This document shows positions 1 to 64,000 of a stretch of 64,000 bases of DNA, piece by piece. This DNA comes from Raineyella sp. W15-4 (GTDB lineage Bacteria > Actinomycetota > Actinomycetes > Propionibacteriales > Propionibacteriaceae). Numbering within the stretch: position 1 is the stretch's first letter; each line of letters begins with the position of its first letter. The stretch is taken from assembly GCF_033170155.1 (NCBI RefSeq), contig NZ_CP137079.1, forward strand, positions 1,736,001-1,800,000. The letters run 5' to 3'. The notes beneath the pieces were generated by a model. That model was not told the origin of the DNA. It was given only the letters and a program-made list of their open reading frames with translations, and ran no database searches. Position numbers and translations under genes: made by a program.

Positions 1-870
1 CGATTCACCTCGCCGACCGGCATCCACACCTCGATCGCGAACCTGTGGAGCCACGGCGGCCTGTTCCCGACCGGGCTGCCCGGGTTCTTCGCGGGATTCC
101 AGATCGCCGTCTTCGCGTTCGTCGGCATCGAACTGGTCGGTGCCACCGCGGCGGAGGCCCAGGACCCGCGGCGTACGCTGCCGAAGGCGATCAACTCCAT
201 CCCGGTCCGGGTGCTCCTGTTCTACGTGCTGGCGCTGGCGGCGATCATGGTCGTCACCCCGTGGGACCGGGTCGACCCTGGCACCTCCCCCTTCGTGAAC
301 CTCTTCACCCTGGTCGGCTTCGGCGGTGCCGCCGGTCTGATGAACTTCGTCGTGCTGACGTCGGCCGCATCGTCCTGCAACTCGGGGATCTACTCCAGTT
401 CCCGGATGCTCTACGGTCTGGCGCACAAGGGGATGGCGCCGCGCTGGCTGGGGGTGCTCAACCGACGGGACGTCCCGGCCACCGGGCTCTGGCTCTCGGT
501 GGTGCTGATCGGCGCGTCCATGGTGCTCACCGCGAACGAGTCGGTGATGGCGGCCTTCACCGTCGTCACCTCGGTGGCGGCAGTGCTCTTCATCGTGATC
601 TGGAGCCTGATCCTGATCAGCTACCTGCGCTACCGAGCCCTGCGTCCCCAGGCTCACGCCACCTCGCATTTCCCGATGCCGCTGGGACGGTCGATGTCAT
701 GGGTGGTGCTGGCCTTCTTCGCGTTCGTCATGGTGCTGCTGGCCCTGCGGCCGGAGACGCGTCAGCCGATGCTGGTCGCGCCGGTGTGGTTCGTGGTGCT
801 CGCCCTCGGCTGGCGGATCGTACGGCGCCGGGCCGTCGGCAGTGGCGATGTCGCGCCCGAGCGGGACTGA
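1..870 (+). CDS. cycA: D-serine/D-alanine/glycine-type amino-acid permease (APC family), 5' truncated
   Basis: This is the C-terminal part of an amino-acid/proton symporter of the APC superfamily; the start lies left of the window. The open frame runs from base 1 and shows the conserved segment FAFVGIELVGATAAEAQDP, which is characteristic of CycA-type D-serine/D-alanine/glycine carriers, followed by at least six hydrophobic helices and the SAASSCNSGIYSSSRMLYGLA stretch typical of the family. It ends at TGA 868-870. CycA proteins import small neutral amino acids; the exact substrate here is inferred from similarity only. No operon partner is visible in the window. Confidence 0.85.
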   Translation, partial: RFTSPTGIHTSIANLWSHGGLFPTGLPGFFAGFQIAVFAFVGIELVGATAAEAQDPRRTLPKAINSIPVRVLLFYVLALAAIMVVTPWDRVDPGTSPFVNLFTLVGFGGAAGLMNFVVLTSAASSCNSGIYSSSRMLYGLAHKGMAPRWLGVLNRRDVPATGLWLSVVLIGASMVLTANESVMAAFTVVTSVAAVLFIVIWSLILISYLRYRALRPQAHATSHFPMPLGRSMSWVVLAFFAFVMVLLALRPETRQPMLVAPVWFVVLALGWRIVRRRAVGSGDVAPERD

Positions 871-1009
871 CGGGGGTTACCGGACTCGTCTGGGCCGGGT
901 CGCTCCGGAGGGCGGCGGGCTCCCGCGCGTCTGTGAGAGGGTGAACCCTGAGCCGTCGGGCAGACTGTCCGTCCCTCGGCCGCCATCCACCCCTCGAGCA
1001 GGAGCCGAC

Positions 1010-1576
1010 ATGCAGCATCCGTCCGGGACCGCCGACCCCACCGGACGGGGGTCCACCTTCGACCTCGGCCGGTGGGTGGCGTACGTGACCCTCGGCGAGA
1101 GCATCGGCTTCCTGGGGCCCGTGCTCGGCATCGCCCAGTCCGCCGCCCTGCGGCGTGGTCGGGTCGCCGTGTCCCGGGTGGGCTGGATCGTCGCCACCGC
1201 CTCGGGGACGGCAGTGGCCTGGATGATCGGGATGCTCCCGTCGACCCTCGCCGATCTGGGCGTGCCGCTCGACTGGAGTGGTCCGGGCATCGCCGCAGTG
1301 ATCGCCGGCGGTCTGCTGCTGTTGGTGACGATCCCGGCGCTGCAGTGGATCGTGCTGCATGGGGCGGTCGAGCGGGCCTGGCGGTGGATCCCTCTGAACA
1401 TGGCCGCCTGGCTGGTCGGGCTGGTCTTCACCTTCCTGCCCTCCCCGTTCATCGACACCAGCACCCCCGTCCCGGTCCTGTTGGTGGCGTACGCCGCGGC
1501 GGGAGTGGCGATGGCCGTCACGGTCGCGACCCTCACCGGACTCGGGCTGCGCCGGATGCTACGGGCCGCTCGCTGA
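1010..1576 (+). CDS. Membrane protein of unknown function (188 aa)
   Basis: I do not recognise a named family. The ATG at 1010 is preferred over an upstream start at 842 because it follows an AGGAGC ribosome-binding site at about 999 and because the upstream extension is low-complexity and overlaps cycA. The protein has a hydrophilic N-terminus of about 20 residues and roughly five hydrophobic segments: residues near 25-45, 55-75, 88-110, 125-145 and 155-180. It could be a small polytopic sensor or transporter accessory protein, but nothing in the sequence settles this. Confidence 0.65.
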   Translation: MQHPSGTADPTGRGSTFDLGRWVAYVTLGESIGFLGPVLGIAQSAALRRGRVAVSRVGWIVATASGTAVAWMIGMLPSTLADLGVPLDWSGPGIAAVIAGGLLLLVTIPALQWIVLHGAVERAWRWIPLNMAAWLVGLVFTFLPSPFIDTSTPVPVLLVAYAAAGVAMAVTVATLTGLGLRRMLRAAR

Positions 1577-1618
1577 TCGACCCGCCGGTCCGATCCGGTC
1601 CGAGCAGGACGCGAACGC

Positions 1619-2074
1619 TCAGGGCAGGTCGACCTGGTGGGTGAGACCGAGGATCTTCAGTGTCCTCGGGTCGCGCGCCCCGGCGAAATAGCGTTCCAGC
1701 ACCTGACGGAACACCGGGCCGCCCGGATTGGCCGCTTCGAAGAGGGTCATCGACGAGCGCAGCTTCATCGCGTCCACCCGGCCCAGCAGGTGCTCGGCGG
1801 TGCTGGCCGGACCGTCGGCCACGGCCCGGCCGGTCTCCAGCAGGCGATGTTCCAGGATCGGATGCTGGAGATAGGCGCGCGCCTCGTCGAGCCCGGAGAT
1901 CGCGTAGCGCTCCGCTGTCGCGCTCCGACCCAGCCCGGCGACCTGCGGGAAGACGAACCACATCCAGTGGCTGCTCTTGTGGCCCCCGCGCAACTCGGCG
2001 AGGGCCTGTTCGTAGACGCCGTCCCCTTGGGCGCGGACGAAGCGCTCCAGGTCGTACGGATCGGTGGTGGCCAT
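1619..2074 (-). CDS. DUF1810 family protein
   Basis: A 151-residue soluble protein of the DUF1810 (YfiP/calpastatin-annotated) family. It begins with the characteristic YDLERFVRAQ segment, has the conserved HWMWFVFPQ motif near residues 36-44 and the C-terminal DAMKLRSSMTLFE and DPRTLKILG blocks. The molecular function of the family is not established. The start codon ATG at 2074 sits 6 bases after a CAGAAT element, which fits a leaderless transcript. Its 5' end abuts, on the other strand, a truncated aldehyde dehydrogenase, suggesting a rearrangement at this point. Confidence 0.85.
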   Translation of the reverse strand: MATTDPYDLERFVRAQGDGVYEQALAELRGGHKSSHWMWFVFPQVAGLGRSATAERYAISGLDEARAYLQHPILEHRLLETGRAVADGPASTAEHLLGRVDAMKLRSSMTLFEAANPGGPVFRQVLERYFAGARDPRTLKILGLTHQVDLP

Positions 2075-2093
2075 GGGTCAATTCTGCCCGTCG

Positions 2094-2585
2094 GACGCCG
2101 GTGCCGCCGGGCGTTGGTTCCCTTCCCCGTGGTACTTCGAACCCACCGTGCTGACCGATGTGCCGGCAGAGGCGACGATGGCGCGTGCCGAGACCTTCGG
2201 CCCGGTGGTGTCGGTGCAGCCGGTGACCGACCTCGACGAGGCGATCGCCCGGGCCAATGACAGTGACTTCGGTCTGTCGGCCAGCGTGTGGACCGCCGGT
2301 GGGCGCGGTGAGACGGTGGGCCGCCGGCTGGAGGTGGGCTCGGTGAACGTCAACGAGGGGTACACGGCCGCCTGGGCCTCCCACGGCGCGCCGATGGGCG
2401 GCTGGAAGGCCTCCGGACTGGGACGACGGCACGGTGTCGAGGGACTGCTGGCGTTCACCGAGAGCCAGACCGTCGCCACCCAGCGGCTGTTGCCGCTGGC
2501 GCCCCCGCTCGGCCGTCGCGGGGCGGCCGCCGCGTTCGCCGCCGGGATGACACCGGCCATCCGTCTGCTGGATCGCCTCCGCTGA
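2094..2585 (+). pseudogene. C-terminal remnant of a GabD2-type succinate-semialdehyde/aldehyde dehydrogenase
   Basis: The translated sequence matches only the last third of an NAD(P)-dependent aldehyde dehydrogenase: the EPTVLTDVP segment, ETFGPVVSV, a GLSASVWT block, VNVNEGY and APMGGWKASGLGRRHG, then the usual C-terminal tail ending in an LDRLR helix. The nucleotide-binding domain, the catalytic Cys and the general-base Glu lie in the missing part, so it cannot be active. Homology starts near base 2120, just after the start of the opposed DUF1810 gene. The surviving part keeps an intact frame and a normal stop, so the truncation may be fairly recent. Confidence 0.75.
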
Positions 2586-2634
2586 GAGACCGGAGGTCGG
2601 CCTCCGCGGACCGCGGGTGGTGGGCGGGGCGGCG

Positions 2635-3954
2635 TCAGTCCCCCGGCCCAGGAGCGGGAGCATCCGGACGGGGCGCGGGACCCGCCGGACCGGGACCGCG
2701 TCGCGGGGGCTGCCGGAGCCGCCGGACGATCAGATGGGCACTGCCCAGGGCGCCGTACGCCACCATCAGCAGCAGCGGCACCGTCCACAGCGGTGCGGCG
2801 GTGAGTTCCCAGGCCATCGCCGTGGCGAACAGCGGTGCCCGCTGGGTGACGGCGAGCATCCCGGCGGCCCCGATCAGTGCCCACAGCGCCACCGAGGCCG
2901 GACCGCCCGCGGACCGGACGATCCACGCCGCCGCACCGCCGGCCGCCGCACCGGTCGCCAGCGCCGGGGTGAGCAGCCCGCCGACTGCGCCGGAGCGTAC
3001 GTAGAGCCCGGTGACCAACGGTTTGAGCACCAGCAGCAGGGCGAATCCCATCGCCGATCCCCCGCCGGCGAAGGCGGTCTGCATGATCTCCTGGCCGTTG
3101 CCCGGCAGATTGGGCACCGGGACGGACAGCGCGCCGAGCACCACCCCGGTGAGTCCGATCGCCACCGGCAGCCGCCACCCCGCCCGGGGCCGCCGGCGCT
3201 CGGCGACAGTCCGGACCGCGTCGAAGGCCAGCCCGAGCAGGGCGGTCAGCGGCACGGCGGCCAGCGCCCAGCAGAGCGCGTCGAGCTGGGGGACGGCACT
3301 GGGGAAGGCGTACGTCGGCCGAGTGGAGACCACCGGCCAGGCCACCACCGTCGCGATCGCCGACATCGCGGCGGTGATGCCGATCGTCAGCGGGGACCAG
3401 CGGACCAGCAGGATCTCGAGGGCGAACAGTGCCCCGGCGACCGGGACGTTGTAGACGGCGGCCAGGCCCGCGCCGGCGGCGGCCGCCAGGATCGTCCGGT
3501 GCAGGTCGGCCTCCACGCCCAGCCGGCGGCCGATCTGCTGGGCCAGCACAGCCGCGGTCTGGCGCGGCGCACCCTCACGCCCGATCGACGCCCCCGCGCC
3601 GACCACCAGGACCTGGAGCAGGGCGTCGGCGGTGGTGCGCAGCACCCCCATCCGCCGGGCCGGGTCCCGCAGGGTCGCGTCGAGTGGCACCACCTCACCG
3701 CCCCGGCGCAGCGCCCACCAGCCGAGTCCGGCCAGGATCCCGCCGACGGTCGGGGCGATGATCCGGCGCAGCGGTGGGGCCGCCTGGACCAGCGGGGTGC
3801 CGTGCCGGCCGTACGCCACCGCCTCGACGACGTGGAGCAGCGCCACCATCGCGGCGCCGACCAGGCCGGCGGCGATCCCGCCGAGCACCACGACGGCCAC
3901 GGCGATGAGGATCCGGCGGTGCCTGCCCTGACGACTGCCGCCGGTACCGGCCAT
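2635..3954 (-). CDS. CLC-type chloride channel or H+/Cl- antiporter
   Basis: A 439-residue integral membrane protein of the voltage-gated chloride channel (CLC) family. It carries GREGAP at residues 125-130, the family's second selectivity-filter motif containing the gating glutamate (Glu127), and a GLLTPALATGA segment equivalent to the later filter motif. The first filter motif is divergent (VGAGAS rather than GSGIP), as in many actinobacterial paralogues. About ten to twelve hydrophobic helices are visible. The ATG at 3954 is preceded by an AGAGAGG site. The C-terminal tail is Pro/Gly rich, with no CBS domains. Whether it is a channel or an exchanger cannot be read from the sequence. Confidence 0.88.
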   Translation of the reverse strand: MAGTGGSRQGRHRRILIAVAVVVLGGIAAGLVGAAMVALLHVVEAVAYGRHGTPLVQAAPPLRRIIAPTVGGILAGLGWWALRRGGEVVPLDATLRDPARRMGVLRTTADALLQVLVVGAGASIGREGAPRQTAAVLAQQIGRRLGVEADLHRTILAAAAGAGLAAVYNVPVAGALFALEILLVRWSPLTIGITAAMSAIATVVAWPVVSTRPTYAFPSAVPQLDALCWALAAVPLTALLGLAFDAVRTVAERRRPRAGWRLPVAIGLTGVVLGALSVPVPNLPGNGQEIMQTAFAGGGSAMGFALLLVLKPLVTGLYVRSGAVGGLLTPALATGAAAGGAAAWIVRSAGGPASVALWALIGAAGMLAVTQRAPLFATAMAWELTAAPLWTVPLLLMVAYGALGSAHLIVRRLRQPPRRGPGPAGPAPRPDAPAPGPGD

Positions 3955-4005
3955 CGGAACACGCCTCTCTGGTCGGGAGTCGGCCCGCTCCGGGCATCGG
4001 CCGGG

Positions 4006-4221
4006 TCAGGACTCCTTGATGTACTCGCGGGCCACCGCGACGGCCCCCGTCGCGGTCCCGTCGGCGGTATGGATGACCGCGAACGTCATCGTGACATACA
4101 CCTTGCCATCGGCGGCGGTCAGGGGTCCGCCGGTCGCCGGTCCGCCGTATGCCGGAGGGCTCGGCGTAGGGTCCTGCCATGGACCTTGTACGCTCCCTGA
4201 TCCTGTTCGTCGTGGCGGCAT
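4006..4221 (-). pseudogene. Possible remnant of a PAS-domain protein
   Basis: A short open frame whose last 40 residues (VYVTMTFAVIHTADGTATGA and following) look like the final beta-strands of a PAS domain. The N-terminal half is low-complexity, overlaps the start of ynfA on the other strand and is not convincing as protein. No kinase or cyclase output domain follows. The simplest reading is a decayed piece of a sensor gene; chance similarity remains possible. Confidence 0.3.
4167..4172 (+). promoter_or_regulatory. -10 element of ynfA (leaderless arrangement)
   Basis: TAGGGT lies exactly 6 bases before the ATG at 4179. With transcription starting about 7 bases downstream of the -10 element, the mRNA would begin at the start codon. 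There is no convincing Shine-Dalgarno sequence. Confidence 0.5.
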
Positions 4222-4514
4222 TCGCCGAGATCGGCGGGGCCTGGCTCGTCTGGCAGGGCGTCCGGGAACATCGCGGCTGGGTCTGGGTCGGTGCCGGTGT
4301 GCTGGTGCTCGGCGTCTACGGCCTCGTCGCGACCCTCCAGCCGGACGCGAACTTCGGCCGGATCCTGGCGGCGTACGGGGGTGTCTTCGTCGTCGGTTCG
4401 CTGACCTGGGGCATGGTGGTGGACGGCTTCCGCCCCGACCGCTACGACATCGCCGGGGCGTTGGTCTGTCTGGCCGGGATGGTGATCATCATGTACGCGC
4501 CACGGGCCGGCTGA
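4179..4514 (+). CDS. ynfA: YnfA/UPF0060 family small membrane protein
   Basis: A 111-residue protein with four hydrophobic helices, matching the YnfA family over its full length: [18 protein letters not shown] near the N-terminus, [22 protein letters not shown] in the middle and [19 protein letters not shown] near the C-terminus. YnfA proteins resemble small-multidrug-resistance (EmrE-like) transporters in size and fold, but their physiological substrate is not firmly established. The start at 4179 is supported by the -10 element six bases upstream. Confidence 0.9.
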
Positions 4515-4524
4515 GAGCCCACGG

Positions 4525-4989
4525 TCACCGGTCCAGCACGCAGTTGGCGCACCCGCTGCCGCAGCACTCCCGTTCGGGCGACTTCAGGTCGTACACCAGA
4601 CGGGCGAGCCGGTGCTCGAGGTTCTTCCGGATCACCTTCATCCGGCGGCCCGGATCGGTGTCCTCCTCGGGAGGTTCGATCGGCCACACCTCGAACGACG
4701 GCCGGATGCCCGGCGGGAGCGGCACGAAGCCCTGGGCGTTGCGGAAGCCGAGGACGATGACGCGCTGGTGCTGGTCCAGCTCGACCGGGTCCACCGGTCG
4801 CGGCGGCGCCAGTGGCACCGGGTGCCGCGACGTCGCCACCGCGTCGCGCACCTGCGAGGTCACCGCGTCGTACGCCACCACGTTCGCGCAGGTGGTGGTG
4901 TAGTCGCCGTCGGAGCGGCTGCGGGCCAGCGCCTCCGCCAGTTGCGCGATGCCCTCGGTGTCGGTCCCCACGAAGCAGACCGTGGCCAT
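4525..4989 (-). CDS. ArsC/LMW-phosphatase-fold protein lacking the catalytic Cys, with a C-terminal CCGSGCANC motif
   Basis: The 154-residue protein aligns with mycothiol-dependent arsenate reductases and low-molecular-weight phosphatases: a beta-strand plus P-loop position at residues 2-13, an AEALA helix, a VIVLG strand near 84, and the C-terminal block VWPIEPPEEDTDPGRRMKVI, which resembles the ArsC C-terminus. In the P-loop (CVGNGGKS in ArsC1-type enzymes) this protein reads GTDTEGIA, so the nucleophilic cysteine is gone. The last 18 residues carry CCGSGCANCV, like the short tail called oxidoreductase-like. ATG 4989 follows a GAGGAGG site; upstream in-frame starts would add low-complexity sequence overlapping arfB. 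A metal- or redox-sensing role is possible but unproven. Confidence 0.65.
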   Translation of the reverse strand: MATVCFVGTDTEGIAQLAEALARSRSDGDYTTTCANVVAYDAVTSQVRDAVATSRHPVPLAPPRPVDPVELDQHQRVIVLGFRNAQGFVPLPPGIRPSFEVWPIEPPEEDTDPGRRMKVIRKNLEHRLARLVYDLKSPERECCGSGCANCVLDR

Positions 4990-5061
4990 CACGACGCACC
5001 TCCTCGCTCGCTCCCTCCAGGGTAGGTCGGGGGTGAGCGGGCGGTCCGGTCGCCGAGGGGC

Positions 5062-5067
5062 CAGACT
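5062..5067 (+). promoter_or_regulatory. -10-like element of the ArfB-type gene
   Basis: CAGACT lies exactly 6 bases before the GTG at 5074, and there is no purine-rich ribosome-binding site. This fits the leaderless pattern seen elsewhere in the window, although CAGACT is a weaker match to TANNNT. Confidence 0.35.
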
Positions 5068-5073
5068 GTCGGT

Positions 5074-5526
5074 GTGGACGACCTCGTCATCGCGCCCGGA
5101 CCGGGCCTGCCCCGCGGGCTGGTCATTCCCGCCGATCTGCTCCGGGAGCGGTTCAGCCATGCCTCCGGGCCCGGCGGGCAGGGGGTCAACACCGCCGACT
5201 CCCGGGTGCAGCTGGCGTTCGACCTGGCCGATCTCGCCACGCTCGGGGTCGAGGAGGCCCGTCTCGACCGGGCCCTGGACAGGCTGGCCGGTCGGCTCAC
5301 CGGCACGGTCCTCACCGTGGAGGCGGCCGAGTTCCGTTCCCAGCACCGCAACCGGAGGGCGGCCCGCGATCGGCTCGCGGGGCTGCTGCGGACCGCGCTG
5401 GCCCCGCCCCCGCCATCCCGGCGCCCGACGAGACCGACCGGAGCCTCACGCCGCCGGCGGCTGGAGGCCAAGCACCGCCGCGCCGAGGTCAAGCAGGGTC
5501 GTGCCCGGCCGACGCCGGAGTCCTGA
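5074..5526 (+). CDS. arfB: ArfB/YaeJ-type peptidyl-tRNA hydrolase (ribosome rescue)
   Basis: A 150-residue protein with the release-factor catalytic core: the GGQ motif at residues 34-36 inside SHASGPGGQGVNTADSRVQL, which hydrolyses the ester bond of peptidyl-tRNA. It lacks the codon-recognition domains of RF1/RF2 and ends in a strongly basic tail (residues about 115-150, rich in Arg and Lys), the feature that lets ArfB enter the empty mRNA channel of stalled ribosomes. The length fits the ArfB family. The start is GTG 5074. The gene diverges from the ArsC-like gene at 4989. Confidence 0.9.
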   Translation: MDDLVIAPGPGLPRGLVIPADLLRERFSHASGPGGQGVNTADSRVQLAFDLADLATLGVEEARLDRALDRLAGRLTGTVLTVEAAEFRSQHRNRRAARDRLAGLLRTALAPPPPSRRPTRPTGASRRRRLEAKHRRAEVKQGRARPTPES

Positions 5527-5609
5527 CCACACCGGACACAGCCCAGACACAGACCGGGGCGTCTAAGGTGGCGAGCGATCGCCTTCCCGAACCCAGATCG
5601 GAGTCCCCC

Positions 5610-6050
5610 ATGGGAAACACCCTTGCCCGTACGGTCCTGCGTCTCGCCAGCCCCGTCCTGATCGGAGCCGGTGGTGCCGCCTGGTACGTCATCACCGAGC
5701 AGCTCAAGGCCCAGAAGATCGGCGTGCACCCCGACTCGCCGAACCTCAAGGGGCGCCCGGTCGCCGGCCCGGTGACCGCCTTCGCCCAGGCCGCCGTGAT
5801 CGAGAAGCACGCGCTGAACATGGGCGGCGGGCGCACCTTCGCCGAGATCAGCGAGGAGTGGATGGAGGCCACCGCGGCCGGTGACACCGAGCGGGCGGCC
5901 GAGCTGGCCGGCACCCGGGAGACCGTGATGCAGGCCAACTTCCTGCGCGCCTCGCTGTTCACCTCGGTGCTCGCCTACGGCGTGTCCGCGCTCACCATGG
6001 GCATCGGCGTCCTCAGCTGGGCCACCGCCAGCGCCACGCACCGGAAGTGA
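5610..6050 (+). CDS. Conserved membrane protein of unknown function (146 aa)
   Basis: I do not recognise the family. The protein has a hydrophobic helix at about residues 8-28 (SPVLIGAGGAAWYVI), a hydrophilic middle of about 80 residues with an acidic, helical stretch (EISEEWMEATAAGDTERAAE), and a second hydrophobic segment near residues 110-140, so both ends probably lie on the same side of the membrane. ATG 5610 is chosen because the 14 extra codons before it are not conserved-looking. No partner gene is evident; it is followed convergently by the ABC exporter operon. Confidence 0.7.
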   Translation: MGNTLARTVLRLASPVLIGAGGAAWYVITEQLKAQKIGVHPDSPNLKGRPVAGPVTAFAQAAVIEKHALNMGGGRTFAEISEEWMEATAAGDTERAAELAGTRETVMQANFLRASLFTSVLAYGVSALTMGIGVLSWATASATHRK

Positions 6051-6122
6051 TCCTCGGTCGGGACCGGGCCCGGGCCGGCCAGGACCCGTGCCCGCCCCGG
6101 CCGCTGCCCGCCCGGCCGGTGT

Positions 6123-7085
6123 TCACCGACCGGTGACGAGTCCGACGAAGACGTCCTCCAGAGTCGGCGTCACCGCCGTGACCGTTACCTCCTCGAGCCC
6201 TGCTGCACCCAGCCGGGAGGCCAGCTGCGGGGCGGTCAGCCCCGCTGCGGCGACGTGGAGCGCGGCCCCGGCCAGGTAGACGTCCTGGACGTCCGCGGCC
6301 GCCTCCAGCCACGCGTACGCCCGGTCCCGGTCCGCGCAGCGGACCTCCAGCAGCGGCGCAGCCCTGCCGACCAGCTCGCGGGGAGAGGCGTCGGCGACCA
6401 CTCCCCCTCGGTACATGAAAGCCAGCCGGGTGCAGTTGGTGGCCTCGTCCATGTAGTGCGTCGTGACGAAGAGCGTGACACCCCGCCCGGCCAGATCGTA
6501 GAGAAGGTCCCAGAACTGGCGGCGCGCCACCGGGTCGACCCCCGAGGTCGGCTCGTCCAGGAACAACAGCTCCGGCTGGTGGATGGTCGCCGTCCCGAGG
6601 GCCAGCCGCTGTCTCCAGCCGACCGAGAGATTGCGGGCCAGCTCGCCCTCCCTGCCCCGCAGATCCGCCATGTCGAGGACATACTCCCGGCGGGCCGCGT
6701 AGGTCTCCTTCGACAGGTCGTAGACGCCGGCGTAGAACCGCATGTTCTCCTCGACCGTCAGGTCCTCGAACAGGCTGAACCGCTGGGACATGTAGCCGAT
6801 CCGGCGACGGACGCGTTCGGGATGCCGGGCCACATCGGTGCCCAGCACCCACGCCCGGCCTGCGGACGGGGCCAGCGAGCCGGTCAGCATCCTGATCGTG
6901 GTGGTCTTGCCGGACCCGTTCGGCCCGAGGAAGCCGAAGACCTCACCGCGCCGTACGTCGAAGGTGATCCCGTCCACCGCGGTGAATCCGCCGAACATGC
7001 GCTGCAGGCCCTCGACCCGTACGACGACGTCGGGGTCGGCAGGACCTGACGGCGGAGCCGGCCGGGAACGATGGAACAGTGTCAT
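6123..7085 (-). CDS. ABC-2 exporter ATPase, canonical site (second ATPase of the operon)
   Basis: A 320-residue nucleotide-binding protein, the last gene of the TetR-led exporter operon. Walker A GPNGSGKT is at residues 54-61, the Q-loop at SQRFSLFED, the signature reads LSVGW instead of LSGGQ, Walker B is LLFLDEPTSGVD, and the switch histidine is present in VTTHYMDEA. After the ATPase core comes the about 80-residue C-terminal regulatory domain of drug-export ATPases (DrrA/YbhF type). It resembles the second half of YbhF; the first half corresponds to the ATPase at 9359-10309. ATG 7085 lies 7 bases after the upstream permease stop. It powers export together with the two permeases. Confidence 0.88.
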   Translation of the reverse strand: MTLFHRSRPAPPSGPADPDVVVRVEGLQRMFGGFTAVDGITFDVRRGEVFGFLGPNGSGKTTTIRMLTGSLAPSAGRAWVLGTDVARHPERVRRRIGYMSQRFSLFEDLTVEENMRFYAGVYDLSKETYAARREYVLDMADLRGREGELARNLSVGWRQRLALGTATIHQPELLFLDEPTSGVDPVARRQFWDLLYDLAGRGVTLFVTTHYMDEATNCTRLAFMYRGGVVADASPRELVGRAAPLLEVRCADRDRAYAWLEAAADVQDVYLAGAALHVAAAGLTAPQLASRLGAAGLEEVTVTAVTPTLEDVFVGLVTGR

Positions 7086-7092
7086 GACTCCC

Positions 7093-8217
7093 CTACCCCT
7101 TGAGCCGCCTGTTGACCGCCACGAGGGCGGCACCGAAGACGGCCACGGCGAACCCGGCGAGTGCCGCCAGCGGCCCGGCCAGGTCGCCGAACCCGGCCCC
7201 GTGGACGAAGGCCCCTCGCATCACGACGAGGACGTGCGTCAGCGGGATGGCGTACGCCACCGGCAGCAGCACGCTCGGCATCGACTCGAGCGGGAAGATG
7301 AAACCCGAGAGCACCATCGCCGGGAGCATCAGGAACATGATCGTCTGCTGGGCCTGGTGCCGGGTCCGGGAGACCAACGACACGAGCAGGCCCAGCCCGA
7401 GCACGGTCAGCATGAACAGCACCAGCCCGACGACCACCACCCAGATGCTCCCGTTGAACGGCACCCTGAACCAGGTCACGCCGACGACCGCGACCAGCAG
7501 CGCCTGGGCGGACGCGACCAGGGCGTACGGGACCGTCTTGCCAGTGAGGTATTCGGCGGGGGTGATCGGGGTGACGAACATCTGCTCCAGGGTGCCGGAC
7601 TCCCGTTCCTTGACCACCGCCTGGCTCATCACCACCACGATCGAGATCATGCAGATCAGTCCGATCAGGCCCGGCAGCATGGTGTTCAGGGAGCGCAGCG
7701 TGGGATTGAACTGCACCCTGACCCGGGCGTCCAGCCCGGGGACCGCCGACGTGTCCACCCCGGCGGCGGCGAGCCGGCGGGTGTTGACCTGCTGCACGAT
7801 CTGGGTCGCGTAGCTCAGCGCGACGCCCGAGGTGGTGCCGTCGGCACCGTCGACGATCACCGCGACCGGTGCGCTCTCGCCGCGGGTGAGCGCGGCTTCC
7901 GTACCCTCCGGGACCACGACCGCGACGGAGACGGCCCCGGTGTCCATCAGCGGGCGGACGGCGGCCTCGCTCGCCGGATGGGCGCTGATGACGAAGTAGC
8001 CGGAACCGGCGAACGCGTCCTCGACCTGCCGCGATACGGCGCTGTGGTCCAGGTCGACGACCGCGGTGGGCAGGTGGGTCACGTCGGCGGCGACGACATA
8101 GCCGAACATGATGAGCTGGAGGATCGGCATCGCGAAGATGATCCGCAGCAGCAGCGGGTCGCGCCGCAGCTGCTTGAACTCCTTCCAGATCAGCAGCCGG
8201 ATCCGCTTGGGGCTCAC
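7093..8217 (-). CDS. ABC-2 type permease (YbhR-like)
   Basis: A 374-residue membrane subunit of the exporter. It has one N-terminal helix (ILQLIMFGYVVA), a large extracytoplasmic domain of about 150 residues and five C-terminal helices containing the ABC-2 signature region (VKERESGTLEQMFVTPITPAEYLTGK). The layout is that of YbhR/YbhS/DrrB-like permeases. The start is GTG 8217, whose bases overlap the TGA of the preceding permease (GTGA), with an ACGGAGAG site upstream; longer in-frame starts would overlap the neighbour deeply. It is expected to pair with the homologous permease upstream as a heterodimer. Confidence 0.88.
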   Translation of the reverse strand: MSPKRIRLLIWKEFKQLRRDPLLLRIIFAMPILQLIMFGYVVAADVTHLPTAVVDLDHSAVSRQVEDAFAGSGYFVISAHPASEAAVRPLMDTGAVSVAVVVPEGTEAALTRGESAPVAVIVDGADGTTSGVALSYATQIVQQVNTRRLAAAGVDTSAVPGLDARVRVQFNPTLRSLNTMLPGLIGLICMISIVVVMSQAVVKERESGTLEQMFVTPITPAEYLTGKTVPYALVASAQALLVAVVGVTWFRVPFNGSIWVVVVGLVLFMLTVLGLGLLVSLVSRTRHQAQQTIMFLMLPAMVLSGFIFPLESMPSVLLPVAYAIPLTHVLVVMRGAFVHGAGFGDLAGPLAALAGFAVAVFGAALVAVNRRLKG

Positions 8218-9362
8218 CGGGCTCTCCGTCGGGACAGCAGCGTGGCCACCGACGCCGCGACCACCGCGTACACGCTCAACTGCGCCAGTGGGAGCGCGAG
8301 CTCGGCGAACCCGGCGCCCTTGAGGAAGACCCCGTGCGAGATGGTCACCATGTAGCGGGCCGGGAACAGGTAGCTGACGGCACGCAGCCACCCGGGGACG
8401 GAGCTGAGCGGGAAGGCGAATCCGGACAACAGGAAGGACGGCAGGAAGGCAATCACCAACGCCAGGATGTTCGCGGTCTCCAACGAGGGGCTCACCGCCG
8501 AGACGATCAGCCCCAGCGCCAGACAGGCGAGGATGAAGACCGTCGAGGCAAGGACGAAGACCGGCACGCTGCCACGGAACGGCACCCCGAACACGCCCAG
8601 GCCGAGGGCGACGATCACGCCCAGGTCGACGAAGGCGAGCAGGGTCCAGGGCAGCATCTTGCCGATCGTCAGCTCCGCGGGGCGCAGCGGACTGACCTGC
8701 ATCTGCTCGCGGGTGTGCAGGTCGCGTTCCCGGACCAGGCTCGTCGCCGTCTGCTGGACGGTCACGATCATGATGATGACGACCACCAGCCCGGGGATGA
8801 GGAACAACGAGGAGCGCCGTTCCGGGTTGTACCAGGTCCGCATCCGCGGCTCCAACATGCCGGCGGAGGCGGTCGCGGCACCACCCCCCTGACGGTCGGT
8901 CCAGGTCGCCGCGAGCCGGGCCCCGTACTGCACGTTCAGTGCCGTGGCGTACGCCTTGCCCACCGCGGCGGCCTGGGTGTCGGCGCCGTCGACGAGAACG
9001 GCCACCCTGCCCTGGCCGCCCTCCGCGAGGGTCCGGCCGAATCCGGGTGGAACGACGACCGCGACCCGGATCCGGTTCTGCCGGAAGAGCTCGTCGATCT
9101 GGTCGAGGCCGGAGACGGTGCCGCGGACGTCGAAGAAATCCGACGAACTGTAGGCGGTCAGATATGCGCGGCTGGCCGCGGACTGGTCCTGATCCAGGAC
9201 AACGGTCGGTACGTGGTCCACATCGAAGCTGATGGCGTAGGCGAAGAGGAGGAGCTCGAGCACCGGCAGCAGGAGGACGACCCCCAGGGCCCTCGGATCG
9301 CGGACCAGGTGCCGGAACTCCTTGGCGGTGATGGCGCCGATCCGGGCCAGTGACCGCCTCAT
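8214..9362 (-). CDS. ABC-2 type permease (YbhS-like)
   Basis: A 382-residue membrane protein of the same fold as its downstream neighbour: helix at about residues 26-46, an extracytoplasmic domain to about residue 175, then helices around a conserved VRERDLHTREQMQVSPLRPAELTIGK cytoplasmic segment and a final pair of helices. The ATG at 9362 overlaps the TGA of the upstream ATPase gene (ATGA), indicating translational coupling. The two permeases are clearly related but divergent, as in the E. coli YbhS/YbhR pair. Confidence 0.88.
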   Translation of the reverse strand: MRRSLARIGAITAKEFRHLVRDPRALGVVLLLPVLELLLFAYAISFDVDHVPTVVLDQDQSAASRAYLTAYSSSDFFDVRGTVSGLDQIDELFRQNRIRVAVVVPPGFGRTLAEGGQGRVAVLVDGADTQAAAVGKAYATALNVQYGARLAATWTDRQGGGAATASAGMLEPRMRTWYNPERRSSLFLIPGLVVVIIMIVTVQQTATSLVRERDLHTREQMQVSPLRPAELTIGKMLPWTLLAFVDLGVIVALGLGVFGVPFRGSVPVFVLASTVFILACLALGLIVSAVSPSLETANILALVIAFLPSFLLSGFAFPLSSVPGWLRAVSYLFPARYMVTISHGVFLKGAGFAELALPLAQLSVYAVVAASVATLLSRRRAR

Positions 9363-10309
9363 CGCGACACCGCGGGGTGAGGGCGTGGCGACTCCGCCAA
9401 GAAGGCGAAGGCCGCCTCCATGTCGGGACGTACGGTCCTGACCTCGTCGACGGTCAGTCCCAGCGCGCGGAGCCGACCCGCGAGGTCGGCCGCCGGGTCG
9501 GCCGCCTCCCGGGGTGCCAGCAGCACCCGTGCCACCTCCCCCTGCAGGTGCGCCGACAGCACGTCCGGCTGGCCGGTCAGCGCGGCGACCACGTCGCGGG
9601 GCGCGGGGGCCGCCACCTCACAGAGGGTCCCGGGCACGAGGTCCTTGATCTCGTCGGGCGTGCCCGTGGTGGCGAGCCGGCCGCCGGTCATGAAGGCCAC
9701 GTCCGTGCACCGCTCCGCCTCGTCCATGTACGGGGTGGCGACGAGCACGGTCGTGCCGCCGCGATGCAGGTCGGAGAGGATCCGCCAGAACTCGCGGCGG
9801 GACACCGGGTCGACGCCGGTCGTGGGCTCGTCGAGTAGGAGGAGGGCCGGCGCGTGCATCAGCGTCGAGGCCAGCATGCACTTCTGTTTCATTCCCCCGG
9901 AGAGCTTTCCGAAGGCGCGGCCGGCGAACTCCGTCATGCCCATGCGGGCGAGGAGCCGGTCGCCCCGCTCCCTGCGCTGACGTGACCCGACCCCCCGGAG
10001 GGAGGCGAAGAAGTCGAGGTTCTCCCGGACACTGAGGTCGGGGTACATGCACGTCTGCTGCGACATGTAGCCGATATGCGGCGTGACGGCGGCCGGGCGA
10101 CGTACGACGGAGGCTCCGCAGACAGTGGCGTCACCGTCGTCCGGGGCGAGCACGGTCGCCAGCAGCCGGATCAGCGTCGACTTGCCCGCGCCGTCGGGAC
10201 CGAGCAGGCCGAACACCGCGCCGGCGGGGATGTCCAGATCCACGCCGTCCACCGCGACGACAGGCCCGAATCGCCGGGTCAGGCCCCGGGCCCGGATGGA
10301 GCCCGTCAT
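9359..10309 (-). CDS. ABC-2 exporter ATPase with non-canonical H-loop (first ATPase of the operon)
   Basis: A 316-residue nucleotide-binding protein. Walker A is GPDGAGKS, the signature LSGGMKQK, and Walker B LLLLDEPTTGVD, so it binds ATP, but the switch position reads VATPYMDEA: proline where the catalytic histidine is normally found. The partner at 6123-7085 has the histidine but a variant signature. That complementary degeneracy is typical of asymmetric ABC ATPase pairs such as the two halves of YbhF. The start ATG 10309 overlaps the stop of the HlyD gene (ATGA). Confidence 0.88.
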   Translation of the reverse strand: MTGSIRARGLTRRFGPVVAVDGVDLDIPAGAVFGLLGPDGAGKSTLIRLLATVLAPDDGDATVCGASVVRRPAAVTPHIGYMSQQTCMYPDLSVRENLDFFASLRGVGSRQRRERGDRLLARMGMTEFAGRAFGKLSGGMKQKCMLASTLMHAPALLLLDEPTTGVDPVSRREFWRILSDLHRGGTTVLVATPYMDEAERCTDVAFMTGGRLATTGTPDEIKDLVPGTLCEVAAPAPRDVVAALTGQPDVLSAHLQGEVARVLLAPREAADPAADLAGRLRALGLTVDEVRTVRPDMEAAFAFLAESPRPHPAVSR

Positions 10310-11094
10310 CGCAGCGCCACGTCCACGGGCAGGCCCGCCGTGAGTGCGCCGGAGGTGTCGTCGATCCGGACCCGCACCTGGTAGACCAAGGTGACCCGCT
10401 GGTCCTTGGTCACGACGTTGTTGGGGCTGAACTCCGGGTCGGAGGCGATGCTGGTGACCGTGCCCGTCCGGACGAGGGTGTCGATGTCCGAGGTGACCGC
10501 CACCTGCTGGCCGACATGGGCCTCCCCCAGTCTCGGCTCGGGCAGGTACACCCGCACGAACGGATCGGTGGTGTCCACCAGCGTGACGAGCGTCCGCCCC
10601 GGCGCGGCGGCCTGGCCGGCGTTCGTCGCGACCACGGAGACGGTCCCGGCGTGGGGTGCGGTCACGGTGGCGTTGTCGCGTTGCGTCCGGGCGAGGGAGA
10701 CGGCGGCCTCCGCCTGCTTCTGCCGGGCGCGGGCCGCGGCCAGATCGGCGGCAGACGCGTTGTCGCGCTCCGCCTGCTGGACCGCGGCCTTCGCGGCGGT
10801 CAGCCCGGCATCGGCCTGGTCGACCTGCAGGCCGAGGGCCGTGTCGTCGAGGCGGACGAGGACGTCCCCGGCCCTGACGGTGTCACCCTCGGTCACCGCC
10901 ACCTCCGCGACCCGTGCCGAGGTGAGTGCCGACACCTGATAGCTCGTCGACTCGACGATGCCCGTCAGCGCGGTGGTGCCACTGCTGGCCCCGGTGCGGG
11001 CCTGCCACCAGAACCAGCCGCCGACGCCGGCCGCGACGAGGACGAGGACCACCACCGGGATGAGGGCCTTCGGAGGGCGTTTCGAGGGGGACAT
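10306..11094 (-). CDS. HlyD/YbhG-type membrane-fusion adaptor
   Basis: A 262-residue adaptor with a single N-terminal membrane helix (LIPVVVLVLVAAGVGGWFWW), a split biotinyl-lipoyl domain (GDTVRAGDVLVRLDDT and VTAPHAGTVSVVATNAGQAA), an alpha-helical hairpin between them (about residues 75-130) and a beta-barrel domain. Adaptors of this family link ABC-2 or MacB-type exporters to the outside; in a one-membrane actinomycete the role is probably to receive substrate at the cell surface. It is translationally coupled to the ATPase gene and starts 3 bases after the lipoprotein adaptor gene. Confidence 0.88.
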   Translation of the reverse strand: MSPSKRPPKALIPVVVLVLVAAGVGGWFWWQARTGASSGTTALTGIVESTSYQVSALTSARVAEVAVTEGDTVRAGDVLVRLDDTALGLQVDQADAGLTAAKAAVQQAERDNASAADLAAARARQKQAEAAVSLARTQRDNATVTAPHAGTVSVVATNAGQAAAPGRTLVTLVDTTDPFVRVYLPEPRLGEAHVGQQVAVTSDIDTLVRTGTVTSIASDPEFSPNNVVTKDQRVTLVYQVRVRIDDTSGALTAGLPVDVALR

Positions 11095-11097
11095 GGG

Positions 11098-12303
11098 TCA
11101 CCGGTCCTTCGGGCTGGAGGGACAACTGTCGAGGGTGAGATCGAGCGGTGCTCCGGGCGGCAGGGCGTCGCCGTCGACGGACAGCCGGACCGGGACCGCC
11201 CGGGTGAGGTGCACGTCGCTCCCGGCGTACGACGTCTCGGGATACTCGGCCCGGGCGCCGATCGCCGTCACCGTGGCGTGTCGGTTCCCGGGCAGCCAGT
11301 CCGCGCTGACCGTGGCGCCGGTGCCGACGCAGAGCCCCGCAGCGCCTGCCGGGGGGACCCAGGTGGTGACGGTGCTCTGCCCGTCCGGTCGAACGGCCAC
11401 CAGGGTCGCGCCCGCCGCCACCACGTCGCCGGCCGCGACCGAGGTGGTGACGACGCCGGCGACCGGTGAGGTGATGGTCGTCCGACCGGCCTGCTCCTCG
11501 GTGAGACGAACGGCGACATCGCTGCCGTCGGCGGCCAGCCGGGCCAGCTCGGCGGCATCGCCCAGCTGACGGATCGCGTCGGTGAGGGTGGCGTCGGCGC
11601 TGTCGAGGCGGCTTCGGGCGCTGCGCGCGTTGGCGAGACCGGTGTCGACGGCGGTCAGAGCGGTGGCGAGTTGGCGGACCAGCGCCGCGGGGGTTGCCCC
11701 CGACGCGACCGGTCCGGCGGACGGGGCCGAGGCCGCGGCGGGCGCGGAGCGGGTGGCGTCGGTCCGGCCGGCCGCCGCCGTGCGTGCCCGGTCGAGCTGG
11801 GCCGCGAGCCGATCGCGGGTGGCGGTCAGGTCGGCGATCGCCGCGTCGACCTCGGCGCGGTTGGCCCGGAGGTCGGATCGTCTGCTGCGGGCGTCGTTCC
11901 CCCGCGCCACCAGGGCGTCCGCCTGCGCTCGGGCGACGTCCGCGTCGGCCCGTGCCGCGGCCACCGCAGCCACCGCGGCGCGGTCGTCCAGGCGGACGAC
12001 GACGTCGCCGGCGGCCACCTGGTCCCCCGTTCGTGCGGAGCTCTCGACCCTGACGTACGTCGTCTCCGCAGTTGCGGCCGACGGGACGGGCACCGCTGGT
12101 GTCCCGGAGGGCAGTGCGGCGGAGGGCGATGCGGTGGGAGCGAATCCGGCGTCGGTGTTGACCGCCGGCACGGGCAACTGGGGGGCGACGAGGAGAACCG
12201 GCTGGTCCAGGACGGTCCCCGCGAGCGTGGCCGGCGCCGGTGTGCAGGCCGTCAGCGCGACCGGGACGAGCCCCAGCGCGGCACCGACGGTCCATCTCCT
12301 CAT
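11098..12303 (-). CDS. Lipoprotein HlyD-like adaptor with long helical hairpin
   Basis: A 401-residue predicted lipoprotein: signal peptide with lipobox ALTAC, lipidated Cys20. It carries both halves of a lipoyl domain (GDQVAAGDVVVRLDD near 95 and ITSPVAGVVTTSVAAGDVV near 290) separated by about 190 residues rich in Ala, Arg and Asp that should form an elongated coiled-coil hairpin, longer than in the neighbouring HlyD protein. The C-terminus is a beta-barrel-like region. Two different adaptors in one ABC operon is unusual. It is the second gene of the operon after tetR, 119 bases downstream of it. Confidence 0.8.
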   Translation of the reverse strand: MRRWTVGAALGLVPVALTACTPAPATLAGTVLDQPVLLVAPQLPVPAVNTDAGFAPTASPSAALPSGTPAVPVPSAATAETTYVRVESSARTGDQVAAGDVVVRLDDRAAVAAVAAARADADVARAQADALVARGNDARSRRSDLRANRAEVDAAIADLTATRDRLAAQLDRARTAAAGRTDATRSAPAAASAPSAGPVASGATPAALVRQLATALTAVDTGLANARSARSRLDSADATLTDAIRQLGDAAELARLAADGSDVAVRLTEEQAGRTTITSPVAGVVTTSVAAGDVVAAGATLVAVRPDGQSTVTTWVPPAGAAGLCVGTGATVSADWLPGNRHATVTAIGARAEYPETSYAGSDVHLTRAVPVRLSVDGDALPPGAPLDLTLDSCPSSPKDR

Positions 12304-12340
12304 GGGGCCACCCTGCTCGTGGTCGGGACACTCGGCAACC

Positions 12341-12354
12341 GGTGATGAATTACC
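12341..12354. promoter_or_regulatory. Imperfect palindrome between tetR and the exporter genes
   Basis: GGTGATGAATTACC is an inverted repeat with one mismatch in six base pairs, in the 119-base gap between the tetR stop and the first exporter gene, and it is AT-richer than its surroundings. It could be an operator for the adjacent TetR protein; this is inference. Confidence 0.25.
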
Positions 12355-12422
12355 GTCGGGTGATGGTCCTCACCCCCGCGGCCGCAGGGCTCGACGAAAC
12401 GTCGCTGTCGGATCCCGGACTG

Positions 12423-13094
12423 TCACGGACCGGACGGGGCGCCGCGTGGTCGCCCTGATGACATCCCGTGGCCCGTCGGCAGCTCGCCCAGCAGGAGGTG
12501 GTCCAGGATCGGCCCGTAGACGGCGACGACAGTCTCCCGCGGCATCGAGGCGAGAGGCTCGAGCCGGGCCAGGTAACGGACCTGCGCCAGGCCGGAGACC
12601 TGTGCCTCCACCAGGCCGGTACGGAGCTCTGCCTCCCGCCGGGACATCCCGAGTTCGAGCTGGACAGCATCCGTGATCGGGCCCTTCATGAAGCCCAGGA
12701 GGGCCGGCACCAGTTCGACCCGGTGGCGTACGGCCTCGATCATCGCCTCCCCCCACGGTGAGTCCCAGGCCTGCAGGGCGGTGCTGACCAGCCGGGTCCC
12801 GATCTGCTGGCGACCTGCACCGGCGACCTTTCGGATCACCGGGGCGGGGTCGAAGGCGAGCTGCGCCGTCGCCAGGAACAGCGCCCGCTTGTCCGCGAAG
12901 TAGTGGTGGACCAGTGCGGCGTCGACCTCGGCCTTCCGGGCGACCGCGCGCAGGGAGGTGGCGTCGTAGCCGAGCCCACAGAACAGTCCGTACGCCGCGG
13001 TGACGATCTCCTGGCGTGTGTCCGGCTTCCCGGGGCGTCGGCCGAGCCGGCGCGCCGGTGCAACCGGGGCCGGTGCGGGGCTCGGGACATGCAC
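12423..13094 (-). CDS. TetR-family transcriptional regulator
   Basis: A 223-residue regulator. The N-terminal helix-turn-helix (residues about 24-70: RQEIVTAAYGLFCGLGYDAT, then SLRAVARKAEVDAALVHHYF, then ADKRALF) is a classic TetR DNA-binding domain; the C-terminal ligand-binding domain is all-helical and of the TetR_C_17-like type. It is the first gene ahead of the ABC exporter operon on the same strand, so it most likely represses these genes and responds to an exported compound, as CecR does for ybhGFSR in E. coli. The start is GTG 13094, preceded six bases upstream by TAAGGT. Confidence 0.9.
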   Translation of the reverse strand: MHVPSPAPAPVAPARRLGRRPGKPDTRQEIVTAAYGLFCGLGYDATSLRAVARKAEVDAALVHHYFADKRALFLATAQLAFDPAPVIRKVAGAGRQQIGTRLVSTALQAWDSPWGEAMIEAVRHRVELVPALLGFMKGPITDAVQLELGMSRREAELRTGLVEAQVSGLAQVRYLARLEPLASMPRETVVAVYGPILDHLLLGELPTGHGMSSGRPRGAPSGP

Positions 13095-13100
13095 GCCTCA

Positions 13101-13106
13101 ACCTTA
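13101..13106 (-). promoter_or_regulatory. -10 element of tetR (leaderless arrangement)
   Basis: TAAGGT on the minus strand lies exactly 6 bases before the GTG start at 13094. The same TAAGGTTGAGGC block precedes lpd at 54561. Confidence 0.5.
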
Positions 13107-13131
13107 TGTCCGGGCGCGGCAGACTGGGAGT

Positions 13132-13632
13132 ATGACCACGCGAGATCGTGACGCCTCGGGGCGGCCGGTGAACGCCCGCCCACGGGACGCGTTGGGCCGG
13201 CCCCGGGCGCGGGGGCTGGAGGATGTCGCGGAGCGGGTGCCGCAGCATTCGCGCACCCCTGACGAGGTCCTCGCCGAGGCGCAGGACTACTTCGACCGGG
13301 AGCTGCCGTTCCAGGCGCACGAGATCCTGGAGGACCGGTGGAAGGCGGCCGAGCCGCAGTGGCGGGATCTGTGGCAGGGGCTCGCCCAGCTCGCCGTCGC
13401 CCTCACCCATCAGCGCCGCGGGAACCTCCGGGGCGCGACGGCGGTGTCCGTCCGGGCCGCGGAACGCCTGGCGGCGTACACATCGGCCGCCCCGGCCGGC
13501 CCGTCCGCCTCGACGGGACCGTACGGGATGGGGCCGTACGGGATCGACCTCGCCGGTCTCACGGCATGGTGCCGGCACCTCGCGGCCGACCCGGGTGGTG
13601 AGGTGCCGGTCCCCGTGCTGCGGCGGGTGTGA
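13132..13632 (+). CDS. DUF309 domain protein
   Basis: A 166-residue protein containing the DUF309 helical domain at about residues 43-108: the conserved ALAEAQDYFDRELPFQAHEILE-like segment (H and E of the AHEILE motif near residue 62) and WKAAEPQWRDLWQGLAQLAV. Function is unknown. ATG 13132 is selected because upstream in-frame codons overlap the tetR promoter. It has a Gly/Tyr/Pro-rich linker at residues 117-135 (GPYGMGPYG). It diverges from tetR by 37 bases. Confidence 0.8.
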   Translation: MTTRDRDASGRPVNARPRDALGRPRARGLEDVAERVPQHSRTPDEVLAEAQDYFDRELPFQAHEILEDRWKAAEPQWRDLWQGLAQLAVALTHQRRGNLRGATAVSVRAAERLAAYTSAAPAGPSASTGPYGMGPYGIDLAGLTAWCRHLAADPGGEVPVPVLRRV

Positions 13633-13633
13633 C

Positions 13634-14686
13634 TCAGGCCGTCATCACCACCTTGAGCGCCTTGGTCTGAGCCGCGTGACCGAAGGCGTCGTACGCCTCG
13701 TCGATCTGGTCGAGGGTGAAGTGGTGGGTCGCCAGCCGGTCGACCGGCAGCTTGCCCTCGGCGATCATCTTCAGCAGCATCTCGCCGGTCACCGTGTTGA
13801 CCAGGCCCATCGAGATCCGGATGTTGTCGATCCACCGGTCGTTGATCGGCAGCTCGACCGGCTTGCCGTGCACGCCGACATTGGCCAGGGCGCCGCCGGG
13901 GCGGACCACCGCCAGTGCGTCGACGAAGGTCTCGGTCAGGCCGACGGCCTCGATCGCCACGTCCACGCCCAGCCGGTCCGCGGTGAGGGCCCGCACCCGG
14001 TCCTCCCAGTCCGGTGTCGAGGAGTTCACCGTGTGGGTGGCGCCGAAGACGTTCTTGGCCTGGGCCAGCCGGTTGTCGTCCAGGTCGACGGCGATCACCC
14101 GGGAGGCGCCGTGCAGGCCGGCGGTCATGATCGCTGCCAGCCCGACCGGGCCGGCGCCGATCACGGCGACCACGTCGCCGGGCCTGACCCCGCCGTCCCG
14201 GACGCCGATCTCGTAGCCGGTGGGCACGATGTCGGAGACGAAGAGTCCCTGCTCGGCGGTGACGCCCTCCGGGAGGTGGTAGAGGCTGGTGTCCGCGTAC
14301 GGGATGCGGACGTACTCGGCCTGGGTGCCGTTGATCAGGTGGCCGAGGATCCAGCCGATCCCGCCGACGGTCTGGCAGTGGCTCGGCAGGCCCTTGCGGC
14401 AGTAGCTGCAGGTCCCGCAGCTCGTGATGCACGAGATGATGACGCGGTCGCCGACCGCGAAGTGGCCGACTGCGGGACCGACCTCGGTGATGATGCCGAC
14501 GCCCTCGTGGCCCAGGATGCGTCCGTCGGTCACCGCCGGCACGTCACCCTTCATGATGTGCAGGTCGGTGCCACAGATCGTGGTGGTCTCGACCTTGACG
14601 ATGCAGTCCGACGGCTCCTGGATGGTGGGATCCGGCACGTCCTCCCACGCCTTCCGGCCCGGCCCGTGGTACACCAGTGCTTTCAT
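13634..14686 (-). CDS. Zinc-dependent alcohol dehydrogenase (MDR family)
   Basis: A 350-residue medium-chain dehydrogenase. The catalytic zinc ligands are visible (Cys38 in TTICGTDLH and the GHEGVG histidine-glutamate near residue 60), as are the four structural-zinc cysteines in CITSCGTCSYCRKGLPSHC and the NAD(P)-binding Rossmann motif GAGPVGLA near residue 177, followed by the acidic residue of DLDDNRL that favours NAD. It most resembles the formaldehyde/secondary alcohol dehydrogenase-like subgroup. The substrate is not deducible. It is convergent with the DUF309 gene, the stops being one base apart. Confidence 0.88.
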   Translation of the reverse strand: MKALVYHGPGRKAWEDVPDPTIQEPSDCIVKVETTTICGTDLHIMKGDVPAVTDGRILGHEGVGIITEVGPAVGHFAVGDRVIISCITSCGTCSYCRKGLPSHCQTVGGIGWILGHLINGTQAEYVRIPYADTSLYHLPEGVTAEQGLFVSDIVPTGYEIGVRDGGVRPGDVVAVIGAGPVGLAAIMTAGLHGASRVIAVDLDDNRLAQAKNVFGATHTVNSSTPDWEDRVRALTADRLGVDVAIEAVGLTETFVDALAVVRPGGALANVGVHGKPVELPINDRWIDNIRISMGLVNTVTGEMLLKMIAEGKLPVDRLATHHFTLDQIDEAYDAFGHAAQTKALKVVMTA

Positions 14687-14857
14687 TGTCCCGCTCCTTT
14701 GCGAGATGCCGACGCCGGCGCCGAACCGCCGGCGGTGAGGTCACTCCACGTCGGGACCAGGATACCCCAGGGGGTGTTCAGGTGGACGTTGTCATGATCC
14801 TCATCACAAGCGTATCCGCGGCGCACCGGGCCGGAGGCCCACTTCGCCCCGGTGCTG

Positions 14858-16555
14858 CTACTTGCCCTGACGCTTCTGGATCGCCGCCCACTCGTCACGC
14901 AGTCCGACCGTCCGGTGGAAGAGCATCGGCGTCCGCGGATCGTGGGCGAAATAGCCCAGCCGCTCGAACTGCACCACCTCACCGGGCGCGGTCCGCTCGA
15001 GCGCGGCCTCGACCTTGCAGCCGGTCAGCACCTCACGCGAGTCGGCGTTCAGGTCGTCCAGCGGCTCCCCGGTCGCCGCGCCGGGAGCCTCGGCGGAGAA
15101 CAACCGGTCGTAGAGCACCGCGGTCGCGTCCACCGCGTGTGCCGCCGACACCCAGTGCATCGTCGACTTCACCTTGCGGCCGTCCGGGGCGGTGCCGCCG
15201 CGGGTCTGCGGATCGTAGGTGCAGTGCACCTCGACCACGGTGCCGTCGGCGTCCTTCACCACGTCGGTGGCGGTGACGAAGTAGGCGCCGCGGAGCCGGA
15301 CCTCGCGGCCGGGGGAGAGCCGGAAGTACTTCGGCGGCGGCACCTCGGCGAAGTCCTCCCGCTCGATGTAGAGCTCGCCGGTGAAGGCCACCTCGCGGGT
15401 GCCGTCGGTCTCGTCCTCCGGGTTGTTGACGACCGAGAAGTGTTCGACGACGGGAGTGCCGTCGGGAGCAGTCGGCCAGTTGGTGATCACCAGCCGGAGC
15501 GGGCGGGTCACCGCCATCCGGCGCTGTGCGGTGCGGTTGAGCTCACGGCGGACGAACGACTCCAGCAGCTCGATGCTCGGCCGGCTGTTGGTCCGGTTCA
15601 CCCCGACATAGCGGCAGAAGTCGCGGATCGCCGCGGCCGGGTAGCCGCGTCGGCGCAGCCCGCTGAGGGTGGGCATCCGCGGGTCGTCCCAGCCGTCGAC
15701 CAGGCCGTCGTGCACCAACTTCGCGAGCCGGCGCTTCGAGGTGACGGTGTGGGTCAGTTCCAGCCGGGCGAACTCCAGCTGCCGCGGCTGGTCCCCCGGC
15801 AGCGGCAGGTGCTCGAGGAACCAGTTGTACAGCGGGCGGTGGGACTCGAACTCCAGCGTGCACAGCGAGTGGGTGACCCCCTCGATCGCGTCGCTCTGGC
15901 CGTGCGCCCAGTCGTACGTCGGGTAGAGGCACCATGCGTCCCCGGTGCGGTGGTGGTGGCCCCGGCGGATCCGGTACATCACCGGGTCGCGCAGCTGCAT
16001 GTTCTCGTGCTGCATGTCGATCTTGGCCCGCAGCACCCGCGACCCGTCCGGGTACTCCCCGGCGCGCATCGCCCGCAGTTTGCGGAGGTTCTCCTCCGGC
16101 GGGGTGTCCCGGAACGGGCTCTCCACGCCCGGGTGGCCGTAGCCGCCGCGCTGGGCGGAGATGGTCTCGCTGTCCTGTTCGTCGACGTACGCCAGGCCCT
16201 GCTCGACCAGCAGCTCCGCCCAGGCGTACAGCTGCTCGAAGTAGTCGGAGGCGTAGACGATCTCCTCGGGGGTGTAGCCGAGCCAGCGGATGTCGTCGAT
16301 GATCGACGCGACGTACTCCTCGTCCTCGGTCTCCGGGTTGGTGTCGTCGAAGCGGAGCTTACAGGTGCCGCCGAAGTCCTCGGCGACGCCGAAATCGACC
16401 GTGATCGCCTTGGCGTGGCCGATGTGGAGGTAGCCGTTGGGCTCCGGGGGAAAGCGGGTCTGCACCCGGCCGCCGTACGTCCCCTGCTCGTTGTCGCGAC
16501 GCACCGCATCGCGGACGAAATCGCTGCTGGGGAAGGCGGTCTCGGGGGAGGTCAT
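14858..16555 (-). CDS. glnS: Glutaminyl-tRNA synthetase
   Basis: A 565-residue class I synthetase that charges tRNA-Gln directly. It shows the ERxxPEPNGYLHIGHAK-type active-site block (RFPPEPNGYLHIGHAK near residue 36), a KMSKS-equivalent VTSKRRL, and the two C-terminal anticodon-binding beta-barrels specific to GlnRS. ATG 16555 is preferred over a start eleven codons upstream because a TATTTT -10 element lies 7 bases before it. Many actinobacteria lack GlnRS and use GatCAB transamidation, so its presence is noteworthy. No other translation gene is adjacent. Confidence 0.95.
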   Translation of the reverse strand: MTSPETAFPSSDFVRDAVRRDNEQGTYGGRVQTRFPPEPNGYLHIGHAKAITVDFGVAEDFGGTCKLRFDDTNPETEDEEYVASIIDDIRWLGYTPEEIVYASDYFEQLYAWAELLVEQGLAYVDEQDSETISAQRGGYGHPGVESPFRDTPPEENLRKLRAMRAGEYPDGSRVLRAKIDMQHENMQLRDPVMYRIRRGHHHRTGDAWCLYPTYDWAHGQSDAIEGVTHSLCTLEFESHRPLYNWFLEHLPLPGDQPRQLEFARLELTHTVTSKRRLAKLVHDGLVDGWDDPRMPTLSGLRRRGYPAAAIRDFCRYVGVNRTNSRPSIELLESFVRRELNRTAQRRMAVTRPLRLVITNWPTAPDGTPVVEHFSVVNNPEDETDGTREVAFTGELYIEREDFAEVPPPKYFRLSPGREVRLRGAYFVTATDVVKDADGTVVEVHCTYDPQTRGGTAPDGRKVKSTMHWVSAAHAVDATAVLYDRLFSAEAPGAATGEPLDDLNADSREVLTGCKVEAALERTAPGEVVQFERLGYFAHDPRTPMLFHRTVGLRDEWAAIQKRQGK

Positions 16556-16562
16556 GGCCGTC

Positions 16563-16568
16563 AAAATA
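16563..16568 (-). promoter_or_regulatory. -10 element of glnS (leaderless arrangement)
   Basis: TATTTT on the minus strand, 7 bases before the glnS ATG at 16555. It is one of the very few AT-rich spots in the region and there is no ribosome-binding site, so a leaderless transcript is likely. Confidence 0.5.
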
Positions 16569-16652
16569 CCATGGCGCCCTGCCGGCACCCGGTCCCATGG
16601 GGGCTTCCCGGGGCCGGCCGGACGGTTCTCTGCCGGAGCGGCCGAGGCGGCG

Positions 16653-17726
16653 TCAGATCGCGGAGCCGGTCCGCCGACGGGACCGCCGCAGCGGCAGCGC
16701 CGCCCTGAGACGGCGCGGGTGGCCGTGCAGCACCGGCGGCTTGACCGGCGGGAGTGGTGTCCCCGGGGTGCGCCAGGTGGCGAGTCCCGCCTCGACCAGG
16801 GTGGTACAGATCGTCTCGACGGTGATCTCCCGCCCGGTCCGGCCGTCGGCCAGCTCGGTCGCGTTGGACAGGTAGCTGCCCCGGCCCAGGTGCTTCAGCG
16901 GACCGATGCTGCGGATCGTCAGCCGGCCGTCGGCCAGCGCCCGGTTCCAGGAGCTCTTCCGGCTCATCGGCCAGCGTCCCGGGAACAGTCCCGCGGCGCC
17001 CTGCACCCAGTCCCGGCTGCCCTTGAAGTGCCACAGGTGGGTCAGTTTGTCCAGTCCGGGGTCGGAGTCCATGAACCCGCCGATCGACAGCAGGTGCACG
17101 GGCGCCCCGGTCGCCGCGAGGTACCAGCTGGCGCCCAGGGCGATCTGGGCGCCACCGCTCCAGGACAGCAGCACGATCGGCCGCTTGTCGGCCGGATGGT
17201 AGCCGGCATCCAGCAGCTCGTCCCAGATCACGTTGGCGATCCCCAGGGAGTAGAGCGGCCCGTAGCGCCGGTCGAGCGAGACGCCCACCTGCAGCGCGTT
17301 CCGGACGTTGATGATGATCCGGGCCAGCGGGGCCATCGGGCCGCCGTACGTGTGACGCTGGACGATCCGCCACCACCAGCCGCTCAGCCGCTCCTCCAGC
17401 AGGCCCTGGTTCGTCATCGAGTACGGGTAGATCTGGCTCACCAGGCCGATGCCGTCGAGCTTGGTGCGCACCGCGTCGAGCAGCGGCCGCTCCCCCGCCA
17501 GACTCGCCTCGGGCTCGAACGCCCCCACGCCCGAGATGTAGACGATGTAGCTGATCCGCTCGTCCTTCCCGCCCCGCTCCGCGGCGATCAGGTCGTGCAC
17601 GCGTTCGGACCGCCGTTCCGATTCTGCCCGGCTCTGCGTCGCCCACCAGCGCATCGACTCGTTGGGGGCCAGCAGCGCGAAGAACATCAACACCAGCAGG
17701 GCGCCCAGCAGGATGTGCCCGATCAT
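16653..17726 (-). CDS. Membrane-anchored alpha/beta-hydrolase-like protein
   Basis: A 357-residue protein of no family I can name. The first 20 residues form a membrane helix (MIGHILLGALLVLMFFALLA), so the rest is probably anchored at the membrane. A strand-turn-helix IVLLSWSGGAQIALGASWYL at residues 184-203 has the look of a nucleophile elbow (S-W-S-G-G, Ser190), and ISYIVYISGVG near residue 58 could be the first core strand. The C-terminus is basic. ATG 17726 overlaps the stop of the upstream membrane-protein gene (ATGA), so the two are co-translated and probably work together. Confidence 0.6.
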   Translation of the reverse strand: MIGHILLGALLVLMFFALLAPNESMRWWATQSRAESERRSERVHDLIAAERGGKDERISYIVYISGVGAFEPEASLAGERPLLDAVRTKLDGIGLVSQIYPYSMTNQGLLEERLSGWWWRIVQRHTYGGPMAPLARIIINVRNALQVGVSLDRRYGPLYSLGIANVIWDELLDAGYHPADKRPIVLLSWSGGAQIALGASWYLAATGAPVHLLSIGGFMDSDPGLDKLTHLWHFKGSRDWVQGAAGLFPGRWPMSRKSSWNRALADGRLTIRSIGPLKHLGRGSYLSNATELADGRTGREITVETICTTLVEAGLATWRTPGTPLPPVKPPVLHGHPRRLRAALPLRRSRRRTGSAI

Positions 17727-18430
17727 CGTCGCTCCCTCTGCCGGGCCCGGTCCGGCTCGACCAGCCAGGCCGCGCCGTCCAGATCCGCCTCGCTGCCCTC
17801 GATCGCGGCCTGCTCCAGCACGTAGCGTGACGAGTCGTACAGCGGCCGACCGGTCGCGCGCCGCCACAGCAGGTCACGCGCCCGGGCCAGCAGCGGGCTG
17901 TAGACCGCGGACAGCAGCCAGACCGCGAGGAAGGTGCCCAGCGCGATCGCCCCGCTGCGCAGCGGCGTGGTGGCGAACAGGTCGCGGATGATGCTCCACA
18001 GGATCAGCAGCGACCACAGCATCAGCGCCCGGTCGATCGCGGTGCCGAGCACCGGGATGGCCGTCGCGAAGCCCAGCACCAGGGGTGAACAGGCCCACAG
18101 CACCGCCCAGACGACCTGTTCGGCGGGGACCCGGCCGCCGATCACCAGGGTGCCCGCGAGCCACACGAGCAGGCCCAGCAGGGCGTACGTCAGCACCAGG
18201 GTGACGAAGTTGAGCACCATCACGAACACCATCCCGCCGCGGCGCATCCGGTTCACCGCGAGCACGACCGAGCGGCCGACCAGGATCGAGACACAGGCCC
18301 CGATGGCCACCAGGATCGCCGCCGCGTGACCGACCGGCCCGGCCGAGGCCTGGGCCACGTCGAGCCGGAGGGTGAGGGCGTCCAGCCAGCCTGCCGCAGC
18401 GTGCGAGAGGATCGCACCGAGCGTCTTCAT
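17723..18430 (-). CDS. Polytopic membrane protein of unknown function (235 aa)
   Basis: A membrane protein with about five hydrophobic helices: residues near 35-60, 68-100, 103-130, 133-150 and 160-180, followed by a charged cytoplasmic tail of some 45 residues. No family is recognised. The gene is coupled by an ATGA overlap to the hydrolase-like protein downstream, and the spacing implies a two-gene operon. The function is unknown; a partner/anchor role for the hydrolase is inference. Confidence 0.65.
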   Translation of the reverse strand: MKTLGAILSHAAAGWLDALTLRLDVAQASAGPVGHAAAILVAIGACVSILVGRSVVLAVNRMRRGGMVFVMVLNFVTLVLTYALLGLLVWLAGTLVIGGRVPAEQVVWAVLWACSPLVLGFATAIPVLGTAIDRALMLWSLLILWSIIRDLFATTPLRSGAIALGTFLAVWLLSAVYSPLLARARDLLWRRATGRPLYDSSRYVLEQAAIEGSEADLDGAAWLVEPDRARQRERR

Positions 18431-18619
18431 GGCCGTCTCCCTTCCTTCCGGCGGTCATCCGACACCGTGCGTGAGCGCACCACTGCATCCTAGTGACCGG
18501 CTGGTTCCGGTGCCGGGGACTGTCCGGCACCGGATCGGCATCCGGCCGGAGGGTGACCGGGGTGTGCCATTCCGTGGAGTGGTCCGTCGCCCGGTTGAGC
18601 GACGCGGCAGACTACCGAC

Positions 18620-19354
18620 ATGCGCCCTTTCCTCTTGTTGGCAACCCGCGCCGAGGACGCCATCGCTGATGACGAGTTCGAAGCCTTCCGGCGTCTCGGC
18701 GGGCTGGAGACCGACCAACTGGTGCGGATCCGCGTCGACCGCGAGCCGCTCGGGGAGCTCGACCTGGACGCCTGGTCCGGGATCGTGCTGGGCGGCAGTC
18801 CGTTCAACTCCTCCGACCCGGCGGAGAGCAAGTCGGCGCTGCAACGGGAGGTCGAGGCCCTGCTCGCCCGGGTGATGGACGCGGTGGTCGACCAGGACTT
18901 CCCCTTCCTCGGTGCCTGCTACGGGGTCGGTACGCTCGGCACCCACGAGGGGGCGGCGGTGGACCGTACGTACGGCGAGGCGGTCGGGCCGGTGGCCGTC
19001 GAACTCACCCTGGCCGGCCGCAAGGACCCGGTCTGTGCCGGGCTGCCGGCCCGGTTCGATGCCTTCGTGGGTCACAAGGAGGCGGTCCGGGAGCTGCCGC
19101 CGGGTGCGGTGCTGCTGGCGACCTCCGATCCGTGCCCGGTGCAGATGTTCCGGATCAAGCAGAACCTCTACGCCACCCAGTTCCATCCCGAGCTGGACGC
19201 GGACGGGCTGACCCGGCGGATCGAGGAGTACAAGCACAACGGCTACTTCCACCCGCACGAGTCCGAGGGGCTGAAGGACCTGGCCCGGCGCTCCCCCGTC
19301 CCGCACCCCCGCCGGTTGCTGCGCAACTTCTTCCGGATCTACGCCCGGGACTGA
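18620..19354 (+). CDS. Class I glutamine amidotransferase-like protein (GuaA-type domain)
   Basis: A 244-residue protein of the GATase-1 superfamily. The catalytic triad is complete: Cys100 in FLGACYGVG, His in QFHPE near residue 193 and the following Glu. Stand-alone members like this are usually annotated as GMP synthase-related amidotransferases; they hydrolyse gamma-glutamyl bonds or supply ammonia, but the partner is unknown. There is no synthetase domain, and no biosynthetic genes sit next to it. CAGACT lies six bases upstream of the ATG at 18620. Confidence 0.85.
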   Translation: MRPFLLLATRAEDAIADDEFEAFRRLGGLETDQLVRIRVDREPLGELDLDAWSGIVLGGSPFNSSDPAESKSALQREVEALLARVMDAVVDQDFPFLGACYGVGTLGTHEGAAVDRTYGEAVGPVAVELTLAGRKDPVCAGLPARFDAFVGHKEAVRELPPGAVLLATSDPCPVQMFRIKQNLYATQFHPELDADGLTRRIEEYKHNGYFHPHESEGLKDLARRSPVPHPRRLLRNFFRIYARD

Positions 19355-19422
19355 CGGCCGACCGGCCGGGCCGGAGCCACCTGCCGCGACCGGGTGATCC
19401 GGATGCCGCCGGAGGGGCTGCC

Positions 19423-20565
19423 TCAGCGCTGCCGGCGCCGGCCGGTCTCGTCGAGATAGGACTCGAGCCGCTCGGCGTACACCGACAGGTCCGGGCCGAC
19501 GAAGGTGCCCGGCGGCACCTCCCGCTGGACCAGTGCCCACGCAGTGCCGCGCACCCGTGCCTCGGCCTCCTCCAGGGACCGGACGGCCTCGACCAGCGCC
19601 CGGTGGGTCTCGTTCTCCTCGACCAGCACCCGCCGCCCGTGTCGGAGTGCCTCCTCGGCCACCACATCGCCGACACTCGGCCAGTACGCGCGGCGCCAGC
19701 GCTCCCGGCGGGAGGCCGGCCGGAACTCGCGCTCGAAGCGCACCAGGCTGGCGGTGACGCTCTGCAGGGCGTCCTCGCTGCTGCCGACCAGCTGGTGCAG
19801 GTAGGCCGGCGAGACCTGCTGGCCGAGGTCGTCCATCGCGTCGAGCAGCCGCCGGCTCTGCGGGCCCGCCGGGCCGCTGGTGATGGCCGCCGGGCCGCCG
19901 AAGCTGCCGATCAGGTCGCGGGCCACCGAGCCCAGCCGCGATCCGACGGCGCCGGCGATCTTGCCCGGGTCCATCCCGAGCGAGGCGAGGCCGGGCACGT
20001 GGCCGAGGAAGCGGTCGACGGCCTGGGACGCGGCGCTGGCGAACTCGTCGGCCTGGGCCCGGTCCCGGTCGGCGGCCGCCGACCGGCCGGACTCCAGTGC
20101 TCCGGCGATCGCCGGGTGTCCCGGCAGCGCCGTCCGGGACAGGCCGGTCAGCAGCCCCTGTGAGACGTCCGCGGCGAGCTGGCGGGTGTCGCCCTCGCGG
20201 GCCTGCTCCAGACCCTGGGTCGCCGAGGAACGGGCCGCCCGGGCGATGTCGAGATCGGCCCGGGTCTGCCGGGCCTCCTCCCGATGGGCGGGGGGAAGAG
20301 CGGCCACCGTCTCCTGGATCGCCAGCACCGCCTCGTCGGCGGAGGTGATCTCCGGCGCGGCGATCGCCCGGACGTGCGGTGACTCACTCAGTTCCCGGGC
20401 CCGCCAGAGCACCTCTGCCGGGGTGGTGGTCGTCTGACCGATCGTCAGGGCCCGGCGGGCCACGGCGGTGACCCGGGCCCGGTGCGCCACGATGCCGAGC
20501 CACCCGATGCCCCCGATCACCAGCACGGCGGCCATCACGGCGAAGACGATCAGGGCGATCTCCAC
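19423..20565 (-). CDS. Hypothetical protein with N-terminal membrane anchor (380 aa)
   Basis: Not recognised. Residues 4-25 form one hydrophobic helix; the remainder is soluble and strongly helical, with Ala/Glu/Arg-rich stretches (about residues 85-150 and 290-350) that may be coiled coil, and a Gly/Ala-rich centre near 205-240. The architecture suggests a bitopic protein with a cytoplasmic helical domain. It stands alone between convergent and divergent neighbours; a 64-base gap separates it from the FKBP gene. Confidence 0.6.
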   Translation of the reverse strand: MEIALIVFAVMAAVLVIGGIGWLGIVAHRARVTAVARRALTIGQTTTTPAEVLWRARELSESPHVRAIAAPEITSADEAVLAIQETVAALPPAHREEARQTRADLDIARAARSSATQGLEQAREGDTRQLAADVSQGLLTGLSRTALPGHPAIAGALESGRSAAADRDRAQADEFASAASQAVDRFLGHVPGLASLGMDPGKIAGAVGSRLGSVARDLIGSFGGPAAITSGPAGPQSRRLLDAMDDLGQQVSPAYLHQLVGSSEDALQSVTASLVRFEREFRPASRRERWRRAYWPSVGDVVAEEALRHGRRVLVEENETHRALVEAVRSLEEAEARVRGTAWALVQREVPPGTFVGPDLSVYAERLESYLDETGRRRQR

Positions 20566-20628
20566 GGGGTCCTCCGGTCTCGGGGTCAGGGCGCGATGCC
20601 CTGTCCCCCAGGGTAGGCGGTGGCCGCC

Positions 20629-21021
20629 TCAGTCCTGCGCGTCGATCCCGACCAGGTCGCAGACGAACACCAGGGTCTCGCCGGGACGGATCTCCGGCCC
20701 GGCGCCACGGTCGCCGTAGCCGAGGAAGGCCGGGATGACCAGGCGGCGTCGGCCGCCGACGCGCATCCCCTTCACGCCCATGTCCCAGCCACGGATCACC
20801 TGTCGCCCGCCGAGGGTGAACGAGAGCGGCTCGCCGCGCTCCCAGGAGGAATCGAACTCCCGGCCGGTGCTGAGTGCCACCCCGACGTAGTGCACCCGGA
20901 CGGCGTCGCCCTTCGCGGCCGCGGCGCCGTCGCCCACGACGATGTCCTTGATCTCCAGGTTGGCCGGGGGCGGGCCCGGCGGGAGTTCGACGTCGGGTTT
21001 GGCGTTCTGCATCTCGGTCAT
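20629..21021 (-). CDS. FKBP-type peptidyl-prolyl cis-trans isomerase
   Basis: A 130-residue single-domain FKBP that catalyses proline isomerisation during protein folding. Family residues are present: GDAVRVHYVGVALSTGREFDSSW, PLSFTLGGRQVIRGWDMGVKGM and RRLVIPAFLGYGDRG, with the C-terminal strand LVFVCDLVGI. No signal peptide is seen, so it is cytoplasmic. The ATG at 21021 is supported by TAGGGT six bases upstream. It is divergent from the DedA gene. Confidence 0.93.
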   Translation of the reverse strand: MTEMQNAKPDVELPPGPPPANLEIKDIVVGDGAAAAKGDAVRVHYVGVALSTGREFDSSWERGEPLSFTLGGRQVIRGWDMGVKGMRVGGRRRLVIPAFLGYGDRGAGPEIRPGETLVFVCDLVGIDAQD

Positions 21022-21027
21022 GCCCCG

Positions 21028-21033
21028 ACCCTA
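21028..21033 (-). promoter_or_regulatory. -10 element of the FKBP gene (leaderless arrangement)
   Basis: TAGGGT on the minus strand, exactly 6 bases before the ATG at 21021; no ribosome-binding site is present. Confidence 0.5.
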
Positions 21034-21105
21034 CCGGCGCCGACCGCTCCGTCCGCCGGGCGTGGAAGACTGGAGGGAGTCCCGGCCCCCACCGAAAGCA
21101 GGCGC

Positions 21106-21858
21106 ATGCTGCACCAGATCACCGAGTTCATCCTCGGCGCGACGACCTCGGTGTGGGCGTACGCCCTGCTGGTGGTCCTGATCCTCGGCGACGCGTTGAT
21201 CCCTGCGGTGCCGAGCGAGTCGGTGGTGATCTCGATGGCCTCACTGTTGGTGAACGGCCATCGCGGCCTGCTCCCGGTGCTGTTCCTGGTCGCGGCCGGC
21301 GCTGCCTGGTGCGGTGACAACATCGCCTACTCGATCGGCCGGTCCCGCTGGCTGTCCGGCAGTTCCCTGTGGCGCCGCCCCAGGATCGCCGGCCCGTTCG
21401 CCTGGACCCGCCAGGAACTCTTCCGCCGGGGCGCCACCTTCATCGTCGTCGGCCGGTTCATCCCCGGCGTCCGGATCGTCATCAACCTGGTCTGCGGGGT
21501 CGTCGGCTACTCGCGCCGCCGCTACATGAAGGTGGTGGTCGCGAGCTCCTCGCTGTGGGCGCTGTACTGCGTGCTCGTCGGCACCCTGGCCGGCGCCTGG
21601 TTCCGGGACAACCCGCTGGTCGGGATCCTGGTGGCGATCGGTGCGGGGATGCTGCTCGGGCCGATCATCGACTGGCTGCTGCGGCGGACGGTGCTGCGCG
21701 GTTCGCCCGCACAGGGTGCCGGGACGGACGGTGACAGGCCCGCGGAGACCGACGGCGGGCATATCGAGGCCGCGGACACGTCGGATCCGGAGAGCCCGAC
21801 GGATGCGGAGACCCGGGGCGACGGGGACACCGGGGCCCAGGGGGAGGCCGAGACGTGA
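21106..21858 (+). CDS. DedA family membrane protein
   Basis: A 250-residue SNARE-associated/VTT-domain protein. The core (residues about 15-195) has the conserved pattern of DedA proteins: ALIPAVPSESVVISMASLLV, CGDNIAYSIGR, the GATFIVVGRFIPGVRIVINLVCGV motif with its essential Arg, and a final pair of helices. DedA proteins are implicated in undecaprenyl-phosphate and phospholipid translocation. The last 50 residues are an acidic, Asp/Glu/Gly-rich tail. ATG 21106 follows an AGCAGG-type site; upstream in-frame sequence overlaps the FKBP gene. Confidence 0.88.
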   Translation: MLHQITEFILGATTSVWAYALLVVLILGDALIPAVPSESVVISMASLLVNGHRGLLPVLFLVAAGAAWCGDNIAYSIGRSRWLSGSSLWRRPRIAGPFAWTRQELFRRGATFIVVGRFIPGVRIVINLVCGVVGYSRRRYMKVVVASSSLWALYCVLVGTLAGAWFRDNPLVGILVAIGAGMLLGPIIDWLLRRTVLRGSPAQGAGTDGDRPAETDGGHIEAADTSDPESPTDAETRGDGDTGAQGEAET

Positions 21859-21891
21859 CGAACAGGCGCCACCCGGCGGGCCGCCCGGGGA

Positions 21892-22419
21892 TCAGAGCAT
21901 CTTCTCCAGGGTGTTGAGGTTGCGGTTGGTCGTGGTGGCGCGGAACCGCCGCTGCCCCAGGATCTTGCCGAAGGGGCTGCCGAGGGTCGCCCCTTTCGGG
22001 CAGGACCAGTAGACGACACTCGTGCCGGCAGCTACCCGCTCCCGGTCACCCCCGGGCTCGTGCGCGGCGGTCTGCGCGAGATCGACCAGGTCGGCCGCGA
22101 CCCGGTCGGTGGCGCAGAGGATCGCATAGCGGTGGTGGTCCGGAGCGCTTGGGAACGGATAGCCGGTGACGACCGCAGCCAATTCGGCCCGCGGCAACAC
22201 CTGCACGTGTGCTTCGTAGCTGAAGGTGGAGGTGAGCGCCTCCTCGATCATCGGGTGCAACGTACGCAACTGCTCGGCCGAGGTGAAGGTCACGTTGCCG
22301 GTCTGCAGGTAGGTCCGGACATCCTCCAGGCCGACGTCGGCCAGGCATTCCCGCAGCTCGGGCATCGACACCCGGATGCCGCTGACATTGATGCCCCGTA
22401 GGAACATCGCGTATTCCAT
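21892..22419 (-). CDS. DUF1697 family protein
   Basis: A 175-residue protein of the DUF1697 family, recognised from its N-terminus MEYAMFLRGINVSGIRVSMPELRE (full family motif: YxxLLRGINVGG), YLQTGNVTFTS near residue 38 and the C-terminal RNLNTLEKML. The structural fold is known from the family but no activity is established. The ATG at 22419 follows a GGAGG site. It is convergent with dedA. Confidence 0.88.
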   Translation of the reverse strand: MEYAMFLRGINVSGIRVSMPELRECLADVGLEDVRTYLQTGNVTFTSAEQLRTLHPMIEEALTSTFSYEAHVQVLPRAELAAVVTGYPFPSAPDHHRYAILCATDRVAADLVDLAQTAAHEPGGDRERVAAGTSVVYWSCPKGATLGSPFGKILGQRRFRATTTNRNLNTLEKML

Positions 22420-22444
22420 CGTTCGACCTCCTGGCCTGCCCCGA

Positions 22445-23092
22445 TCAGCTCCGGACCCGGACGGCGTCCGGTTCAGCCTCGTCCCGGGCCTCGTCCGGGC
22501 CGTTCCCGGCGCCGGCGGCGGTCGCGCGTCGACGGGCCCGTTCCCCGTCCCGGGCCGTGCGCCGGCGTGGGGATCCTACGGTCTCGCCGGCCCGCACCGG
22601 TCGGGTGTCTCCGCGGAAGACGATCCAGCGCATCCCGACGTACGTCCACAGACCCTCACAACAGGCGGCGATCAGCCGGGAGAGCTGGAACTGCACCCCG
22701 AGCATCTCCAGCCCGGTGCCGACGCCCTGTAGCAGGACGAAGTAGTTGACCAGCACCACGAAGGCGTACCGGACGGTCTGCGGTCCGACCGGTGCCCGGG
22801 AGTGGAAGTTCAGCCACCGGTTGAGCAGGTACGCCAAGACCAGCGCCGTGCCGTAGCCCACCGTCGTCGCGATCGGGTACGGCGCCCGGGCGGCCCGGAA
22901 CACCACCGTGAGGATGGCCATGTCCACGAAGAAGGTGAACAGGTTGAGGATCGCGTACCCGATGAAGTCCGGCGGGATGAGCCGCCCGAGCCGGCCCGGC
23001 AGGCGTCGCCACAGCTCTTGGCGGATCGCCAGGAAACGGTCGGCTGCGCTGCGAGGGGCGGTCGCGGAGGGATCGGACGCGGAAGGCTGCAC
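22445..23092 (-). CDS. GtrA-like membrane protein next to dprE1
   Basis: A 215-residue protein with four hydrophobic helices of the GtrA/DPMS-like flippase family (GYAILNLFTFFVDMAILTVV, GYGTALVLAYLLNRWLNFHS, FVVLVNYFVLL, LIAACCEGLWTYVGMRWIVF). The N-terminal 40 and C-terminal 45 residues are hydrophilic, the tail being Arg-rich. GtrA proteins move or anchor polyprenyl-linked sugars. In mycobacteria a GtrA protein (Rv3789) neighbours dprE1 as here, which supports a role in decaprenylphosphoryl-arabinose traffic. GTG 23092 is chosen because TACGCT lies six bases upstream; longer starts run through dprE1. Confidence 0.82.
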   Translation of the reverse strand: MQPSASDPSATAPRSAADRFLAIRQELWRRLPGRLGRLIPPDFIGYAILNLFTFFVDMAILTVVFRAARAPYPIATTVGYGTALVLAYLLNRWLNFHSRAPVGPQTVRYAFVVLVNYFVLLQGVGTGLEMLGVQFQLSRLIAACCEGLWTYVGMRWIVFRGDTRPVRAGETVGSPRRRTARDGERARRRATAAGAGNGPDEARDEAEPDAVRVRS

Positions 23093-23098
23093 AGATTC

Positions 23099-23104
23099 AG
23101 CGTA
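23099..23104 (-). promoter_or_regulatory. -10-like element of the gtrA gene
   Basis: TACGCT on the minus strand, 6 bases before the GTG start at 23092, in the 97-base gap after dprE1. Confidence 0.4.
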
Positions 23105-23189
23105 CGCGCCGGGCCGACGATCCGGGCCTGCCGCCGGCCCGGCGCCCTCAGCGGACCCCAAGACGGGACGGTGGAGGGCGGGCCCGCGG

Positions 23190-24602
23190 TCAGGACAGCT
23201 CGAGGCGGCGTCCCATGTCGGACATGAACACCCCGTCCGGATCGACCCGGCGGCGGGTGGCGATCCAGGCGTCGAGCCGCGGGTACATCCGGTGGAAGTT
23301 CTCCGCACTGGTCCGGGAGTCCTTGGCCGTGTAGAGCCGCCCGCCGAACTCCAGCACCCGGGCGTCGAGCTCGTTGAGGAAGGTGTCCAGTCCGCGCCGG
23401 ATCGGGAAGTCGACACAGACGTTCCAGCCGGGCATCGGGTAGCTGAGCGGGGCCTGGTTGCCGGCGCCGAACAGCTTGAAGACGTTGAGGAACGAGTAGT
23501 GCCCCGACCGCTGGATGTCACCGATGATGCTCTTGAACTCCTCGACCGCGGCCGGCGGCACGACGAACTGGTACTGCAGGAAGCCCTCGGTGCCGTACGC
23601 CCGGTTCCACTCCCCGAACAGGTCGAGCGGGTGGTAGAACTGCGTGAGGTTCTGCACCTTGCCGGTGTAGGTGCCGCTCTTCAGGTACCAGGCGGTGCCC
23701 AGCGCGGTGAAGGTGTACTTGTTCGCCAACCCGTTCGGGAACACGTCCGGCAGGGTGACCAGCGTCGGCGCGTCGAAGGCCAGCGGATCCTTGCGGAGCT
23801 TGGCCGGGAGTTCGTCGAGCTTCGCCAGTGACCCGCGGGAGATGGCCGCGCGGCCCAGCTTCGGGGGCGCGCTGATCGCGTCGAACCACGCGCTGGAGTA
23901 CTCGTAGCGCGATTCCGAACCGTCGGAGTGCACCGCGATCGTCTCGTCCAGGTCGTGGGTGACGACACCGTCGGCGATGAAGTACGCCGTCTCGGTGCGG
24001 GTCATCGACAGCCGCGCCCGCAGGATGATGCCGGTCAGGCCGATCCCGCCGATCGTCGCCCAGAAGATCGAGGCGTCCGGGTCGTCGGGAGTGCCCTCCG
24101 GGGTGAGCTCCAGCACCCGGCCGTCGGCCACCAGCAGCTGCAGCCACCGGACGTGGTCGCCGAAGGACCCGGCGCTGTGGTGGTTCTTGCCATGGACGTC
24201 GTTGCCGATCGCCCCTCCCACGGTCACCTGACGGGTGCCGGGCAGCACCGACACCCACAGGCCGTACGGCAGGGCGGCCTTCATCAGCGCGTCGAGGCTG
24301 ACCCCGGCGTCGACATCCACCGTGGCGGTGTCCGGGTCGATCGAGTGGATCGTCGCCAGGGCGGTCATGTCGATCACGACGCCGCCCCCGTTCTGGGCGA
24401 CGTCACCGTACGATCGGCCGAGTCCGCGGGCCAGGACGCCGCGTCCTCCGTCCGCCCGCCGGTCGGCGGCGGCCCGGACGGCCTCGATGACCGTCTCGGC
24501 GTCGTACGGGTGCAACACGTCCGCGCGGGAGGGGGCGGTGCGTCCCCAGCCGGACAGGAGTGCGGAGGTGGTCGGGGCGCTGGCGGTGACTGAGGTGCTC
24601 AT
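23190..24602 (-). CDS. dprE1: Decaprenylphosphoryl-beta-D-ribose 2-oxidase
   Basis: A 470-residue FAD enzyme that oxidises decaprenylphosphoryl-ribose at C2, the first step of its epimerisation to the arabinose donor. It matches mycobacterial DprE1 along its whole length: SGWGRTAPS at the N-terminus, [28 protein letters not shown] with the FAD-linking His137 region, NKYTFTALG, and [10 protein letters not shown] with Cys396, which corresponds to the cysteine (Cys387 in M. tuberculosis) hit by benzothiazinones. DprE2, the reductase partner, is not in this window. The start ATG 24602 follows TAGGCT by seven bases. Presence implies D-arabinose in the cell wall or glycolipids. Confidence 0.95.
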
Positions 24603-24609
24603 CGGGGTC

Positions 24610-24615
24610 AGCCTA
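24610..24615 (-). promoter_or_regulatory. -10 element of dprE1 (leaderless arrangement)
   Basis: TAGGCT on the minus strand, 7 bases before the dprE1 ATG at 24602. Confidence 0.5.
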
Positions 24616-24662
24616 CGACCTCCGGCCCGGTCCCGTGGTGGCGCCCCGGATCGTCCGCCGGG

Positions 24663-25595
24663 TCAGCTCTGCGCCGGCGGCTCACCTCCCGACGGGGGCT
24701 CGTCCAGGCTGCGGAGGAACTTCTCCGCCTCCGCGGCGATCTCCTCGGCGCTGGGCAGGTCGGCCGGCTCCGGGCGGGCCTCGAGACGATGCTCAGCCAT
24801 GAACCGGTCGTACTGGTGCTCCAGCTCGGTGACCATCTCCCGGGTCTCCTCCGACGAGGCCACCTGCTCGTCGATCTCCGCCCGGACCGCGGACCGGACC
24901 AGCTCCAGCGGCGAGGTGGGCAGCGACACGCCGGTCGACTGCTGCAGCGCGTCGATCACGGCGAGCGCGGAATCCGGGTAGTCGCCGGGGGCCAGGTAGT
25001 GCGGCACGTGGGCGACCAGACCGATCACGTCGTGGCCGGCGTCGCCGAGCCGCAGTGCGAGCATCGACGGGAAGGAGGCCCGCATCCGGATCGTGCCGAC
25101 GAGCGGTCGGTTGCCGGGGATCAGCTCGGGGCGCGAGGCCCAGCGGGTCACCTGGACCGGCCGGGTGTGCGGGGTGGACATCGGGATGCCCTGCACGAAG
25201 ACGGTGGTGCGCACCTCGTGGTCGTCGACGAGCCGTTCGACGGTGGCGGCGAGCTCCTCCCAGCGGAAGTCCGGCTCCGGGCCCTGCAGCAGCAGGAAGG
25301 GGGTGTCGTTGCGGTCGGTCGCCTCGAGCAGGACCAGCGCCGGCGGGTCATAGTCGGTGAACCGGTCCCCGGCGAAGGTGATCCCCGGCCGCTCGGCGCG
25401 GTGGTCGACCAGCACGTCCGCGTCGAAGCTGCCGACCCGGTGGCTCGCCAGGCCGTCCAGGACCTGATGGTCGACCAGGCGCTGGGTGTGGCCGGCGTCG
25501 AGGAAGCCGCCGAGGGTGACCACCAGGGTGTCGGCGCGGACCTGGCGGGGATCGATGTGGGATGCGTACGTGAAGAGTGGCATGGACTCCGACAC
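24663..25595 (-). CDS. PAC2 family protein
   Basis: A 310-residue protein of the PAC2 (proteasome-assembly-chaperone-like) family common in actinobacteria. It shows TLVVTLGGFLDAGHTQRLVD at residues 24-43, the LLLQGPEPDFRWE block near 100, a FVQGIPMSTPHTRP segment near 133-146 and a PHYLAPGDYPDSALAVIDAL block near 200. The last 80 residues are charged and helical. The actinobacterial members have no proven chaperone role. The start is either GTG 25595 (used here, with AGGGAAGGG upstream) or ATG 25583. It lies downstream of glpX on the same strand after a 163-base gap with no evident features. Confidence 0.85.
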   Translation of the reverse strand: MSESMPLFTYASHIDPRQVRADTLVVTLGGFLDAGHTQRLVDHQVLDGLASHRVGSFDADVLVDHRAERPGITFAGDRFTDYDPPALVLLEATDRNDTPFLLLQGPEPDFRWEELAATVERLVDDHEVRTTVFVQGIPMSTPHTRPVQVTRWASRPELIPGNRPLVGTIRMRASFPSMLALRLGDAGHDVIGLVAHVPHYLAPGDYPDSALAVIDALQQSTGVSLPTSPLELVRSAVRAEIDEQVASSEETREMVTELEHQYDRFMAEHRLEARPEPADLPSAEEIAAEAEKFLRSLDEPPSGGEPPAQS

Positions 25596-25758
25596 GGTGG
25601 CCCTTCCCTGGGACGAGGCGACTGGACATCAGCAGAACACCCCGGCCGGGCCGGACATTCCCACCGACCCGGTCACGTTTCATCGTCGGTGGACCCACGT
25701 CCCCGGAGCACCCACGTCCCCGGGGACCGGGACCGGTCGATGCCGGCCCCCGTCGAGG

Positions 25759-26790
25759 TCACTTCCAGTCGATGCCGGCCACCTCGTGCCGGCGCTGGTA
25801 CTCCTCGACCTTGTCGAGATGGTGGTAGGCGTCGACGTAGCGGATCGTGCCGGAGGCGGAGCGCATCACGATCGAGTGGGTGCGGGCGCCGCCGTCGGGC
25901 AGGAAGCTCACGCCCTCGACCAGGTCACCGGGGGTGATGCCGGTGGCGACGAACAGCGTGTGGTCGCTGGTCACCAGGTCGCTGGTGTCGAGGACGCGAT
26001 CGAGGTCGTGGCCGGCGTCGAGCGTACGCTGCCGCTCCTCGTCGGAGGTGGGCCACAGCCGGGCCAGGATCCGGCCGCCCAGGGCCTTCATCGCACAGGC
26101 GGTGACGACGCCCTCCGGGCTGCCGCCGACGCCGGCCACCATGTCGAGGCGCGGCATGTCGGGGTGCGCCGCCATCACCGCGGCGGCGACGTCGCCGTCG
26201 GTGAACAGTCGGGTCGCCGCCCCTGCGTCGCGGATCTCGGCGATCAAGTCCTGGTGACGTTCCCGGTTGAGCACGCCGACGGTGATCTGTTCGACCCGCT
26301 TGCCCTTGGCCTTCGCGACCTTGCGGATGGTGTCGCCGATCGGGGCGTCGAGGTCGATCACGTCCGCAGCGTCCGCCCCCACGGCGAGCTTCTGCATGTA
26401 GAAGCACTCCTTGGGGTTGTACATGGACCCTCCCTCGGCGCCCGCGAGCAGAGCGATCGAGTTGCGCATGCCCCAGGCGAGCAGCCGGGTGCCGTCGACC
26501 GGATCCACCGCGATGTCCATCGCCGGCCCGTCCCCGTTGCCCACCTTCTCACCGTTCGCGAGCATCGGCGCCTCGTCCTTCTCGCCCTCGCCGATCACGA
26601 TGGTGCCGTCGATGCGGACGTGCGACAGCACCTCCCGCATGGCACCGACCGCGGCGCCGTCACCGGATTCCTTCTGCCCACGGCCGGCCCAGCGGGCGGC
26701 GGCCAGCGCAGCGGCCTCCGTGGCCCGCATCAGGTCGAGACCGAGATTGTGATTGGAGAGCATGAACTTCTGGGGTGCGACGTCCGACAC
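25759..26790 (-). CDS. glpX: Fructose-1,6-bisphosphatase class II (GlpX)
   Basis: A 343-residue class II fructose-1,6-bisphosphatase, the gluconeogenic enzyme that removes the 1-phosphate. The metal/substrate residues are visible in GEGEKDEAPML, DIAVDPVDGTRLL (the DPxDG motif), GGSPEGVVTACAMK and the C-terminal DAYHHLDKVEEY segment. GTG 26790 is chosen because it follows AGGAGG closely; an upstream ATG would add 49 residues of Pro/Arg-rich sequence absent from the family. GlpX is usually the only FBPase in actinobacteria. Confidence 0.95.
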   Translation of the reverse strand: MSDVAPQKFMLSNHNLGLDLMRATEAAALAAARWAGRGQKESGDGAAVGAMREVLSHVRIDGTIVIGEGEKDEAPMLANGEKVGNGDGPAMDIAVDPVDGTRLLAWGMRNSIALLAGAEGGSMYNPKECFYMQKLAVGADAADVIDLDAPIGDTIRKVAKAKGKRVEQITVGVLNRERHQDLIAEIRDAGAATRLFTDGDVAAAVMAAHPDMPRLDMVAGVGGSPEGVVTACAMKALGGRILARLWPTSDEERQRTLDAGHDLDRVLDTSDLVTSDHTLFVATGITPGDLVEGVSFLPDGGARTHSIVMRSASGTIRYVDAYHHLDKVEEYQRRHEVAGIDWK

Positions 26791-26947
26791 GGGGGTCCTC
26801 CTGGGCGGGGCGAGTGTGCTGGTCCGGCACCAGCTTTTCGTGTCCGGGAGCCGTCCGCCACCCGGTTGCGGAGAAGTGCTCCCCTGTGGAACGGCCGGGA
26901 CCGGTGGCGGGCGGAGGCCTTGCGTCCGGAGTCTCAAGGCTGGAGAC

Positions 26948-26953
26948 TAAAAT
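26948..26953 (+). promoter_or_regulatory. -10 element of satD (leaderless arrangement)
   Basis: TAAAAT is 7 bases before the ATG at 26961, and only one base before the alternative ATG at 26955. If this hexamer is used, the upstream ATG would lie before the transcript start, so 26961 is the likely start. Confidence 0.55.
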
Positions 26954-26960
26954 TATGGCA

Positions 26961-27719
26961 ATGAAGGATGTGGACTTCAGTCGGGTGTTCGTGGTGACGG
27001 CCGATCAACGCCGTAGTCGCCGCGGCCCGGACCGGGTCCCCGAGGCGCTCACCGCGGTCGGGACGGTGCCCGCCGGGGATGTCGTGCTGCCCTTCGAACG
27101 GACCGCGGGCGACGAGATCCAGGGGCTGCTGGGCACCGCTGCGGGGGTGGTCGCCGTGGTCCGGCGCCTGGTCCGGCTGCGGGACTGGCGGGTCGGGGTC
27201 GGGGTGGGCGGCGTCGAGTTGCCGCTGGCCGACTCCACCCGCGCCGCGCGAGGAACGGCCTATCTCGCGGCCCGGACGGCCGTGGAGGAGGCCCGCGGCC
27301 GGTCGGTGGGGATCGCCCTGCGGGACGGCCGCGGCCGGGCCGATGCCACCCCCGCACCGTATGGAGCGGTGTGGCGGGCCGAGTCGGCCCTGGTGCTGTG
27401 GGGTGCCCTGCTGGCCCGCCGGTCCGCCGAGGGGTGGGAGGTCGCCGACCTGCTCGACGCGGGCCTCTCCAACAATGCGGCGGCCGACGCCCTGGGGATC
27501 AGTGCGTCGGCCGCCAGCCAGCGGGCGATCCGCGCGGCGTACGCCGAGGACCGGCGGGGTGTGGGACTGGCGATCGCACTGCTGGAGGATGCCGCGGCCC
27601 GTCCGACGGGTGTCGGTGCCCCGTCTGAAGATGCCAACGTCGTACCGGAGGATGTCGGTGCCGTACGGGAGACTGGCATCACCCCATCGGAGGATGACGT
27701 CGAGGAGGTCACCCGGTGA
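26961..27719 (+). CDS. SatD family protein
   Basis: A 252-residue SatD-type protein. Family features are RVFVVTADQRRSRRGPDRVP at the N-terminus, FERTAGDEIQGLL near residue 50, WRVGVGVGGVELPL and ARGTAYLAARTAVEEA, with a C-terminal helix-turn-helix-like region (LSNNAAADALGISASAASQRA near residues 170-190). SatD was named from a streptococcal acid-tolerance locus; the biochemical role is unknown. The start at 26961 is set by the -10 element; 26955 would add two residues. The stop overlaps the start of a short membrane ORF (GTGA), so the two may be coupled. Confidence 0.8.
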   Translation: MKDVDFSRVFVVTADQRRSRRGPDRVPEALTAVGTVPAGDVVLPFERTAGDEIQGLLGTAAGVVAVVRRLVRLRDWRVGVGVGGVELPLADSTRAARGTAYLAARTAVEEARGRSVGIALRDGRGRADATPAPYGAVWRAESALVLWGALLARRSAEGWEVADLLDAGLSNNAAADALGISASAASQRAIRAAYAEDRRGVGLAIALLEDAAARPTGVGAPSEDANVVPEDVGAVRETGITPSEDDVEEVTR

Positions 27720-27937
27720 TCCCGATCGTCCACACACTGGTCGAGGCGGCCGTCATGCTGGCCGGTGCGCTGCTCGCCGTCGGCCTCGGCGGCCCGATCC
27801 TCGAAGGGCGCCGCTGCCTCTGGCTCCGGAGCGCTCTTATCATCCGGCAGGGTCACTCCGGCCGACGCCCCCGGGCCGACCGGTCCGCCGCTCCGGGACC
27901 GTCGGTTGCTAGGGTCGGTGTATGCGCTTGGGCATAG
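27716..27937 (+). CDS. Short membrane-protein ORF coupled to satD, possibly truncated
   Basis: GTG 27716 overlaps the satD stop (GTGA). The first 30 residues are a good membrane helix (VHTLVEAAVMLAGALLAVGLGG), but from about residue 31 the sequence turns into Arg-rich, non-hydrophobic sequence that runs through the promoter of the next gene to 27937. satD genes are often followed by a small multi-helix membrane protein, so this looks like the surviving N-terminus of such a partner. It may also be a genuine short peptide. Confidence 0.35.
   Translation: MIPIVHTLVEAAVMLAGALLAVGLGGPILEGRRCLWLRSALIIRQGHSGRRPRADRSAAPGPSVARVGVCAWA
27910..27915 (+). promoter_or_regulatory. -10 element of the Hsp70-like gene (leaderless arrangement)
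   Basis: TAGGGT lies exactly 6 bases before the ATG at 27922. Confidence 0.5.
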
Positions 27938-29448
27938 ATTTCGGCACCACTCGCACCACTGTCGCGAGTGTCGATCGTGGCAACTATCCGGTGGTGAGCT
28001 TCCTCGATTCCACCGGGGACTCACATGAGTTCTTCCCGTCCGTCGTCGCCCTCGTCGGCGACCAGTTCCGCTACGGTTTCGAGGCGCTGGCCGCCTCGGA
28101 GCAGGGCGCACCGCTCCTCCGTTCGTTCAAGCGCGCTCTTGGGGCGGGTGACGTCAACGCCGATTCGACCGTCCTGATCGGGGATCGTGAGGTCCCGCTG
28201 CTCGACCTGCTGACCGGCTTCCTGGTCGCCGTCCGCGATGCCCTGGCGACGAGGTCGAGCATCAGCGACGCGTACGATCCGTCGACCGCGGAGGCCACCG
28301 TGGTCGCCGTCCCGGCCCACGCGCACGGCGCCCAGCGCTTCCTCACCCTGGAGGCGTTCCGGCGCGCCGGGTTCCGGGTGACCGCGATGATCAACGAGCC
28401 GTCCGCCGCCGGCTTCGAATACACCCATCGGCAGGGACGCACCCTCAACTCCAAGCGGACCCGGGTGATCGTCTACGACCTCGGCGGTGGCACCTTCGAC
28501 GCCTCGCTGGTCAACGTGGACGGGGTCGACCACGAGATCATCGGTTCCCTGGGCCTGAACATGCTCGGTGGGGACGACTTCGACGCCGTGCTGGCCGACT
28601 GCGCCCTGGCCGAGGCGGGTCTGCGGCTGGACGATCTCGACCTGCCCAGCTACGTCCGTCTCCTCGACGACTGCCGCGACGCGAAGGAGCACCTGTCCCC
28701 TCAGTCGCGCCGCATTCCGGTGGAGGTGGACGCCCGGCCGGTCACCGTGCAGGTCGACGACTACTACACCCGCGCCGCCCCGCTGGTGGAGGCCTCGGTC
28801 ACCGCGATGGCCCCGCTGGTCGAGGACCTCGAGAGTGATGCCCCGCTGGCCGCCGACATCGCCGGCATCTACCTGGTCGGTGGGGCCTCCGGCCTGCCGC
28901 TGGTGCCGCGGCTGCTGAAGGACAAGTTCGGCCGGCGGGTGCACCGCTCCCCCTACCCGGCGGCGTCCACCGCGATCGGTCTGGCCATCGCCGCCGACGA
29001 CGAGGCCGGCTACTCCCTCGCCGACCGGCTGTCCCGTTGGTTCGGTGTGTTCCGTGAGGGCGACGCCGGGTCGACCGTCAGCTTCGACCCGATCCTCGGT
29101 CGCGACCAGCCCCTCCCCGATCACGGCGACCTGGTGATCACCCGGCAGTACCGCGCCGCCCACAACGTCGGCTGGTACCGCTTCGTGGAGTACACCGAGG
29201 TCGACCCGTCCGGCGAACCGCGCGGTGACATCGCCCCGTTCGCGCAGATCGTCTTCCCGTTCGACTCCGCCCTGCAGGCCGAGGGCGTCGACGTGGAATC
29301 CGTCCCGGTGACCCGCGAGCAGGGCCCGCTGGTCGAGGAGCGCTACGCCATCGACGAGAACGGCATCGTCCGGGTCCGGATCACCGACCTGACCACCGGC
29401 TACACCCGCACCCACGCCCTGAGCCGGCCCACGGCCGAGGCCGCCTGA
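27922..29448 (+). CDS. Hsp70-family ATPase (DnaK-like, short C-terminus)
   Basis: A 508-residue actin-fold ATPase related to DnaK. Phosphate-binding motifs are intact: GIDFGTTRTTVA (residues 4-15), VIVYDLGGGTFDASLV (about 183-198) and the adenosine motif IYLVGGASGLPLVPRLL (about 314-330). The nucleotide domain ends near residue 365; the remaining about 140 residues form a short beta-rich domain that is not a standard DnaK substrate-binding domain with lid. There is no GrpE or DnaJ gene nearby. It is probably a specialised Hsp70 homologue rather than the housekeeping chaperone; clients are unknown. Confidence 0.88.
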   Translation: MRLGIDFGTTRTTVASVDRGNYPVVSFLDSTGDSHEFFPSVVALVGDQFRYGFEALAASEQGAPLLRSFKRALGAGDVNADSTVLIGDREVPLLDLLTGFLVAVRDALATRSSISDAYDPSTAEATVVAVPAHAHGAQRFLTLEAFRRAGFRVTAMINEPSAAGFEYTHRQGRTLNSKRTRVIVYDLGGGTFDASLVNVDGVDHEIIGSLGLNMLGGDDFDAVLADCALAEAGLRLDDLDLPSYVRLLDDCRDAKEHLSPQSRRIPVEVDARPVTVQVDDYYTRAAPLVEASVTAMAPLVEDLESDAPLAADIAGIYLVGGASGLPLVPRLLKDKFGRRVHRSPYPAASTAIGLAIAADDEAGYSLADRLSRWFGVFREGDAGSTVSFDPILGRDQPLPDHGDLVITRQYRAAHNVGWYRFVEYTEVDPSGEPRGDIAPFAQIVFPFDSALQAEGVDVESVPVTREQGPLVEERYAIDENGIVRVRITDLTTGYTRTHALSRPTAEAA

Positions 29449-29465
29449 CGGTTCGGGGTCGTGAC

Positions 29466-29497
29466 GACGGCCGGTGCCGGGTCAGGCGCCGGCCGTC
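29466..29497. terminator. Bidirectional hairpin between the Hsp70-like and Rieske genes
   Basis: A 12-base-pair stem (GACGGCCGGTGC against GCGCCGGCCGTC, one G-T wobble) with an 8-base loop, placed between the two convergent genes and running into the last codons of the Rieske gene. It has no T-run, as usual for high-GC actinomycetes. Confidence 0.6.
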
Positions 29498-29952
29498 GCG
29501 GACGCCGAGGCCGAGGCCTCCGGACTCGCCGATCCACCGCCCAGCGGGGTGGGCTCCACCGTCAGCCGGTTGCCGGTCACCTCGACCGGGTACTGGGTGA
29601 GCGAGCGGACCGCCGGGCCGTGGGTCGGGTGTCCGTCGGTGATCGAGTAACGGCTGCCGTGGCAGTCGCACTGGATCTCGCTGTCCTTGACCCTGGCCAC
29701 CTGACAGCCGGCGTGGGCGCAGATGTTGGTGAAGGCATGGAACTGCCCAGCGGTGGGCTGGGTGATCACGTACTTGCCCTTGGTGAGGACGATGCCGCCG
29801 CCCACCGGGATCTCACTGGTGGGGATGCTGCCCTGGCCGGTCTGCTGGCCGGGGTTGGTACAGCTACTGAGGAACGACGAACCGGCGACCGCTGCGGCGG
29901 CCAGGCCGGTGACGCTGAGGACGCTACGACGGGTGAAGGTGGACAAGGCCAT
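29482..29952 (-). CDS. Rieske [2Fe-2S] protein, exported
   Basis: A 156-residue secreted Rieske protein. The N-terminus TFTRRSVLSVTGLAAAAVAG is a twin-arginine signal, and FLSSC at residues 27-31 is a possible lipobox (Cys31), so it is exported folded and perhaps lipid-anchored. The cluster ligands are all present: Cys78 and His80 with disulfide Cys83 (CAHAGC), and Cys95 and His98 with Cys97 (CDCHGS). The Ala/Ser-rich C-terminal tail is unstructured. Its redox partner is not visible; it is not next to a cytochrome bc complex. Confidence 0.9.
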   Translation of the reverse strand: MALSTFTRRSVLSVTGLAAAAVAGSSFLSSCTNPGQQTGQGSIPTSEIPVGGGIVLTKGKYVITQPTAGQFHAFTNICAHAGCQVARVKDSEIQCDCHGSRYSITDGHPTHGPAVRSLTQYPVEVTGNRLTVEPTPLGGGSASPEASASASATAGA

Positions 29953-30047
29953 GGCGAGCTCCTGGAACGGTCAGAAACTCCGGGGCTTCGATCCCCGGTC
30001 TCGGGCGACAACCCCTGATCCATGCTAGGACAGGCGAGAATGAGCGG

Positions 30048-30671
30048 GTGAGAACTCACAGCATCATCTGGGACATGGGTGGAACCCTGATCGACACCTA
30101 CCCGTCGGTGGACCGTACGCTGGCCGCCGTCGTCGCCGCCCGCGGGCACGCCATGGACGAGGCCGTGGTCGCCCGGATGACCCGCCGCGCCATCGCGTCG
30201 GCGATCGACGAGCTGTCCGCCAGGTTCGCCGTCCCCCACGAGGAGTTCGACGTGGCGTACGCGGACCTGAAGCGGTCCTGGGCCGTTACTCCCCCACCGG
30301 TGATGGCCGGGGCACGGGAGGTGATCGCGCACGTACGCCGGATCGGCGGGCTCAACATCGTCGTCACCAATCGCGACCGGATCAGCGCCACCGCTCTGCT
30401 CACGGCGACCGGGCTGGAGATGGACGATCTGATCTGCCCCGGCGACGGATTCCCCCGCAAACCCGACCCGGCGATGTACCGGGCGGTGCTCGAGCGCCAT
30501 CACCTCGACCCGGCGGATTGCCTGGCGGTCGGCGACCGGGCGATCGACGCGGTCGCCTCGGAACAGGTCGGGATCCGCTGCGTCATCCTGGAGACCCCGG
30601 GGATCCCGGTGATCGGCGACGGGGAACGGATCACCGACCTGCGCCGGCTGATCGACCGGATCGCCGGCTGA
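30048..30671 (+). CDS. HAD-superfamily hydrolase
   Basis: A 207-residue HAD hydrolase of the phosphoglycolate-phosphatase-like branch. The nucleophile Asp9 lies in IWDMGGTLIDTYPS; motif II is VVTNRD near residue 110, motif III the Lys of RKPDPAMY near 146, and motif IV VGDRAIDAVA near 165. The residue two after the nucleophile is Gly rather than the usual acid/base Asp (DMGG instead of DxDG), a known variant in one lineage of the family but relevant to activity. The start is GTG 30048, with GAGAAT six bases upstream. Its stop directly abuts tpx. Confidence 0.85.
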   Translation: MRTHSIIWDMGGTLIDTYPSVDRTLAAVVAARGHAMDEAVVARMTRRAIASAIDELSARFAVPHEEFDVAYADLKRSWAVTPPPVMAGAREVIAHVRRIGGLNIVVTNRDRISATALLTATGLEMDDLICPGDGFPRKPDPAMYRAVLERHHLDPADCLAVGDRAIDAVASEQVGIRCVILETPGIPVIGDGERITDLRRLIDRIAG

Positions 30672-31169
30672 TCAGGCCAGGGTGGCGAGGGCGGCGTCGT
30701 AGTCCGGCTCGGTGGTGATCTCGGGAACGAGCTGGGAATGCAGCACGGTGCCGTCGGCGTCGAGGACGACGACCGAGCGGGCCAGCAGCCCCCGCATCCC
30801 GCTGTCGGCGAGCGTGACGCCGTAGGCGGTGCCGAAGTCGGTGCGGAAGGACGAGCCGGTCACCACGTTGTCGAGTCCCTCGGCGCCGCAGAACCGGGAT
30901 GCGGCGAACGGCAGGTCGGCCGATGCACAGATCACCACGGTGTTGTCGAGGCCGGAGGCCAGCGCGTTGAACTTTCGTACCGAGGTGGCGCAGACCCGGG
31001 TGTCGATGCTCGGGAAGATGTTGAGGATCACCCGCTTGCCGGCGTAGTCCTCGGACGACAGGTCGGACAGGTCGGCCCCGGTGAGGGTGGCGACCGGCGC
31101 CTTGGTCCCGACGACGGGGAGCTCCCCCACGGTGTGGACAGGGGTTCCCTTGAGTGCAGTGGTTGCCAT
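30672..31169 (-). CDS. tpx: Thiol peroxidase (Tpx, 2-Cys peroxiredoxin)
   Basis: A 165-residue periplasmic-type/cytoplasmic Tpx that reduces peroxides with thioredoxin. The peroxidatic Cys60 is in [15 protein letters not shown] and the resolving Cys94 in SRFCGAEG, the spacing typical of atypical 2-Cys Tpx. The start ATG 31169 gives the standard Tpx N-terminus ([17 protein letters not shown]). It is convergent with the HAD gene, with stops adjacent. An oxidative-stress role is well established for the family. Confidence 0.95.
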
Positions 31170-31249
31170 GTGCTCTGGCCTATCACGGGTGGGGCGGGGC
31201 ACGCCAGAGTCCCGTGCCGCCTCACCGGCCCGAGGATCGGCACCGAGGG

Positions 31250-31777
31250 TCAGGTCGTCGGGGGCGTCGTCCCGGCGGGCCCGGGGTCGAGATCCGCCAG
31301 TGCCATCCCCCACTCGTGGGCGCGCTGCAGTTCGCCGTCGGCCAGACCGGTGGTGCGCGGATCCACCTGGAAGGACTGCCCGGTCTTGGCCCCGTGGAAA
31401 CCGTTCGATTTCAACGCTCGGGCGGCGTCCCGCGCCGCGCTGGGGAGGAACGCGCCGGTCGTCCGGGTGTCGAAGGTCCGCACCAGCAGCGCCCGGCGCG
31501 GCGTGACCAGGTCGATCCATTCGTGGATCCCGATCGTCGGGGCGGTCGGCGCTCCCTCGGCGACGGCTTTCGCCCGGGTCTCGGCGGTGGTCATGGCCAT
31601 GTTGTGGGTCGGGGAACCGACGAGCAGCAGGGTGACGTCGTCGGGGATCTCCCGCGGGGCTCTCTCGACCGGGTACAGCTCGACCTGGTGGCCCCGCCTG
31701 GCGAGCCCGGCTCCGATGGCCTCGGCGACGTGCCTGGTGTTGCCGAAACTCGACTCGCACACGATCAGTACGCCCAC
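31250..31777 (-). CDS. Flavodoxin-like protein
   Basis: A 175-residue flavodoxin-fold protein. The FMN phosphate loop is [14 protein letters not shown] at about residues 8-21 (S/T-x-G-N-T), and the isoalloxazine-contact region is [13 protein letters not shown] near residue 50-62. The C-terminus is extended compared with simple flavodoxins. Two GTG codons in tandem (31780 and 31777) follow AGGAGG; 31777 has the better spacing. The flavodoxin may serve redox enzymes such as the downstream-lying biosynthetic dehydratase's iron-sulfur chemistry, but this is speculative. Confidence 0.85.
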
Positions 31778-31890
31778 CACTGCCCTCCTCGGCCGGTCCA
31801 CAGGATGATTGTCCAGTATCGCCGAAACCGCCCGGTCGTGACAGCCGCGACGCGCACCGGCCGCCGGAGGCCACCGATCGACGTCGAAGA

Positions 31891-33735
31891 TCAGTCCAGT
31901 GGCCGGCGGGCAGCGCCCTTGTCGGCGGACTGCGCGAGCATGCCGAAGATCTTCAGCGCCTGGGAGACCTCGCGGCGCCGGTTCACCGGCGTCCACCCGG
32001 CCTCGTCGCGGGTGGCGCGGCGCGCGGCCAGCTCCTGGTCGGAGAGACGGACGTTGATCGTACGGTCCGGGATGGAGATCTCGATGATGTCGCCGTCCTC
32101 GATCAGCCCGATCGCTCCGCCCGAGGCCGCCTCCGGGGAGACGTGACCGATCGACAGGCCGGACGAGCCGCCGGAGAACCGCCCGTCGGTGATCAGGGCA
32201 CACTTCGGGCCGAGCCCGATCCCCTTCAGGTAGGAGGTCGGGTAGAGCATCTCCTGCATGCCCGGGCCGCCCTTCGGGCCCTCGTAGCGGACCACCACCA
32301 CGTCGCCGGCCTCGATCCGCCCGCCGAGGATCGCCTCGACGGCCTCCTCCTGGGACTCGGTGACCTTCGCCGGCCCGGAGAAGACCCACTGGTCCTCCGG
32401 CACCCCGGCGGTCTTCACCACGCAGCCGTCCTCGGCGATGTTGCCCTTGAGGATGGCCAGGCCACCATCGGTGGTGTACGCGTGCTCCACCGAGCGGATG
32501 CAGCCGCTCCGTGCATCGGTGTCCAGGCTCCGCCAGCGGTTGGTCGACGAGAACGGCACCGTGGTGCGGATGCCGCCCGGGGCGGCGTGGAACAGCTCGA
32601 CCGCTTCGTCGGTGGCCTTCCCGCCACGGATGTCCCAGGCGTCCAGCCAGGTCGCCAGATCCGGGCTGTGCACTGCGTGGACCGACTCGTCCAGCAGGCC
32701 GGCCCGCGCGAACTCGCCCATGATGGCGGGGATGCCGCCGGCGCGGTGAACGTCCTCCATGTAGTAGTGGTGGGTGTTCGGCGCCACCTTGCAGATGCAC
32801 GGAGTGTGCCGCGACAGCGCGTCGATGTCGTCCTGGTCGAAGTCCACCCCGGCCTGCTGGGCCGCGGCGAGCAGGTGCAGGATCGTGTTGGTCGACCCGC
32901 CCATGCCGATGTCGAGGGTCATCGCGTTGGCGAAGGCCTCCTTGGTGGCGATGTTGCGCGGCAGCACCGACTCGTCACCGTCCCGGTAGTAGCGGTTCGC
33001 CAGCTCGACCGCGAGCGCGCCGGCGCGCTCGAACAGTCCCTTGCGGGCGGCCGCGGTGGCCAGCGTCGACCCGTTGCCGGGCAGGGACAGGCCGATCACC
33101 TCGGTCAGGCAGTTCATCGAGTTCGCGGTGAACATGCCCGAACACGATCCACAGGTCGGGCAGGCCGACTCCTCGATCCGGACGATCTCGTCGTCGGTGA
33201 CCGCCGGGTCGACCGAGGAGATCATCGCGTCGATCAGGTCGAGGCGGGTCTGGGCGGTGCCGTCGTCGTGGATGACCGCCTTGCCGGCCTCCATCGGGCC
33301 GCCGGAGACGAACACCGTGGGGATATTGAGGCGCAGCGCGGCGATCAGCATGCCCGGGGTGATCTTGTCGCAGTTGGAGATGCAGACCAGCGCGTCCGCC
33401 TTGTGCGCGTTGACCATGTACTCGACGGAGTCGGCGATCAGCTCCCGGCTGGGCAGGCTGTAGAGCATCCCGTCGTGGCCCATGGCGATGCCGTCGTCGA
33501 CCGCGATGGTGTTGAACTCCCGCCCGACGCCGCCGGCCTCCTTGATGGCCTCGGCGACGAGACCGCCCATGTCCTTGAGATGGACGTGGCCAGGCACGAA
33601 CTGCGTGAACGAGTTGGCGATGGCGATGATCGGCTTGCCGAAATCGTCGTTGGTCAGGCCGGTGGCGCGCCAGAGCGCGCGGGCGCCCGCCATGTTGCGA
33701 CCGTGGGTCGTGGTGCGGGAACGCAGTTCGGGCAT
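31891..33735 (-). CDS. ilvD: Dihydroxy-acid dehydratase
   Basis: A 614-residue IlvD that converts dihydroxy-isovalerate/methylvalerate to the keto acids in branched-chain amino acid synthesis. Iron-sulfur ligands are visible: the [11 protein letters not shown] motif near residue 120 and [19 protein letters not shown] near 195, with [11 protein letters not shown] after it. ATG 33735 follows a GGAGGAACTC site; upstream extension would run into the glutamate dehydrogenase gene. The length matches E. coli-type IlvD. There are no other ilv genes in the window. Confidence 0.96.
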
Positions 33736-33832
33736 GAGTTCCTCCGTGAGAACCGTGGGGCCTCCCCAGCCTAGGCGCACGGGCCAGCCCCGGGTGACGT
33801 ACGCCACCAAATGACCGGTCGGGCGGCGTTCG

Positions 33833-36800
33833 TCAGCGGGATCCGGCCCACCCCGACCGCGACACCGACCGCAGATGCCGCAGCACCACCGACACGGCCG
33901 CCAGTCCCGGCGCGGGAAGCTCCTGGAGCTGCAGCAGCGAACGGTGCGCCCGCTGGGCCGCGGCGGCGTTGTCCTGGATCCACTGCCGCAGCCGCTGGTC
34001 GACCTCTCCGCTGCCCGGCGTGCTGGCGATGACGGTGGCGGTGAGGGACTTCGCGGCGGCGTACACGTCGGCGCGGACGGCGCTGCGGGCCAGCGAGTCC
34101 CACAGTTCGTCGCGGGGCAGCGCGCTGATGCTGGTGAGCAGCCCGTCGATGTCGAACTGCTCGGTGACGGCGAAGTACAGCTCGGCCACGTCGGTGAGGT
34201 CCTCCTGCGCTCCCCTCGCGAGGTCGGTGATGTCCAGCAGGGCAAAGGCGTCGAGCAGCCCCTCCGTCCACCGGGCGAGATCCTCCGGCACCCCGGCGAT
34301 GGTGAGTTCGGTGACGTTCGTCTCGAACCGTTCCCGCTCCGCGCCGTGCAGCAGTTCGTCCATCCGCTGTTCGAAGGCGGCCACGCCCGGACGGTAGCGG
34401 TCGATGTCCGCGCCCAGGGCGGAGTGGGCGGGCCGTTCCAGCAGGATCCACCGGGTCGCCCGGTCGAGCAGCCGACGGGACTCGCGGTGCAGCCGCGCCT
34501 GCACCGCGGTGCCGGCCACGTTGTCGAGTGCCTTCACCCGTTGCATGAACCGGTCGATGTCGAAGACCTCGCGGGCCAGCACCAGCGCCCGGGCGATCTC
34601 GGGCATGGTGGCGCCGGTCTCCTCCAGGGCGCGTTGGGCGAAGGTCATGCCGCCCAGGTTGACCACCGAGTTGGCGACGACGTTGGTGATGATCTCGCGT
34701 CGCAGCGGGTGGCTCTCGGGCAGCCGTGGGAACCGTTCCAGGATCTGGCGGGGGAAGTAGCTGCGCAGCTCATGGCTGAACCACGCCTCGTCCGGCAGGC
34801 CACTGGCGTTGATGTCCTGCTTGAGGGCCAGCTTGACGTACGCCAGCAGGATCGAGCGCTCCGGGCTGGTCAGCCCCTCGTTCGACTTCTCCCGGGCGTG
34901 CAGCTCGGCGTCCGTGGGCAGCGACTCGAGCTCCCGGTCCAGCAGCCCCCGGTCCTCCAGGTAGTGCAGCAGCCGCAGATAGGCGCCCAGCCGTTTGCCG
35001 CCCCGCTCCCGGGAGTGCCCGAGCAGCACGTTCTGGCTGTAGTTGTCCTCCAGGACCAGCCGGACGACCTCGTCCGACATCTCCCGCAGCAGCCGGTTGC
35101 GCTGCTTGTAGGTCAGTTCACCGATCTGGATCAGGCCGGTGAGCGGGATCTTGAGGTTCACCTCGTGGTCGGAGGTGTCGACCCCGGCCGAGTTGTCGAT
35201 GGCGTCGGTGTTGAGATGGATGCCCCGGCGGGCGGCTTCGATCCGGCCGAGCTGGCTGAAGCCCAGATTGCCGCCCTCCCCCACGACCCGCACCCGCAGC
35301 TCGCTGCCGGTGATCCGGACCGGGTCGTTGGCCCGGTCGCCGATCTCGATGTCCGACTCGTCGGTCGCCTTGACGTAGGTGCCGATGCCGCCGTTCCACA
35401 GCAGATCCACCGGCGCCTGCAGCACCGCCCGGATCAGTTCGTGCGGCGACAGCTCGGTGACCCCGTCGGGGAGGCCGAGGGCAGCCCGGATCTGCTCGCT
35501 GACCGGGATGCTCTTGAGTGTACGGGAGAACACCCCGCCGCCGGCGGAGATCACCGCGCGGTCGTAGTCCTGCCAGGAGGACCGGCTGAGCTCGAACAGC
35601 CGCCGCCGCTCGGCCAGGGAGGCCGCCGCGTCGGGATCGGGATCCACGAAGATGTCGCGGTGGTCGAAGGCCGCCACCAACCGGATGTGCGCCGACAGCA
35701 GCATCCCGTTGCCGAAGACGTCGCCGGACATGTCGCCGATGCCGATGACGGTGAAGTCCTCGGCCTGGATGTCGCGGTCCAGCTCCCGGAAGTGCCGCTT
35801 CACCGACTCCCAGGCGCCCCGGGCGGTGATGCCCATCGCCTTGTGGTCGTAGCCGGTGGACCCCCCGGACGCGAAGGCGTCGTCCAGCCAGTAGGCGTAC
35901 GTACGGGCGATCGCGTTGGCGATGTCGGAGAACCGGGCGGTCCCCTTGTCCGCCGCCACCACCAGGTAGGTGTCGTCGCCGTCGTGCCGGACGACCCGGG
36001 GCGGTGGGATCGCCGCGCCGTCGACGACGTTGTCGGTGAGGTCGAGCAGGGCTGCGACGAACAGTTGGTAGGCCTCCCGGCCCCTGGTCGCCCAGCCCTC
36101 CCGGTCCACCGCAGGATCCGGCAGCCCCTTGGGGTAGAAGCCGCCCTTCGCCCCGGTCGGCACGATCACCGCGTTCTTCACGATCTGGGCCTTCACCAGC
36201 CCGAGGATCTCGGTGCGGAAGTCCTCGCGTCGTCCCGACCAGCGCAGCCCGCCCCGGGCGACCTTGCCGAACCGCAGGTGGACGCCCTCGACCCGGGGGC
36301 TGTAGACCCAGATCTCGTACAGCGGATGCGGCAGCGGCATCCCGGGGATGGTCGCCGGGGCCAGCTTGAGGGCGACGGTCGGCTGGGTGGTCGAGGCGTC
36401 GTGCGGGGCCTCCCGGGCGCGCTGGTAGTAGTTGGTCCGCAGCGTCCCACGGATCACGCCGAGGTAGCGGCGCAGGATCCGGTCCTCCTCCAGCGAGGGC
36501 ACCGCCCCGATCAGCGCGTCGAGTCGGGCGACGTCCTCGTCCTCGGCCTTGCGACGCTGCGGGCCGACGGTCCGTCCGCCGAACAGGTCGGGATCGAAGC
36601 GTACGCCGAAGAGTCGCACCAGCAGGGCGGCGATCTCGGGGTGCGCCAGCAGCACCGAGCGCAGGTAGCTCTGGGAGTAGGCGATGCCGATCTGGCGCAG
36701 GTAGCCGGTCACCGCCCGCAGGATGACGATCTGTCGCGAGGTGAGCCCGGCCAGCAGCACCAGCCCGTCCAGCTCGTCCGGCTCCGTCCGGCCCTCCCAG

Positions 36801-38683
36801 GCCGCGGCGAAGGCGTCCTGGAACCGTTCCCGGGTGTCCTCGCCCGCCCAGGTCGCGGCGCCGAGCGGGCGCAGGCCGAAGTCGTAGATGTGGAAGAGGG
36901 TGCCGTCGGAGCGCTCCAGGACGTACGGTCGCTCGCTGGTCACCTCGGTGCCGAGGTGGCTGAAGACCGGCAGGATGCCGCTGAGCGACAGCCAGCCGCG
37001 GCTGTACACCTTGAGTCGGCGTTCGTCGGCCGGGCTGGTCGGGGTGCGGTAGAGGTTGAGCCGCAGTTCGTCGGCGCCGATCCCTTCCAGTTCCCGCAGG
37101 TCGGCGGCGCCGACCCGGGGCGGGAAGACCTCCTTGTACGCGGTCGGGAAGCCGCCCCGGTAGGCCTCGGTGTAGAGATCGCCCAGCCCCTCGCCGAACT
37201 CCTCGATCATCGCCGCGCCGAGGTCCTCGTCCCAGTCCCGGGTGGCTTCGACGATCTGGCTCTCCAGGTCGTCCGGGTCGACCTCGGGGACCTGCCGGCC
37301 GGGCGCCATGTGCAGGATGAAGTGCAGCGTCGCCAGCGGCGATTCGGTGGCCCGGGTGGTGTAGTCCACCGTCTCGCCCTCGAGGCGCTCCCGCAGGATC
37401 CGCGAGACCTCCAGCCGGGCCGCGGTGTTGTAGCGGTCCCGGGGCAGGTAGACCAGGCAGGACATGAACCGGCCGAACGGGTCCCGGCCGAGGAACAGCC
37501 GGGTGCGGATCTGCTCGCGTAGCTGGACGATGGCCAGAGTGTTGCGGGTGAGTTCGGCCACATCGCAGCGGAACAGCTCGTCGCGGGGGTAGTTCTCCAG
37601 CTCGTTGAGCAGTGTCTTGCCGCTGTGCGAGTCGGGCGGGAACCCGGCGGCGTCGAGGACGGCGTTCACCTTGCCCATCAGGTAGGGCACCGTGGTCACC
37701 GACTCGTGGTAGGCGCTGGAGGTGAACAGCCCGACGAACCGGTGGCTGCCGGTCTCGGCACCGGCGGCGTCGTACGTCTTGACGACGATGAGGTCCATGA
37801 AGGCGCGCCGATGGACGGTGGCCCGGGTGTTGGCCTTGGTGACGAGCAGCGGGCCGGCGTCCCAGGCGGCCCGGGCCTCCACCGTGTCGAGGGGCAGCTC
37901 GGTCGCCCCTTCGGCCTGCCGCAGCACCCCGAGCCCGGTGCCGGGCACCGCCGCCGGGGCTCCGTCCTCGCCGACGCCGTACCGGACGTAGCCGAGGAAG
38001 ACGAACTGGTCGGCCAGCAGCCACTCCAGCAGATCCGTCGCCACGGCCGCGTCGGCGCGGTCCGCGGCGGCCAGCGCGGACGTCTCGCGGGTCGCCTGCC
38101 GGGCGTGCTCGACCATCTCCGCCCAGTCGTCGTAGGCGCTGCGGATGTCGGTCAGGGTGGAGCGGACGCCGGCCTCCAGCTGCTGCAGTGCCTCGCGGTC
38201 GGTGGTGCGGACCACCTCGAAGTGCATCCAGGACTCGTCGAGGCCTGCGGTCGGCTCGGGACCGCGGGCGGCGACGTCGAGCAGGGTGCCGTCCGCGGCG
38301 CGTTCGACGGTCATCTGCGGATGGGTGACGAACCGGACGTTGGCGCCCGCCTCCATCAGCGCCGCCGACACCGAGTCCACCAGGAACGGCATGTCGTCGA
38401 TGACGATCTGGACGACGGTGTTCCGGGTCCCCCAGCCGTCGGTCTCGACCGTCGGGGTGAACACCCGCACCCGGGTCTCGCCGAGGCGGCGTTGCGCGGC
38501 CAGCTGCCGGTGCGACAGGGCCGCCCCCAGCAGGTCCTCCGGCCGCAGGGTGGCCAGTGTCTCGGTGCTCAGGTCGCGCCAGAAGGCGCTGAGCAGCGCC
38601 AGCACCTCGTCCGGGTCCATCCCCTCGGCGCGTCCGGCGCCCGCGGCGAGCAGGGCATCGCGCTGCTCAAGAGACACGGCCAT
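33833..38683 (-). CDS. gdh2: NAD-specific glutamate dehydrogenase, large (GDH-180) type
   Basis: A 1616-residue enzyme of the large NAD-glutamate dehydrogenase family, which makes 2-oxoglutarate and ammonium from glutamate for catabolism. The N-terminal third holds ACT-like regulatory segments ([20 protein letters not shown] near residue 93); the catalytic domain follows at about residues 800-1250 with [31 protein letters not shown] and [19 protein letters not shown]. The long C-terminal domain is helical. The large size is normal for GDH180. It is transcribed as the gene before ilvD on the same strand, 97 bases upstream. Confidence 0.95.
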
Positions 38684-38760
38684 GTCCGCACCGACCTCCC
38701 TGTCGTGGGCGGCGCTCCGGCGTCCTCGGGTGGCCGGGCACCTCCTGGATGGCGGGGAGT

Positions 38761-39678
38761 CTACGCGGCCCGGCTCGCCGGCACCGGCGGAACCGCCGCG
38801 GACGCCTCCATCACCCTCCGGACGACGAGGGCGGCGATCTGCGGGTGGTCGGCCAGCACCTCGGCCACGGCCGCGCCCGCCCGCCCGGCCGCGGCACGGA
38901 TCCGGTCGGCGAAGAAGCCCGGGGCGAGCAGATAGGGCACCACGGTCACCCGGCGTGCGCCCGACTCGCGAAGGGCCAGCACCGCTTCGGCGATGTCGGG
39001 GCCGGCACCGGCGGCGTACGCCACCCGGACCGGGACGCCGAGGGACTGGCTCAGCAGGTCGCCGGCCTGGCGGGTCTCGCTGCGCCCCACCGGATGGGAC
39101 GTCCCGGCGGCCGCGAGGACCACCGCGACGGGCTCCGGGTCGACCGCCCGGACCCGGTCGGCCAGCGCCCGGACGACCTCCCCGGCCGGCCCCAGGTGCG
39201 GCGTCACCACCGGGGCGGGGCGGTCGGCACCGACGGTCCCGGCGCCCGCGGAGTGCGCCGGTCCGGTGGTCGGGCGCACCGCGTCCCTCCCGGCCAGACC
39301 GCGGGGGATGTCCACCAGCACGTGGTAGCCGGTCCCGAGCAGCAACGGCACGACGACATCGGCGGCGACACCGGTGGCGATGTCGGTGAAGGTGGGCTCG
39401 CCGGTCGACAGCCAGCCCACCTCCACCCGGGCCGACAGCCGGTCACCGACTGACCGGGCGATCGCCTGCACCACCGGCGCGGCGTCGGGATCCCGGCTGC
39501 CATGGGCGGCCAGGACGACCGTACTGTCGCCACCGGTCCCGTCCCGTGACGTCGGGAGCCCCGGCGCTCCGGGACGGTCCGGTGTCTCGAACGGTCCGCG
39601 CATTCGCCCGGCGGGTTCCGGATCACCCTCGCCGGCGACCGGCCCCCCGTCCGCCGGGTCGAGTGCGCGGGGCGTCAT
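38761..39678 (-). CDS. Sirohydrochlorin chelatase (CbiX-type) in the sulfur operon
   Basis: A 305-residue protein with two CbiX-like halves. The first conserved HGS motif is AAHGSRDPDAAPVV near residue 57, with the second half beginning AVVLAAAGTSHPVGRSETRQ near residue 186 and ending LLAPGFFADRIRAAAG. It inserts iron (siroheme) or cobalt into sirohydrochlorin; being the last gene of the cys operon, it most likely makes siroheme for the sulfite reductase. Its ATG overlaps the cysN stop by one base (TGATG). The first 50 residues are a Pro/Gly-rich extension with no known fold. Confidence 0.88.
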   Translation of the reverse strand: MTPRALDPADGGPVAGEGDPEPAGRMRGPFETPDRPGAPGLPTSRDGTGGDSTVVLAAHGSRDPDAAPVVQAIARSVGDRLSARVEVGWLSTGEPTFTDIATGVAADVVVPLLLGTGYHVLVDIPRGLAGRDAVRPTTGPAHSAGAGTVGADRPAPVVTPHLGPAGEVVRALADRVRAVDPEPVAVVLAAAGTSHPVGRSETRQAGDLLSQSLGVPVRVAYAAGAGPDIAEAVLALRESGARRVTVVPYLLAPGFFADRIRAAAGRAGAAVAEVLADHPQIAALVVRRVMEASAAVPPVPASRAA

Positions 39679-40973
39679 CAGATCACCCAGTCGGTGTCGT
39701 CGCCGCCGTCCGGGTCGGTGCTGACCACCATGCCCGCGGCGAGCGTGCCGGCCTGCTGCGGGTCGACCAGCAGGAACGCTCCGGTGTGCCGGGCCCGGGC
39801 GTACGGCTCGGTCGGCAGGTCGGCGGCCAGGTGCAGCCGCACCCGGCCGATGTCGTTGAGCTCCAGTCGCTCAGCGGCCCGGCCGACCAGGGTGTCGAGG
39901 TCCAGCTTGGCATCGATCGTCCGGACGATCGCCTGGACCGTACGGGCGCCGTTCTTCACCAGCACCCGGGCCCCCTCCACCAGCGGCCGCTCGGCCAGCC
40001 AGCAGACCAGCGCGTCGAGATCGCGGGTCGGCGCCGGCCGGTCCTCCGCCGCGGCGATCAGGTCACCGCGGGCGATGTCGATGTCGTCGGAGAGCCGCAG
40101 CGTCACCGACTGCGGGGCGAACGCCTCGTCGAGCTCCCGGTCGGCCAGGTCGATGCCGACCACCCGGGTGTGCCGTCCCGACGGCAGCACGACGACCTCG
40201 TCGCCGGGGCGGACAACCCCGCCGGCGATCCGGCCGGCGTAGCCGCGGTACTCGCGGTGCTGCTCGTCGAGCGCGCCGGACTGCGGGCGGATGACGTACT
40301 GCACCGGGAAGCGCAGCGGTTGGGTGCGTGGATCGTCACCGGACGGCAGCTCCTCCAGCACCTCCAGCAGGGCCGGCCCGTGATACCAGGTGGTGATCGA
40401 GGACCGGTCCGCGATGTTGTCGCCGACCAGGGCCGACACCGGGATGACGGTGACGTCGGTGAGGCCCAGGCCGTTGGCGACGTGACGGATGTCGATCTCG
40501 ACGGCGCGGAAGGTCGCCTCGTCGTAGTCGACCAGGTCGATCTTGTTCACCGCGACGACGACGTGCGGGACGCGGAGCAGCGAGGCGACCGCGAGGTGGC
40601 GACGGGTCTGCTCGAGCACCCCGTGGCGGATGTCGACCAGCAGCACGATGACGTCGGCGGTGCTGGAGCCGGTCACCGTGTTGCGGGTGTACTGCACGTG
40701 ACCGGGGCAGTCGGCCAGGATGAACGAGCGGCGCGGGGTGGCGAAGTAGCGGTAGGCCACGTCGATGGTGATGCCCTGCTCCCGTTCGGCGCGCAGGCCG
40801 TCGGTGAGCAGCGCGAGGTCCGCCCCGGTGAGGCCGCGTTCCCGGCTGACCCGCTCCACCGCGTCCATCTGGTCGGCCAGGATCGACTTGGTGTCGTGCA
40901 GCAACCGGCCTACCAGGGTCGACTTGCCGTCGTCCACCGAGCCGGCGGTGGCCAGGCGAAGCAGCGTGCTCAT
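39678..40973 (-). CDS. cysN: Sulfate adenylyltransferase subunit 1 (GTPase subunit)
   Basis: A 431-residue EF-Tu-like GTPase that drives adenosine-5'-phosphosulfate formation with CysD. The G1 loop is AGSVDDGKSTLVGRLLHDTK (residues about 10-29), G3 DCPGHVQYTRN, and G4 NKIDLVDYDEA; G2 lies at GITIDVAYRYF. Two beta-barrel domains follow. There is no fused CysC kinase domain, consistent with an APS-reducing pathway. ATG 40973 overlaps the cysD stop by one base. Confidence 0.95.
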   Translation of the reverse strand: MSTLLRLATAGSVDDGKSTLVGRLLHDTKSILADQMDAVERVSRERGLTGADLALLTDGLRAEREQGITIDVAYRYFATPRRSFILADCPGHVQYTRNTVTGSSTADVIVLLVDIRHGVLEQTRRHLAVASLLRVPHVVVAVNKIDLVDYDEATFRAVEIDIRHVANGLGLTDVTVIPVSALVGDNIADRSSITTWYHGPALLEVLEELPSGDDPRTQPLRFPVQYVIRPQSGALDEQHREYRGYAGRIAGGVVRPGDEVVVLPSGRHTRVVGIDLADRELDEAFAPQSVTLRLSDDIDIARGDLIAAAEDRPAPTRDLDALVCWLAERPLVEGARVLVKNGARTVQAIVRTIDAKLDLDTLVGRAAERLELNDIGRVRLHLAADLPTEPYARARHTGAFLLVDPQQAGTLAAGMVVSTDPDGGDDTDWVI

Positions 40974-41914
40974 CAGAAGTAGCCTTCCTTCTTGCGGTCC
41001 TCCATGGCCGCCTCGGAGAGGCGGTCGTCGGCGCGGGTGGCGCCCCGTTCGGTCAGGGTGGTGGCGGCGACCTCGGCGATCACCCGGCCGACGGTGTCCG
41101 CGTCGGACTCCACCGCACCGGTGCACGACATGTCCCCGACGGTGCGGTAGCGCACCCGCTTGCGGACCACCGTCTCGCCCTCCCGGGGGCGGGAGACCGG
41201 CGAGTCGGCCAGCCACATGCCGTCGTGGCGGAAGACATCTCGCTGATGGGCGTAGTAGAGGCTGGGCAGTTCGATGTTCTCGCGCTCGATGTAGCGCCAG
41301 ATCTCCAGCTCGGTCCAGTTGCTCAACGGGAACACCCGGACGTGCTCGCCGGGGCGGTGCCGGGCGTTGTAGAGGTCCCACAGCTCAGGGCGCTGATTAC
41401 GGGGGTCCCACTGGCCGAACTCGTCGCGCAGGCTGACGATGCGTTCCTTGGCCCGGGCCTTCTCCTCGTCGCGGCGGCCGCCGCCGTAGACCGCGTCGAA
41501 CCGGCCGGCGGCGATGGCGTCGAGCAGCGGCTGGGTCTGCAGCGGGTTGCGGGTCCCGTCGGCGCGCTCCACCAGTCGACCGTCGTCGATGTAGTCCTGC
41601 ACCGTGGCGACCACCAGGGTCAGCCCGAGCCGCTCGACCGTACGGTCCCGGAAGTCGAGCACCTCGGGGAAGTTGTGCCCGGTGTCGACGTGCAGCACCG
41701 GGAACGGCACCTTTCCCGGCCAGAAGGCCTTGGCCGCGAGGTGCAGCATCACCACCGAGTCCTTGCCACCGCTGAACAGCAGCACCGGGCGCTCCAGTTC
41801 CGCGGTCACCTCGCGGAAGATGTGGATCGCCTCGCTCTCCAGCGTGTCGAGCTGGCTCAGCTCGTACGGGCGGGTCGGGGCGTCGTCGAGAGGGGTCACG
41901 AAGTCGGTGCTCAC
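40973..41914 (-). CDS. cysD: Sulfate adenylyltransferase subunit 2
   Basis: A 313-residue ATP sulfurylase catalytic subunit that combines sulfate with ATP. The PP-loop LLFSGGKDSVVMLHLAAKAF (SGGKDS) is near residues 46-65, the FPVLHVDTGHNFPE strand near 75 and the C-terminal RYRTVGDMSCTGAVES region near 260. The start is GTG 41914, overlapping the cysH stop as GTGA; an ATG at 41929 five codons upstream would overlap cysH more deeply. It forms a heterodimer with CysN encoded next. Confidence 0.95.
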   Translation of the reverse strand: MSTDFVTPLDDAPTRPYELSQLDTLESEAIHIFREVTAELERPVLLFSGGKDSVVMLHLAAKAFWPGKVPFPVLHVDTGHNFPEVLDFRDRTVERLGLTLVVATVQDYIDDGRLVERADGTRNPLQTQPLLDAIAAGRFDAVYGGGRRDEEKARAKERIVSLRDEFGQWDPRNQRPELWDLYNARHRPGEHVRVFPLSNWTELEIWRYIERENIELPSLYYAHQRDVFRHDGMWLADSPVSRPREGETVVRKRVRYRTVGDMSCTGAVESDADTVGRVIAEVAATTLTERGATRADDRLSEAAMEDRKKEGYF

Positions 41915-42723
41915 AGGTGGATCCCGCATTCAGTCTTGGCGAGGCCGGCCCAGCGGCCGGCCCGTGGATCTTCACCGGGTTCCACCCGGCGGGTACAGGG
42001 TTCGCAGCCGATCGACGGGTAGCCGTCGATCAGCAGCGGGTTGATCGGGACGCCGTGGCGGCCCGCGTAGTCGATCACGTCGTCGAAGGTCCAGGCGGCG
42101 AGCGGGTTCAGCTTCACCATCCGGTGGGTGTGGTCCCATTCGACCAGTTGGGCGTTGCGGCGCAGGGCGTTGTCCTCGCGACGCAGCCCGGTGACCCAGG
42201 CCTCGTAGCCGGCCAGCTCGCGGCCGAGCGGCTCGACCTTGCGCAGCGCACAGCACCGGCCGGGGTCACGGGCGAACAGGTCCTTGCCGTACTCGGCGTC
42301 CTGCTCGGCGACGGTCTGCCGGGGCAGCACATCGATGACATTGACCGGCAGGACGGTGGCGATCTCAGCGCGGGTGCCCAGGGTCTCGGCGAAGTGGTAG
42401 CCGGTCTCCAGGAACAGCACGTCGACGCCCGGGTGCAGGCTGGACACCAGGTGCGGCAGCACGGTGTCACCGGCCATCGAGCAGGCGACGGCCAGGGCGT
42501 CCCCGAACTCCTCGGCGGCCCAGGAGAGCACCTCCTCCGCGGTGGCGTCGGCGAATCGCCGGCCGGCCTCCTCGGCGATGGCCCGCAGCTCGTCCTCCGG
42601 GCGGCGGCGCCCCGGGCCGTGGCCGGCCGGCGCGGAATCGTACGGCCCCGGCCCGTCATCGACCGGAGCTGTGTTGGTGGACCCCGGCCCGTCACCGACC
42701 GGGGTCTGGGATGCGGTCGTCAC
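41911..42723 (-). CDS. cysH: Adenylylsulfate (APS) reductase, [4Fe-4S] type
   Basis: A 270-residue CysH homologue that reduces APS to sulfite with thioredoxin. The iron-sulfur cysteines are visible as CCALRKVEPL near residue 160 and GCEPCTRR plus the catalytic-tail ECGIHL at the C-terminus; the presence of the CC and CxxC cluster cysteines marks the APS-specific, cluster-containing type. The N-terminal 40 residues are a Gly/Pro/Asp repeat (DGPG motif three times) not found in the core enzyme. The start is GTG 42723, overlapping the sirA stop as GTGA. Confidence 0.93.
   Translation of the reverse strand: MTTASQTPVGDGPGSTNTAPVDDGPGPYDSAPAGHGPGRRRPEDELRAIAEEAGRRFADATAEEVLSWAAEEFGDALAVACSMAGDTVLPHLVSSLHPGVDVLFLETGYHFAETLGTRAEIATVLPVNVIDVLPRQTVAEQDAEYGKDLFARDPGRCCALRKVEPLGRELAGYEAWVTGLRREDNALRRNAQLVEWDHTHRMVKLNPLAAWTFDDVIDYAGRHGVPINPLLIDGYPSIGCEPCTRRVEPGEDPRAGRWAGLAKTECGIHL
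42646..42702. repeat. Tandem in-frame repeat in the cysH N-terminus
   Basis: Two near-identical 21-base copies (42646-42666 and 42682-42702; one difference) with a 36-base period, equal to 12 codons. They encode the DGPG repeats of the CysH leader, the third protein copy being more diverged. Confidence 0.6.
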
Positions 42724-44441
42724 AGGAACTCCTTGTCATCACTGCGTGCCACCCAGGCGGAGAAGCTCTCCCCGGCCAGGCGCTGGTCCAGGAAACGTCG
42801 AACCACGCGCTCAACGTAACCCGGAACGTCCTCCGCACCCACCTTGAGCCCACGCACCGTACGCCCCAGCCCGGCCTCCTCCCGGTCGCCGGAGGCGAGA
42901 CCGCCGCCGAGGTGGACCTGGAACCCGAACTCCGAACCGCCCAGCAGTTGGCCCTTCAGGCCGATGTCGGCGGTCTGGATCCGGGCGCAGGAGTTCGGGC
43001 AGCCGTTGAGGTGCAGGCTGATCGGAGTGTCGATGTCGACCCCGGCGAAGCGTTGCTCGAGGTCGTCGATCACCCGTGCGGCCAGTCCCTTGGTCTCGAC
43101 GAAGGCCAGCTTGCAGTACTCGATGCCGGTGCAGGCCATCGTCGAGCGGCGGAACGGGCTGGGCCGGGCGGTCAGTCCCACCGCCTCCATCGCGGTGACC
43201 AGTTCCTCCACCTTGTCCGGATCGACGTCGAGGACCAGCAGCTTCTGGTGCGGGGTGAAGCTGATCCGGCGGGAACCGGCCGCCTCGGCCAGCTTCGCGA
43301 TCCGGGCCAGTCGGGTGCCGCCGATCCGGCCGACGGTGGGGGCGAAACCGACGTACTTGCGGCCGTCCTTCTGGTCGTGGATGCCGACGTGGTCGCCGGA
43401 GGTCCCGTCGGGGATCGGGGCGGGGCCGTCCGGCAGGGCGCGGTGCAGGTACTCCTCCTCCAGGACCCGGCGGAACTTCTCCGCACCCCAGTCGGCGACC
43501 AGGAACTTCAGCCGGGCCTTGTTGCGCAGCCGGCGGTAGCCGTAGTCGCGGAAGATCGAGATCACGCCGGCCCACACCTCGGCCGCCTCTTCGGGGCGGA
43601 CGAACACCCCGAGGCGCTCGGCGAACCGTGGCGCCGTGGACAGCCCGCCGCCGACCCACAGGTCGTAGCCGGCGCCGAGCTCCGGGTGGCGTACGCCGAC
43701 GAAGGAGATGTCGTTGATCTCGTGGACGACGTCGAGGCTGGGGTGGCCGGTGATGGCGGTCTTGAACTTGCGGGGGAGGTTGGTGAACGCCCCGGTGTTG
43801 ATGTATTTGTCGCGGAGCTCCTCGATCAGCGGGGTGGGATCGATGATCTCGTCGGCCGCGATGCCGGCGACCGGGCTGCCGAGGAAGGCCCGCGGGGTGT
43901 CGCCGCAGGCGGTGATGGTGTCCAGGCCGACCTCGTCGAGCCGGCGCCAGATCTCCGGCACGTCCTCGATCCGGATCCAGTGGAACTGGATGTTCTGCCG
44001 GTCGGTGATGTCCAGGCTGTCTCGGGCGAGGTCCTGCGAGATCGACGCGATGGTCCGCACCTGGTCGGTGCTGAGGATCCGGCCGTCGACCCGGATCCGC
44101 TGCATGAAGTAGCGGGACGACAGCTCGGCATCGGTGAGTTTGCCGGTGCGGGTGGCGTCGAGGGTCTGGTCGCGCTGGGTGTAGAGGCCCCACCAGCGCA
44201 TCCGCCCGTAGAGGTCGTCGGCGGGGATGGAGTCGAAGCCCTCGGTGGCGTACGTCTCCAGGATCCGGGCCCGGACGTTGAGGCCGTCGTCCGCGGCCTT
44301 GAACACCTCGTTGGGGTTGAGCGGCGTACGGCCGTCGACGGCCCACTGACCGTTGGACCGATCCTTCTTGGGGCCGCGGACGCGCTCCCCCACGGGTGCG
44401 GGACCGGGGCTGGTCGTGGTGGTCGTACGGTCGTAGGACAC
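42720..44441 (-). CDS. sirA: Ferredoxin-dependent sulfite reductase (SirA/NirA type)
   Basis: A 573-residue siroheme enzyme that reduces sulfite to sulfide with ferredoxin. Two homologous halves each carry a nitrite/sulfite reductase ferredoxin-like domain; the [4Fe-4S]-siroheme cysteines are in ACTGIEYCK (C-x5-C, with the YC pair seen in mycobacterial NirA) and NGCPNSCARIQ (C-x3-C). It is first in the cys operon. GTG 44441 is chosen because it follows GAGGAGA; the 30 codons before it are Arg/Gly-rich. It requires siroheme, supplied presumably by the chelatase at the end of the operon. Confidence 0.95.
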   Translation of the reverse strand: MSYDRTTTTTSPGPAPVGERVRGPKKDRSNGQWAVDGRTPLNPNEVFKAADDGLNVRARILETYATEGFDSIPADDLYGRMRWWGLYTQRDQTLDATRTGKLTDAELSSRYFMQRIRVDGRILSTDQVRTIASISQDLARDSLDITDRQNIQFHWIRIEDVPEIWRRLDEVGLDTITACGDTPRAFLGSPVAGIAADEIIDPTPLIEELRDKYINTGAFTNLPRKFKTAITGHPSLDVVHEINDISFVGVRHPELGAGYDLWVGGGLSTAPRFAERLGVFVRPEEAAEVWAGVISIFRDYGYRRLRNKARLKFLVADWGAEKFRRVLEEEYLHRALPDGPAPIPDGTSGDHVGIHDQKDGRKYVGFAPTVGRIGGTRLARIAKLAEAAGSRRISFTPHQKLLVLDVDPDKVEELVTAMEAVGLTARPSPFRRSTMACTGIEYCKLAFVETKGLAARVIDDLEQRFAGVDIDTPISLHLNGCPNSCARIQTADIGLKGQLLGGSEFGFQVHLGGGLASGDREEAGLGRTVRGLKVGAEDVPGYVERVVRRFLDQRLAGESFSAWVARSDDKEFL

Positions 44442-44521
44442 GGGGTCTCCTCGGCTTCGGGGCAGGTCGTCACCGCCACGCCCGGCTCGGCGGACGCGTA
44501 CCGGGGCGGGCGTTGTCCGCC

Positions 44522-44570
44522 CCGGTATCATCTGAGGTTAATGAACCCATAGCAAAAAGTAAAACCTGTG
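44522..44570 (-). promoter_or_regulatory. AT-rich presumptive promoter of the cys operon
   Basis: The 148-base gap upstream of sirA contains an AT-rich stretch (A-rich around 44550-44566 on the plus strand) that stands out in this GC-rich window. On the minus strand it offers TGATAC as a -10 candidate and TTGCTA upstream, though the spacing of about 19 bases is long. No clear palindromic operator is visible. Confidence 0.35.
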
Positions 44571-44589
44571 CTTCATCCCACAGTCCCGG

Positions 44590-45567
44590 TCACCTCCTGC
44601 CGAGCACCCGGGTGTGCCACTCCGGGACCGGCGCGGCCGCCTTGCCGCACGACTCGGGACGGAGTCGGTCGGTCACCAGCCGGGTGACCTCCACGACCAG
44701 CCGGGCCCGGCCGGTGCCGACCGCCACCGTCCAGCGGTCCTCGCCGGCGGGGTGGGCGGGCTCCACCGGCGGTCCGGGCACGGTCAGGTCTCCGGTGGCG
44801 AGCCGGTAGGCCAGTTCCGCGGCCTGCTGCGGCCGCCGCAGGCCGCTGCGGCCCCGGTAGTGCCCCGTGTCGGCAAGCTCGGTCGGGATCCGGCCGGCCT
44901 CGGCCGCGCGTAGGGCCGTGACCACGGTGTCCTCGTCGAGGCGGCCGTACGAGAGGCCGTACGGCAGCACGGTGGCGGTGGGGGCGAATCGGTGCCCGCC
45001 GAGGTGGGTGGTCTCGACGACCTGACCGGGGGCGGCGCGGTGGGCCGCCTCCGCCAGCGGCCGGCCGCCGAGCGCGCAGCACTGGTCGCGCTTGCCGTTG
45101 GTGCAGACCAACAGGACCGGTCGGTCGGCGGGGTCGAGTTCCGGCAGGGCCGCCAGCAGCCGGGTGGGCGTCGGGTCGGCCAGGGCGTCGACCGGCAGGT
45201 CGAGCAGTCGGTCGGGGGTGGCGACGGTGCCACGGACCAGCCAGGGGTCGTCGAGGGTCCCGCCGCTGACGATCACCGGACGGGCGGCGATGTGCCGGTC
45301 CGGATGGGCACCCGGCTCCCGCATCAGGGCGAACCGGCCACCGACGCCGGAGACCGCTGTGTCCAGCCGGGCGCCCAGCCCGGGATCGAGGCGGGACTCG
45401 GTGGCCGCCCGGGCACCCCAGGGCCCGTCCTGCTCGAGGACCACCCAACAGGTGGCCTCGGCGGCGGTCCCCACCGCCTGCTCCGCCGCGCCGAGGGAGC
45501 GGACCGAGCACCGGTCGGCGGATCCGTCCGGGTGGTGCGTGGGGTGGTGTGCGGCTGGCTGGGTCAT
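44590..45567 (-). CDS. Sucrase/ferredoxin-like domain protein
   Basis: A 325-residue protein of the sucrase/ferredoxin-like family, which has a thioredoxin-like [2Fe-2S] ferredoxin fold. The diagnostic block is VCTNGKRDQCCALGGRPLAE near residues 153-172 followed by ETTHLGGHRFAPTATVLP near 183-200; an N-terminal Cys-containing part includes the DRCSVRSLG segment (residues 18-26). Its function is unclear; homologues were first named for yeast sucrase-linked ORFs. It lies 148 bases upstream of sirA on the same strand, so a role supplying electrons in sulfur assimilation is conceivable but unproven. Confidence 0.82.
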   Translation of the reverse strand: MTQPAAHHPTHHPDGSADRCSVRSLGAAEQAVGTAAEATCWVVLEQDGPWGARAATESRLDPGLGARLDTAVSGVGGRFALMREPGAHPDRHIAARPVIVSGGTLDDPWLVRGTVATPDRLLDLPVDALADPTPTRLLAALPELDPADRPVLLVCTNGKRDQCCALGGRPLAEAAHRAAPGQVVETTHLGGHRFAPTATVLPYGLSYGRLDEDTVVTALRAAEAGRIPTELADTGHYRGRSGLRRPQQAAELAYRLATGDLTVPGPPVEPAHPAGEDRWTVAVGTGRARLVVEVTRLVTDRLRPESCGKAAAPVPEWHTRVLGRR

Positions 45568-45698
45568 CGTGGCTCCTCACCGTCGGGGACGGCCCGCGGC
45601 CGGGGCCCGATCACCACCATGCCATCTGGCCGGGTGTCCTGTGCCGGCGTCCCGGCAGCTCGGGCCGGAGCGCCCGGCGGACCGGGGGCGGACCGACG

Positions 45699-46142
45699 TC
45701 AGAAGTGGGCGGACGCCGGCGCCATCAGGGAGCGGAGCACCACCACGATCGCGTCGTCGGCCGGAAGCCACGGGACACTGCCCAGCTCGTCAGCACCGAG
45801 CCAGCGCAGCAGGTCGTGGGCGGGGCCGGGACGTACGTCGGTCCGGGCGGGCACCGCGAGCCAGACCCTGATCCGCCAGCCCTCGACGATCGGCCAGGCG
45901 CCGTCGGACATCGGGCCGCGGACCTCGGGACCGACGGTGATCGGCAGGGACAACTCCTCCGCCAGTTCGCGGTGCAGGGCCGCCAGGGGCTCCTCGCCGG
46001 CCTCCACCTTGCCGCCGGGGAATTCCCACCCGCCGGCCTGGGAAGTGGCGTGCCGGCGGGCCGCCAGCAGTCGGGTCGGTCGAGCCAGATCGTCCACCAG
46101 AGCGGCTGCGACGACAAGGTGCCGGTCGCGGGGGAAGCTCAT
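45699..46142 (-). CDS. Nudix hydrolase (MutT-like)
   Basis: A 147-residue Nudix protein that hydrolyses nucleoside diphosphate-linked compounds. The Nudix box is complete: GGKVEAGEEPLAALHRELAE then EL (G-x5-E-x7-REL-x-EE-L, residues about 43-64), directly after GGWEFPGG, which favours an 8-oxo-dGTP/MutT-type role. ATG 46142 is selected because it gives the usual MutT N-terminus; the longer frame would add 20 residues of low complexity. Confidence 0.9.
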   Translation of the reverse strand: MSFPRDRHLVVAAALVDDLARPTRLLAARRHATSQAGGWEFPGGKVEAGEEPLAALHRELAEELSLPITVGPEVRGPMSDGAWPIVEGWRIRVWLAVPARTDVRPGPAHDLLRWLGADELGSVPWLPADDAIVVVLRSLMAPASAHF

Positions 46143-46211
46143 GATGCCCACTCTCTCATGGCCCCTGCCGGCGTCGCAGCCGGGGCCGCGGTGATCAGAC
46201 ACAGACGGTGA

Positions 46212-47069
46212 TCAGGGGCAGGCCGTGATGGTCCCGCTCAGCTTCCGGTTGCTGATCACCGTCGACATGCCGGCCGGCCGGCCCGGGCACACCGAGGTGG
46301 GACTCCCCTTGTACTCGATGTTGAAGACGGCCTTGCCACCGGCGAGGAAGGCCTGGTATTGGTCACACTCCCGGTAGGCCACGCACTCCTCGTTCACGGC
46401 GAAGTCGACATCCTTCGCCAGGTCGTCGATCTGGTCCTCGTTGTTCTTGAGCCCGACGGCGAGACCCCGCTCGTGCGCCGCGGCCGCCAGGGCCCGCTGG
46501 TAGGCGATCTGGTCGGCCGCGCTGATCGGGAAGCCGGTGTCCTGGGTCCAGCCGTCGGTGTTGTCGGGGTCGATCGCGACGAAGCCCTTGCTCTTGCAGA
46601 CGTCCATCCGCGCCGTCATGATCGGCAGCAGGGTGCTGATCTGTCGTACGTCGAGCCATTTCTCCCCGGGCCACCCGTCGAGATCGTTCCCGATCACGCT
46701 GGCGGGGAAACTGTCCTTGTCCGGGCGGAAGTCCTCGTACGCGCCGGCGTTGAGGTAGCAGACCGAGGCCACGCCGCGGTCCCTGAGCTGCGTGACGTCG
46801 CTGGCGTTGGTGCGTTCCCAGTCGAGGTTGTAGACATCGAAAGGCCGGGAGAAGTCCACTTTCCCGGTGTACTGGATCAGGAAGGTGGCCCCGACGTCCG
46901 GAGCCCACCAGGGTCCCGCGGAGCTCGTGGTGCGGACCGTGCGGGCGACGGTCGGTGCGGTCTTCACCGTGTCCGGTTGGTTCCCCCGAGCGGCGTATGG
47001 CACGAGTCCGCATCCGCCGATCAGCGGCACGACACCGATCAGTATCGCGAGCCAGGTCTTCGCTCTCAC
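46212..47069 (-). CDS. GH114 endo-alpha-1,4-polygalactosaminidase-like lipoprotein
   Basis: A 285-residue predicted lipoprotein (signal peptide, lipobox LIGGC, Cys20). The rest is a GH114 TIM-barrel: QYTGKVDFSRPFDVYNLDW near 66, VCYLNAGAYEDFRPD near 103, GWPGEKWLDVR near 132, and the two candidate catalytic acids, Asp in DPDN (167-170) and Glu in NEEC (226-229). GH114 enzymes cut alpha-1,4-galactosaminide chains and include fungal Ega3. GTG 47069 follows an AGGAGA site and overlaps the stop of the previous gene (GTGA). It is last in the exopolysaccharide operon, suggesting polymer trimming at the cell surface. Confidence 0.88.
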   Translation of the reverse strand: MRAKTWLAILIGVVPLIGGCGLVPYAARGNQPDTVKTAPTVARTVRTTSSAGPWWAPDVGATFLIQYTGKVDFSRPFDVYNLDWERTNASDVTQLRDRGVASVCYLNAGAYEDFRPDKDSFPASVIGNDLDGWPGEKWLDVRQISTLLPIMTARMDVCKSKGFVAIDPDNTDGWTQDTGFPISAADQIAYQRALAAAAHERGLAVGLKNNEDQIDDLAKDVDFAVNEECVAYRECDQYQAFLAGGKAVFNIEYKGSPTSVCPGRPAGMSTVISNRKLSGTITACP

Positions 47070-47701
47070 CAGTTCTCCTGAAGGATCCGCCACGGGTTCG
47101 GGAGTCTTCCCGCCGTGGTCCAGTAATAGCCTGCCCCACCCGCCTCGGCCCGCGCCATAGCGTCGGGCTGCTGATCGGGAGGACAGGAATGGATCAGGTG
47201 CCACACCCGCCCGGGTTCGGCGGCGGTGACTCCTGGACTGTGCCTGGCGTAGGTCGGCCACGCCATTTCGGCCACACAGGTGACGTCCGCCCGGAGCACC
47301 AACTCGTCGGAGGCCGGGCGCCCGGGATTGGCCACCACGGTGGTGGCGCCCGCCGATCGCAGCCGGTCGATGACCTTCGGGCGCCAGTGCCGGGAGGCCA
47401 CCGGGGGGACGCGGTCGAGCATCACCGCGGTCACCGCGTAGCGCTCCTGCCAGGCTGCGAGGTCGGCCAGGACGGCGTCGCCCGTCCGGTCGCCGTACGC
47501 CACGTCGACATAGCCGACCACTGGCGTGCCCACGCCGGTCAGCGCCTCCCGGTAGCTGCCGTCCACCTCCCGGCCGGGCCCGTCGGCAACGTTGACGACG
47601 GCGAACGCGAGTCCGGCCTCTCCGGCCCGGAGCCGCTCCCAGGCGGCCGGTGCCTCCAGCGGGTGCACATACCACGGCGCGGCACGGTGCATGGTCCTCA
47701 C
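47066..47701 (-). CDS. Spherulin-4 family (GH135/Sph3-like) protein
   Basis: A 211-residue protein matching the spherulin-4 family: WYVHPLEAPAAWERL at the start, FAVVNVADGPG near 33, VVGYVDVAYGDR near 60, TAVMLDRVP near 86, TTVVANPGRPASDELV near 112 and the hallmark C-terminal RLPNPWRILQENW. Fungal Sph3, the founding GH135 member, cleaves galactosaminogalactan. No signal peptide is seen, so it may be cytoplasmic or use another export route. GTG 47701 overlaps the preceding stop as GTGA, and its own stop overlaps the GH114 start the same way. Confidence 0.82.
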   Translation of the reverse strand: MRTMHRAAPWYVHPLEAPAAWERLRAGEAGLAFAVVNVADGPGREVDGSYREALTGVGTPVVGYVDVAYGDRTGDAVLADLAAWQERYAVTAVMLDRVPPVASRHWRPKVIDRLRSAGATTVVANPGRPASDELVLRADVTCVAEMAWPTYARHSPGVTAAEPGRVWHLIHSCPPDQQPDAMARAEAGGAGYYWTTAGRLPNPWRILQENW

Positions 47702-49047
47702 CAGGCCTGGGGACGCGAGAGCCGATGGGTGACGATGATCGCCGCCGATGCCACCAGCACGGCGGTGACCAGGATGAAGTTCCCCGATTGCCAGGGCTCC
47801 TCGGCCGGCAGTCGATAGGTCAGGGCGAGGCCGCCCGCCGTACACGCCAGGACCGTGAACACCATCGCCCCGGTTGCCGCGCCGGTGCGCAGCAGCGCGT
47901 TGATGGTCGCGACGAGCGCGGCGGTGGCCGTCGCCGCGGTGATGGCGAGGGGCTCGTCCAGGTACACCCGATACGGGTCGTCCAGGACCCGGAACGCGAC
48001 CCAGACCGCGGCCGCGCAGAGTGCGAGCAGCAGTGGAGTGCCGATCGCTCCGGCCAGCGTCCGACCGGGGAACCACCGGGTGAGATGACTGCTGACCCAC
48101 CGGCCGAAGATCCGCGCCACAGCGAACAGCGGATCGGCCAGTACGCCTGCCACGAGGCCCGCGATCGCGACGGCGGCGAAGGCCCCCGGGCCGATCCGGA
48201 GGAAGATCACCAGCAGCAGGCCAAGGTGGGCGAGGGTCTGGATCAGCGCCACCGTCACGGCGCCGACCGTGCCGGGGACGATCCGGGAACGTGCGGTCCG
48301 GATCGCCTCCCCGGCCGCGGAGGCTGCTGCCACCGACGCCAGCGCGGTTGCGCCGACCGCCAGCACCAACACCTGCCAGTACGCGCCGAACGTCCAGGCG
48401 AGGGCGGACACGGCTCCCGCGATGCCGACCAGGGCCACCAGCAACGGGCCCGGTCGCAGGGTCACCAGCAGCGGCGCGCTGCACGCCCAGAGCACCCAGA
48501 TCATCACGGTGGGTTCGCGGAGCGCGATCCAGGTGGCGATCCCCAGCAGCACCATGATGCCGCAGGTGATCATCGCTCCTCGGACGGCGTCACCCCGGGG
48601 ACCGCGCCCCAGCCCGTGCCAGAGCGCCGCGCTGACCACTTGAGCGGTCAACCAGCCGGCCGCGGCGATCACGAAGACCACCACTTCGACGGACTCGCGA
48701 GGCATGGTGGACACGCAGATGACGACTCCGGCGAGCATGACGACAGCTCGGCCCAGCGCTGCCCACAGCAGGTGGCTGCGGGCGGACCGCCGTCCCCGTC
48801 GGGTTCGCCCACGGGGCACCGGGTCCCTCTCCCCGAGCAGCTGCTGCGCCCACCCGGCGGTCGAGGCATGCCCGGCGGCGCGGGCGGCGCGGTCGGAGAA
48901 CCCCGACGCCTCGAGGTGGGCCGTCACGTCCCACAGGTCGACCCCGATGGCGGCCGCGTCCTCCGGCGTGGGCCGGTGGTCCGCACCCGGGCCGGCCGGT
49001 GCTCGCCCGGCACCGGCCATCGGGTGTGCAGCGCTCGTCGCGGACAT
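47698..49047 (-). CDS. Twelve-helix membrane protein of the exopolysaccharide operon (PelG-like position)
   Basis: A 449-residue protein with about 80-90 hydrophilic N-terminal residues and then around twelve hydrophobic helices in pairs up to the C-terminus. Topology and place in the operon, directly after PelF, match PelG, the polysaccharide-flippase partner of PelF in Pel systems, but I do not see the characteristic N-terminal motif of PelG (MAGIGFELRK), so it may be a distant or unrelated functional equivalent. ATG 49047 overlaps the PelF gene's stop (TGATG) and has AGGGGAGGGG just upstream. Confidence 0.6.
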   Translation of the reverse strand: MSATSAAHPMAGAGRAPAGPGADHRPTPEDAAAIGVDLWDVTAHLEASGFSDRAARAAGHASTAGWAQQLLGERDPVPRGRTRRGRRSARSHLLWAALGRAVVMLAGVVICVSTMPRESVEVVVFVIAAAGWLTAQVVSAALWHGLGRGPRGDAVRGAMITCGIMVLLGIATWIALREPTVMIWVLWACSAPLLVTLRPGPLLVALVGIAGAVSALAWTFGAYWQVLVLAVGATALASVAAASAAGEAIRTARSRIVPGTVGAVTVALIQTLAHLGLLLVIFLRIGPGAFAAVAIAGLVAGVLADPLFAVARIFGRWVSSHLTRWFPGRTLAGAIGTPLLLALCAAAVWVAFRVLDDPYRVYLDEPLAITAATATAALVATINALLRTGAATGAMVFTVLACTAGGLALTYRLPAEEPWQSGNFILVTAVLVASAAIIVTHRLSRPQAW

Positions 49048-50654
49048 CAGCCCCTCCCCTCGGTCAGCACGTTGTCCTTCGTGTCGCTCCTTGCTGCCAG
49101 GTCGTTCCCTGCGGCGATCTGCACAGCCGGCACCGGCACGACACGGATCGTGGCCGGCACCGCCTCGGACCTCCGCACCCTGCGTCGCTGCCGTTCGACA
49201 GTCGTGCCCGGCGCGGCGATCCACGGAGGTGTCTCGGCGCTCTGCACGGTCCGGTATGCCTGGCGATAGCGCTCGGTGAAGAGGTCCAGGTTGAACATCG
49301 CGAGGGCCCGGCTGCGGGCGCGCCGCCCCATCGCACGGCGCTCCTCGTCCCGGGTGAGGAGTCGGACCAGCGCGGAGGCCATCGCGTCCGGATCCCTGGG
49401 GGGCACCAACACCCCGCACATCCCGTCGTCGCCGACCACCTCCCCGACACCTCCGACATCGGTGTTGACGGTGGCACGACCGGCCATCATCGCCTCGATG
49501 ACGGTGTAGGGCAGCCCCTCGGAGATGCTCGACAGGGCGATCACGTGACCCGCCTCCAGCGCCGGCACGGCCGAGGAAACGGCTCCTTCGAAGGTGACCA
49601 CGCCGGCCAGGCCGGCTTCGGCGGCCTGCCGGACCAGGTCGTCGCGGTAGCGCTCGTTGCCGTTGGGCGTGGGCCCGAACAGGCGCAGCCGGACGTCAGG
49701 CACATCACGGCGCACGATCTCCACCGCGGAGATCAGGGTGGCCAGGTCCTTCAGCGGGTCGATGCGACCGACGAACGCGATCGTGGGCTCCGCCGGCTCC
49801 GTCGTGATCTCCTGGAAGAGGTCGGTCTCGACACCGTTGTGGATCGTCTCGATCTTCTCGGGGTCCGCTCCCAGCAATTGCTCCCAGCCGTCATTGAACC
49901 GGCTGACGGGCGTGATCCGGATCGCCTCCTCGTACGTCACCCGGCTCAGCGCCCGCAAGAAGGCGCTCACCGCGCGGCGGGCCGGCCAGCTCAGGTCGGT
50001 GCGCGCCAGCGCCAGATAGCGTTCCCGCAGATAGATGCCGTGCTCGGTGAGCAGGATCGGCGTGCCCGCCGACCACCACCGGCCGAGGGCGAGCAGGGCA
50101 CTCGGACCGTTCGCGGCGACGTGACTCAGATCGAATTCCGGGAACGGTATGTCCGCCAGGGCCAGCATCCGGTCCACGTGGGCGGTCGCCTGCACCGCAT
50201 CCGCCAGGGACAGCGGAGGCAGTTCCGGGCGGACCCGACGCTGGGCGCGCCAGGCCGCCAGCAGCGCCCGTGCAGAGCCGTCCCCCGCGAGCATCCTGGA
50301 CAATCTGACCCCGTGCCAGCCGGTCAGGCCCCGCAACGCCTGCGAGAATCCCCCGACGTCGGTTGCGTCGTCCGTCGCCGCCGGCAGGGCGGCCGACCAG
50401 ATCCGCCCGAGGAGGTCCTCCAGCGCGCGCCGCCGCCGCGGTACGACGGCCGGTCGCATCGGCCCCCACATCGGGATGAGGGTGGTCTCGGTGACGTTGC
50501 CGGGTGTCCGTACGACCGCGCGTTCGTCGGAGCCGATGATCGACACCGGGACGAACGTATGCTCCGGCATGCCGTTGATGAGGAGCTCGCACCAGCGGGT
50601 CACCCCACCCCGGACCACCGGGTAGGTGCCTTCGGTGAAAAGGCCGATACGCAT
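49047..50654 (-). CDS. PelF-type glycosyltransferase (GT4)
   Basis: A 535-residue GT-B-fold glycosyltransferase. The N-terminus RIGLFTEGTYPVVRGGVTRW is the PelF/GT4 signature, LTEHGIYLRERYLALA near 210, SRFNDGWEQLLGADPEKIETI near 262, GRIDPLKDL near 303, and the nucleotide-sugar-binding SSISEGLPYTVIEAMMAGR near 386. PelF uses UDP-sugars to build the GalNAc/GlcNAc-containing Pel chain in the cytoplasm. The C-terminal 75 residues are an Arg-rich extension. ATG 50654 is preferred by spacing to a GGGGGT site; the gene starts 11 bases after the deacetylase gene. Confidence 0.88.
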   Translation of the reverse strand: MRIGLFTEGTYPVVRGGVTRWCELLINGMPEHTFVPVSIIGSDERAVVRTPGNVTETTLIPMWGPMRPAVVPRRRRALEDLLGRIWSAALPAATDDATDVGGFSQALRGLTGWHGVRLSRMLAGDGSARALLAAWRAQRRVRPELPPLSLADAVQATAHVDRMLALADIPFPEFDLSHVAANGPSALLALGRWWSAGTPILLTEHGIYLRERYLALARTDLSWPARRAVSAFLRALSRVTYEEAIRITPVSRFNDGWEQLLGADPEKIETIHNGVETDLFQEITTEPAEPTIAFVGRIDPLKDLATLISAVEIVRRDVPDVRLRLFGPTPNGNERYRDDLVRQAAEAGLAGVVTFEGAVSSAVPALEAGHVIALSSISEGLPYTVIEAMMAGRATVNTDVGGVGEVVGDDGMCGVLVPPRDPDAMASALVRLLTRDEERRAMGRRARSRALAMFNLDLFTERYRQAYRTVQSAETPPWIAAPGTTVERQRRRVRRSEAVPATIRVVPVPAVQIAAGNDLAARSDTKDNVLTEGRG

Positions 50655-50665
50655 CACGCCACCCC

Positions 50666-52840
50666 CTATCGCCACTCGGCACTGGACGGGAAGCCGGATG
50701 ATCCGGCCGTTTCGAACTCGGCCTGCGCGCCGGGGGCCAGCTCCACCCAGGCCGAGCGTTGGCCGGCGTACGCCTCGCCGAACAGGCCCGTGGCCATTTC
50801 GGCCGAGACGGTGTCCGCGCCGTCGGGCAGGCTGACCGGCACCCGCACCGGGTGATCTGCATGGTTGATCAGCTTCACCCGTGAACCCGAGACGGTCGCG
50901 TCCACCAGGCTCTGGTCGGTGTCCCAGGCCTGCCGGTCGACGACGGCCTGGCCGGCGTCCGACATGGAGGGGTTGATCAACGGTACGGAGTCCGAGTAGA
51001 CGTCGGCCCGACGGCTCAGCGCCTGGTCCAGGATCGGGTAGAGGAGCCGCTGGGAGGTCAGGTTGCTCTGGTGCACGAAGTGCGGACGGGGATCGTCGCT
51101 GATCATGTGGGTGAAGATCTTGTCCGCCTCCATCGGGAGGATGACGTCGTTGAAGCCGGTGTCGAGGTCGACCGGTGCGACGCATTCGGTCTGCGAATCC
51201 GGCGCCGCACATTCGCCGCTCCCGCCGTCGGCGAGGGAGTCGTTCTTCCAGTTGTAGAGCGATACGACCTGCCGCATGGTCGGCGTGTCGTAGTCGAGGT
51301 CGATCGGCGTGCGCGGCACGGTGTTGGCCGATCCGATCCGGCGCGAGCCGTTCTCGTCCGAGTCGTCGCTCGCGGTCCAGAGGATCCCGGCCCGGGTCAG
51401 GACGTCGGCCAGGGCCGGATTGTCGTCGGGCTGCTGGGGCGGCTTGCGGAGGCCGGAGTGCTCACCGGTGACCAACTCCGTCGTCGAGAAGTTGTCCAGC
51501 TTCATCTTCCGCATGAACTCCTGGTTCGTGACGATCTCGCGGGCCAGGGTGTCCGCGGGGACCCACTGGATCGCACCGTTCACTTCGACGCAGTGCCAGT
51601 CGTTGGGAAGCAGGACCTGCTGGCAGCCGAGGAACGCATGGGTGTACGTGTGGTTGAGCAGCCGCAGGTCCGCGGTCACCTGCACCAGCCGGTCGGCCAG
51701 CGGGTCCCTCCCGCCGTGGGTCTGGGCGTACTCCGCGGCTCCCGCGCCGTTCAACGCCAGGTCGATCTTCACGCCGCTGGCCTTCTGCCAGGCGACGAGC
51801 GCGTCCAGGTCGGCGGGCACCATCCTGATGGTCGCGTCCGGGCCCGTGGTGGGGATGGTGGGCGGGCAATTCCGGCCGATCTCGCATTTGCCCTCGACGC
51901 TCCACTGGGAGTTCGGAAGGAAGAGGTCATCGGCATGGACGGAGAAGTAACTCCGGAAATGTGACACCGAGACGTCGCGGGTGACCCAGCGAATCATGCC
52001 GTGGGCCAGGAGCTTCACGGATTCGTCGCCGGCGTTGCTGTTGAACGAGACGATCATCCGTTCGCGACCGCTGCGGACCTCCGCACGGATGAGCGTGGCG
52101 GGGGTCTTGGTGCCCGGGAAGAGCATCGTCAGGAACGGAGTGGTCTGCACGCCCTTGATCGGGCCGGGATTGCGCACCAGGGCCGCCTCGGTGTCGTCGT
52201 TGCCCGGGTCGATCTGGACGGCACCTCGGAGATAGGAGAACGCTCCCGCCTCCCCCTGGCTCGTGACAGTGGTCTTCGCGCCGTCGATCGGCCCCCGATA
52301 CACGGTGCTCTGGGGCACGTCGAGGGCGAGGTCGGTGGTGGGGGCGGTCTCGATCAGCCGGACGTTGAAGGTCGACTGGTAGGTGCTCAGCAGCTGCTGT
52401 TCGGTGGCCGTCAGCAGGGCGGACCCCGCCCGGGGGGCGATGATCGCCGAGAAATGACCGTGGGCGCCTCCCGCGTCCTGCGATGCCAGCAGCGTGGACG
52501 TGACGTTGTGGCCCGGACCGGCCGTGAGATCGACGCGAGTGAACGGCACCCCCTCGGTCTTCAGCTGATTCCGCAGGGCTTCCGCCCAGCTGCCGCCGTC
52601 GTCGAGCACGAGCACGCGGAGGGCGACATCGGAGTTGCCGGCCGGCGCGGCCGGGTGCGCTGCCGTGGTCGTATTCTGGGTCGGCGCCGAGCCCGCCACC
52701 GGCGTGACGTCGGCTTTCACCGAGCATCCGGCGCACAACAGCACCACCGCGAGAACGGCGGCCGATGAACGCCGCAGCTTCGGGCCCGGACGACGTCCCG
52801 GTGGACGTGAATGTCCTGTGGACAAGTTCGAATCGCGCAT
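50666..52840 (-). CDS. Polysaccharide deacetylase-like lipoprotein (Agd3/PelA-deacetylase type)
   Basis: A 724-residue predicted lipoprotein: the signal ends in the lipobox CAGC with Cys39. Residues about 72-290 form an N-terminal alpha/beta region starting VALRVLVLDDGGSWAEALRN. The deacetylase part shows HADDLFLP (302-309), giving the metal-binding/base Asp pair, and NHTYTHAF with the paired histidines 397 and 401, the two main metal motifs of NodB-like carbohydrate esterases. Several CxxxxC pairs suggest secreted, disulfide-stabilised parts. It is first in the operon and should remove acetyl groups from GalNAc-type polymer outside the cell. ATG 52840 follows a GGGGGTGGC site. Confidence 0.8.
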   Translation of the reverse strand: MRDSNLSTGHSRPPGRRPGPKLRRSSAAVLAVVLLCAGCSVKADVTPVAGSAPTQNTTTAAHPAAPAGNSDVALRVLVLDDGGSWAEALRNQLKTEGVPFTRVDLTAGPGHNVTSTLLASQDAGGAHGHFSAIIAPRAGSALLTATEQQLLSTYQSTFNVRLIETAPTTDLALDVPQSTVYRGPIDGAKTTVTSQGEAGAFSYLRGAVQIDPGNDDTEAALVRNPGPIKGVQTTPFLTMLFPGTKTPATLIRAEVRSGRERMIVSFNSNAGDESVKLLAHGMIRWVTRDVSVSHFRSYFSVHADDLFLPNSQWSVEGKCEIGRNCPPTIPTTGPDATIRMVPADLDALVAWQKASGVKIDLALNGAGAAEYAQTHGGRDPLADRLVQVTADLRLLNHTYTHAFLGCQQVLLPNDWHCVEVNGAIQWVPADTLAREIVTNQEFMRKMKLDNFSTTELVTGEHSGLRKPPQQPDDNPALADVLTRAGILWTASDDSDENGSRRIGSANTVPRTPIDLDYDTPTMRQVVSLYNWKNDSLADGGSGECAAPDSQTECVAPVDLDTGFNDVILPMEADKIFTHMISDDPRPHFVHQSNLTSQRLLYPILDQALSRRADVYSDSVPLINPSMSDAGQAVVDRQAWDTDQSLVDATVSGSRVKLINHADHPVRVPVSLPDGADTVSAEMATGLFGEAYAGQRSAWVELAPGAQAEFETAGSSGFPSSAEWR

Positions 52841-52932
52841 TGCCACCCCCCAACAACCAGAACACTGATGTCGCCGAGGGGTGTCAAGAAATGAAGGCGG
52901 ATCGTGATGCTTCGGTGTCTCGCCCCATCGAC

Positions 52933-52956
52933 GCTGTGTGTAGCCTAGGACACAGC
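52933..52956. promoter_or_regulatory. Palindrome 1 (operator candidate) of the exopolysaccharide operon
   Basis: Perfect 7-base arms GCTGTGT and ACACAGC separated by 10 bases. The interior GCCTAGG is shared with palindrome 2 as part of the direct repeat GCCTA(G/A)GACACAG, 26 bases apart. Located about 95-110 bases upstream of the first gene. Confidence 0.55.
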
Positions 52957-52962
52957 GGACCA

Positions 52963-52982
52963 ACTGTGGCCTAAGACACAGT
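52963..52982. promoter_or_regulatory. Palindrome 2 (operator candidate) of the exopolysaccharide operon
   Basis: Perfect 6-base arms ACTGTG and CACAGT separated by 8 bases; centre 28 bases from that of palindrome 1. Two similar sites with this spacing suggest binding of a dimeric regulator twice. Confidence 0.55.
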
Positions 52983-53086
52983 AAGCCAAAGGTCTGGCGG
53001 TTCCCGAAGGTGCATTCTCTGCAGTGGGAGACACCGTGGGGCGCGGCTAGATTTCCCCGGCACAGACGGCCGTGGACGGACATGAA

Positions 53087-53126
53087 CAGGCCCGGATCCG
53101 CGGCAACAGCCGCGGATCCGGGCCTG
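53087..53126. terminator. Strong hairpin terminator downstream of lpd
   Basis: A perfect 17-base-pair stem (arms 53087-53103 and 53110-53126, sharing the GGATCC core) with the 6-base loop CAACAG, 28 bases past the lpd stop. No T-run follows in either direction, as expected in this GC range. It insulates the exopolysaccharide operon from lpd, both being on the minus strand. Confidence 0.75.
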
Positions 53127-53154
53127 GGGTCACTCGCCGGACGGCGGTGGGTAC

Positions 53155-54561
53155 TCAGAGATTGATCATGTGGCCGGCGATGCCCTCAGCGGCTTCCTTG
53201 AGCGTCTCGGAGAGGGTCGGGTGGGCGTGGATCGACCGGCCGATCTCCTCGGCGGTGAGGTCCCAGGTCTGGGCCAGGACGAGCTCGGGCAGCAGCTCGG
53301 TGACCTCCGGGCCGATCATGTGGGCACCGAGGATCTCGCCGTACGTCGCGTCGGCGACGATCTTGACGAAGCCGACCGTCTCTCCCATGCCGCGCGCCTT
53401 GCCGTTGGCGGAGAAGGGGAACTTCGAGACCTTGACGTCGTAGCCGAGCTCCTTGGCCTTCTCCTCGGTGTAGCCGAAGGCGGCGATCTGCGGCTGGCAG
53501 TAGGTGGCGTGCGGGATCATGTCGTAGTTGATCGGCATCGTCTCGGCACCGGCGATGGTCTCCGCCGCCACCACGCCCTGGGCCTCGGCGGTGTGGGCGA
53601 GCATCAGCTTGGCGGTGACGTCGCCGATCGCGTACACGCCGGGCACGTTGGTGCGCATGTAGTCGTCGATCTCGATCGCGCCGCGCTGGGTGAGCGCCAC
53701 ACCGGTGTTCTCCAGGCCGTACCCCTGGGTGCGGGGGGCGAAGCCGAAGGCCGACAGCATCCGGTCGGCCTCCAGGATCTGCTGTTCGCCGCCGGCCGCC
53801 GGCTCGACGGTGATCCGTACGCCGGTGCCGGTGTCCTCGACCTGCTTGACCGCGGTGCTCGTGAGGACCTTGATGCCGAGCTTCTTGTACGCCTTCTGCA
53901 GCTCCTTGCCGAGTTCGGCGTCCTCGACCGGGATCATCCGGTCCAGGTACTCGACGATGGTGACGTCGACACCGTACGAGTTGAGGACGTAGGCGAACTC
54001 GGTGCCGATCGCGCCGGCCCCGCCGATGATGATCTTCTGCGGCAGGCTGTCGGAGAGGATCAACTCCTCGTAGGTCAGCACATTGGCGGAGCGCTGCATG
54101 CCGGGCAGCATCCGGGTGACCGAACCGGTGTCGATGATGACGTTGTCCGCGGTGATCGTCTCGACCGAGCCGTCGTTCAGGGCGATCTCGAGGGTCTTGG
54201 CGTCCTTGAAGGTGCCCCAGCCGTCGTACTCCTTGACCTTGTTCTTCTTCATCAGGTAGTGCACACCGGCGGCGGACTTCGAGGCGACGTCGCGGGAGCG
54301 GCTGTAGGCCTTGCCGTAGTCGAGCCGCACCTCACCGTCGATGCTGAAGCCGAAGAGGTCGCGGTCATGGGTGAAGATGTGCGCGAGCTCCGCGTTGCGC
54401 AGCAGCGCCTTCGTCGGGATGCAGCCGACGTTGAGACAGACACCACCCCAGTACTTCTTCTCGACGATGGCGGCTGACAGGCCCAGCTGGGCGGCGCGGA
54501 TCGCCGCGGTGTACCCACCGGGCCCGGCGCCCAGGACAACGACGTCAAAGTGTGCGGTCAT
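53155..54561 (-). CDS. lpd: Dihydrolipoyl dehydrogenase
   Basis: A 468-residue flavoprotein disulfide reductase, the E3 component of 2-oxoacid dehydrogenase complexes. FAD motif [21 protein letters not shown] (residues 6-26), redox disulfide [16 protein letters not shown] near 40-53, NAD motif [13 protein letters not shown] near 175-187, second FAD motif [18 protein letters not shown] near 305, and the C-terminal His-Glu pair in [16 protein letters not shown] 54561 fits TAAGGT seven bases upstream. It diverges from the MurA-like gene. Confidence 0.95.
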
Positions 54562-54568
54562 GGCCTCA

Positions 54569-54574
54569 ACCTTA
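54569..54574 (-). promoter_or_regulatory. -10 element of lpd (leaderless arrangement)
   Basis: TAAGGT on the minus strand, 7 bases before the lpd ATG at 54561. Confidence 0.5.
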
Positions 54575-54730
54575 ACCAGCGAGCCCCTCCTCTGTCGTCG
54601 CGACCGCCGATCACGGACCAGGTTGTGGCACCGGGTGGCACGCGGGTCGCCAGGCCGGTCCACCCGCCGGTCGGCGGGCGCCGCGGAGGGGCTCGGACAG
54701 CGGCTCCGCGGCCCCGCCGGGACCGTGGGT

Positions 54731-54736
54731 TAGGCT
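54731..54736 (+). promoter_or_regulatory. -10 element of the XRE-MurA fusion gene (leaderless arrangement)
   Basis: TAGGCT lies exactly 6 bases before the GTG at 54743 and sets that start codon; without it the N-terminal HTH could be thought an artefact of frame choice. Confidence 0.55.
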
Positions 54737-54742
54737 GGAACG

Positions 54743-56302
54743 GTGACTTCTAGCTCCACCGCCTTGCAGATCGGCAAGATGATCCGCGACGCCCGTGAGC
54801 AGCGGGGACTGTCCGTGGACGCCCTCGCCGCCAAGCTGAACACCCAGTCCTCGGCCCTCGAGGAGGTGGAGAGCGGAGCGGTGACCGTGTCGATCGACCT
54901 GGTCAACCGGATCGCGCAGGCCTTGGAGGCCGGGCCCGGTGCCGAGGCGACCGAAGCCGTCCCGCAGCCCATGCATCCGATCAAGCCGACGCCGATGCAC
55001 CTCACCATCGAGGGCGGCCGGCGGCTGAGCGGGGCGATCGACGTACGTTCCTCCAAGAACGCGGCGGTCGCGCTGCTGTGCGCCTCGCTGCTCAACCGGG
55101 GTCGTACGGTGCTGCGCAAGATCGCCAAGATCGAGGAGGTCAACCGGATCTGCGAGGTGCTGATCAGCATCGGCTACCGGATCTCCTGGATCAACGAGAC
55201 CGATCTGGAGCTGATCCGCCCCGAGGAGCTGGACCTGGACCGGATGGACGTCACCGCGGCCCGGCGGACGCGGTCCATCATCATGTTCTTCGCTCCGCTG
55301 ATGCACTTCTACCCCGAGTTCAAGGTGCCCTACGCCGGCGGCTGCGACCTCGGGGCGCGCACCATCGAACCGCACCTGCAGGTGCTGCGGCACTTCGGGC
55401 TCGACGTGCTGGCCACCGAGGGCTTCTACCGGTGCACCGCGGAGGACGTGCACGCCCCGGAGCGGGCCGTCGTGCTGACCGAGCGCGGCGACACTGTCAC
55501 CGAGAACGCCCTGATGGCCGCCGCGATGGTGGCGGGGCCGGTGACGATCCGGAACGCCTCACCGAACTACATGGTCCAGGACCTGTGCTTCTTCCTGGAG
55601 AAGCTCGGGGTCCGGATCGACGGGGTGGGCACCACCACGCTGGTCGTCCACGGCGTCGGCGAGATCAACGCCGACGTGGAGTACTACCCCTCCGAGGACC
55701 CGATCGAGGCGATGAGCCTGATCACCGCGGCGATCGTGACGAAGTCGGAGCTGACCATCCAGCGGGCGCCGATCGAGTTCCTCGAGATCGAGCTGGCCAT
55801 CCTGGAGGAGATGGGCCTCGACTTCACCGTCACCGACGAGTACCGGGCCGACAACGGCCGGACCCGGCTGGTCGACATCACCGTCCGCCCCTCGACGCTG
55901 AAGGCGCCGATCGACAAGATCCACCCGATGCCGTTCCCCGGACTCAACATCGACAACCTGCCGTTCTTCGCGGTGATCGCCGCCGAGGCCCAGGGCCAGA
56001 CGCTGATCCACGACTGGGTGTACGAGAACCGGGCCATCCACCTGCTCGACCTGGCCAAGATCGGCGGCAACATCCAGCTGCTCGATCCGCACCGGCTGAT
56101 CGTCAACGGCCCGACGAAGTGGCGCGGCCGGGAGGTCACCTGTCCCCCGGCGCTGCGCCCGGGCGTGTGCCTGCTGCTGGCGATGCTCGGCGCGAAGGGC
56201 GAGTCGGTGCTCCGCGACGTCTACGTCATCAACCGCGGCTACGAGGACCTGCCGAACCGGCTGAACGCGCTGGGCGCCAACGTCCGGGTCACCACCGGCT
56301 AG
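54743..56302 (+). CDS. XRE helix-turn-helix/MurA (UDP-GlcNAc enolpyruvyl transferase) fusion
   Basis: A 519-residue protein. Residues about 8-62 (IGKMIRDAREQRGLSVDALA through SIDLVNRIAQALEA) are a complete XRE/Cro-type helix-turn-helix; after a short linker residues about 84-519 are MurA, the first committed enzyme of peptidoglycan synthesis. SKNA at 104-107 supplies the substrate Lys-Asn, and GGCDLGARTIEPH has the catalytic Cys201. The C-terminal domain reads PFPGLNIDNLPFFAVIAAEA where the usual GFPTDMQ motif is, so it diverges at the active-site aspartate. GTG 54743 is fixed by the -10 element. A regulatory or substrate-shifted paralogue is possible. Confidence 0.88.
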   Translation: MTSSSTALQIGKMIRDAREQRGLSVDALAAKLNTQSSALEEVESGAVTVSIDLVNRIAQALEAGPGAEATEAVPQPMHPIKPTPMHLTIEGGRRLSGAIDVRSSKNAAVALLCASLLNRGRTVLRKIAKIEEVNRICEVLISIGYRISWINETDLELIRPEELDLDRMDVTAARRTRSIIMFFAPLMHFYPEFKVPYAGGCDLGARTIEPHLQVLRHFGLDVLATEGFYRCTAEDVHAPERAVVLTERGDTVTENALMAAAMVAGPVTIRNASPNYMVQDLCFFLEKLGVRIDGVGTTTLVVHGVGEINADVEYYPSEDPIEAMSLITAAIVTKSELTIQRAPIEFLEIELAILEEMGLDFTVTDEYRADNGRTRLVDITVRPSTLKAPIDKIHPMPFPGLNIDNLPFFAVIAAEAQGQTLIHDWVYENRAIHLLDLAKIGGNIQLLDPHRLIVNGPTKWRGREVTCPPALRPGVCLLLAMLGAKGESVLRDVYVINRGYEDLPNRLNALGANVRVTTG

Positions 56303-56362
56303 TCGTCCGGCTCCCGGCCGCATCGTGTCTCGGGACCGGACACCCCGCCGGGGTGCGGCACC

Positions 56363-57226
56363 ATGGAGCGCATGACCTCGATCCTGTCCATCCAGTCCTC
56401 CGTCGCGTACGGCCACGCCGGCAACAGCGCGGCGGCCTTCCCGCTGATGCGGATGGGCATCGAGGTCTACCCGGTGCTCACCGTGCACTTCTCCAACCAC
56501 ACCGGCTACGGCGCCTGGCGCGGCCCGCTGCTGGACCCCGCCGACGTCCTCGACGTGGTCCGCGGGATCGACGAGCGGGGTGCCCTGGCCGGCTGTGACG
56601 CGCTGCTGTCGGGCTACCTGGGCAACGGCGCCACCGGCGCGACGGTGTTGGCCGCGGCCGAACTGCTCCGGGAACGCAACCCCGACGCCGTGTGGTGCTG
56701 CGATCCGGTGATGGGTGACGTCGGGCGCGGGTTCTTCGTCCGCGACGACGTCCCGCCGATGTTCCGCGACCGGGTGGTGCCGATGGCCCAGGTCCTCACC
56801 CCGAACCACTTCGAGCTCGACCACCTGGTGGGCCGCGAGACCCACACGCTCGACGAGATCCTGGCGGCGGTCGACGAGCTGCGCTCCCGCGGGCCACGGA
56901 CCGTGCTGGTCACCTCGATGGTGAGCACCGAGACCGACCCGTCGACCGTGCAGCTGCTCGCGGTCGACGACGCGGGTGCCTACCTCGTCACCACCCCGAA
57001 GCTGGACGCCTACTTCGTCGGCTCGGGCGACGTCACCTCGGCGATCTTCCTCGCCCACCTGCTCGGCACCGGCTCGGCCCGTTCGGCGGTGGAGAACACC
57101 GCCGCGGCGATGTTCGGCCTGCTGCACCGCACCCGGGAGCTGGGTCGGGCGGAGCTGGCGCTGGTCGACGCCCAGGACGAGTTCGTCGCCCCGGCGTGGA
57201 CCTTCACCGCCGACCGGCTGCGCTGA
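56363..57226 (+). CDS. pdxY: Pyridoxal kinase
   Basis: A 287-residue ribokinase-fold kinase that phosphorylates pyridoxal for vitamin B6 salvage. PdxY signatures are SILSIQSSVAYGHAGNSAAAFPL at the N-terminus, FSNHTGYGAWRG near 44, VWCCDPVMGD near 111 and the anion-hole/catalytic GSGDVTSAIFLAHLLG near 218-233 with Asp224. ATG 56363 or 56372 can start it; the second gives the more usual N-terminus. Confidence 0.93.
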   Translation: MERMTSILSIQSSVAYGHAGNSAAAFPLMRMGIEVYPVLTVHFSNHTGYGAWRGPLLDPADVLDVVRGIDERGALAGCDALLSGYLGNGATGATVLAAAELLRERNPDAVWCCDPVMGDVGRGFFVRDDVPPMFRDRVVPMAQVLTPNHFELDHLVGRETHTLDEILAAVDELRSRGPRTVLVTSMVSTETDPSTVQLLAVDDAGAYLVTTPKLDAYFVGSGDVTSAIFLAHLLGTGSARSAVENTAAAMFGLLHRTRELGRAELALVDAQDEFVAPAWTFTADRLR

Positions 57227-57318
57227 TCACCTGCGCGGCCCGACGTCCACGCTGCCGAGCCGTCCCCGACCCGGTGCGGTGTCACCCGTTGGTCACCTGA
57301 CTCTGCTGGGATGGCCCC

Positions 57319-58167
57319 ATGTCCGTCAGTGATCTGCCGTTCTTCTCCCCGCCGTTCCTCGCCCTGGCGCACCGCGGGGGATCCACGTACGCTCCCAACG
57401 TCGGCCGGGAGAACAGCCTGCACGCCTTCGGGGAGGCCGTTGCCCTGGGCTACACCCACGTCGAGACCGACGTGCACGCGACGCACGACGGCGTCCTGGT
57501 GGCCTTCCACGACGACCGGCTGGACCGGGTGACGGACCGCGCCGGGGTGATCGCCGAGCTGGACCACGCCGAGGTGGCCCAGGCCCGGATCGGCGGGATC
57601 GAGCCGATCCCCACCCTGGACGAGGTGTTCGAGGCGTTCCCGGACACCTTCTTCAACATCGATCTCAAGGCCGACGGGGCCGTCCGGCCGCTGCTGGCGG
57701 TGATCAACCGGCATCGGGCCCAGCAGCGGGTGAACGTCGCGTCCTTCTCCGCCCGCCGGCTGCACGACTTCCGCCGGCTCGCCGGCAGCCAGATCTCCAC
57801 CTCGGTCAGCCCACTGGGCGTCGCCTGGTTCCGGATGGTCCCGACCCTGCCCCGGCTGCTGTCCGTCCCCGGCAACGTGCTGCAGGTGCCGCACTGGACG
57901 CCGCTGCCGCGGACCGTGGGGGCTCTCCCGGCCGGCCTGCTCGACCTGGCCCGGCACGACATCCGGGGCGACGAGGTGCGGGTGGTCACCCGCGGTCTGG
58001 TGGACGCCGTCCACGCGGCGGGCAAGAAGCTGCACGTCTGGACGATCGACGATCCGGTGGAGATGGCTGAGCTGATCGAGCTGGGGGTCGACGGGCTGGT
58101 CAGTGATCGGATCGACGTCCTCAAGGACGTCCTGGTGGAGCGGGGGCTGTGGCATGGCCGGGACTGA
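57319..58167 (+). CDS. Glycerophosphodiester phosphodiesterase
   Basis: A 282-residue GDPD/PI-PLC-fold enzyme that releases glycerol-3-phosphate from glycerophosphodiesters. The active-site block is ALAHRGGS(T)YAPN with REN (residues 15-34; H-R and E), then ETDVHATHDGVLVAFHDD (52-69) with its catalytic His and metal acids. There is no signal peptide, so it is cytoplasmic. TGGGAT lies six bases before the ATG. Its stop overlaps the start of the MFS gene by 14 bases. Confidence 0.92.
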   Translation: MSVSDLPFFSPPFLALAHRGGSTYAPNVGRENSLHAFGEAVALGYTHVETDVHATHDGVLVAFHDDRLDRVTDRAGVIAELDHAEVAQARIGGIEPIPTLDEVFEAFPDTFFNIDLKADGAVRPLLAVINRHRAQQRVNVASFSARRLHDFRRLAGSQISTSVSPLGVAWFRMVPTLPRLLSVPGNVLQVPHWTPLPRTVGALPAGLLDLARHDIRGDEVRVVTRGLVDAVHAAGKKLHVWTIDDPVEMAELIELGVDGLVSDRIDVLKDVLVERGLWHGRD

Positions 58168-59515
58168 GATCGGGATCGAGCCGGGCACGCGCCGCCCGCT
58201 CCACGCACGGTTCGGACGGCGGGCCCGGATCTGGTCCTGGGTGTCGTACGACTGGGGCTCCTCCGCGTTCGCCTCGGTGATCGTGACGTTCGTCTTCGCG
58301 ACCTACCTGACCGGGACGGTGGCCGCGAAGGACGGAGCGATCAGCGGCCCCACCGCGCTGAGCATCTCCACCGCGGTCGCCGGGGCGATCATCGCCCTGA
58401 CCGCACCCATCATGGGCCAGCGGGCCGACGGCGGTGGGCTGCGCCGCAGCCTCGGGATGTGGACCGCAGTGGTGATCGCCGCCACCGCCGCGATGTTCGC
58501 CATCCGACCGGAACCCTCCTATCTGGTCGCCGGCCTGGTGCTGCTGGGCATCGGCACGGTGGCCACCGAGTTCGGCAACGTGTCGTACTACGCGATGCTC
58601 AAGCAGGTGTCCGAGGACGAGGACATGGGCCGGATCTCCGGCCTGGGCTGGGCGATGGGCTACACCGGCAGCATCTTCCTGCTGCTGTTCGCCTACTTCG
58701 GGTTCATCGCCAAGGGCAACTGGTTCGGGGTGCCCGCCACCGATGGGCTGGGCGTCCGGATCGTCTGCCTGCTCGTCGCGGTCTGGTACCTCGTCTTCGC
58801 CATCCCGGTGCTGCTCGCCGTGCCCGACCCGCACGCCGGTCCGCGCCCCACCCGGACCGGCGTCATCGCCTCCTACCGGCGGCTCATCGGCGACGTCCGC
58901 GACCTGTGGCACGCCGACCCTGATGCCGTCCGCTTCCTGATCGCCTCGGCGATCTACCGCGACGGCCTGGCCGCGGTGTTCACCTTCGGGGCGGTGCTCG
59001 CGGTCAGCGTGTACGGCATGCCGGCGAGCGCGGTGCTCCTCTTCGGCGTCGCGGCCAACATCGTCGCCGCGGTCGGGGCCGGTGCGGGCGGATTGCTGGA
59101 GGACCGTCTCGGGGCCCGGCCGGTGATCCTGGGCTGCATCATCGGTCTGGTCGGGTCGGCCACGGTGCTGCTGTTCGTCCATGGCCTCGGCCTGTTCTGG
59201 GTCTTCGGTCTGGCCCTGTGTCTCTTCGTCGGCCCGGCGCAGTCGTCGTCCCGTTCGATGATGGCCCGGATGGCGCCGGCGGAACGCCAGGGCCAGATGT
59301 TCGGCCTCTACACCACCTCCGGCCGGGCGGTGTCGTTCCTCTCCCCTGCGCTGTTCGCGCTGTTCGCCGGCGTCACCCACCAGGACCGCTGGGGCATCGT
59401 GGCGATCATCCTGGTCCTCGCCGTGGGCGCGCTGCTGTTGTTGCAGGTGCCGGCCGCCAAGGGGAGGTCCGGCGCGGTCTTGGCCCGGACCGCTAGTCTG
59501 GACGACGACCGGTAG
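58154..59515 (+). CDS. UMF1/Atg22-like MFS transporter
   Basis: A 453-residue permease with twelve hydrophobic helices. The family block is SWVSYDWGSSAFASVIVTFVF at residues 26-46, followed by SYYAMLKQVSEDEDMGRIS near 150 and GWAMGYTG; a GPAQSSSRSMMARMAPAERQGQMFGLY stretch near 365 is typical of UMF1 members, related to vacuolar amino-acid effluxers. Substrate unknown. ATG 58154 overlaps the phosphodiesterase gene, pointing to co-transcription and perhaps handling of its product. Confidence 0.88.
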   Translation: MAGTEIGIEPGTRRPLHARFGRRARIWSWVSYDWGSSAFASVIVTFVFATYLTGTVAAKDGAISGPTALSISTAVAGAIIALTAPIMGQRADGGGLRRSLGMWTAVVIAATAAMFAIRPEPSYLVAGLVLLGIGTVATEFGNVSYYAMLKQVSEDEDMGRISGLGWAMGYTGSIFLLLFAYFGFIAKGNWFGVPATDGLGVRIVCLLVAVWYLVFAIPVLLAVPDPHAGPRPTRTGVIASYRRLIGDVRDLWHADPDAVRFLIASAIYRDGLAAVFTFGAVLAVSVYGMPASAVLLFGVAANIVAAVGAGAGGLLEDRLGARPVILGCIIGLVGSATVLLFVHGLGLFWVFGLALCLFVGPAQSSSRSMMARMAPAERQGQMFGLYTTSGRAVSFLSPALFALFAGVTHQDRWGIVAIILVLAVGALLLLQVPAAKGRSGAVLARTASLDDDR

Positions 59516-59527
59516 ACCATGGGCGGG

Positions 59528-59553
59528 GGAACAACCGCGCCCTCGTACGCGTT
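59528..59553 (+). promoter_or_regulatory. Sigma-R/SigH-type promoter of rbpA
   Basis: GGAAC at 59528-59532, an 18-base spacer and GTT at 59551-59553, an exact match in sequence and spacing to the GGAAT/C-N18-GTT consensus of the thiol-stress ECF sigma factor. In Streptomyces rbpA is a known sigma-R target, so the position supports this call. Confidence 0.6.
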
Positions 59554-59587
59554 GACCGGTCGCGCCAGCAATCCTAGGAGGTAGCAC

Positions 59588-59977
59588 ATGGCTGATCGTT
59601 CTCTGCGCGGATCCGGCCTCGGGTCCAAGAGTTTCGAGGACGAGGTGGGTGTGGACTTCGCCCCGCGCCAGGAAGTGGGCTTCGACTGCCCCCAGGGACA
59701 CCACTTCGAGCTGACCTTCGCCGAGGAGGCCGAACTGCCGACCGTGTGGGAGTGCCCGCGGTGCGGTCAGGAGGCCAAGCGGTCCGACGGCGTCGAGCCC
59801 GAGGTGAAGGAGGCGAAGCCTCCGCGTACGCACTGGGACATGCTCCTGGAGCGTCGCTCGCTCGCCGATCTGGAGGAACTCCTCTCGGAGCGGCTGGAGG
59901 AGGTCCGGACCACCGGTGCGATCAGCACCGACGAGTACATGCGCCGGACCACCCCGCCGTCGAAGAAGCACCGCTGA
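59588..59977 (+). CDS. rbpA: RNA polymerase-binding protein RbpA
   Basis: A 129-residue actinobacterial transcription factor that binds RNA polymerase and the principal sigma factor to stabilise open complexes. The RbpA core domain is at about residues 25-75 with the zinc/beta-barrel cysteines in FDCPQGHHFELTF and WECPRCGQEA, followed by the basic linker and the C-terminal sigma-interaction domain (RTHWDMLLERRSLADLEELL). AGGAGG precedes the ATG by seven bases. A sigma-R-type promoter lies upstream, and a hairpin terminator downstream. Confidence 0.96.
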   Translation: MADRSLRGSGLGSKSFEDEVGVDFAPRQEVGFDCPQGHHFELTFAEEAELPTVWECPRCGQEAKRSDGVEPEVKEAKPPRTHWDMLLERRSLADLEELLSERLEEVRTTGAISTDEYMRRTTPPSKKHR

Positions 59978-60001
59978 CCCGGTGCCGACCGGCACTGCAG
60001 C

Positions 60002-60029
60002 GAGCCCCGGACCATCCGGTCCGGGGCTC
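60002..60029. terminator. Hairpin terminator between rbpA and ppm1
   Basis: Perfect 12-base-pair stem (GAGCCCCGGACC and its complement) with loop ATCC between two convergent genes. No T-run; probably works for both. Confidence 0.7.
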
Positions 60030-60087
60030 CGTCATGTCAGGGCTCCCGTCAGTCAGGACTCGGCAGGTCAGGCTCGGTCACGCGACC

Positions 60088-60903
60088 TCAGGCGGCGGGG
60101 GTGACGCCGCGCGGGCCCCTGCCGATCAGCCGCCGCAGCTGCGCGCCGCGCCGCTTCAGCCCCCAGGCGGTGGTCCGGGCCAGCGACTCGAAGAAGATGC
60201 TCCGGTCCAGCTTCGACTCACCGTACTGGCGCTCCTCGAAGGTGATCGGCACCTCGACCACGGAGTGACCGGTTTCGAGGGTGTTGATCGTCATGTCGGT
60301 CTGGAAGAAATAGCCGGCTGCGGCGATGTTGTCCAGACCGATGTCGCGCAGCGTCTGGGCCCGGAACACGTTGTAGCCCCCGGTGACGTCCTTGACGCGT
60401 ACGCCCAGCAGGATCCGGGTGTAGAGGTTGCCGGCCCGGGAGAGGTACTCGCGCGACTTCGGCCAGTTCACCACCGTGCCACCCGGCACCCACCGGGACC
60501 CCTTGACCATGTCGGCGCGGTCGAGCGCCGCCAGCAGCCGGGGCAGTTCCTCCGGGCGGTGCGACCCGTCGGCGTCCATCTCCACCAGGACGTCGAAGCC
60601 CTGCTCCAGCCCCCACCGGAAGGCGGCGACGTACGCCGCCGCCAAGCCCTCCTTGCCCCGGCGGTGCAGCACGTGGATCCGGCTGTCCGCGCCCGCCAGG
60701 CGATCGGCGATGTCGCCGGTGCCGTCCGGGGAGTTGTCGTCCACCACGACCACATCGGCCGACGGGACGGCGGCACGCAGCCGGCCGACGATCGACTCGA
60801 TGTTCTGGGCTTCGTTGTAGGTGGGGATGCAGACCAGGACCTTGCGATCAGACCCTCCCGGGATCTGCTGGGCGGTGCTGGTCCGGGTGGTGGGTTGCGT
60901 CAT
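60088..60903 (-). CDS. ppm1: Polyprenol monophosphomannose synthase
   Basis: A 271-residue GT2 enzyme that transfers mannose from GDP-mannose to polyprenyl phosphate, making the lipid-linked mannose donor for extracytoplasmic mannosylation. Motifs: CIPTYNEAQNIESIV (residues 25-39), VVVDDNSPDGTGDIADRL (52-69), EMDADGSHRPEELPRLL (108-124; the DAD metal site), and GYFFQTDMTINTLETG with QYGESKLDRS near 220-229. The C-terminal lipid-anchor membrane domain of fused mycobacterial Ppm1/Lnt is absent; in many genera the two are separate. Neighbouring rbpA is a conserved actinobacterial arrangement. Confidence 0.93.
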   Translation of the reverse strand: MTQPTTRTSTAQQIPGGSDRKVLVCIPTYNEAQNIESIVGRLRAAVPSADVVVVDDNSPDGTGDIADRLAGADSRIHVLHRRGKEGLAAAYVAAFRWGLEQGFDVLVEMDADGSHRPEELPRLLAALDRADMVKGSRWVPGGTVVNWPKSREYLSRAGNLYTRILLGVRVKDVTGGYNVFRAQTLRDIGLDNIAAAGYFFQTDMTINTLETGHSVVEVPITFEERQYGESKLDRSIFFESLARTTAWGLKRRGAQLRRLIGRGPRGVTPAA

Positions 60904-60912
60904 CGTCGTCTG

Positions 60913-61533
60913 TCATTCCTCGTTGTGGTCGGTTGCGGTGTGGTCGGTGGCGGCCTGAGTGCGCGACCGCAGCTCCGCGGCGCGCTTCTCGATCTGTTCC
61001 CGAGCATCCCGCGTCCACCGCAGCCAGGTCTCCTGGAGGTCCCGCAGTCCTGCCCTGGGATCGAGCTCGGGGCGGTCGGGCACCTCGGCCACCTGGGTGC
61101 CCCACGGCGTCGGCGGCTCCGGCAGCGGATTCGCCACCACCACCGTCGCGTTCGCCCGGGCGACCACCAGCGGTCGCTCCAGCACGTACGAGGCGGTGGG
61201 GGGCAGCTTCGGATTGTCCTCGTCGAGGCGCTGCGCCTCCCGACAGGTCACCCTGGCCTCCATCCCCAACTCGCGGCTGGTGCTGCCGACGCCCACGACG
61301 ACGGCCTCGACCTCCAGCACGTCGCCCGCATAGATCGGGGCGAGGAAGTCGATCTCGTCGTACGCCACGATGGCGCCCTCGTCGGCATCGGTGCGGATGC
61401 ACACCTCGGTGGCCGCATCGGAGAGCAACGACATCGTGTACGAATGATCGACCTGGCTGCCCGAGTAGTGGGTGTGGTTGTGGCCGACGTACCGACTGTG
61501 GGTGACGGTGAGGCCGATGCGGGGATCGCTCAT
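60913..61533 (-). CDS. Hotdog-fold protein of the thioesterase/beta-aminoacyl-CoA ammonia-lyase type
   Basis: A 206-residue protein whose first 130 residues are a hotdog domain: GHNHTHYSGSQVDHSYTMSL with the acyl-CoA-binding His, SDAATEVCIRTDADEG and AYDEIDFLAPIYAGDVLEVE followed by GVGSTSRELGMEARV. These blocks are closer to the 3-aminobutyryl-CoA/beta-alanyl-CoA ammonia-lyases than to classical thioesterases. The remaining about 75 residues are a charged helical tail. It lies 9 bases upstream of ppm1 on the same strand, probably by chance of packing; no amino-acid fermentation genes are adjacent. Confidence 0.75.
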   Translation of the reverse strand: MSDPRIGLTVTHSRYVGHNHTHYSGSQVDHSYTMSLLSDAATEVCIRTDADEGAIVAYDEIDFLAPIYAGDVLEVEAVVVGVGSTSRELGMEARVTCREAQRLDEDNPKLPPTASYVLERPLVVARANATVVVANPLPEPPTPWGTQVAEVPDRPELDPRAGLRDLQETWLRWTRDAREQIEKRAAELRSRTQAATDHTATDHNEE

Positions 61534-61697
61534 GGCACCACGATACCGGTCGTCACCGCGGCGTCCGGTCCGGCTCTCCGGGAGGGATCGTCTGCACGGA
61601 CAGGTCGCGCGGTCGCCGCCTCGGCGCGCTCCTCGGGGCCGATCCGGTGGGCCCGCCGCGATGGATCAGTGGGCTGACGGGAGGTGCTCGCGGGCGG

Positions 61698-61703
61698 CAG
61701 GAT
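61698..61703 (+). promoter_or_regulatory. -10-like element of the 5'-3' exonuclease gene
   Basis: CAGGAT lies exactly 6 bases before the ATG at 61710, with no ribosome-binding site. Confidence 0.35.
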
Positions 61704-61709
61704 GGGCCC

Positions 61710-62663
61710 ATGGCCGCGCCGCAGCTGCTCGTCGTCGACACTTCCTATCTCTTCTTCCGGGCGTTCCATGGGGTGCCCGGAACGCTCCGGGGGCCCTCCG
61801 GGGAACCGATCAACGCGATCCGCGGCACGCTGGACACCATCGCCCGGCTGGTGGAGGAACGCCGTCCCACACACCTGGCCTGCGCCTGGGACCAGGACTG
61901 GCGGCCCCGCTGGCGGGTCGACCTGCTGGCCTCCTACAAGACTCATCGGGTCGCCGCCGACGGGCATTCCGAGGAGATCCCCGAGGAGCTGTTGCCGCAG
62001 ATCCCGGTGATCCGTCGGCTGCTGACCGCCCTCGGGCTGCCCGTCCTCGGTGCCGCCGGGGCGGAGGCCGACGATGTGATCGGCACCCTGGTGGCGCTCT
62101 TCGCCGGGACCGGGACGGTGGCGGTGGCCAGCGCGGACCGTGACTTCACCCAGCTCGTCGACGACACCGCCGGTGTCGGGCTGCTCACCCCGGTGGGACG
62201 GACCCCCGGGTGGCGAGAGATCCACGAGGCGGAGGCCCGCGAGGCGTACGGCGTCGACCCGGCGGCGTACGTGGAGCTGGCCAGCCTGCGTGGCGACAGC
62301 TCGGACGGCATCCCCGGGGTTGCCGGGATCGGCGACCGGACGGCGGCGCGGCTGCTGGCCCGTTACGGTGACCTCGCCGGCGTCCGGCGGGCCGCGGCGG
62401 ACGGCGCGGTCGAGAAGGGTGGCCTCAGCGCGCGCCAGGCCGCGTCGATCCGGGCCGCGGCGGACTACCTCGAGGTGGCGCCGCGGGTGATCCGGATCCG
62501 GCGGGACCTGCCGCTCGGCGTCACCGCCGAGGAGCTGGCGCTGCCCCGCGAGGTGGCCGATCCGGCCGTCTGGGCACAGCTCGTCGAGGCGTACGGCCTC
62601 GGCTCTCCCGCGACCCGGCTGGCCGAGGCCCTCGGCCTCCCGATCAGGAAGGCACCACGATGA
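61710..62663 (+). CDS. 5'-3' exonuclease (Pol I-type small fragment homologue)
   Basis: A 317-residue structure-specific nuclease of the FEN/Pol I 5'-nuclease family. The conserved acidic centre is in LLVVDTSYLFFRAFHG near residue 7, EADDVIGTLVALFAG (about 117-131), VASADRDFTQLVD (about 140-152) and the helix-hairpin-helix GDSSDGIPGVAGIGDRTAARLLARYG (about 195-220). Such stand-alone proteins process Okazaki-like flaps. ATG 61710 is chosen from the -10 element and family start. The stop overlaps the start of the next gene as ATGA. Confidence 0.9.
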   Translation: MAAPQLLVVDTSYLFFRAFHGVPGTLRGPSGEPINAIRGTLDTIARLVEERRPTHLACAWDQDWRPRWRVDLLASYKTHRVAADGHSEEIPEELLPQIPVIRRLLTALGLPVLGAAGAEADDVIGTLVALFAGTGTVAVASADRDFTQLVDDTAGVGLLTPVGRTPGWREIHEAEAREAYGVDPAAYVELASLRGDSSDGIPGVAGIGDRTAARLLARYGDLAGVRRAAADGAVEKGGLSARQAASIRAAADYLEVAPRVIRIRRDLPLGVTAEELALPREVADPAVWAQLVEAYGLGSPATRLAEALGLPIRKAPR

Positions 62664-63328
62664 GTCACCCCACCCCCGAACCGGCGGCGATCACCCGGAT
62701 CGCGACCCGCTACGCGAAGCCGGGACACGAACACGAGTACGAGGAGATGGCCCGCGAGATGTTCTCGCTGATGCGGCAGAAGCCGGGCTTCCTCGGTGCC
62801 GACCTGATCCCGCCGGAGCAGCCGGGCGATCCGTACCACGTGGTGGTGCGCTACCACGACGACACCGGGTTCGCGGCCTGGGACGCCAGCCCGGAACGGG
62901 CCGGGATCCTGGACCGGATGCACGCAGTCGCCCTGGGCGAGCCGGTCCACCGTCGGCTGTCCGGCCTGGAGGCGTGGTTCGAACCGGCGGTGGTGCCGGC
63001 GAGCATGAACCCGCCGAAACACCGGATGGCCCTGGTGACCTGGGTCGGGATCTGGCCCACCGCCACCTTCTTCATCTGGCTGCTCAGTACTCTGCCGCTG
63101 TTGCCGGGTGGTCTTCCCCTGCTGGCGCCGGTGCCGTTCCTGGTCCGGACCGCCGTGATCACGATCTGCATCACCGTGGCGATGACCTATCTGGTGATGC
63201 CGCGCCTGCTGACCCCGTTGTTCAAGGGCTGGCTGGTCGCCGGCGCCCGGAAGGCCGCTGCGAAGCAGCAGACCGAGGCGCGGCCGGCCGGCCGGCAGCC
63301 CGACGGTGGGCCGGTGGTCGGGCACTAG
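62660..63328 (+). CDS. ABM-domain membrane protein
   Basis: A 222-residue protein: residues about 10-105 form an antibiotic-biosynthesis-monooxygenase (ABM) ferredoxin-like domain (RIATRYAKPGHEHEYEEMAR, KPGFLGADL, YHVVVRYHD, AWDASPERAG), then two hydrophobic helices near 125-150 and 158-185 and a basic tail. Proteins pairing an ABM domain with membrane helices are known but functionally obscure. ATG 62660 overlaps the exonuclease stop as ATGA, so both are in one operon. Confidence 0.78.
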   Translation: MSHPTPEPAAITRIATRYAKPGHEHEYEEMAREMFSLMRQKPGFLGADLIPPEQPGDPYHVVVRYHDDTGFAAWDASPERAGILDRMHAVALGEPVHRRLSGLEAWFEPAVVPASMNPPKHRMALVTWVGIWPTATFFIWLLSTLPLLPGGLPLLAPVPFLVRTAVITICITVAMTYLVMPRLLTPLFKGWLVAGARKAAAKQQTEARPAGRQPDGGPVVGH

Positions 63329-63370
63329 ATCCGCAAGCGGGACCGGCGAGGATCCCACAGAAACGGAGAC

Positions 63371-63408
63371 GGTGGTGAGCGTCCGGTCCGAACCCGGAGC
63401 TCACCACC
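63371..63408. terminator. Hairpin terminator after the ABM gene
   Basis: A 10-base-pair stem of GGTGGTGAGC with GCTCACCACC, extended by TCCGG/CCGGA with a bulged base, between the ABM gene and the convergent sensor kinase. Confidence 0.6.
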
Positions 63409-63600
63409 ATCGACGGGGCTGGTCGAACAGGCTCACGACACCTCTGTCGAGGCACCCCGCACCCGTCCGCCCGGACCCTGGTTCCGCCGATCTCCTTGCG
63501 GGGATCGCCCCCCGAGCACGCCAGACTCTATGGGTTCGGATCGACCGCGAACAGCCTTGGGGGCGAAAATCCCCCGAATGGGGGGCATGACCTCCGGGAC

Positions 63601-64000
63601 TCAGACGGTGCGCTCGCCGCTGAGATGCTCTGACCTGTCGTCGGCCGCCGCGGACCGCCATCTGTCGGTCCCACCGGCCAGCGGGATACGGACGGTCACC
63701 AGCCATCGTCCGTCGTCCACACCGGCATGGAAGAAGCCACCCAACCGGACAGCACGGGCCTCCATGTTCAACAGCCCGTGGTGTCCCCCCGGCCCCAGCG
63801 CACTCTCGGGCTGCACGTCGTCCCCCCGCAAGGTGTTGGACACATCCATCGCCACCGCCTCCTCGGTGACCTGGACCGTCATCCCCACCCGGGCGGACGA
63901 GGGTGAATGACGCAGGATGTTCGTCGTGCACTCCTGGAGGATCCGGATGCACTCGATCTGGATCGAGGGTGACAGCTCAGCGGCCGCAGCGGCGTCGCCG
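63601..64000 (-). CDS. Two-component sensor histidine kinase, C-terminal half (5' end outside window)
   Basis: The frame enters from the right edge and stops at 63601. The N-box is QECTTNILRHS near the edge (E-x3-N-x3-H pattern), and the G-box GPGGHHGLLNMEARAVRLGG follows, ending in the strand VTVRIPL. This is the HATPase_c domain of a NarL/LuxR-partner type (HisKA_3) sensor kinase. The D-x-G-x-G box is weak (NTLRGDD in its place). The dimerisation domain, sensor part and the response regulator gene lie outside. It faces the ABM gene convergently. Confidence 0.8.
   Translation of the reverse strand, partial: GDAAAAAELSPSIQIECIRILQECTTNILRHSPSSARVGMTVQVTEEAVAMDVSNTLRGDDVQPESALGPGGHHGLLNMEARAVRLGGFFHAGVDDGRWLVTVRIPLAGGTDRWRSAAADDRSEHLSGERTV

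Follow-up and report, generated by a model that had tools for sequence, protein, structure and literature searches.

Bacterial operons combining a CE18 deacetylase, a cytoplasmic glycosyltransferase, a multi-spanning membrane protein and a GH114 hydrolase were described by Bamford et al. 2020 (PMC7229062), and spherulin-4 is present in some of the actinobacterial operons described there. The galactosaminogalactan (GAG) cluster of Aspergillus consists of uge3, sph3, gtb3, ega3 and agd3 (PMC10485009), of which Gtb3 is an integral membrane glycosyltransferase (PMC12054363). In the Gram-positive pelDEADAFG operon (Whitfield et al. 2020, PMC7112168), a PelF-type glycosyltransferase likewise stands beside a polytopic membrane protein, a deacetylase and a hydrolase.

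The locus analyzed here lies in a 64,000-nucleotide stretch of Raineyella sp. W15-4 (contig NZ_CP137079.1), hereafter the window. Its CE18, glycosyltransferase, polytopic membrane protein and GH114 genes are located in one operon; this kind of operon is already known (PMC7229062), and the window locus is a further member. What is new is its absence from three of three congeners, an IS-flanked plasmid form in Kocuria, and a split into compact and extended operons. The operon text of Bamford et al. (PMC7229062) holds no mention of a leaderless spherulin-4 protein, of the membrane-protein family, of mobility or of such a split. The five genes (named A to E) and their boundaries are as follows.

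A, 50666..52840, minus strand: Agd3-type (CE18) polysaccharide de-N-acetylase by sequence, with a hydrophobic leader, 724 aa
B, 49047..50654, minus strand: PelF-type GT4 glycosyltransferase, 535 aa
C, 47698..49047, minus strand: membrane protein with 12 hydropathy peaks and no Pfam family, 449 aa
D, 47066..47701, minus strand: spherulin-4 protein (Sph3/GH135-like), leaderless, 211 aa, GTG start
E, 46212..47069, minus strand: GH114 endo-alpha-1,4-polygalactosaminidase-type protein with a lipobox, 285 aa, GTG start
Upstream boundary, 53155..54567, minus strand: dihydrolipoamide-dehydrogenase-like gene, which we take from its sequence to be lpd, 88-91% identical in 3/3 congeners
Downstream boundary, 45699..46202, minus strand: NUDIX hydrolase (Pfam NUDIX; synteny)

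The preliminary description treated the five minus-strand genes as one unit at 46212-52840, and its coordinates, strand and spacing proved right on checking: A and B are separated by 11 bases, and the overlaps are 1 base for B/C, 4 for C/D and 4 for D/E. A scan for sigma-70 promoters returned none, and a terminator scan returned one terminator-like site, on the other strand and not above shuffles. The expected conservation in relatives was borne out among actinomycetes. Among the 58 named loci of at least 18 kb, A, B and D keep the same order on one strand in 54, which argues against a chance arrangement; E is also present in 46 of those 54, and the remaining loci comprise one with A, B and D rearranged and three with A alone. 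Operons of this kind are common in actinomycetes: counting the window genome, an A gene was found over most of its length in 24/394 genomes sampled from the class; weak matches that were short (G032, G064, G084, G607) or partial or distant (G071, G454) were not counted as members. Rows L066-L068 were left out as duplicates of loci L009, L047 and L008, and the residue counts given below were made without A rows scoring less than 150 bits or translated pieces shorter than 100 aa.

The parallel to the Aspergillus cluster holds: agd3, sph3 and ega3 each have a relative in the five-gene unit, which also has a glycosyltransferase. However, the window operon divides the glycosyltransferase and membrane part between two proteins where Aspergillus has the single Gtb3 (PMC12054363), it lacks an epimerase gene, and its Sph3 relative is leaderless and without an equivalent of E167. 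Compared with pelDEADAFG as presented in PMC7112168, there is no PelD, PelE or PelG among the five genes, and the deacetylase and hydrolases are related to other families.

Predicted catalytic residues of the deacetylase and the two hydrolases

Window A on its own gave nothing above cut-off in Pfam or NCBIfam. A profile of 12 A homologues found Agd3 (6nwz) as its top match in the PDB (E 4.4e-9), and the alignment extends over the N-terminal region of Agd3. At E<=0.1, Pfam Agd3_CE was detected in 7 of the 12 members and CBM87_Agd3 in 6; window A scores 16.8 bits against CBM87, under the cut-off of 27.6. The CE18 family has four catalytic motifs, formed by an Asp pair (base and metal), HxxxH, the CM3 Arg and the CM4 His (PMC7229062). 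In the alignment, D304/D305, H397/H401, R510 and H590 of A correspond to D377/D378, H510/H514, R613 and H668 of Agd3, and all six residues are invariant in 97/97 aligned rows. With this profile match and these motifs, A, previously called deacetylase-like, is on sequence grounds an Agd3-type (CE18) deacetylase. Agd3 itself deacetylates alpha-1,4-GalNAc oligomers (PMC7229062). The leader of A is hydrophobic and ends in LCAGC, by eye a non-canonical lipobox, and a hydrophobic stretch precedes the match in 83/100 A loci.

The GH114 lipoprotein E was identified by PF03537 (254.7 bits over a cut-off of 27) and, by eye, by the lipobox IGGC with Cys20, as the preliminary description had it. A phmmer search aligned E with Ega3 (6oj1, E 5.3e-50), placing D169 and E227 on the catalytic acids D189 and E247 of Ega3. 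D169 is present in 60/60 rows and E227 in 57/60, the other three being gaps; a hydrophobic stretch lies upstream of the match in 57/60 E loci. Ega3 acts specifically on GAG that is de-acetylated (PMC7229062).

The spherulin-4 assignment of D was likewise confirmed (PF12138, 73.8 bits over 30.2). The D profile matched Sph3 (5c5g) in the PDB at E 2.9e-28; the single sequence matched no solved structure at E<=1. D96 and E145 of D correspond to the nucleophile D166 and the acid/base E222 of Sph3, in 71/71 and 70/71 rows, respectively. The position of Sph3 E167 is R97 in D and, among 71 rows, is Q in 36, R in 33 and C in 2, never E. This residue is listed among the three putative catalytic residues of Sph3 in PMC10485009, and the relevant text of PMC12054363 does not name it as nucleophile or acid/base. 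Because the E167 equivalent is missing, we call D an Sph3 relative by profile, and only possibly a full GH135 member. By eye, window D has no leader; a hydrophobic stretch upstream of the match was found in only 4/75 D loci, and in 9/73 an in-frame stop lies no more than 20 codons from where the barrel starts. Lacking a signal peptide, D is probably cytoplasmic, and the earlier proposal that it trims polymer at the surface does not agree with this predicted location. Sph3 acts on acetylated GAG (PMC12054363).

These assignments also speak against the idea that functions of PelA are split among separate proteins, since A is of the CE18/Agd3 type whereas PelA is placed in CE21 (PMC12022489), and D and E have their relatives in GH135 and GH114 rather than in the GH166 family found in PelA. 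The three enzyme families are in principle capable of degrading GAG or Pel. Soil actinomycetes encounter fungi, and the genes might accordingly serve to attack or feed on fungal GAG or the Pel of other bacteria instead of making a polymer. We regard such a role as highly improbable, given that a glycosyltransferase and a membrane protein sit inside the same overlapping unit, that D has no leader, and that none of the five genes resembles one for uptake or sugar catabolism.

The glycosyltransferase and the adjacent membrane protein

B matches NCBIfam NF038011 (PelF) with 142.2 bits against a cut-off of 100, in agreement with its first description as a PelF-type glycosyltransferase, and its Pfam matches are DUF3492 and Glycos_transf_1. 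The EX7E motif is formed by E379 and E387, each conserved in 85/86 rows. The substrate specificity of B cannot be read from a PelF sequence.

The 12 hydropathy peaks of C agree with the 12 helices noted before, and its N-terminal helical motif is D..[ED].[AT]A.LE..G. By BLAST, window C finds C in only 3/58 loci, and elsewhere the gene was placed by position and motif; the case for homology of C across operons depends mostly on the N-terminal motif. At E<=0.1, none of the 27 aligned C members matched any Pfam family, the PelG family PF16933 included, and window C gave no PF16933 match at E<=1. The model does detect PelG: among 198 sampled genomes of the phylum, two have it above cut-off, at 459-471 bits. 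The window genome has no PelG above cut-off. PF16933 rose just over its cut-off in 2/30 genomes, in short C-terminal stretches of frames longer than 1250 aa that are distant from the operon. With hhalign, the probability between C and true PelG was 0.1% for the mixed and close C profiles alike, the PelG profile holding only two sequences. The PelG identity proposed for C was rejected on these results, with caution due to the two-sequence profile.

The same evidence bears on whether the locus is a true Gram-positive Pel operon of the pelDEADAFG type, cut down to a core in which C would be a diverged PelG. NCBIfam identifies B as PelF, and a multi-helix protein directly follows it as PelG follows PelF at loci L156 and L157; but the missing PelG match of C and 26 aligned membrane proteins, the hhalign result (a weak test), the rarity of PelG in the phylum, and the kinship of the deacetylase and hydrolases to CE18, GH114 and GH135 rather than PelA leave this explanation with very little probability.

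No credible solved relative of C was found by profile, the best hits being receptors at E 0.62. The mixed C profile, made from 27 proteins taken by position after B and not independently shown to be a common family, gave 99.6% against a Deinococcus membrane protein and 0.1% against an unrelated transporter. The close profile, built from the four C proteins nearest to that of the window, gave only 0.5% against the Deinococcus protein and 84.7% against that of Kutzneria, over 56 N-terminal residues. In view of these weak results of the close profile, the claim of kinship between C and the Deinococcus protein is lowered. We propose C as the partner of B and the polymer translocon.

Compact and extended operons and the likely polymer

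Two forms of the operon were distinguished. A 4,6-dehydratase motif, TSTSETYG, which was read from two proteins and then counted and was thus chosen after looking, occurs between B and D in 45 of 59 named loci (45/45 extended operons). A nucleotidyltransferase motif lies in the same place in 44/45 extended operons, and neither motif was found there in the compact loci (0/14).

Taken together, the locus is probably a compact CE18/PelF/GH114/spherulin-4 exopolysaccharide operon encoding a GAG-like system. Part of the preliminary interpretation is retained (CE18, PelF, spherulin-4/Sph3, GH114, the operon unit, its conservation and the Aspergillus parallel); PelG, a surface-acting D and a split PelA are given up. 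In the mechanism we envisage, B would polymerize a nucleotide-activated hexosamine inside the cell into an alpha-1,4-linked chain, the precursor most likely being UDP-GalNAc supplied via the chromosomal GalE, and C, paired with B, would carry the chain through the membrane. Exported A would strip some acetyl groups, rendering the polymer cationic and adhesive, and lipoprotein E would cleave de-acetylated stretches outside the membrane, which may set the chain length or release the polymer. D would act inside, cleaving acetylated nascent or stalled chains. The product would be an alpha-1,4-GalN/GalNAc polymer and may function in adhesion or biofilm formation. In the literature searched, no characterized product of an actinomycete operon of this kind turned up.

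The dehydratase motif in 45/59 loci hints at a different sugar in those loci. The operon product could be another alpha-linked aminosugar polymer, e.g., one containing 6-deoxy-hexosamine (FucNAc-like) residues, with the precursor of the compact form coming from elsewhere in the genome. Beyond the two motifs of the extended operons, two examples fall slightly short of the 475-bit cut-off of the LegB 4,6-dehydratase model, at 454 and 459 bits, and the same gene types recur in an operon of Deinococcus. Yet the compact loci carry neither motif, the best match to LegB in the window genome is 129 bits whereas its GalE scores 443 bits over a cut-off of 262.3, and the characterized Agd3, Sph3 and Ega3 work on a GalNAc/GalN polymer. 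Use of UDP-GlcNAc by this GalE cannot be read from its sequence. We judge a non-galactosamine product unlikely for the operon and prefer the GAG-like one.

Probable horizontal gain of the operon, and its plasmid-borne form

In three of three congeners the operon is absent from the lpd-NUDIX junction, and the NUDIX gene adjoins lpd. The window species probably gained the operon horizontally. The Kocuria rosea RP1 plasmid NZ_CP126484.1 (locus L175), typed as mobilizable, carries all five genes, ordered as in the window; A, B, D and E are 35-49% identical to the window proteins, and C matches weakly (E 1e-4, N-terminal part). The Kocuria form differs in being plasmid-borne and in being flanked by two inverted IS copies that are 99.9% identical. 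As no target-site duplication was found around this IS pair, transposition of the five-gene form as one unit is at most suggested.

A combined and more speculative reading, doubtful as a whole, is that of a transposable, self-contained GAG factory whose mechanism is distinct from that of Pel, with B and C as synthase and translocon, a cytoplasmic D, and an extended form making a 6-deoxy-hexosamine polymer. If so, a PelF-type glycosyltransferase and C would replace PelD, PelE and PelG in actinomycetes, perhaps also in Deinococcota; an Sph3 relative whose active site is altered would clear or prime chains inside, and the CE18 and GH114 enzymes would mature them outside. Cationic galactosamine polymers are important in the biofilms of both fungi and bacteria. 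Its small size would allow the compact five-gene form to be transferred whole to a laboratory host, and this form bears on whether a PelF-type glycosyltransferase and one membrane protein suffice for synthesis and export of the polymer without PelD, PelE and PelG, as well as on the function of an intracellular Sph3 relative. The operon also bears on the bacterial origin of the fungal cluster, an idea of Bamford et al. (PMC7229062).

The trees of A and B, each of 33 rows out of the 97 and 86 available, are broadly alike, and the window pairs with L008 (evidently Granulicoccus) in both with a support of 100. In the B tree, L072_B forms a very long branch.

Layout of the operon and its enzymes

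The five genes lie on the minus strand at 46212-52840 of the window, and re-examination bore out the coordinates and spacing of the preliminary description. The gap between A and B measures 11 bases, and the later genes overlap by 1 base (B/C), 4 bases (C/D) and 4 bases (D/E).

Genes of the operon and its flanks in the window
A, minus strand, 724 aa, putative deacetylase
B, minus strand, 535 aa, predicted PelF-type glycosyltransferase
C, minus strand, 449 aa, membrane protein
D, minus strand, 211 aa, GTG start, spherulin-4 relative
E, minus strand, 285 aa, predicted GH114 enzyme
lpd-like gene, upstream of the operon, ending at 53155, same strand as the operon
NUDIX gene, downstream of the operon, starting at 46202

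Elsewhere in the window, a 643-aa open reading frame (59746-61677, plus strand) has no Pfam match at E<=1e-5, and 33833-38683 encodes an ordinary large NAD-dependent glutamate dehydrogenase of 1616 aa.

Operons of this kind are known. According to PMC7229062, homologues of the Aspergillus deacetylase Agd3 were reported in 45 bacterial species, and in 30 of 35 tree species the genes belong to, or are close to, operons that encode carbohydrate-active enzymes; a cytoplasmic glycosyltransferase and a multi-spanning membrane protein are common to all operons identified, GH114 is highly consistent, and spherulin-4 occurs in some Actinobacteria. The window locus is thus an additional member, and the gene combination is no longer put forward as novel. 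Otherwise the original observation is sound and its galactosaminogalactan/Pel-type reading of the system largely right, except for the identity of C and the placement of D. The top-ranked literature matches did not mention an Sph3 relative lacking a leader, the family of C, a copy flanked by insertion sequences (IS) or the two-architecture split described below, although absence from print is unproven.

A alone reached the Pfam model CBM87_Agd3 at only 16.8 bits, below the cut-off of 27.6, and had no NCBIfam match. A 12-sequence profile that included the window's A gave Agd3 (6nwz) as its top PDB match at E 4.4e-9, with heparan-sulfate N-deacetylase far behind (E 0.026). Among the 12 members, Pfam at E<=0.1 returned Agd3_CE for 7, CBM87_Agd3 for 6, HSNSD-CE for 3 and Polysacc_deac_1 for 1. 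In Agd3, PMC7229062 names six residues that form the base, the metal triad, the CM3 arginine and the CM4 histidine; they align with D304, D305, H397, H401, R510 and H590 of A, all unchanged in 97 of 97 aligned rows. A is filed under the CE18 kind as a putative deacetylase. Its leader ends in LCAGC, a non-canonical lipobox, and a lipobox-like pattern precedes A at only 2 of 100 loci, so that lipidation of A is doubtful.

B exceeds the NCBIfam PelF model cut-off (142.2 bits against 100), begins with DUF3492 (Pfam), and carries the EX7E glutamates E379 and E387, each present in 85 of 86 rows; it is a predicted PelF-type GT4 enzyme. Neither score, domain nor motif would reveal its nucleotide sugar. 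GalE of the window genome, at 443 bits and over its cut-off, might supply UDP-GalNAc through a putative activity on UDP-GlcNAc. E matches the GH114 Pfam model at 254.7 bits (cut-off 27) and Ega3 (6oj1) at E 5.3e-50; D189 and E247 of Ega3 correspond to D169 (60/60 rows) and E227 (57/60, with three gaps). By these matches E is a predicted GH114 enzyme.

A leaderless spherulin-4 relative and a membrane protein not recognisable as PelG

D matches the spherulin-4 Pfam model at 73.8 bits (cut-off 30.2). As a single query it matched no solved structure at E<=1; a profile of 18 sequences matched Sph3 (5c5g) at E 2.9e-28. The putative catalytic residues of Sph3 are D166, E167 and E222 (PMC10485009), and PMC12054363 names one Asp, printed as 196, and E222 as nucleophile and acid/base. 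D96 of D aligns with D166 in 71/71 rows and E145 with E222 in 70/71, and at the E167 position none of the 71 rows has Glu (36 have Q, 33 R and 2 C).

The preliminary description had D trimming polymer at the surface. However, D lacks a leader: the GTG start codon overlaps the stop codon of C, and the first barrel motif follows after eight residues. Upstream hydrophobic stretches occur at 4 of 75 D loci, against 57/60 for E and 83/100 for A by the same measure, and lipobox-like patterns at 1/75 for D against 51/60 for E. An in-frame stop within 20 codons upstream makes a leader impossible at 9 of the 73 D loci having the barrel motif; where the frame is open, a leader appears unlikely. D is thus probably inside the cell. 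At one odd locus, L072, D does have a lipobox-like stretch.

C shows 12 hydropathy peaks, and neither it nor any of 27 aligned membrane proteins, chosen by position after B and not by similarity, has a Pfam family at E<=0.1. The invariant columns of the 27 sit mainly in an N-terminal motif, and of the 58 named loci spanning >=18 kb, BLAST with the window's C detected it in 3. C is not recognisable as PelG: against two PelG proteins of the phylum (459-471 bits), the mixed profile of the 27 and a close profile, built from the four nearest C proteins, each gave an hhalign probability of 0.1%. The mixed profile gave 99.6% with the membrane protein adjoining pelF on a Deinococcus plasmid, 98.2% with that of a Kocuria plasmid and 0.1% with an unrelated transporter of the window. 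The close profile gave 84.7% with Kutzneria over 56 N-terminal residues and only 0.5% with the Deinococcus protein, to which the kinship of C would run through intermediates. By these scores C probably belongs to an actinomycete family accompanying the PelF-type gene. Short PelG C-terminal matches (23-35 bits) occur in Streptomyces-like genomes (L146-L152) at a distance from the operon, within frames of 1257-1397 aa.

Compact and extended architectures

Among 59 named loci with B before D on one strand, the intervening gap is 1.3-1.8 kb in 14, enough to hold only C (the arrangement of the window), and 3.9-4.8 kb in 45. The longer gap carries a dehydratase-type motif (TSTSETYG) in 45/45 and a nucleotidyltransferase motif in 44/45; neither is found in the 14 compact loci. 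In two extended loci searched gene by gene, a dehydratase, a nucleotidyltransferase and a second SDR come after C, the dehydratases reaching 454 and 459 bits with the LegB model, whose cut-off is 475. On the Deinococcus plasmid the set of gene types equals the extended form, with spherulin-4 absent from the stretch examined.

Dehydratase, nucleotidyltransferase and second SDR genes
L082, 14168-16839, Streptomyces extended operon
L142, 13992-16611, Kutzneria extended operon
L176, 5759-8714, Deinococcus operon

The added genes hint at a 6-deoxy-hexosamine supply by the extended form, in which case the inference of a GalN/GalNAc polymer would be limited. The form in the window gives no sign of such a supply, the top LegB match in the window genome being 129 bits.

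Distribution, probable gain and possible mobility

A matches 4 of 197 Propionibacteriaceae genomes at E<=0.001; one match is the window's own and one covers 57 N-terminal residues, leaving two relatives, evidently Granulicoccus phenolivorans and Propioniciclava soli. Matches rise to 9/293 genomes in the order (5 over most of A's length, the window's own among them) and 28/394 in the class (24 likewise), and 20 of these 24 belong to one genus of large genomes. Named genomes hold at least 540 relatives; the best 80 include Streptomyces, Dactylosporangium, Kutzneria, Kocuria, Dermacoccus, Granulicoccus, Propioniciclava and others. A, B and D stand in order on one strand in 54 of the 58 named loci of >=18 kb; of the others, one is rearranged and three have A alone. 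L050, L051, L072 and L045 depart from the usual order, with A, B, D and E rearranged, present in duplicate or on opposing strands. Built from 33 rows each, the trees of A and B are broadly alike, and both pair the window with Granulicoccus at support 100.

A is absent from all three congeners (L169, L170, L171), where lpd and NUDIX are still neighbours 0.1-2.9 kb apart with no operon gene between them at E<=1e-5. The lpd-NUDIX junction (window 45699-54567), possibly a site of insertion, holds the operon in the window, other genes in one congener, which we take to be 5'-nucleotidase-like and CutC-like, and little in the other two. The NUDIX match of L171 consists of two overlapping pieces in different frames. 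Gain of the operon is a simpler reading than loss.

A plasmid search with A returned 13 records, in 5 of which >=80% of the query matched at a single site. On the Kocuria rosea plasmid NZ_CP126484.1, typed mobilizable, the five genes lie in order between two inverted copies of one transposase gene (L175 6583-7526 and 14976-15919; 944 bases, 99.9% identical), around which no target-site duplication was found. This IS-flanked copy suggests, without proof, that the five-gene unit has moved as one piece.
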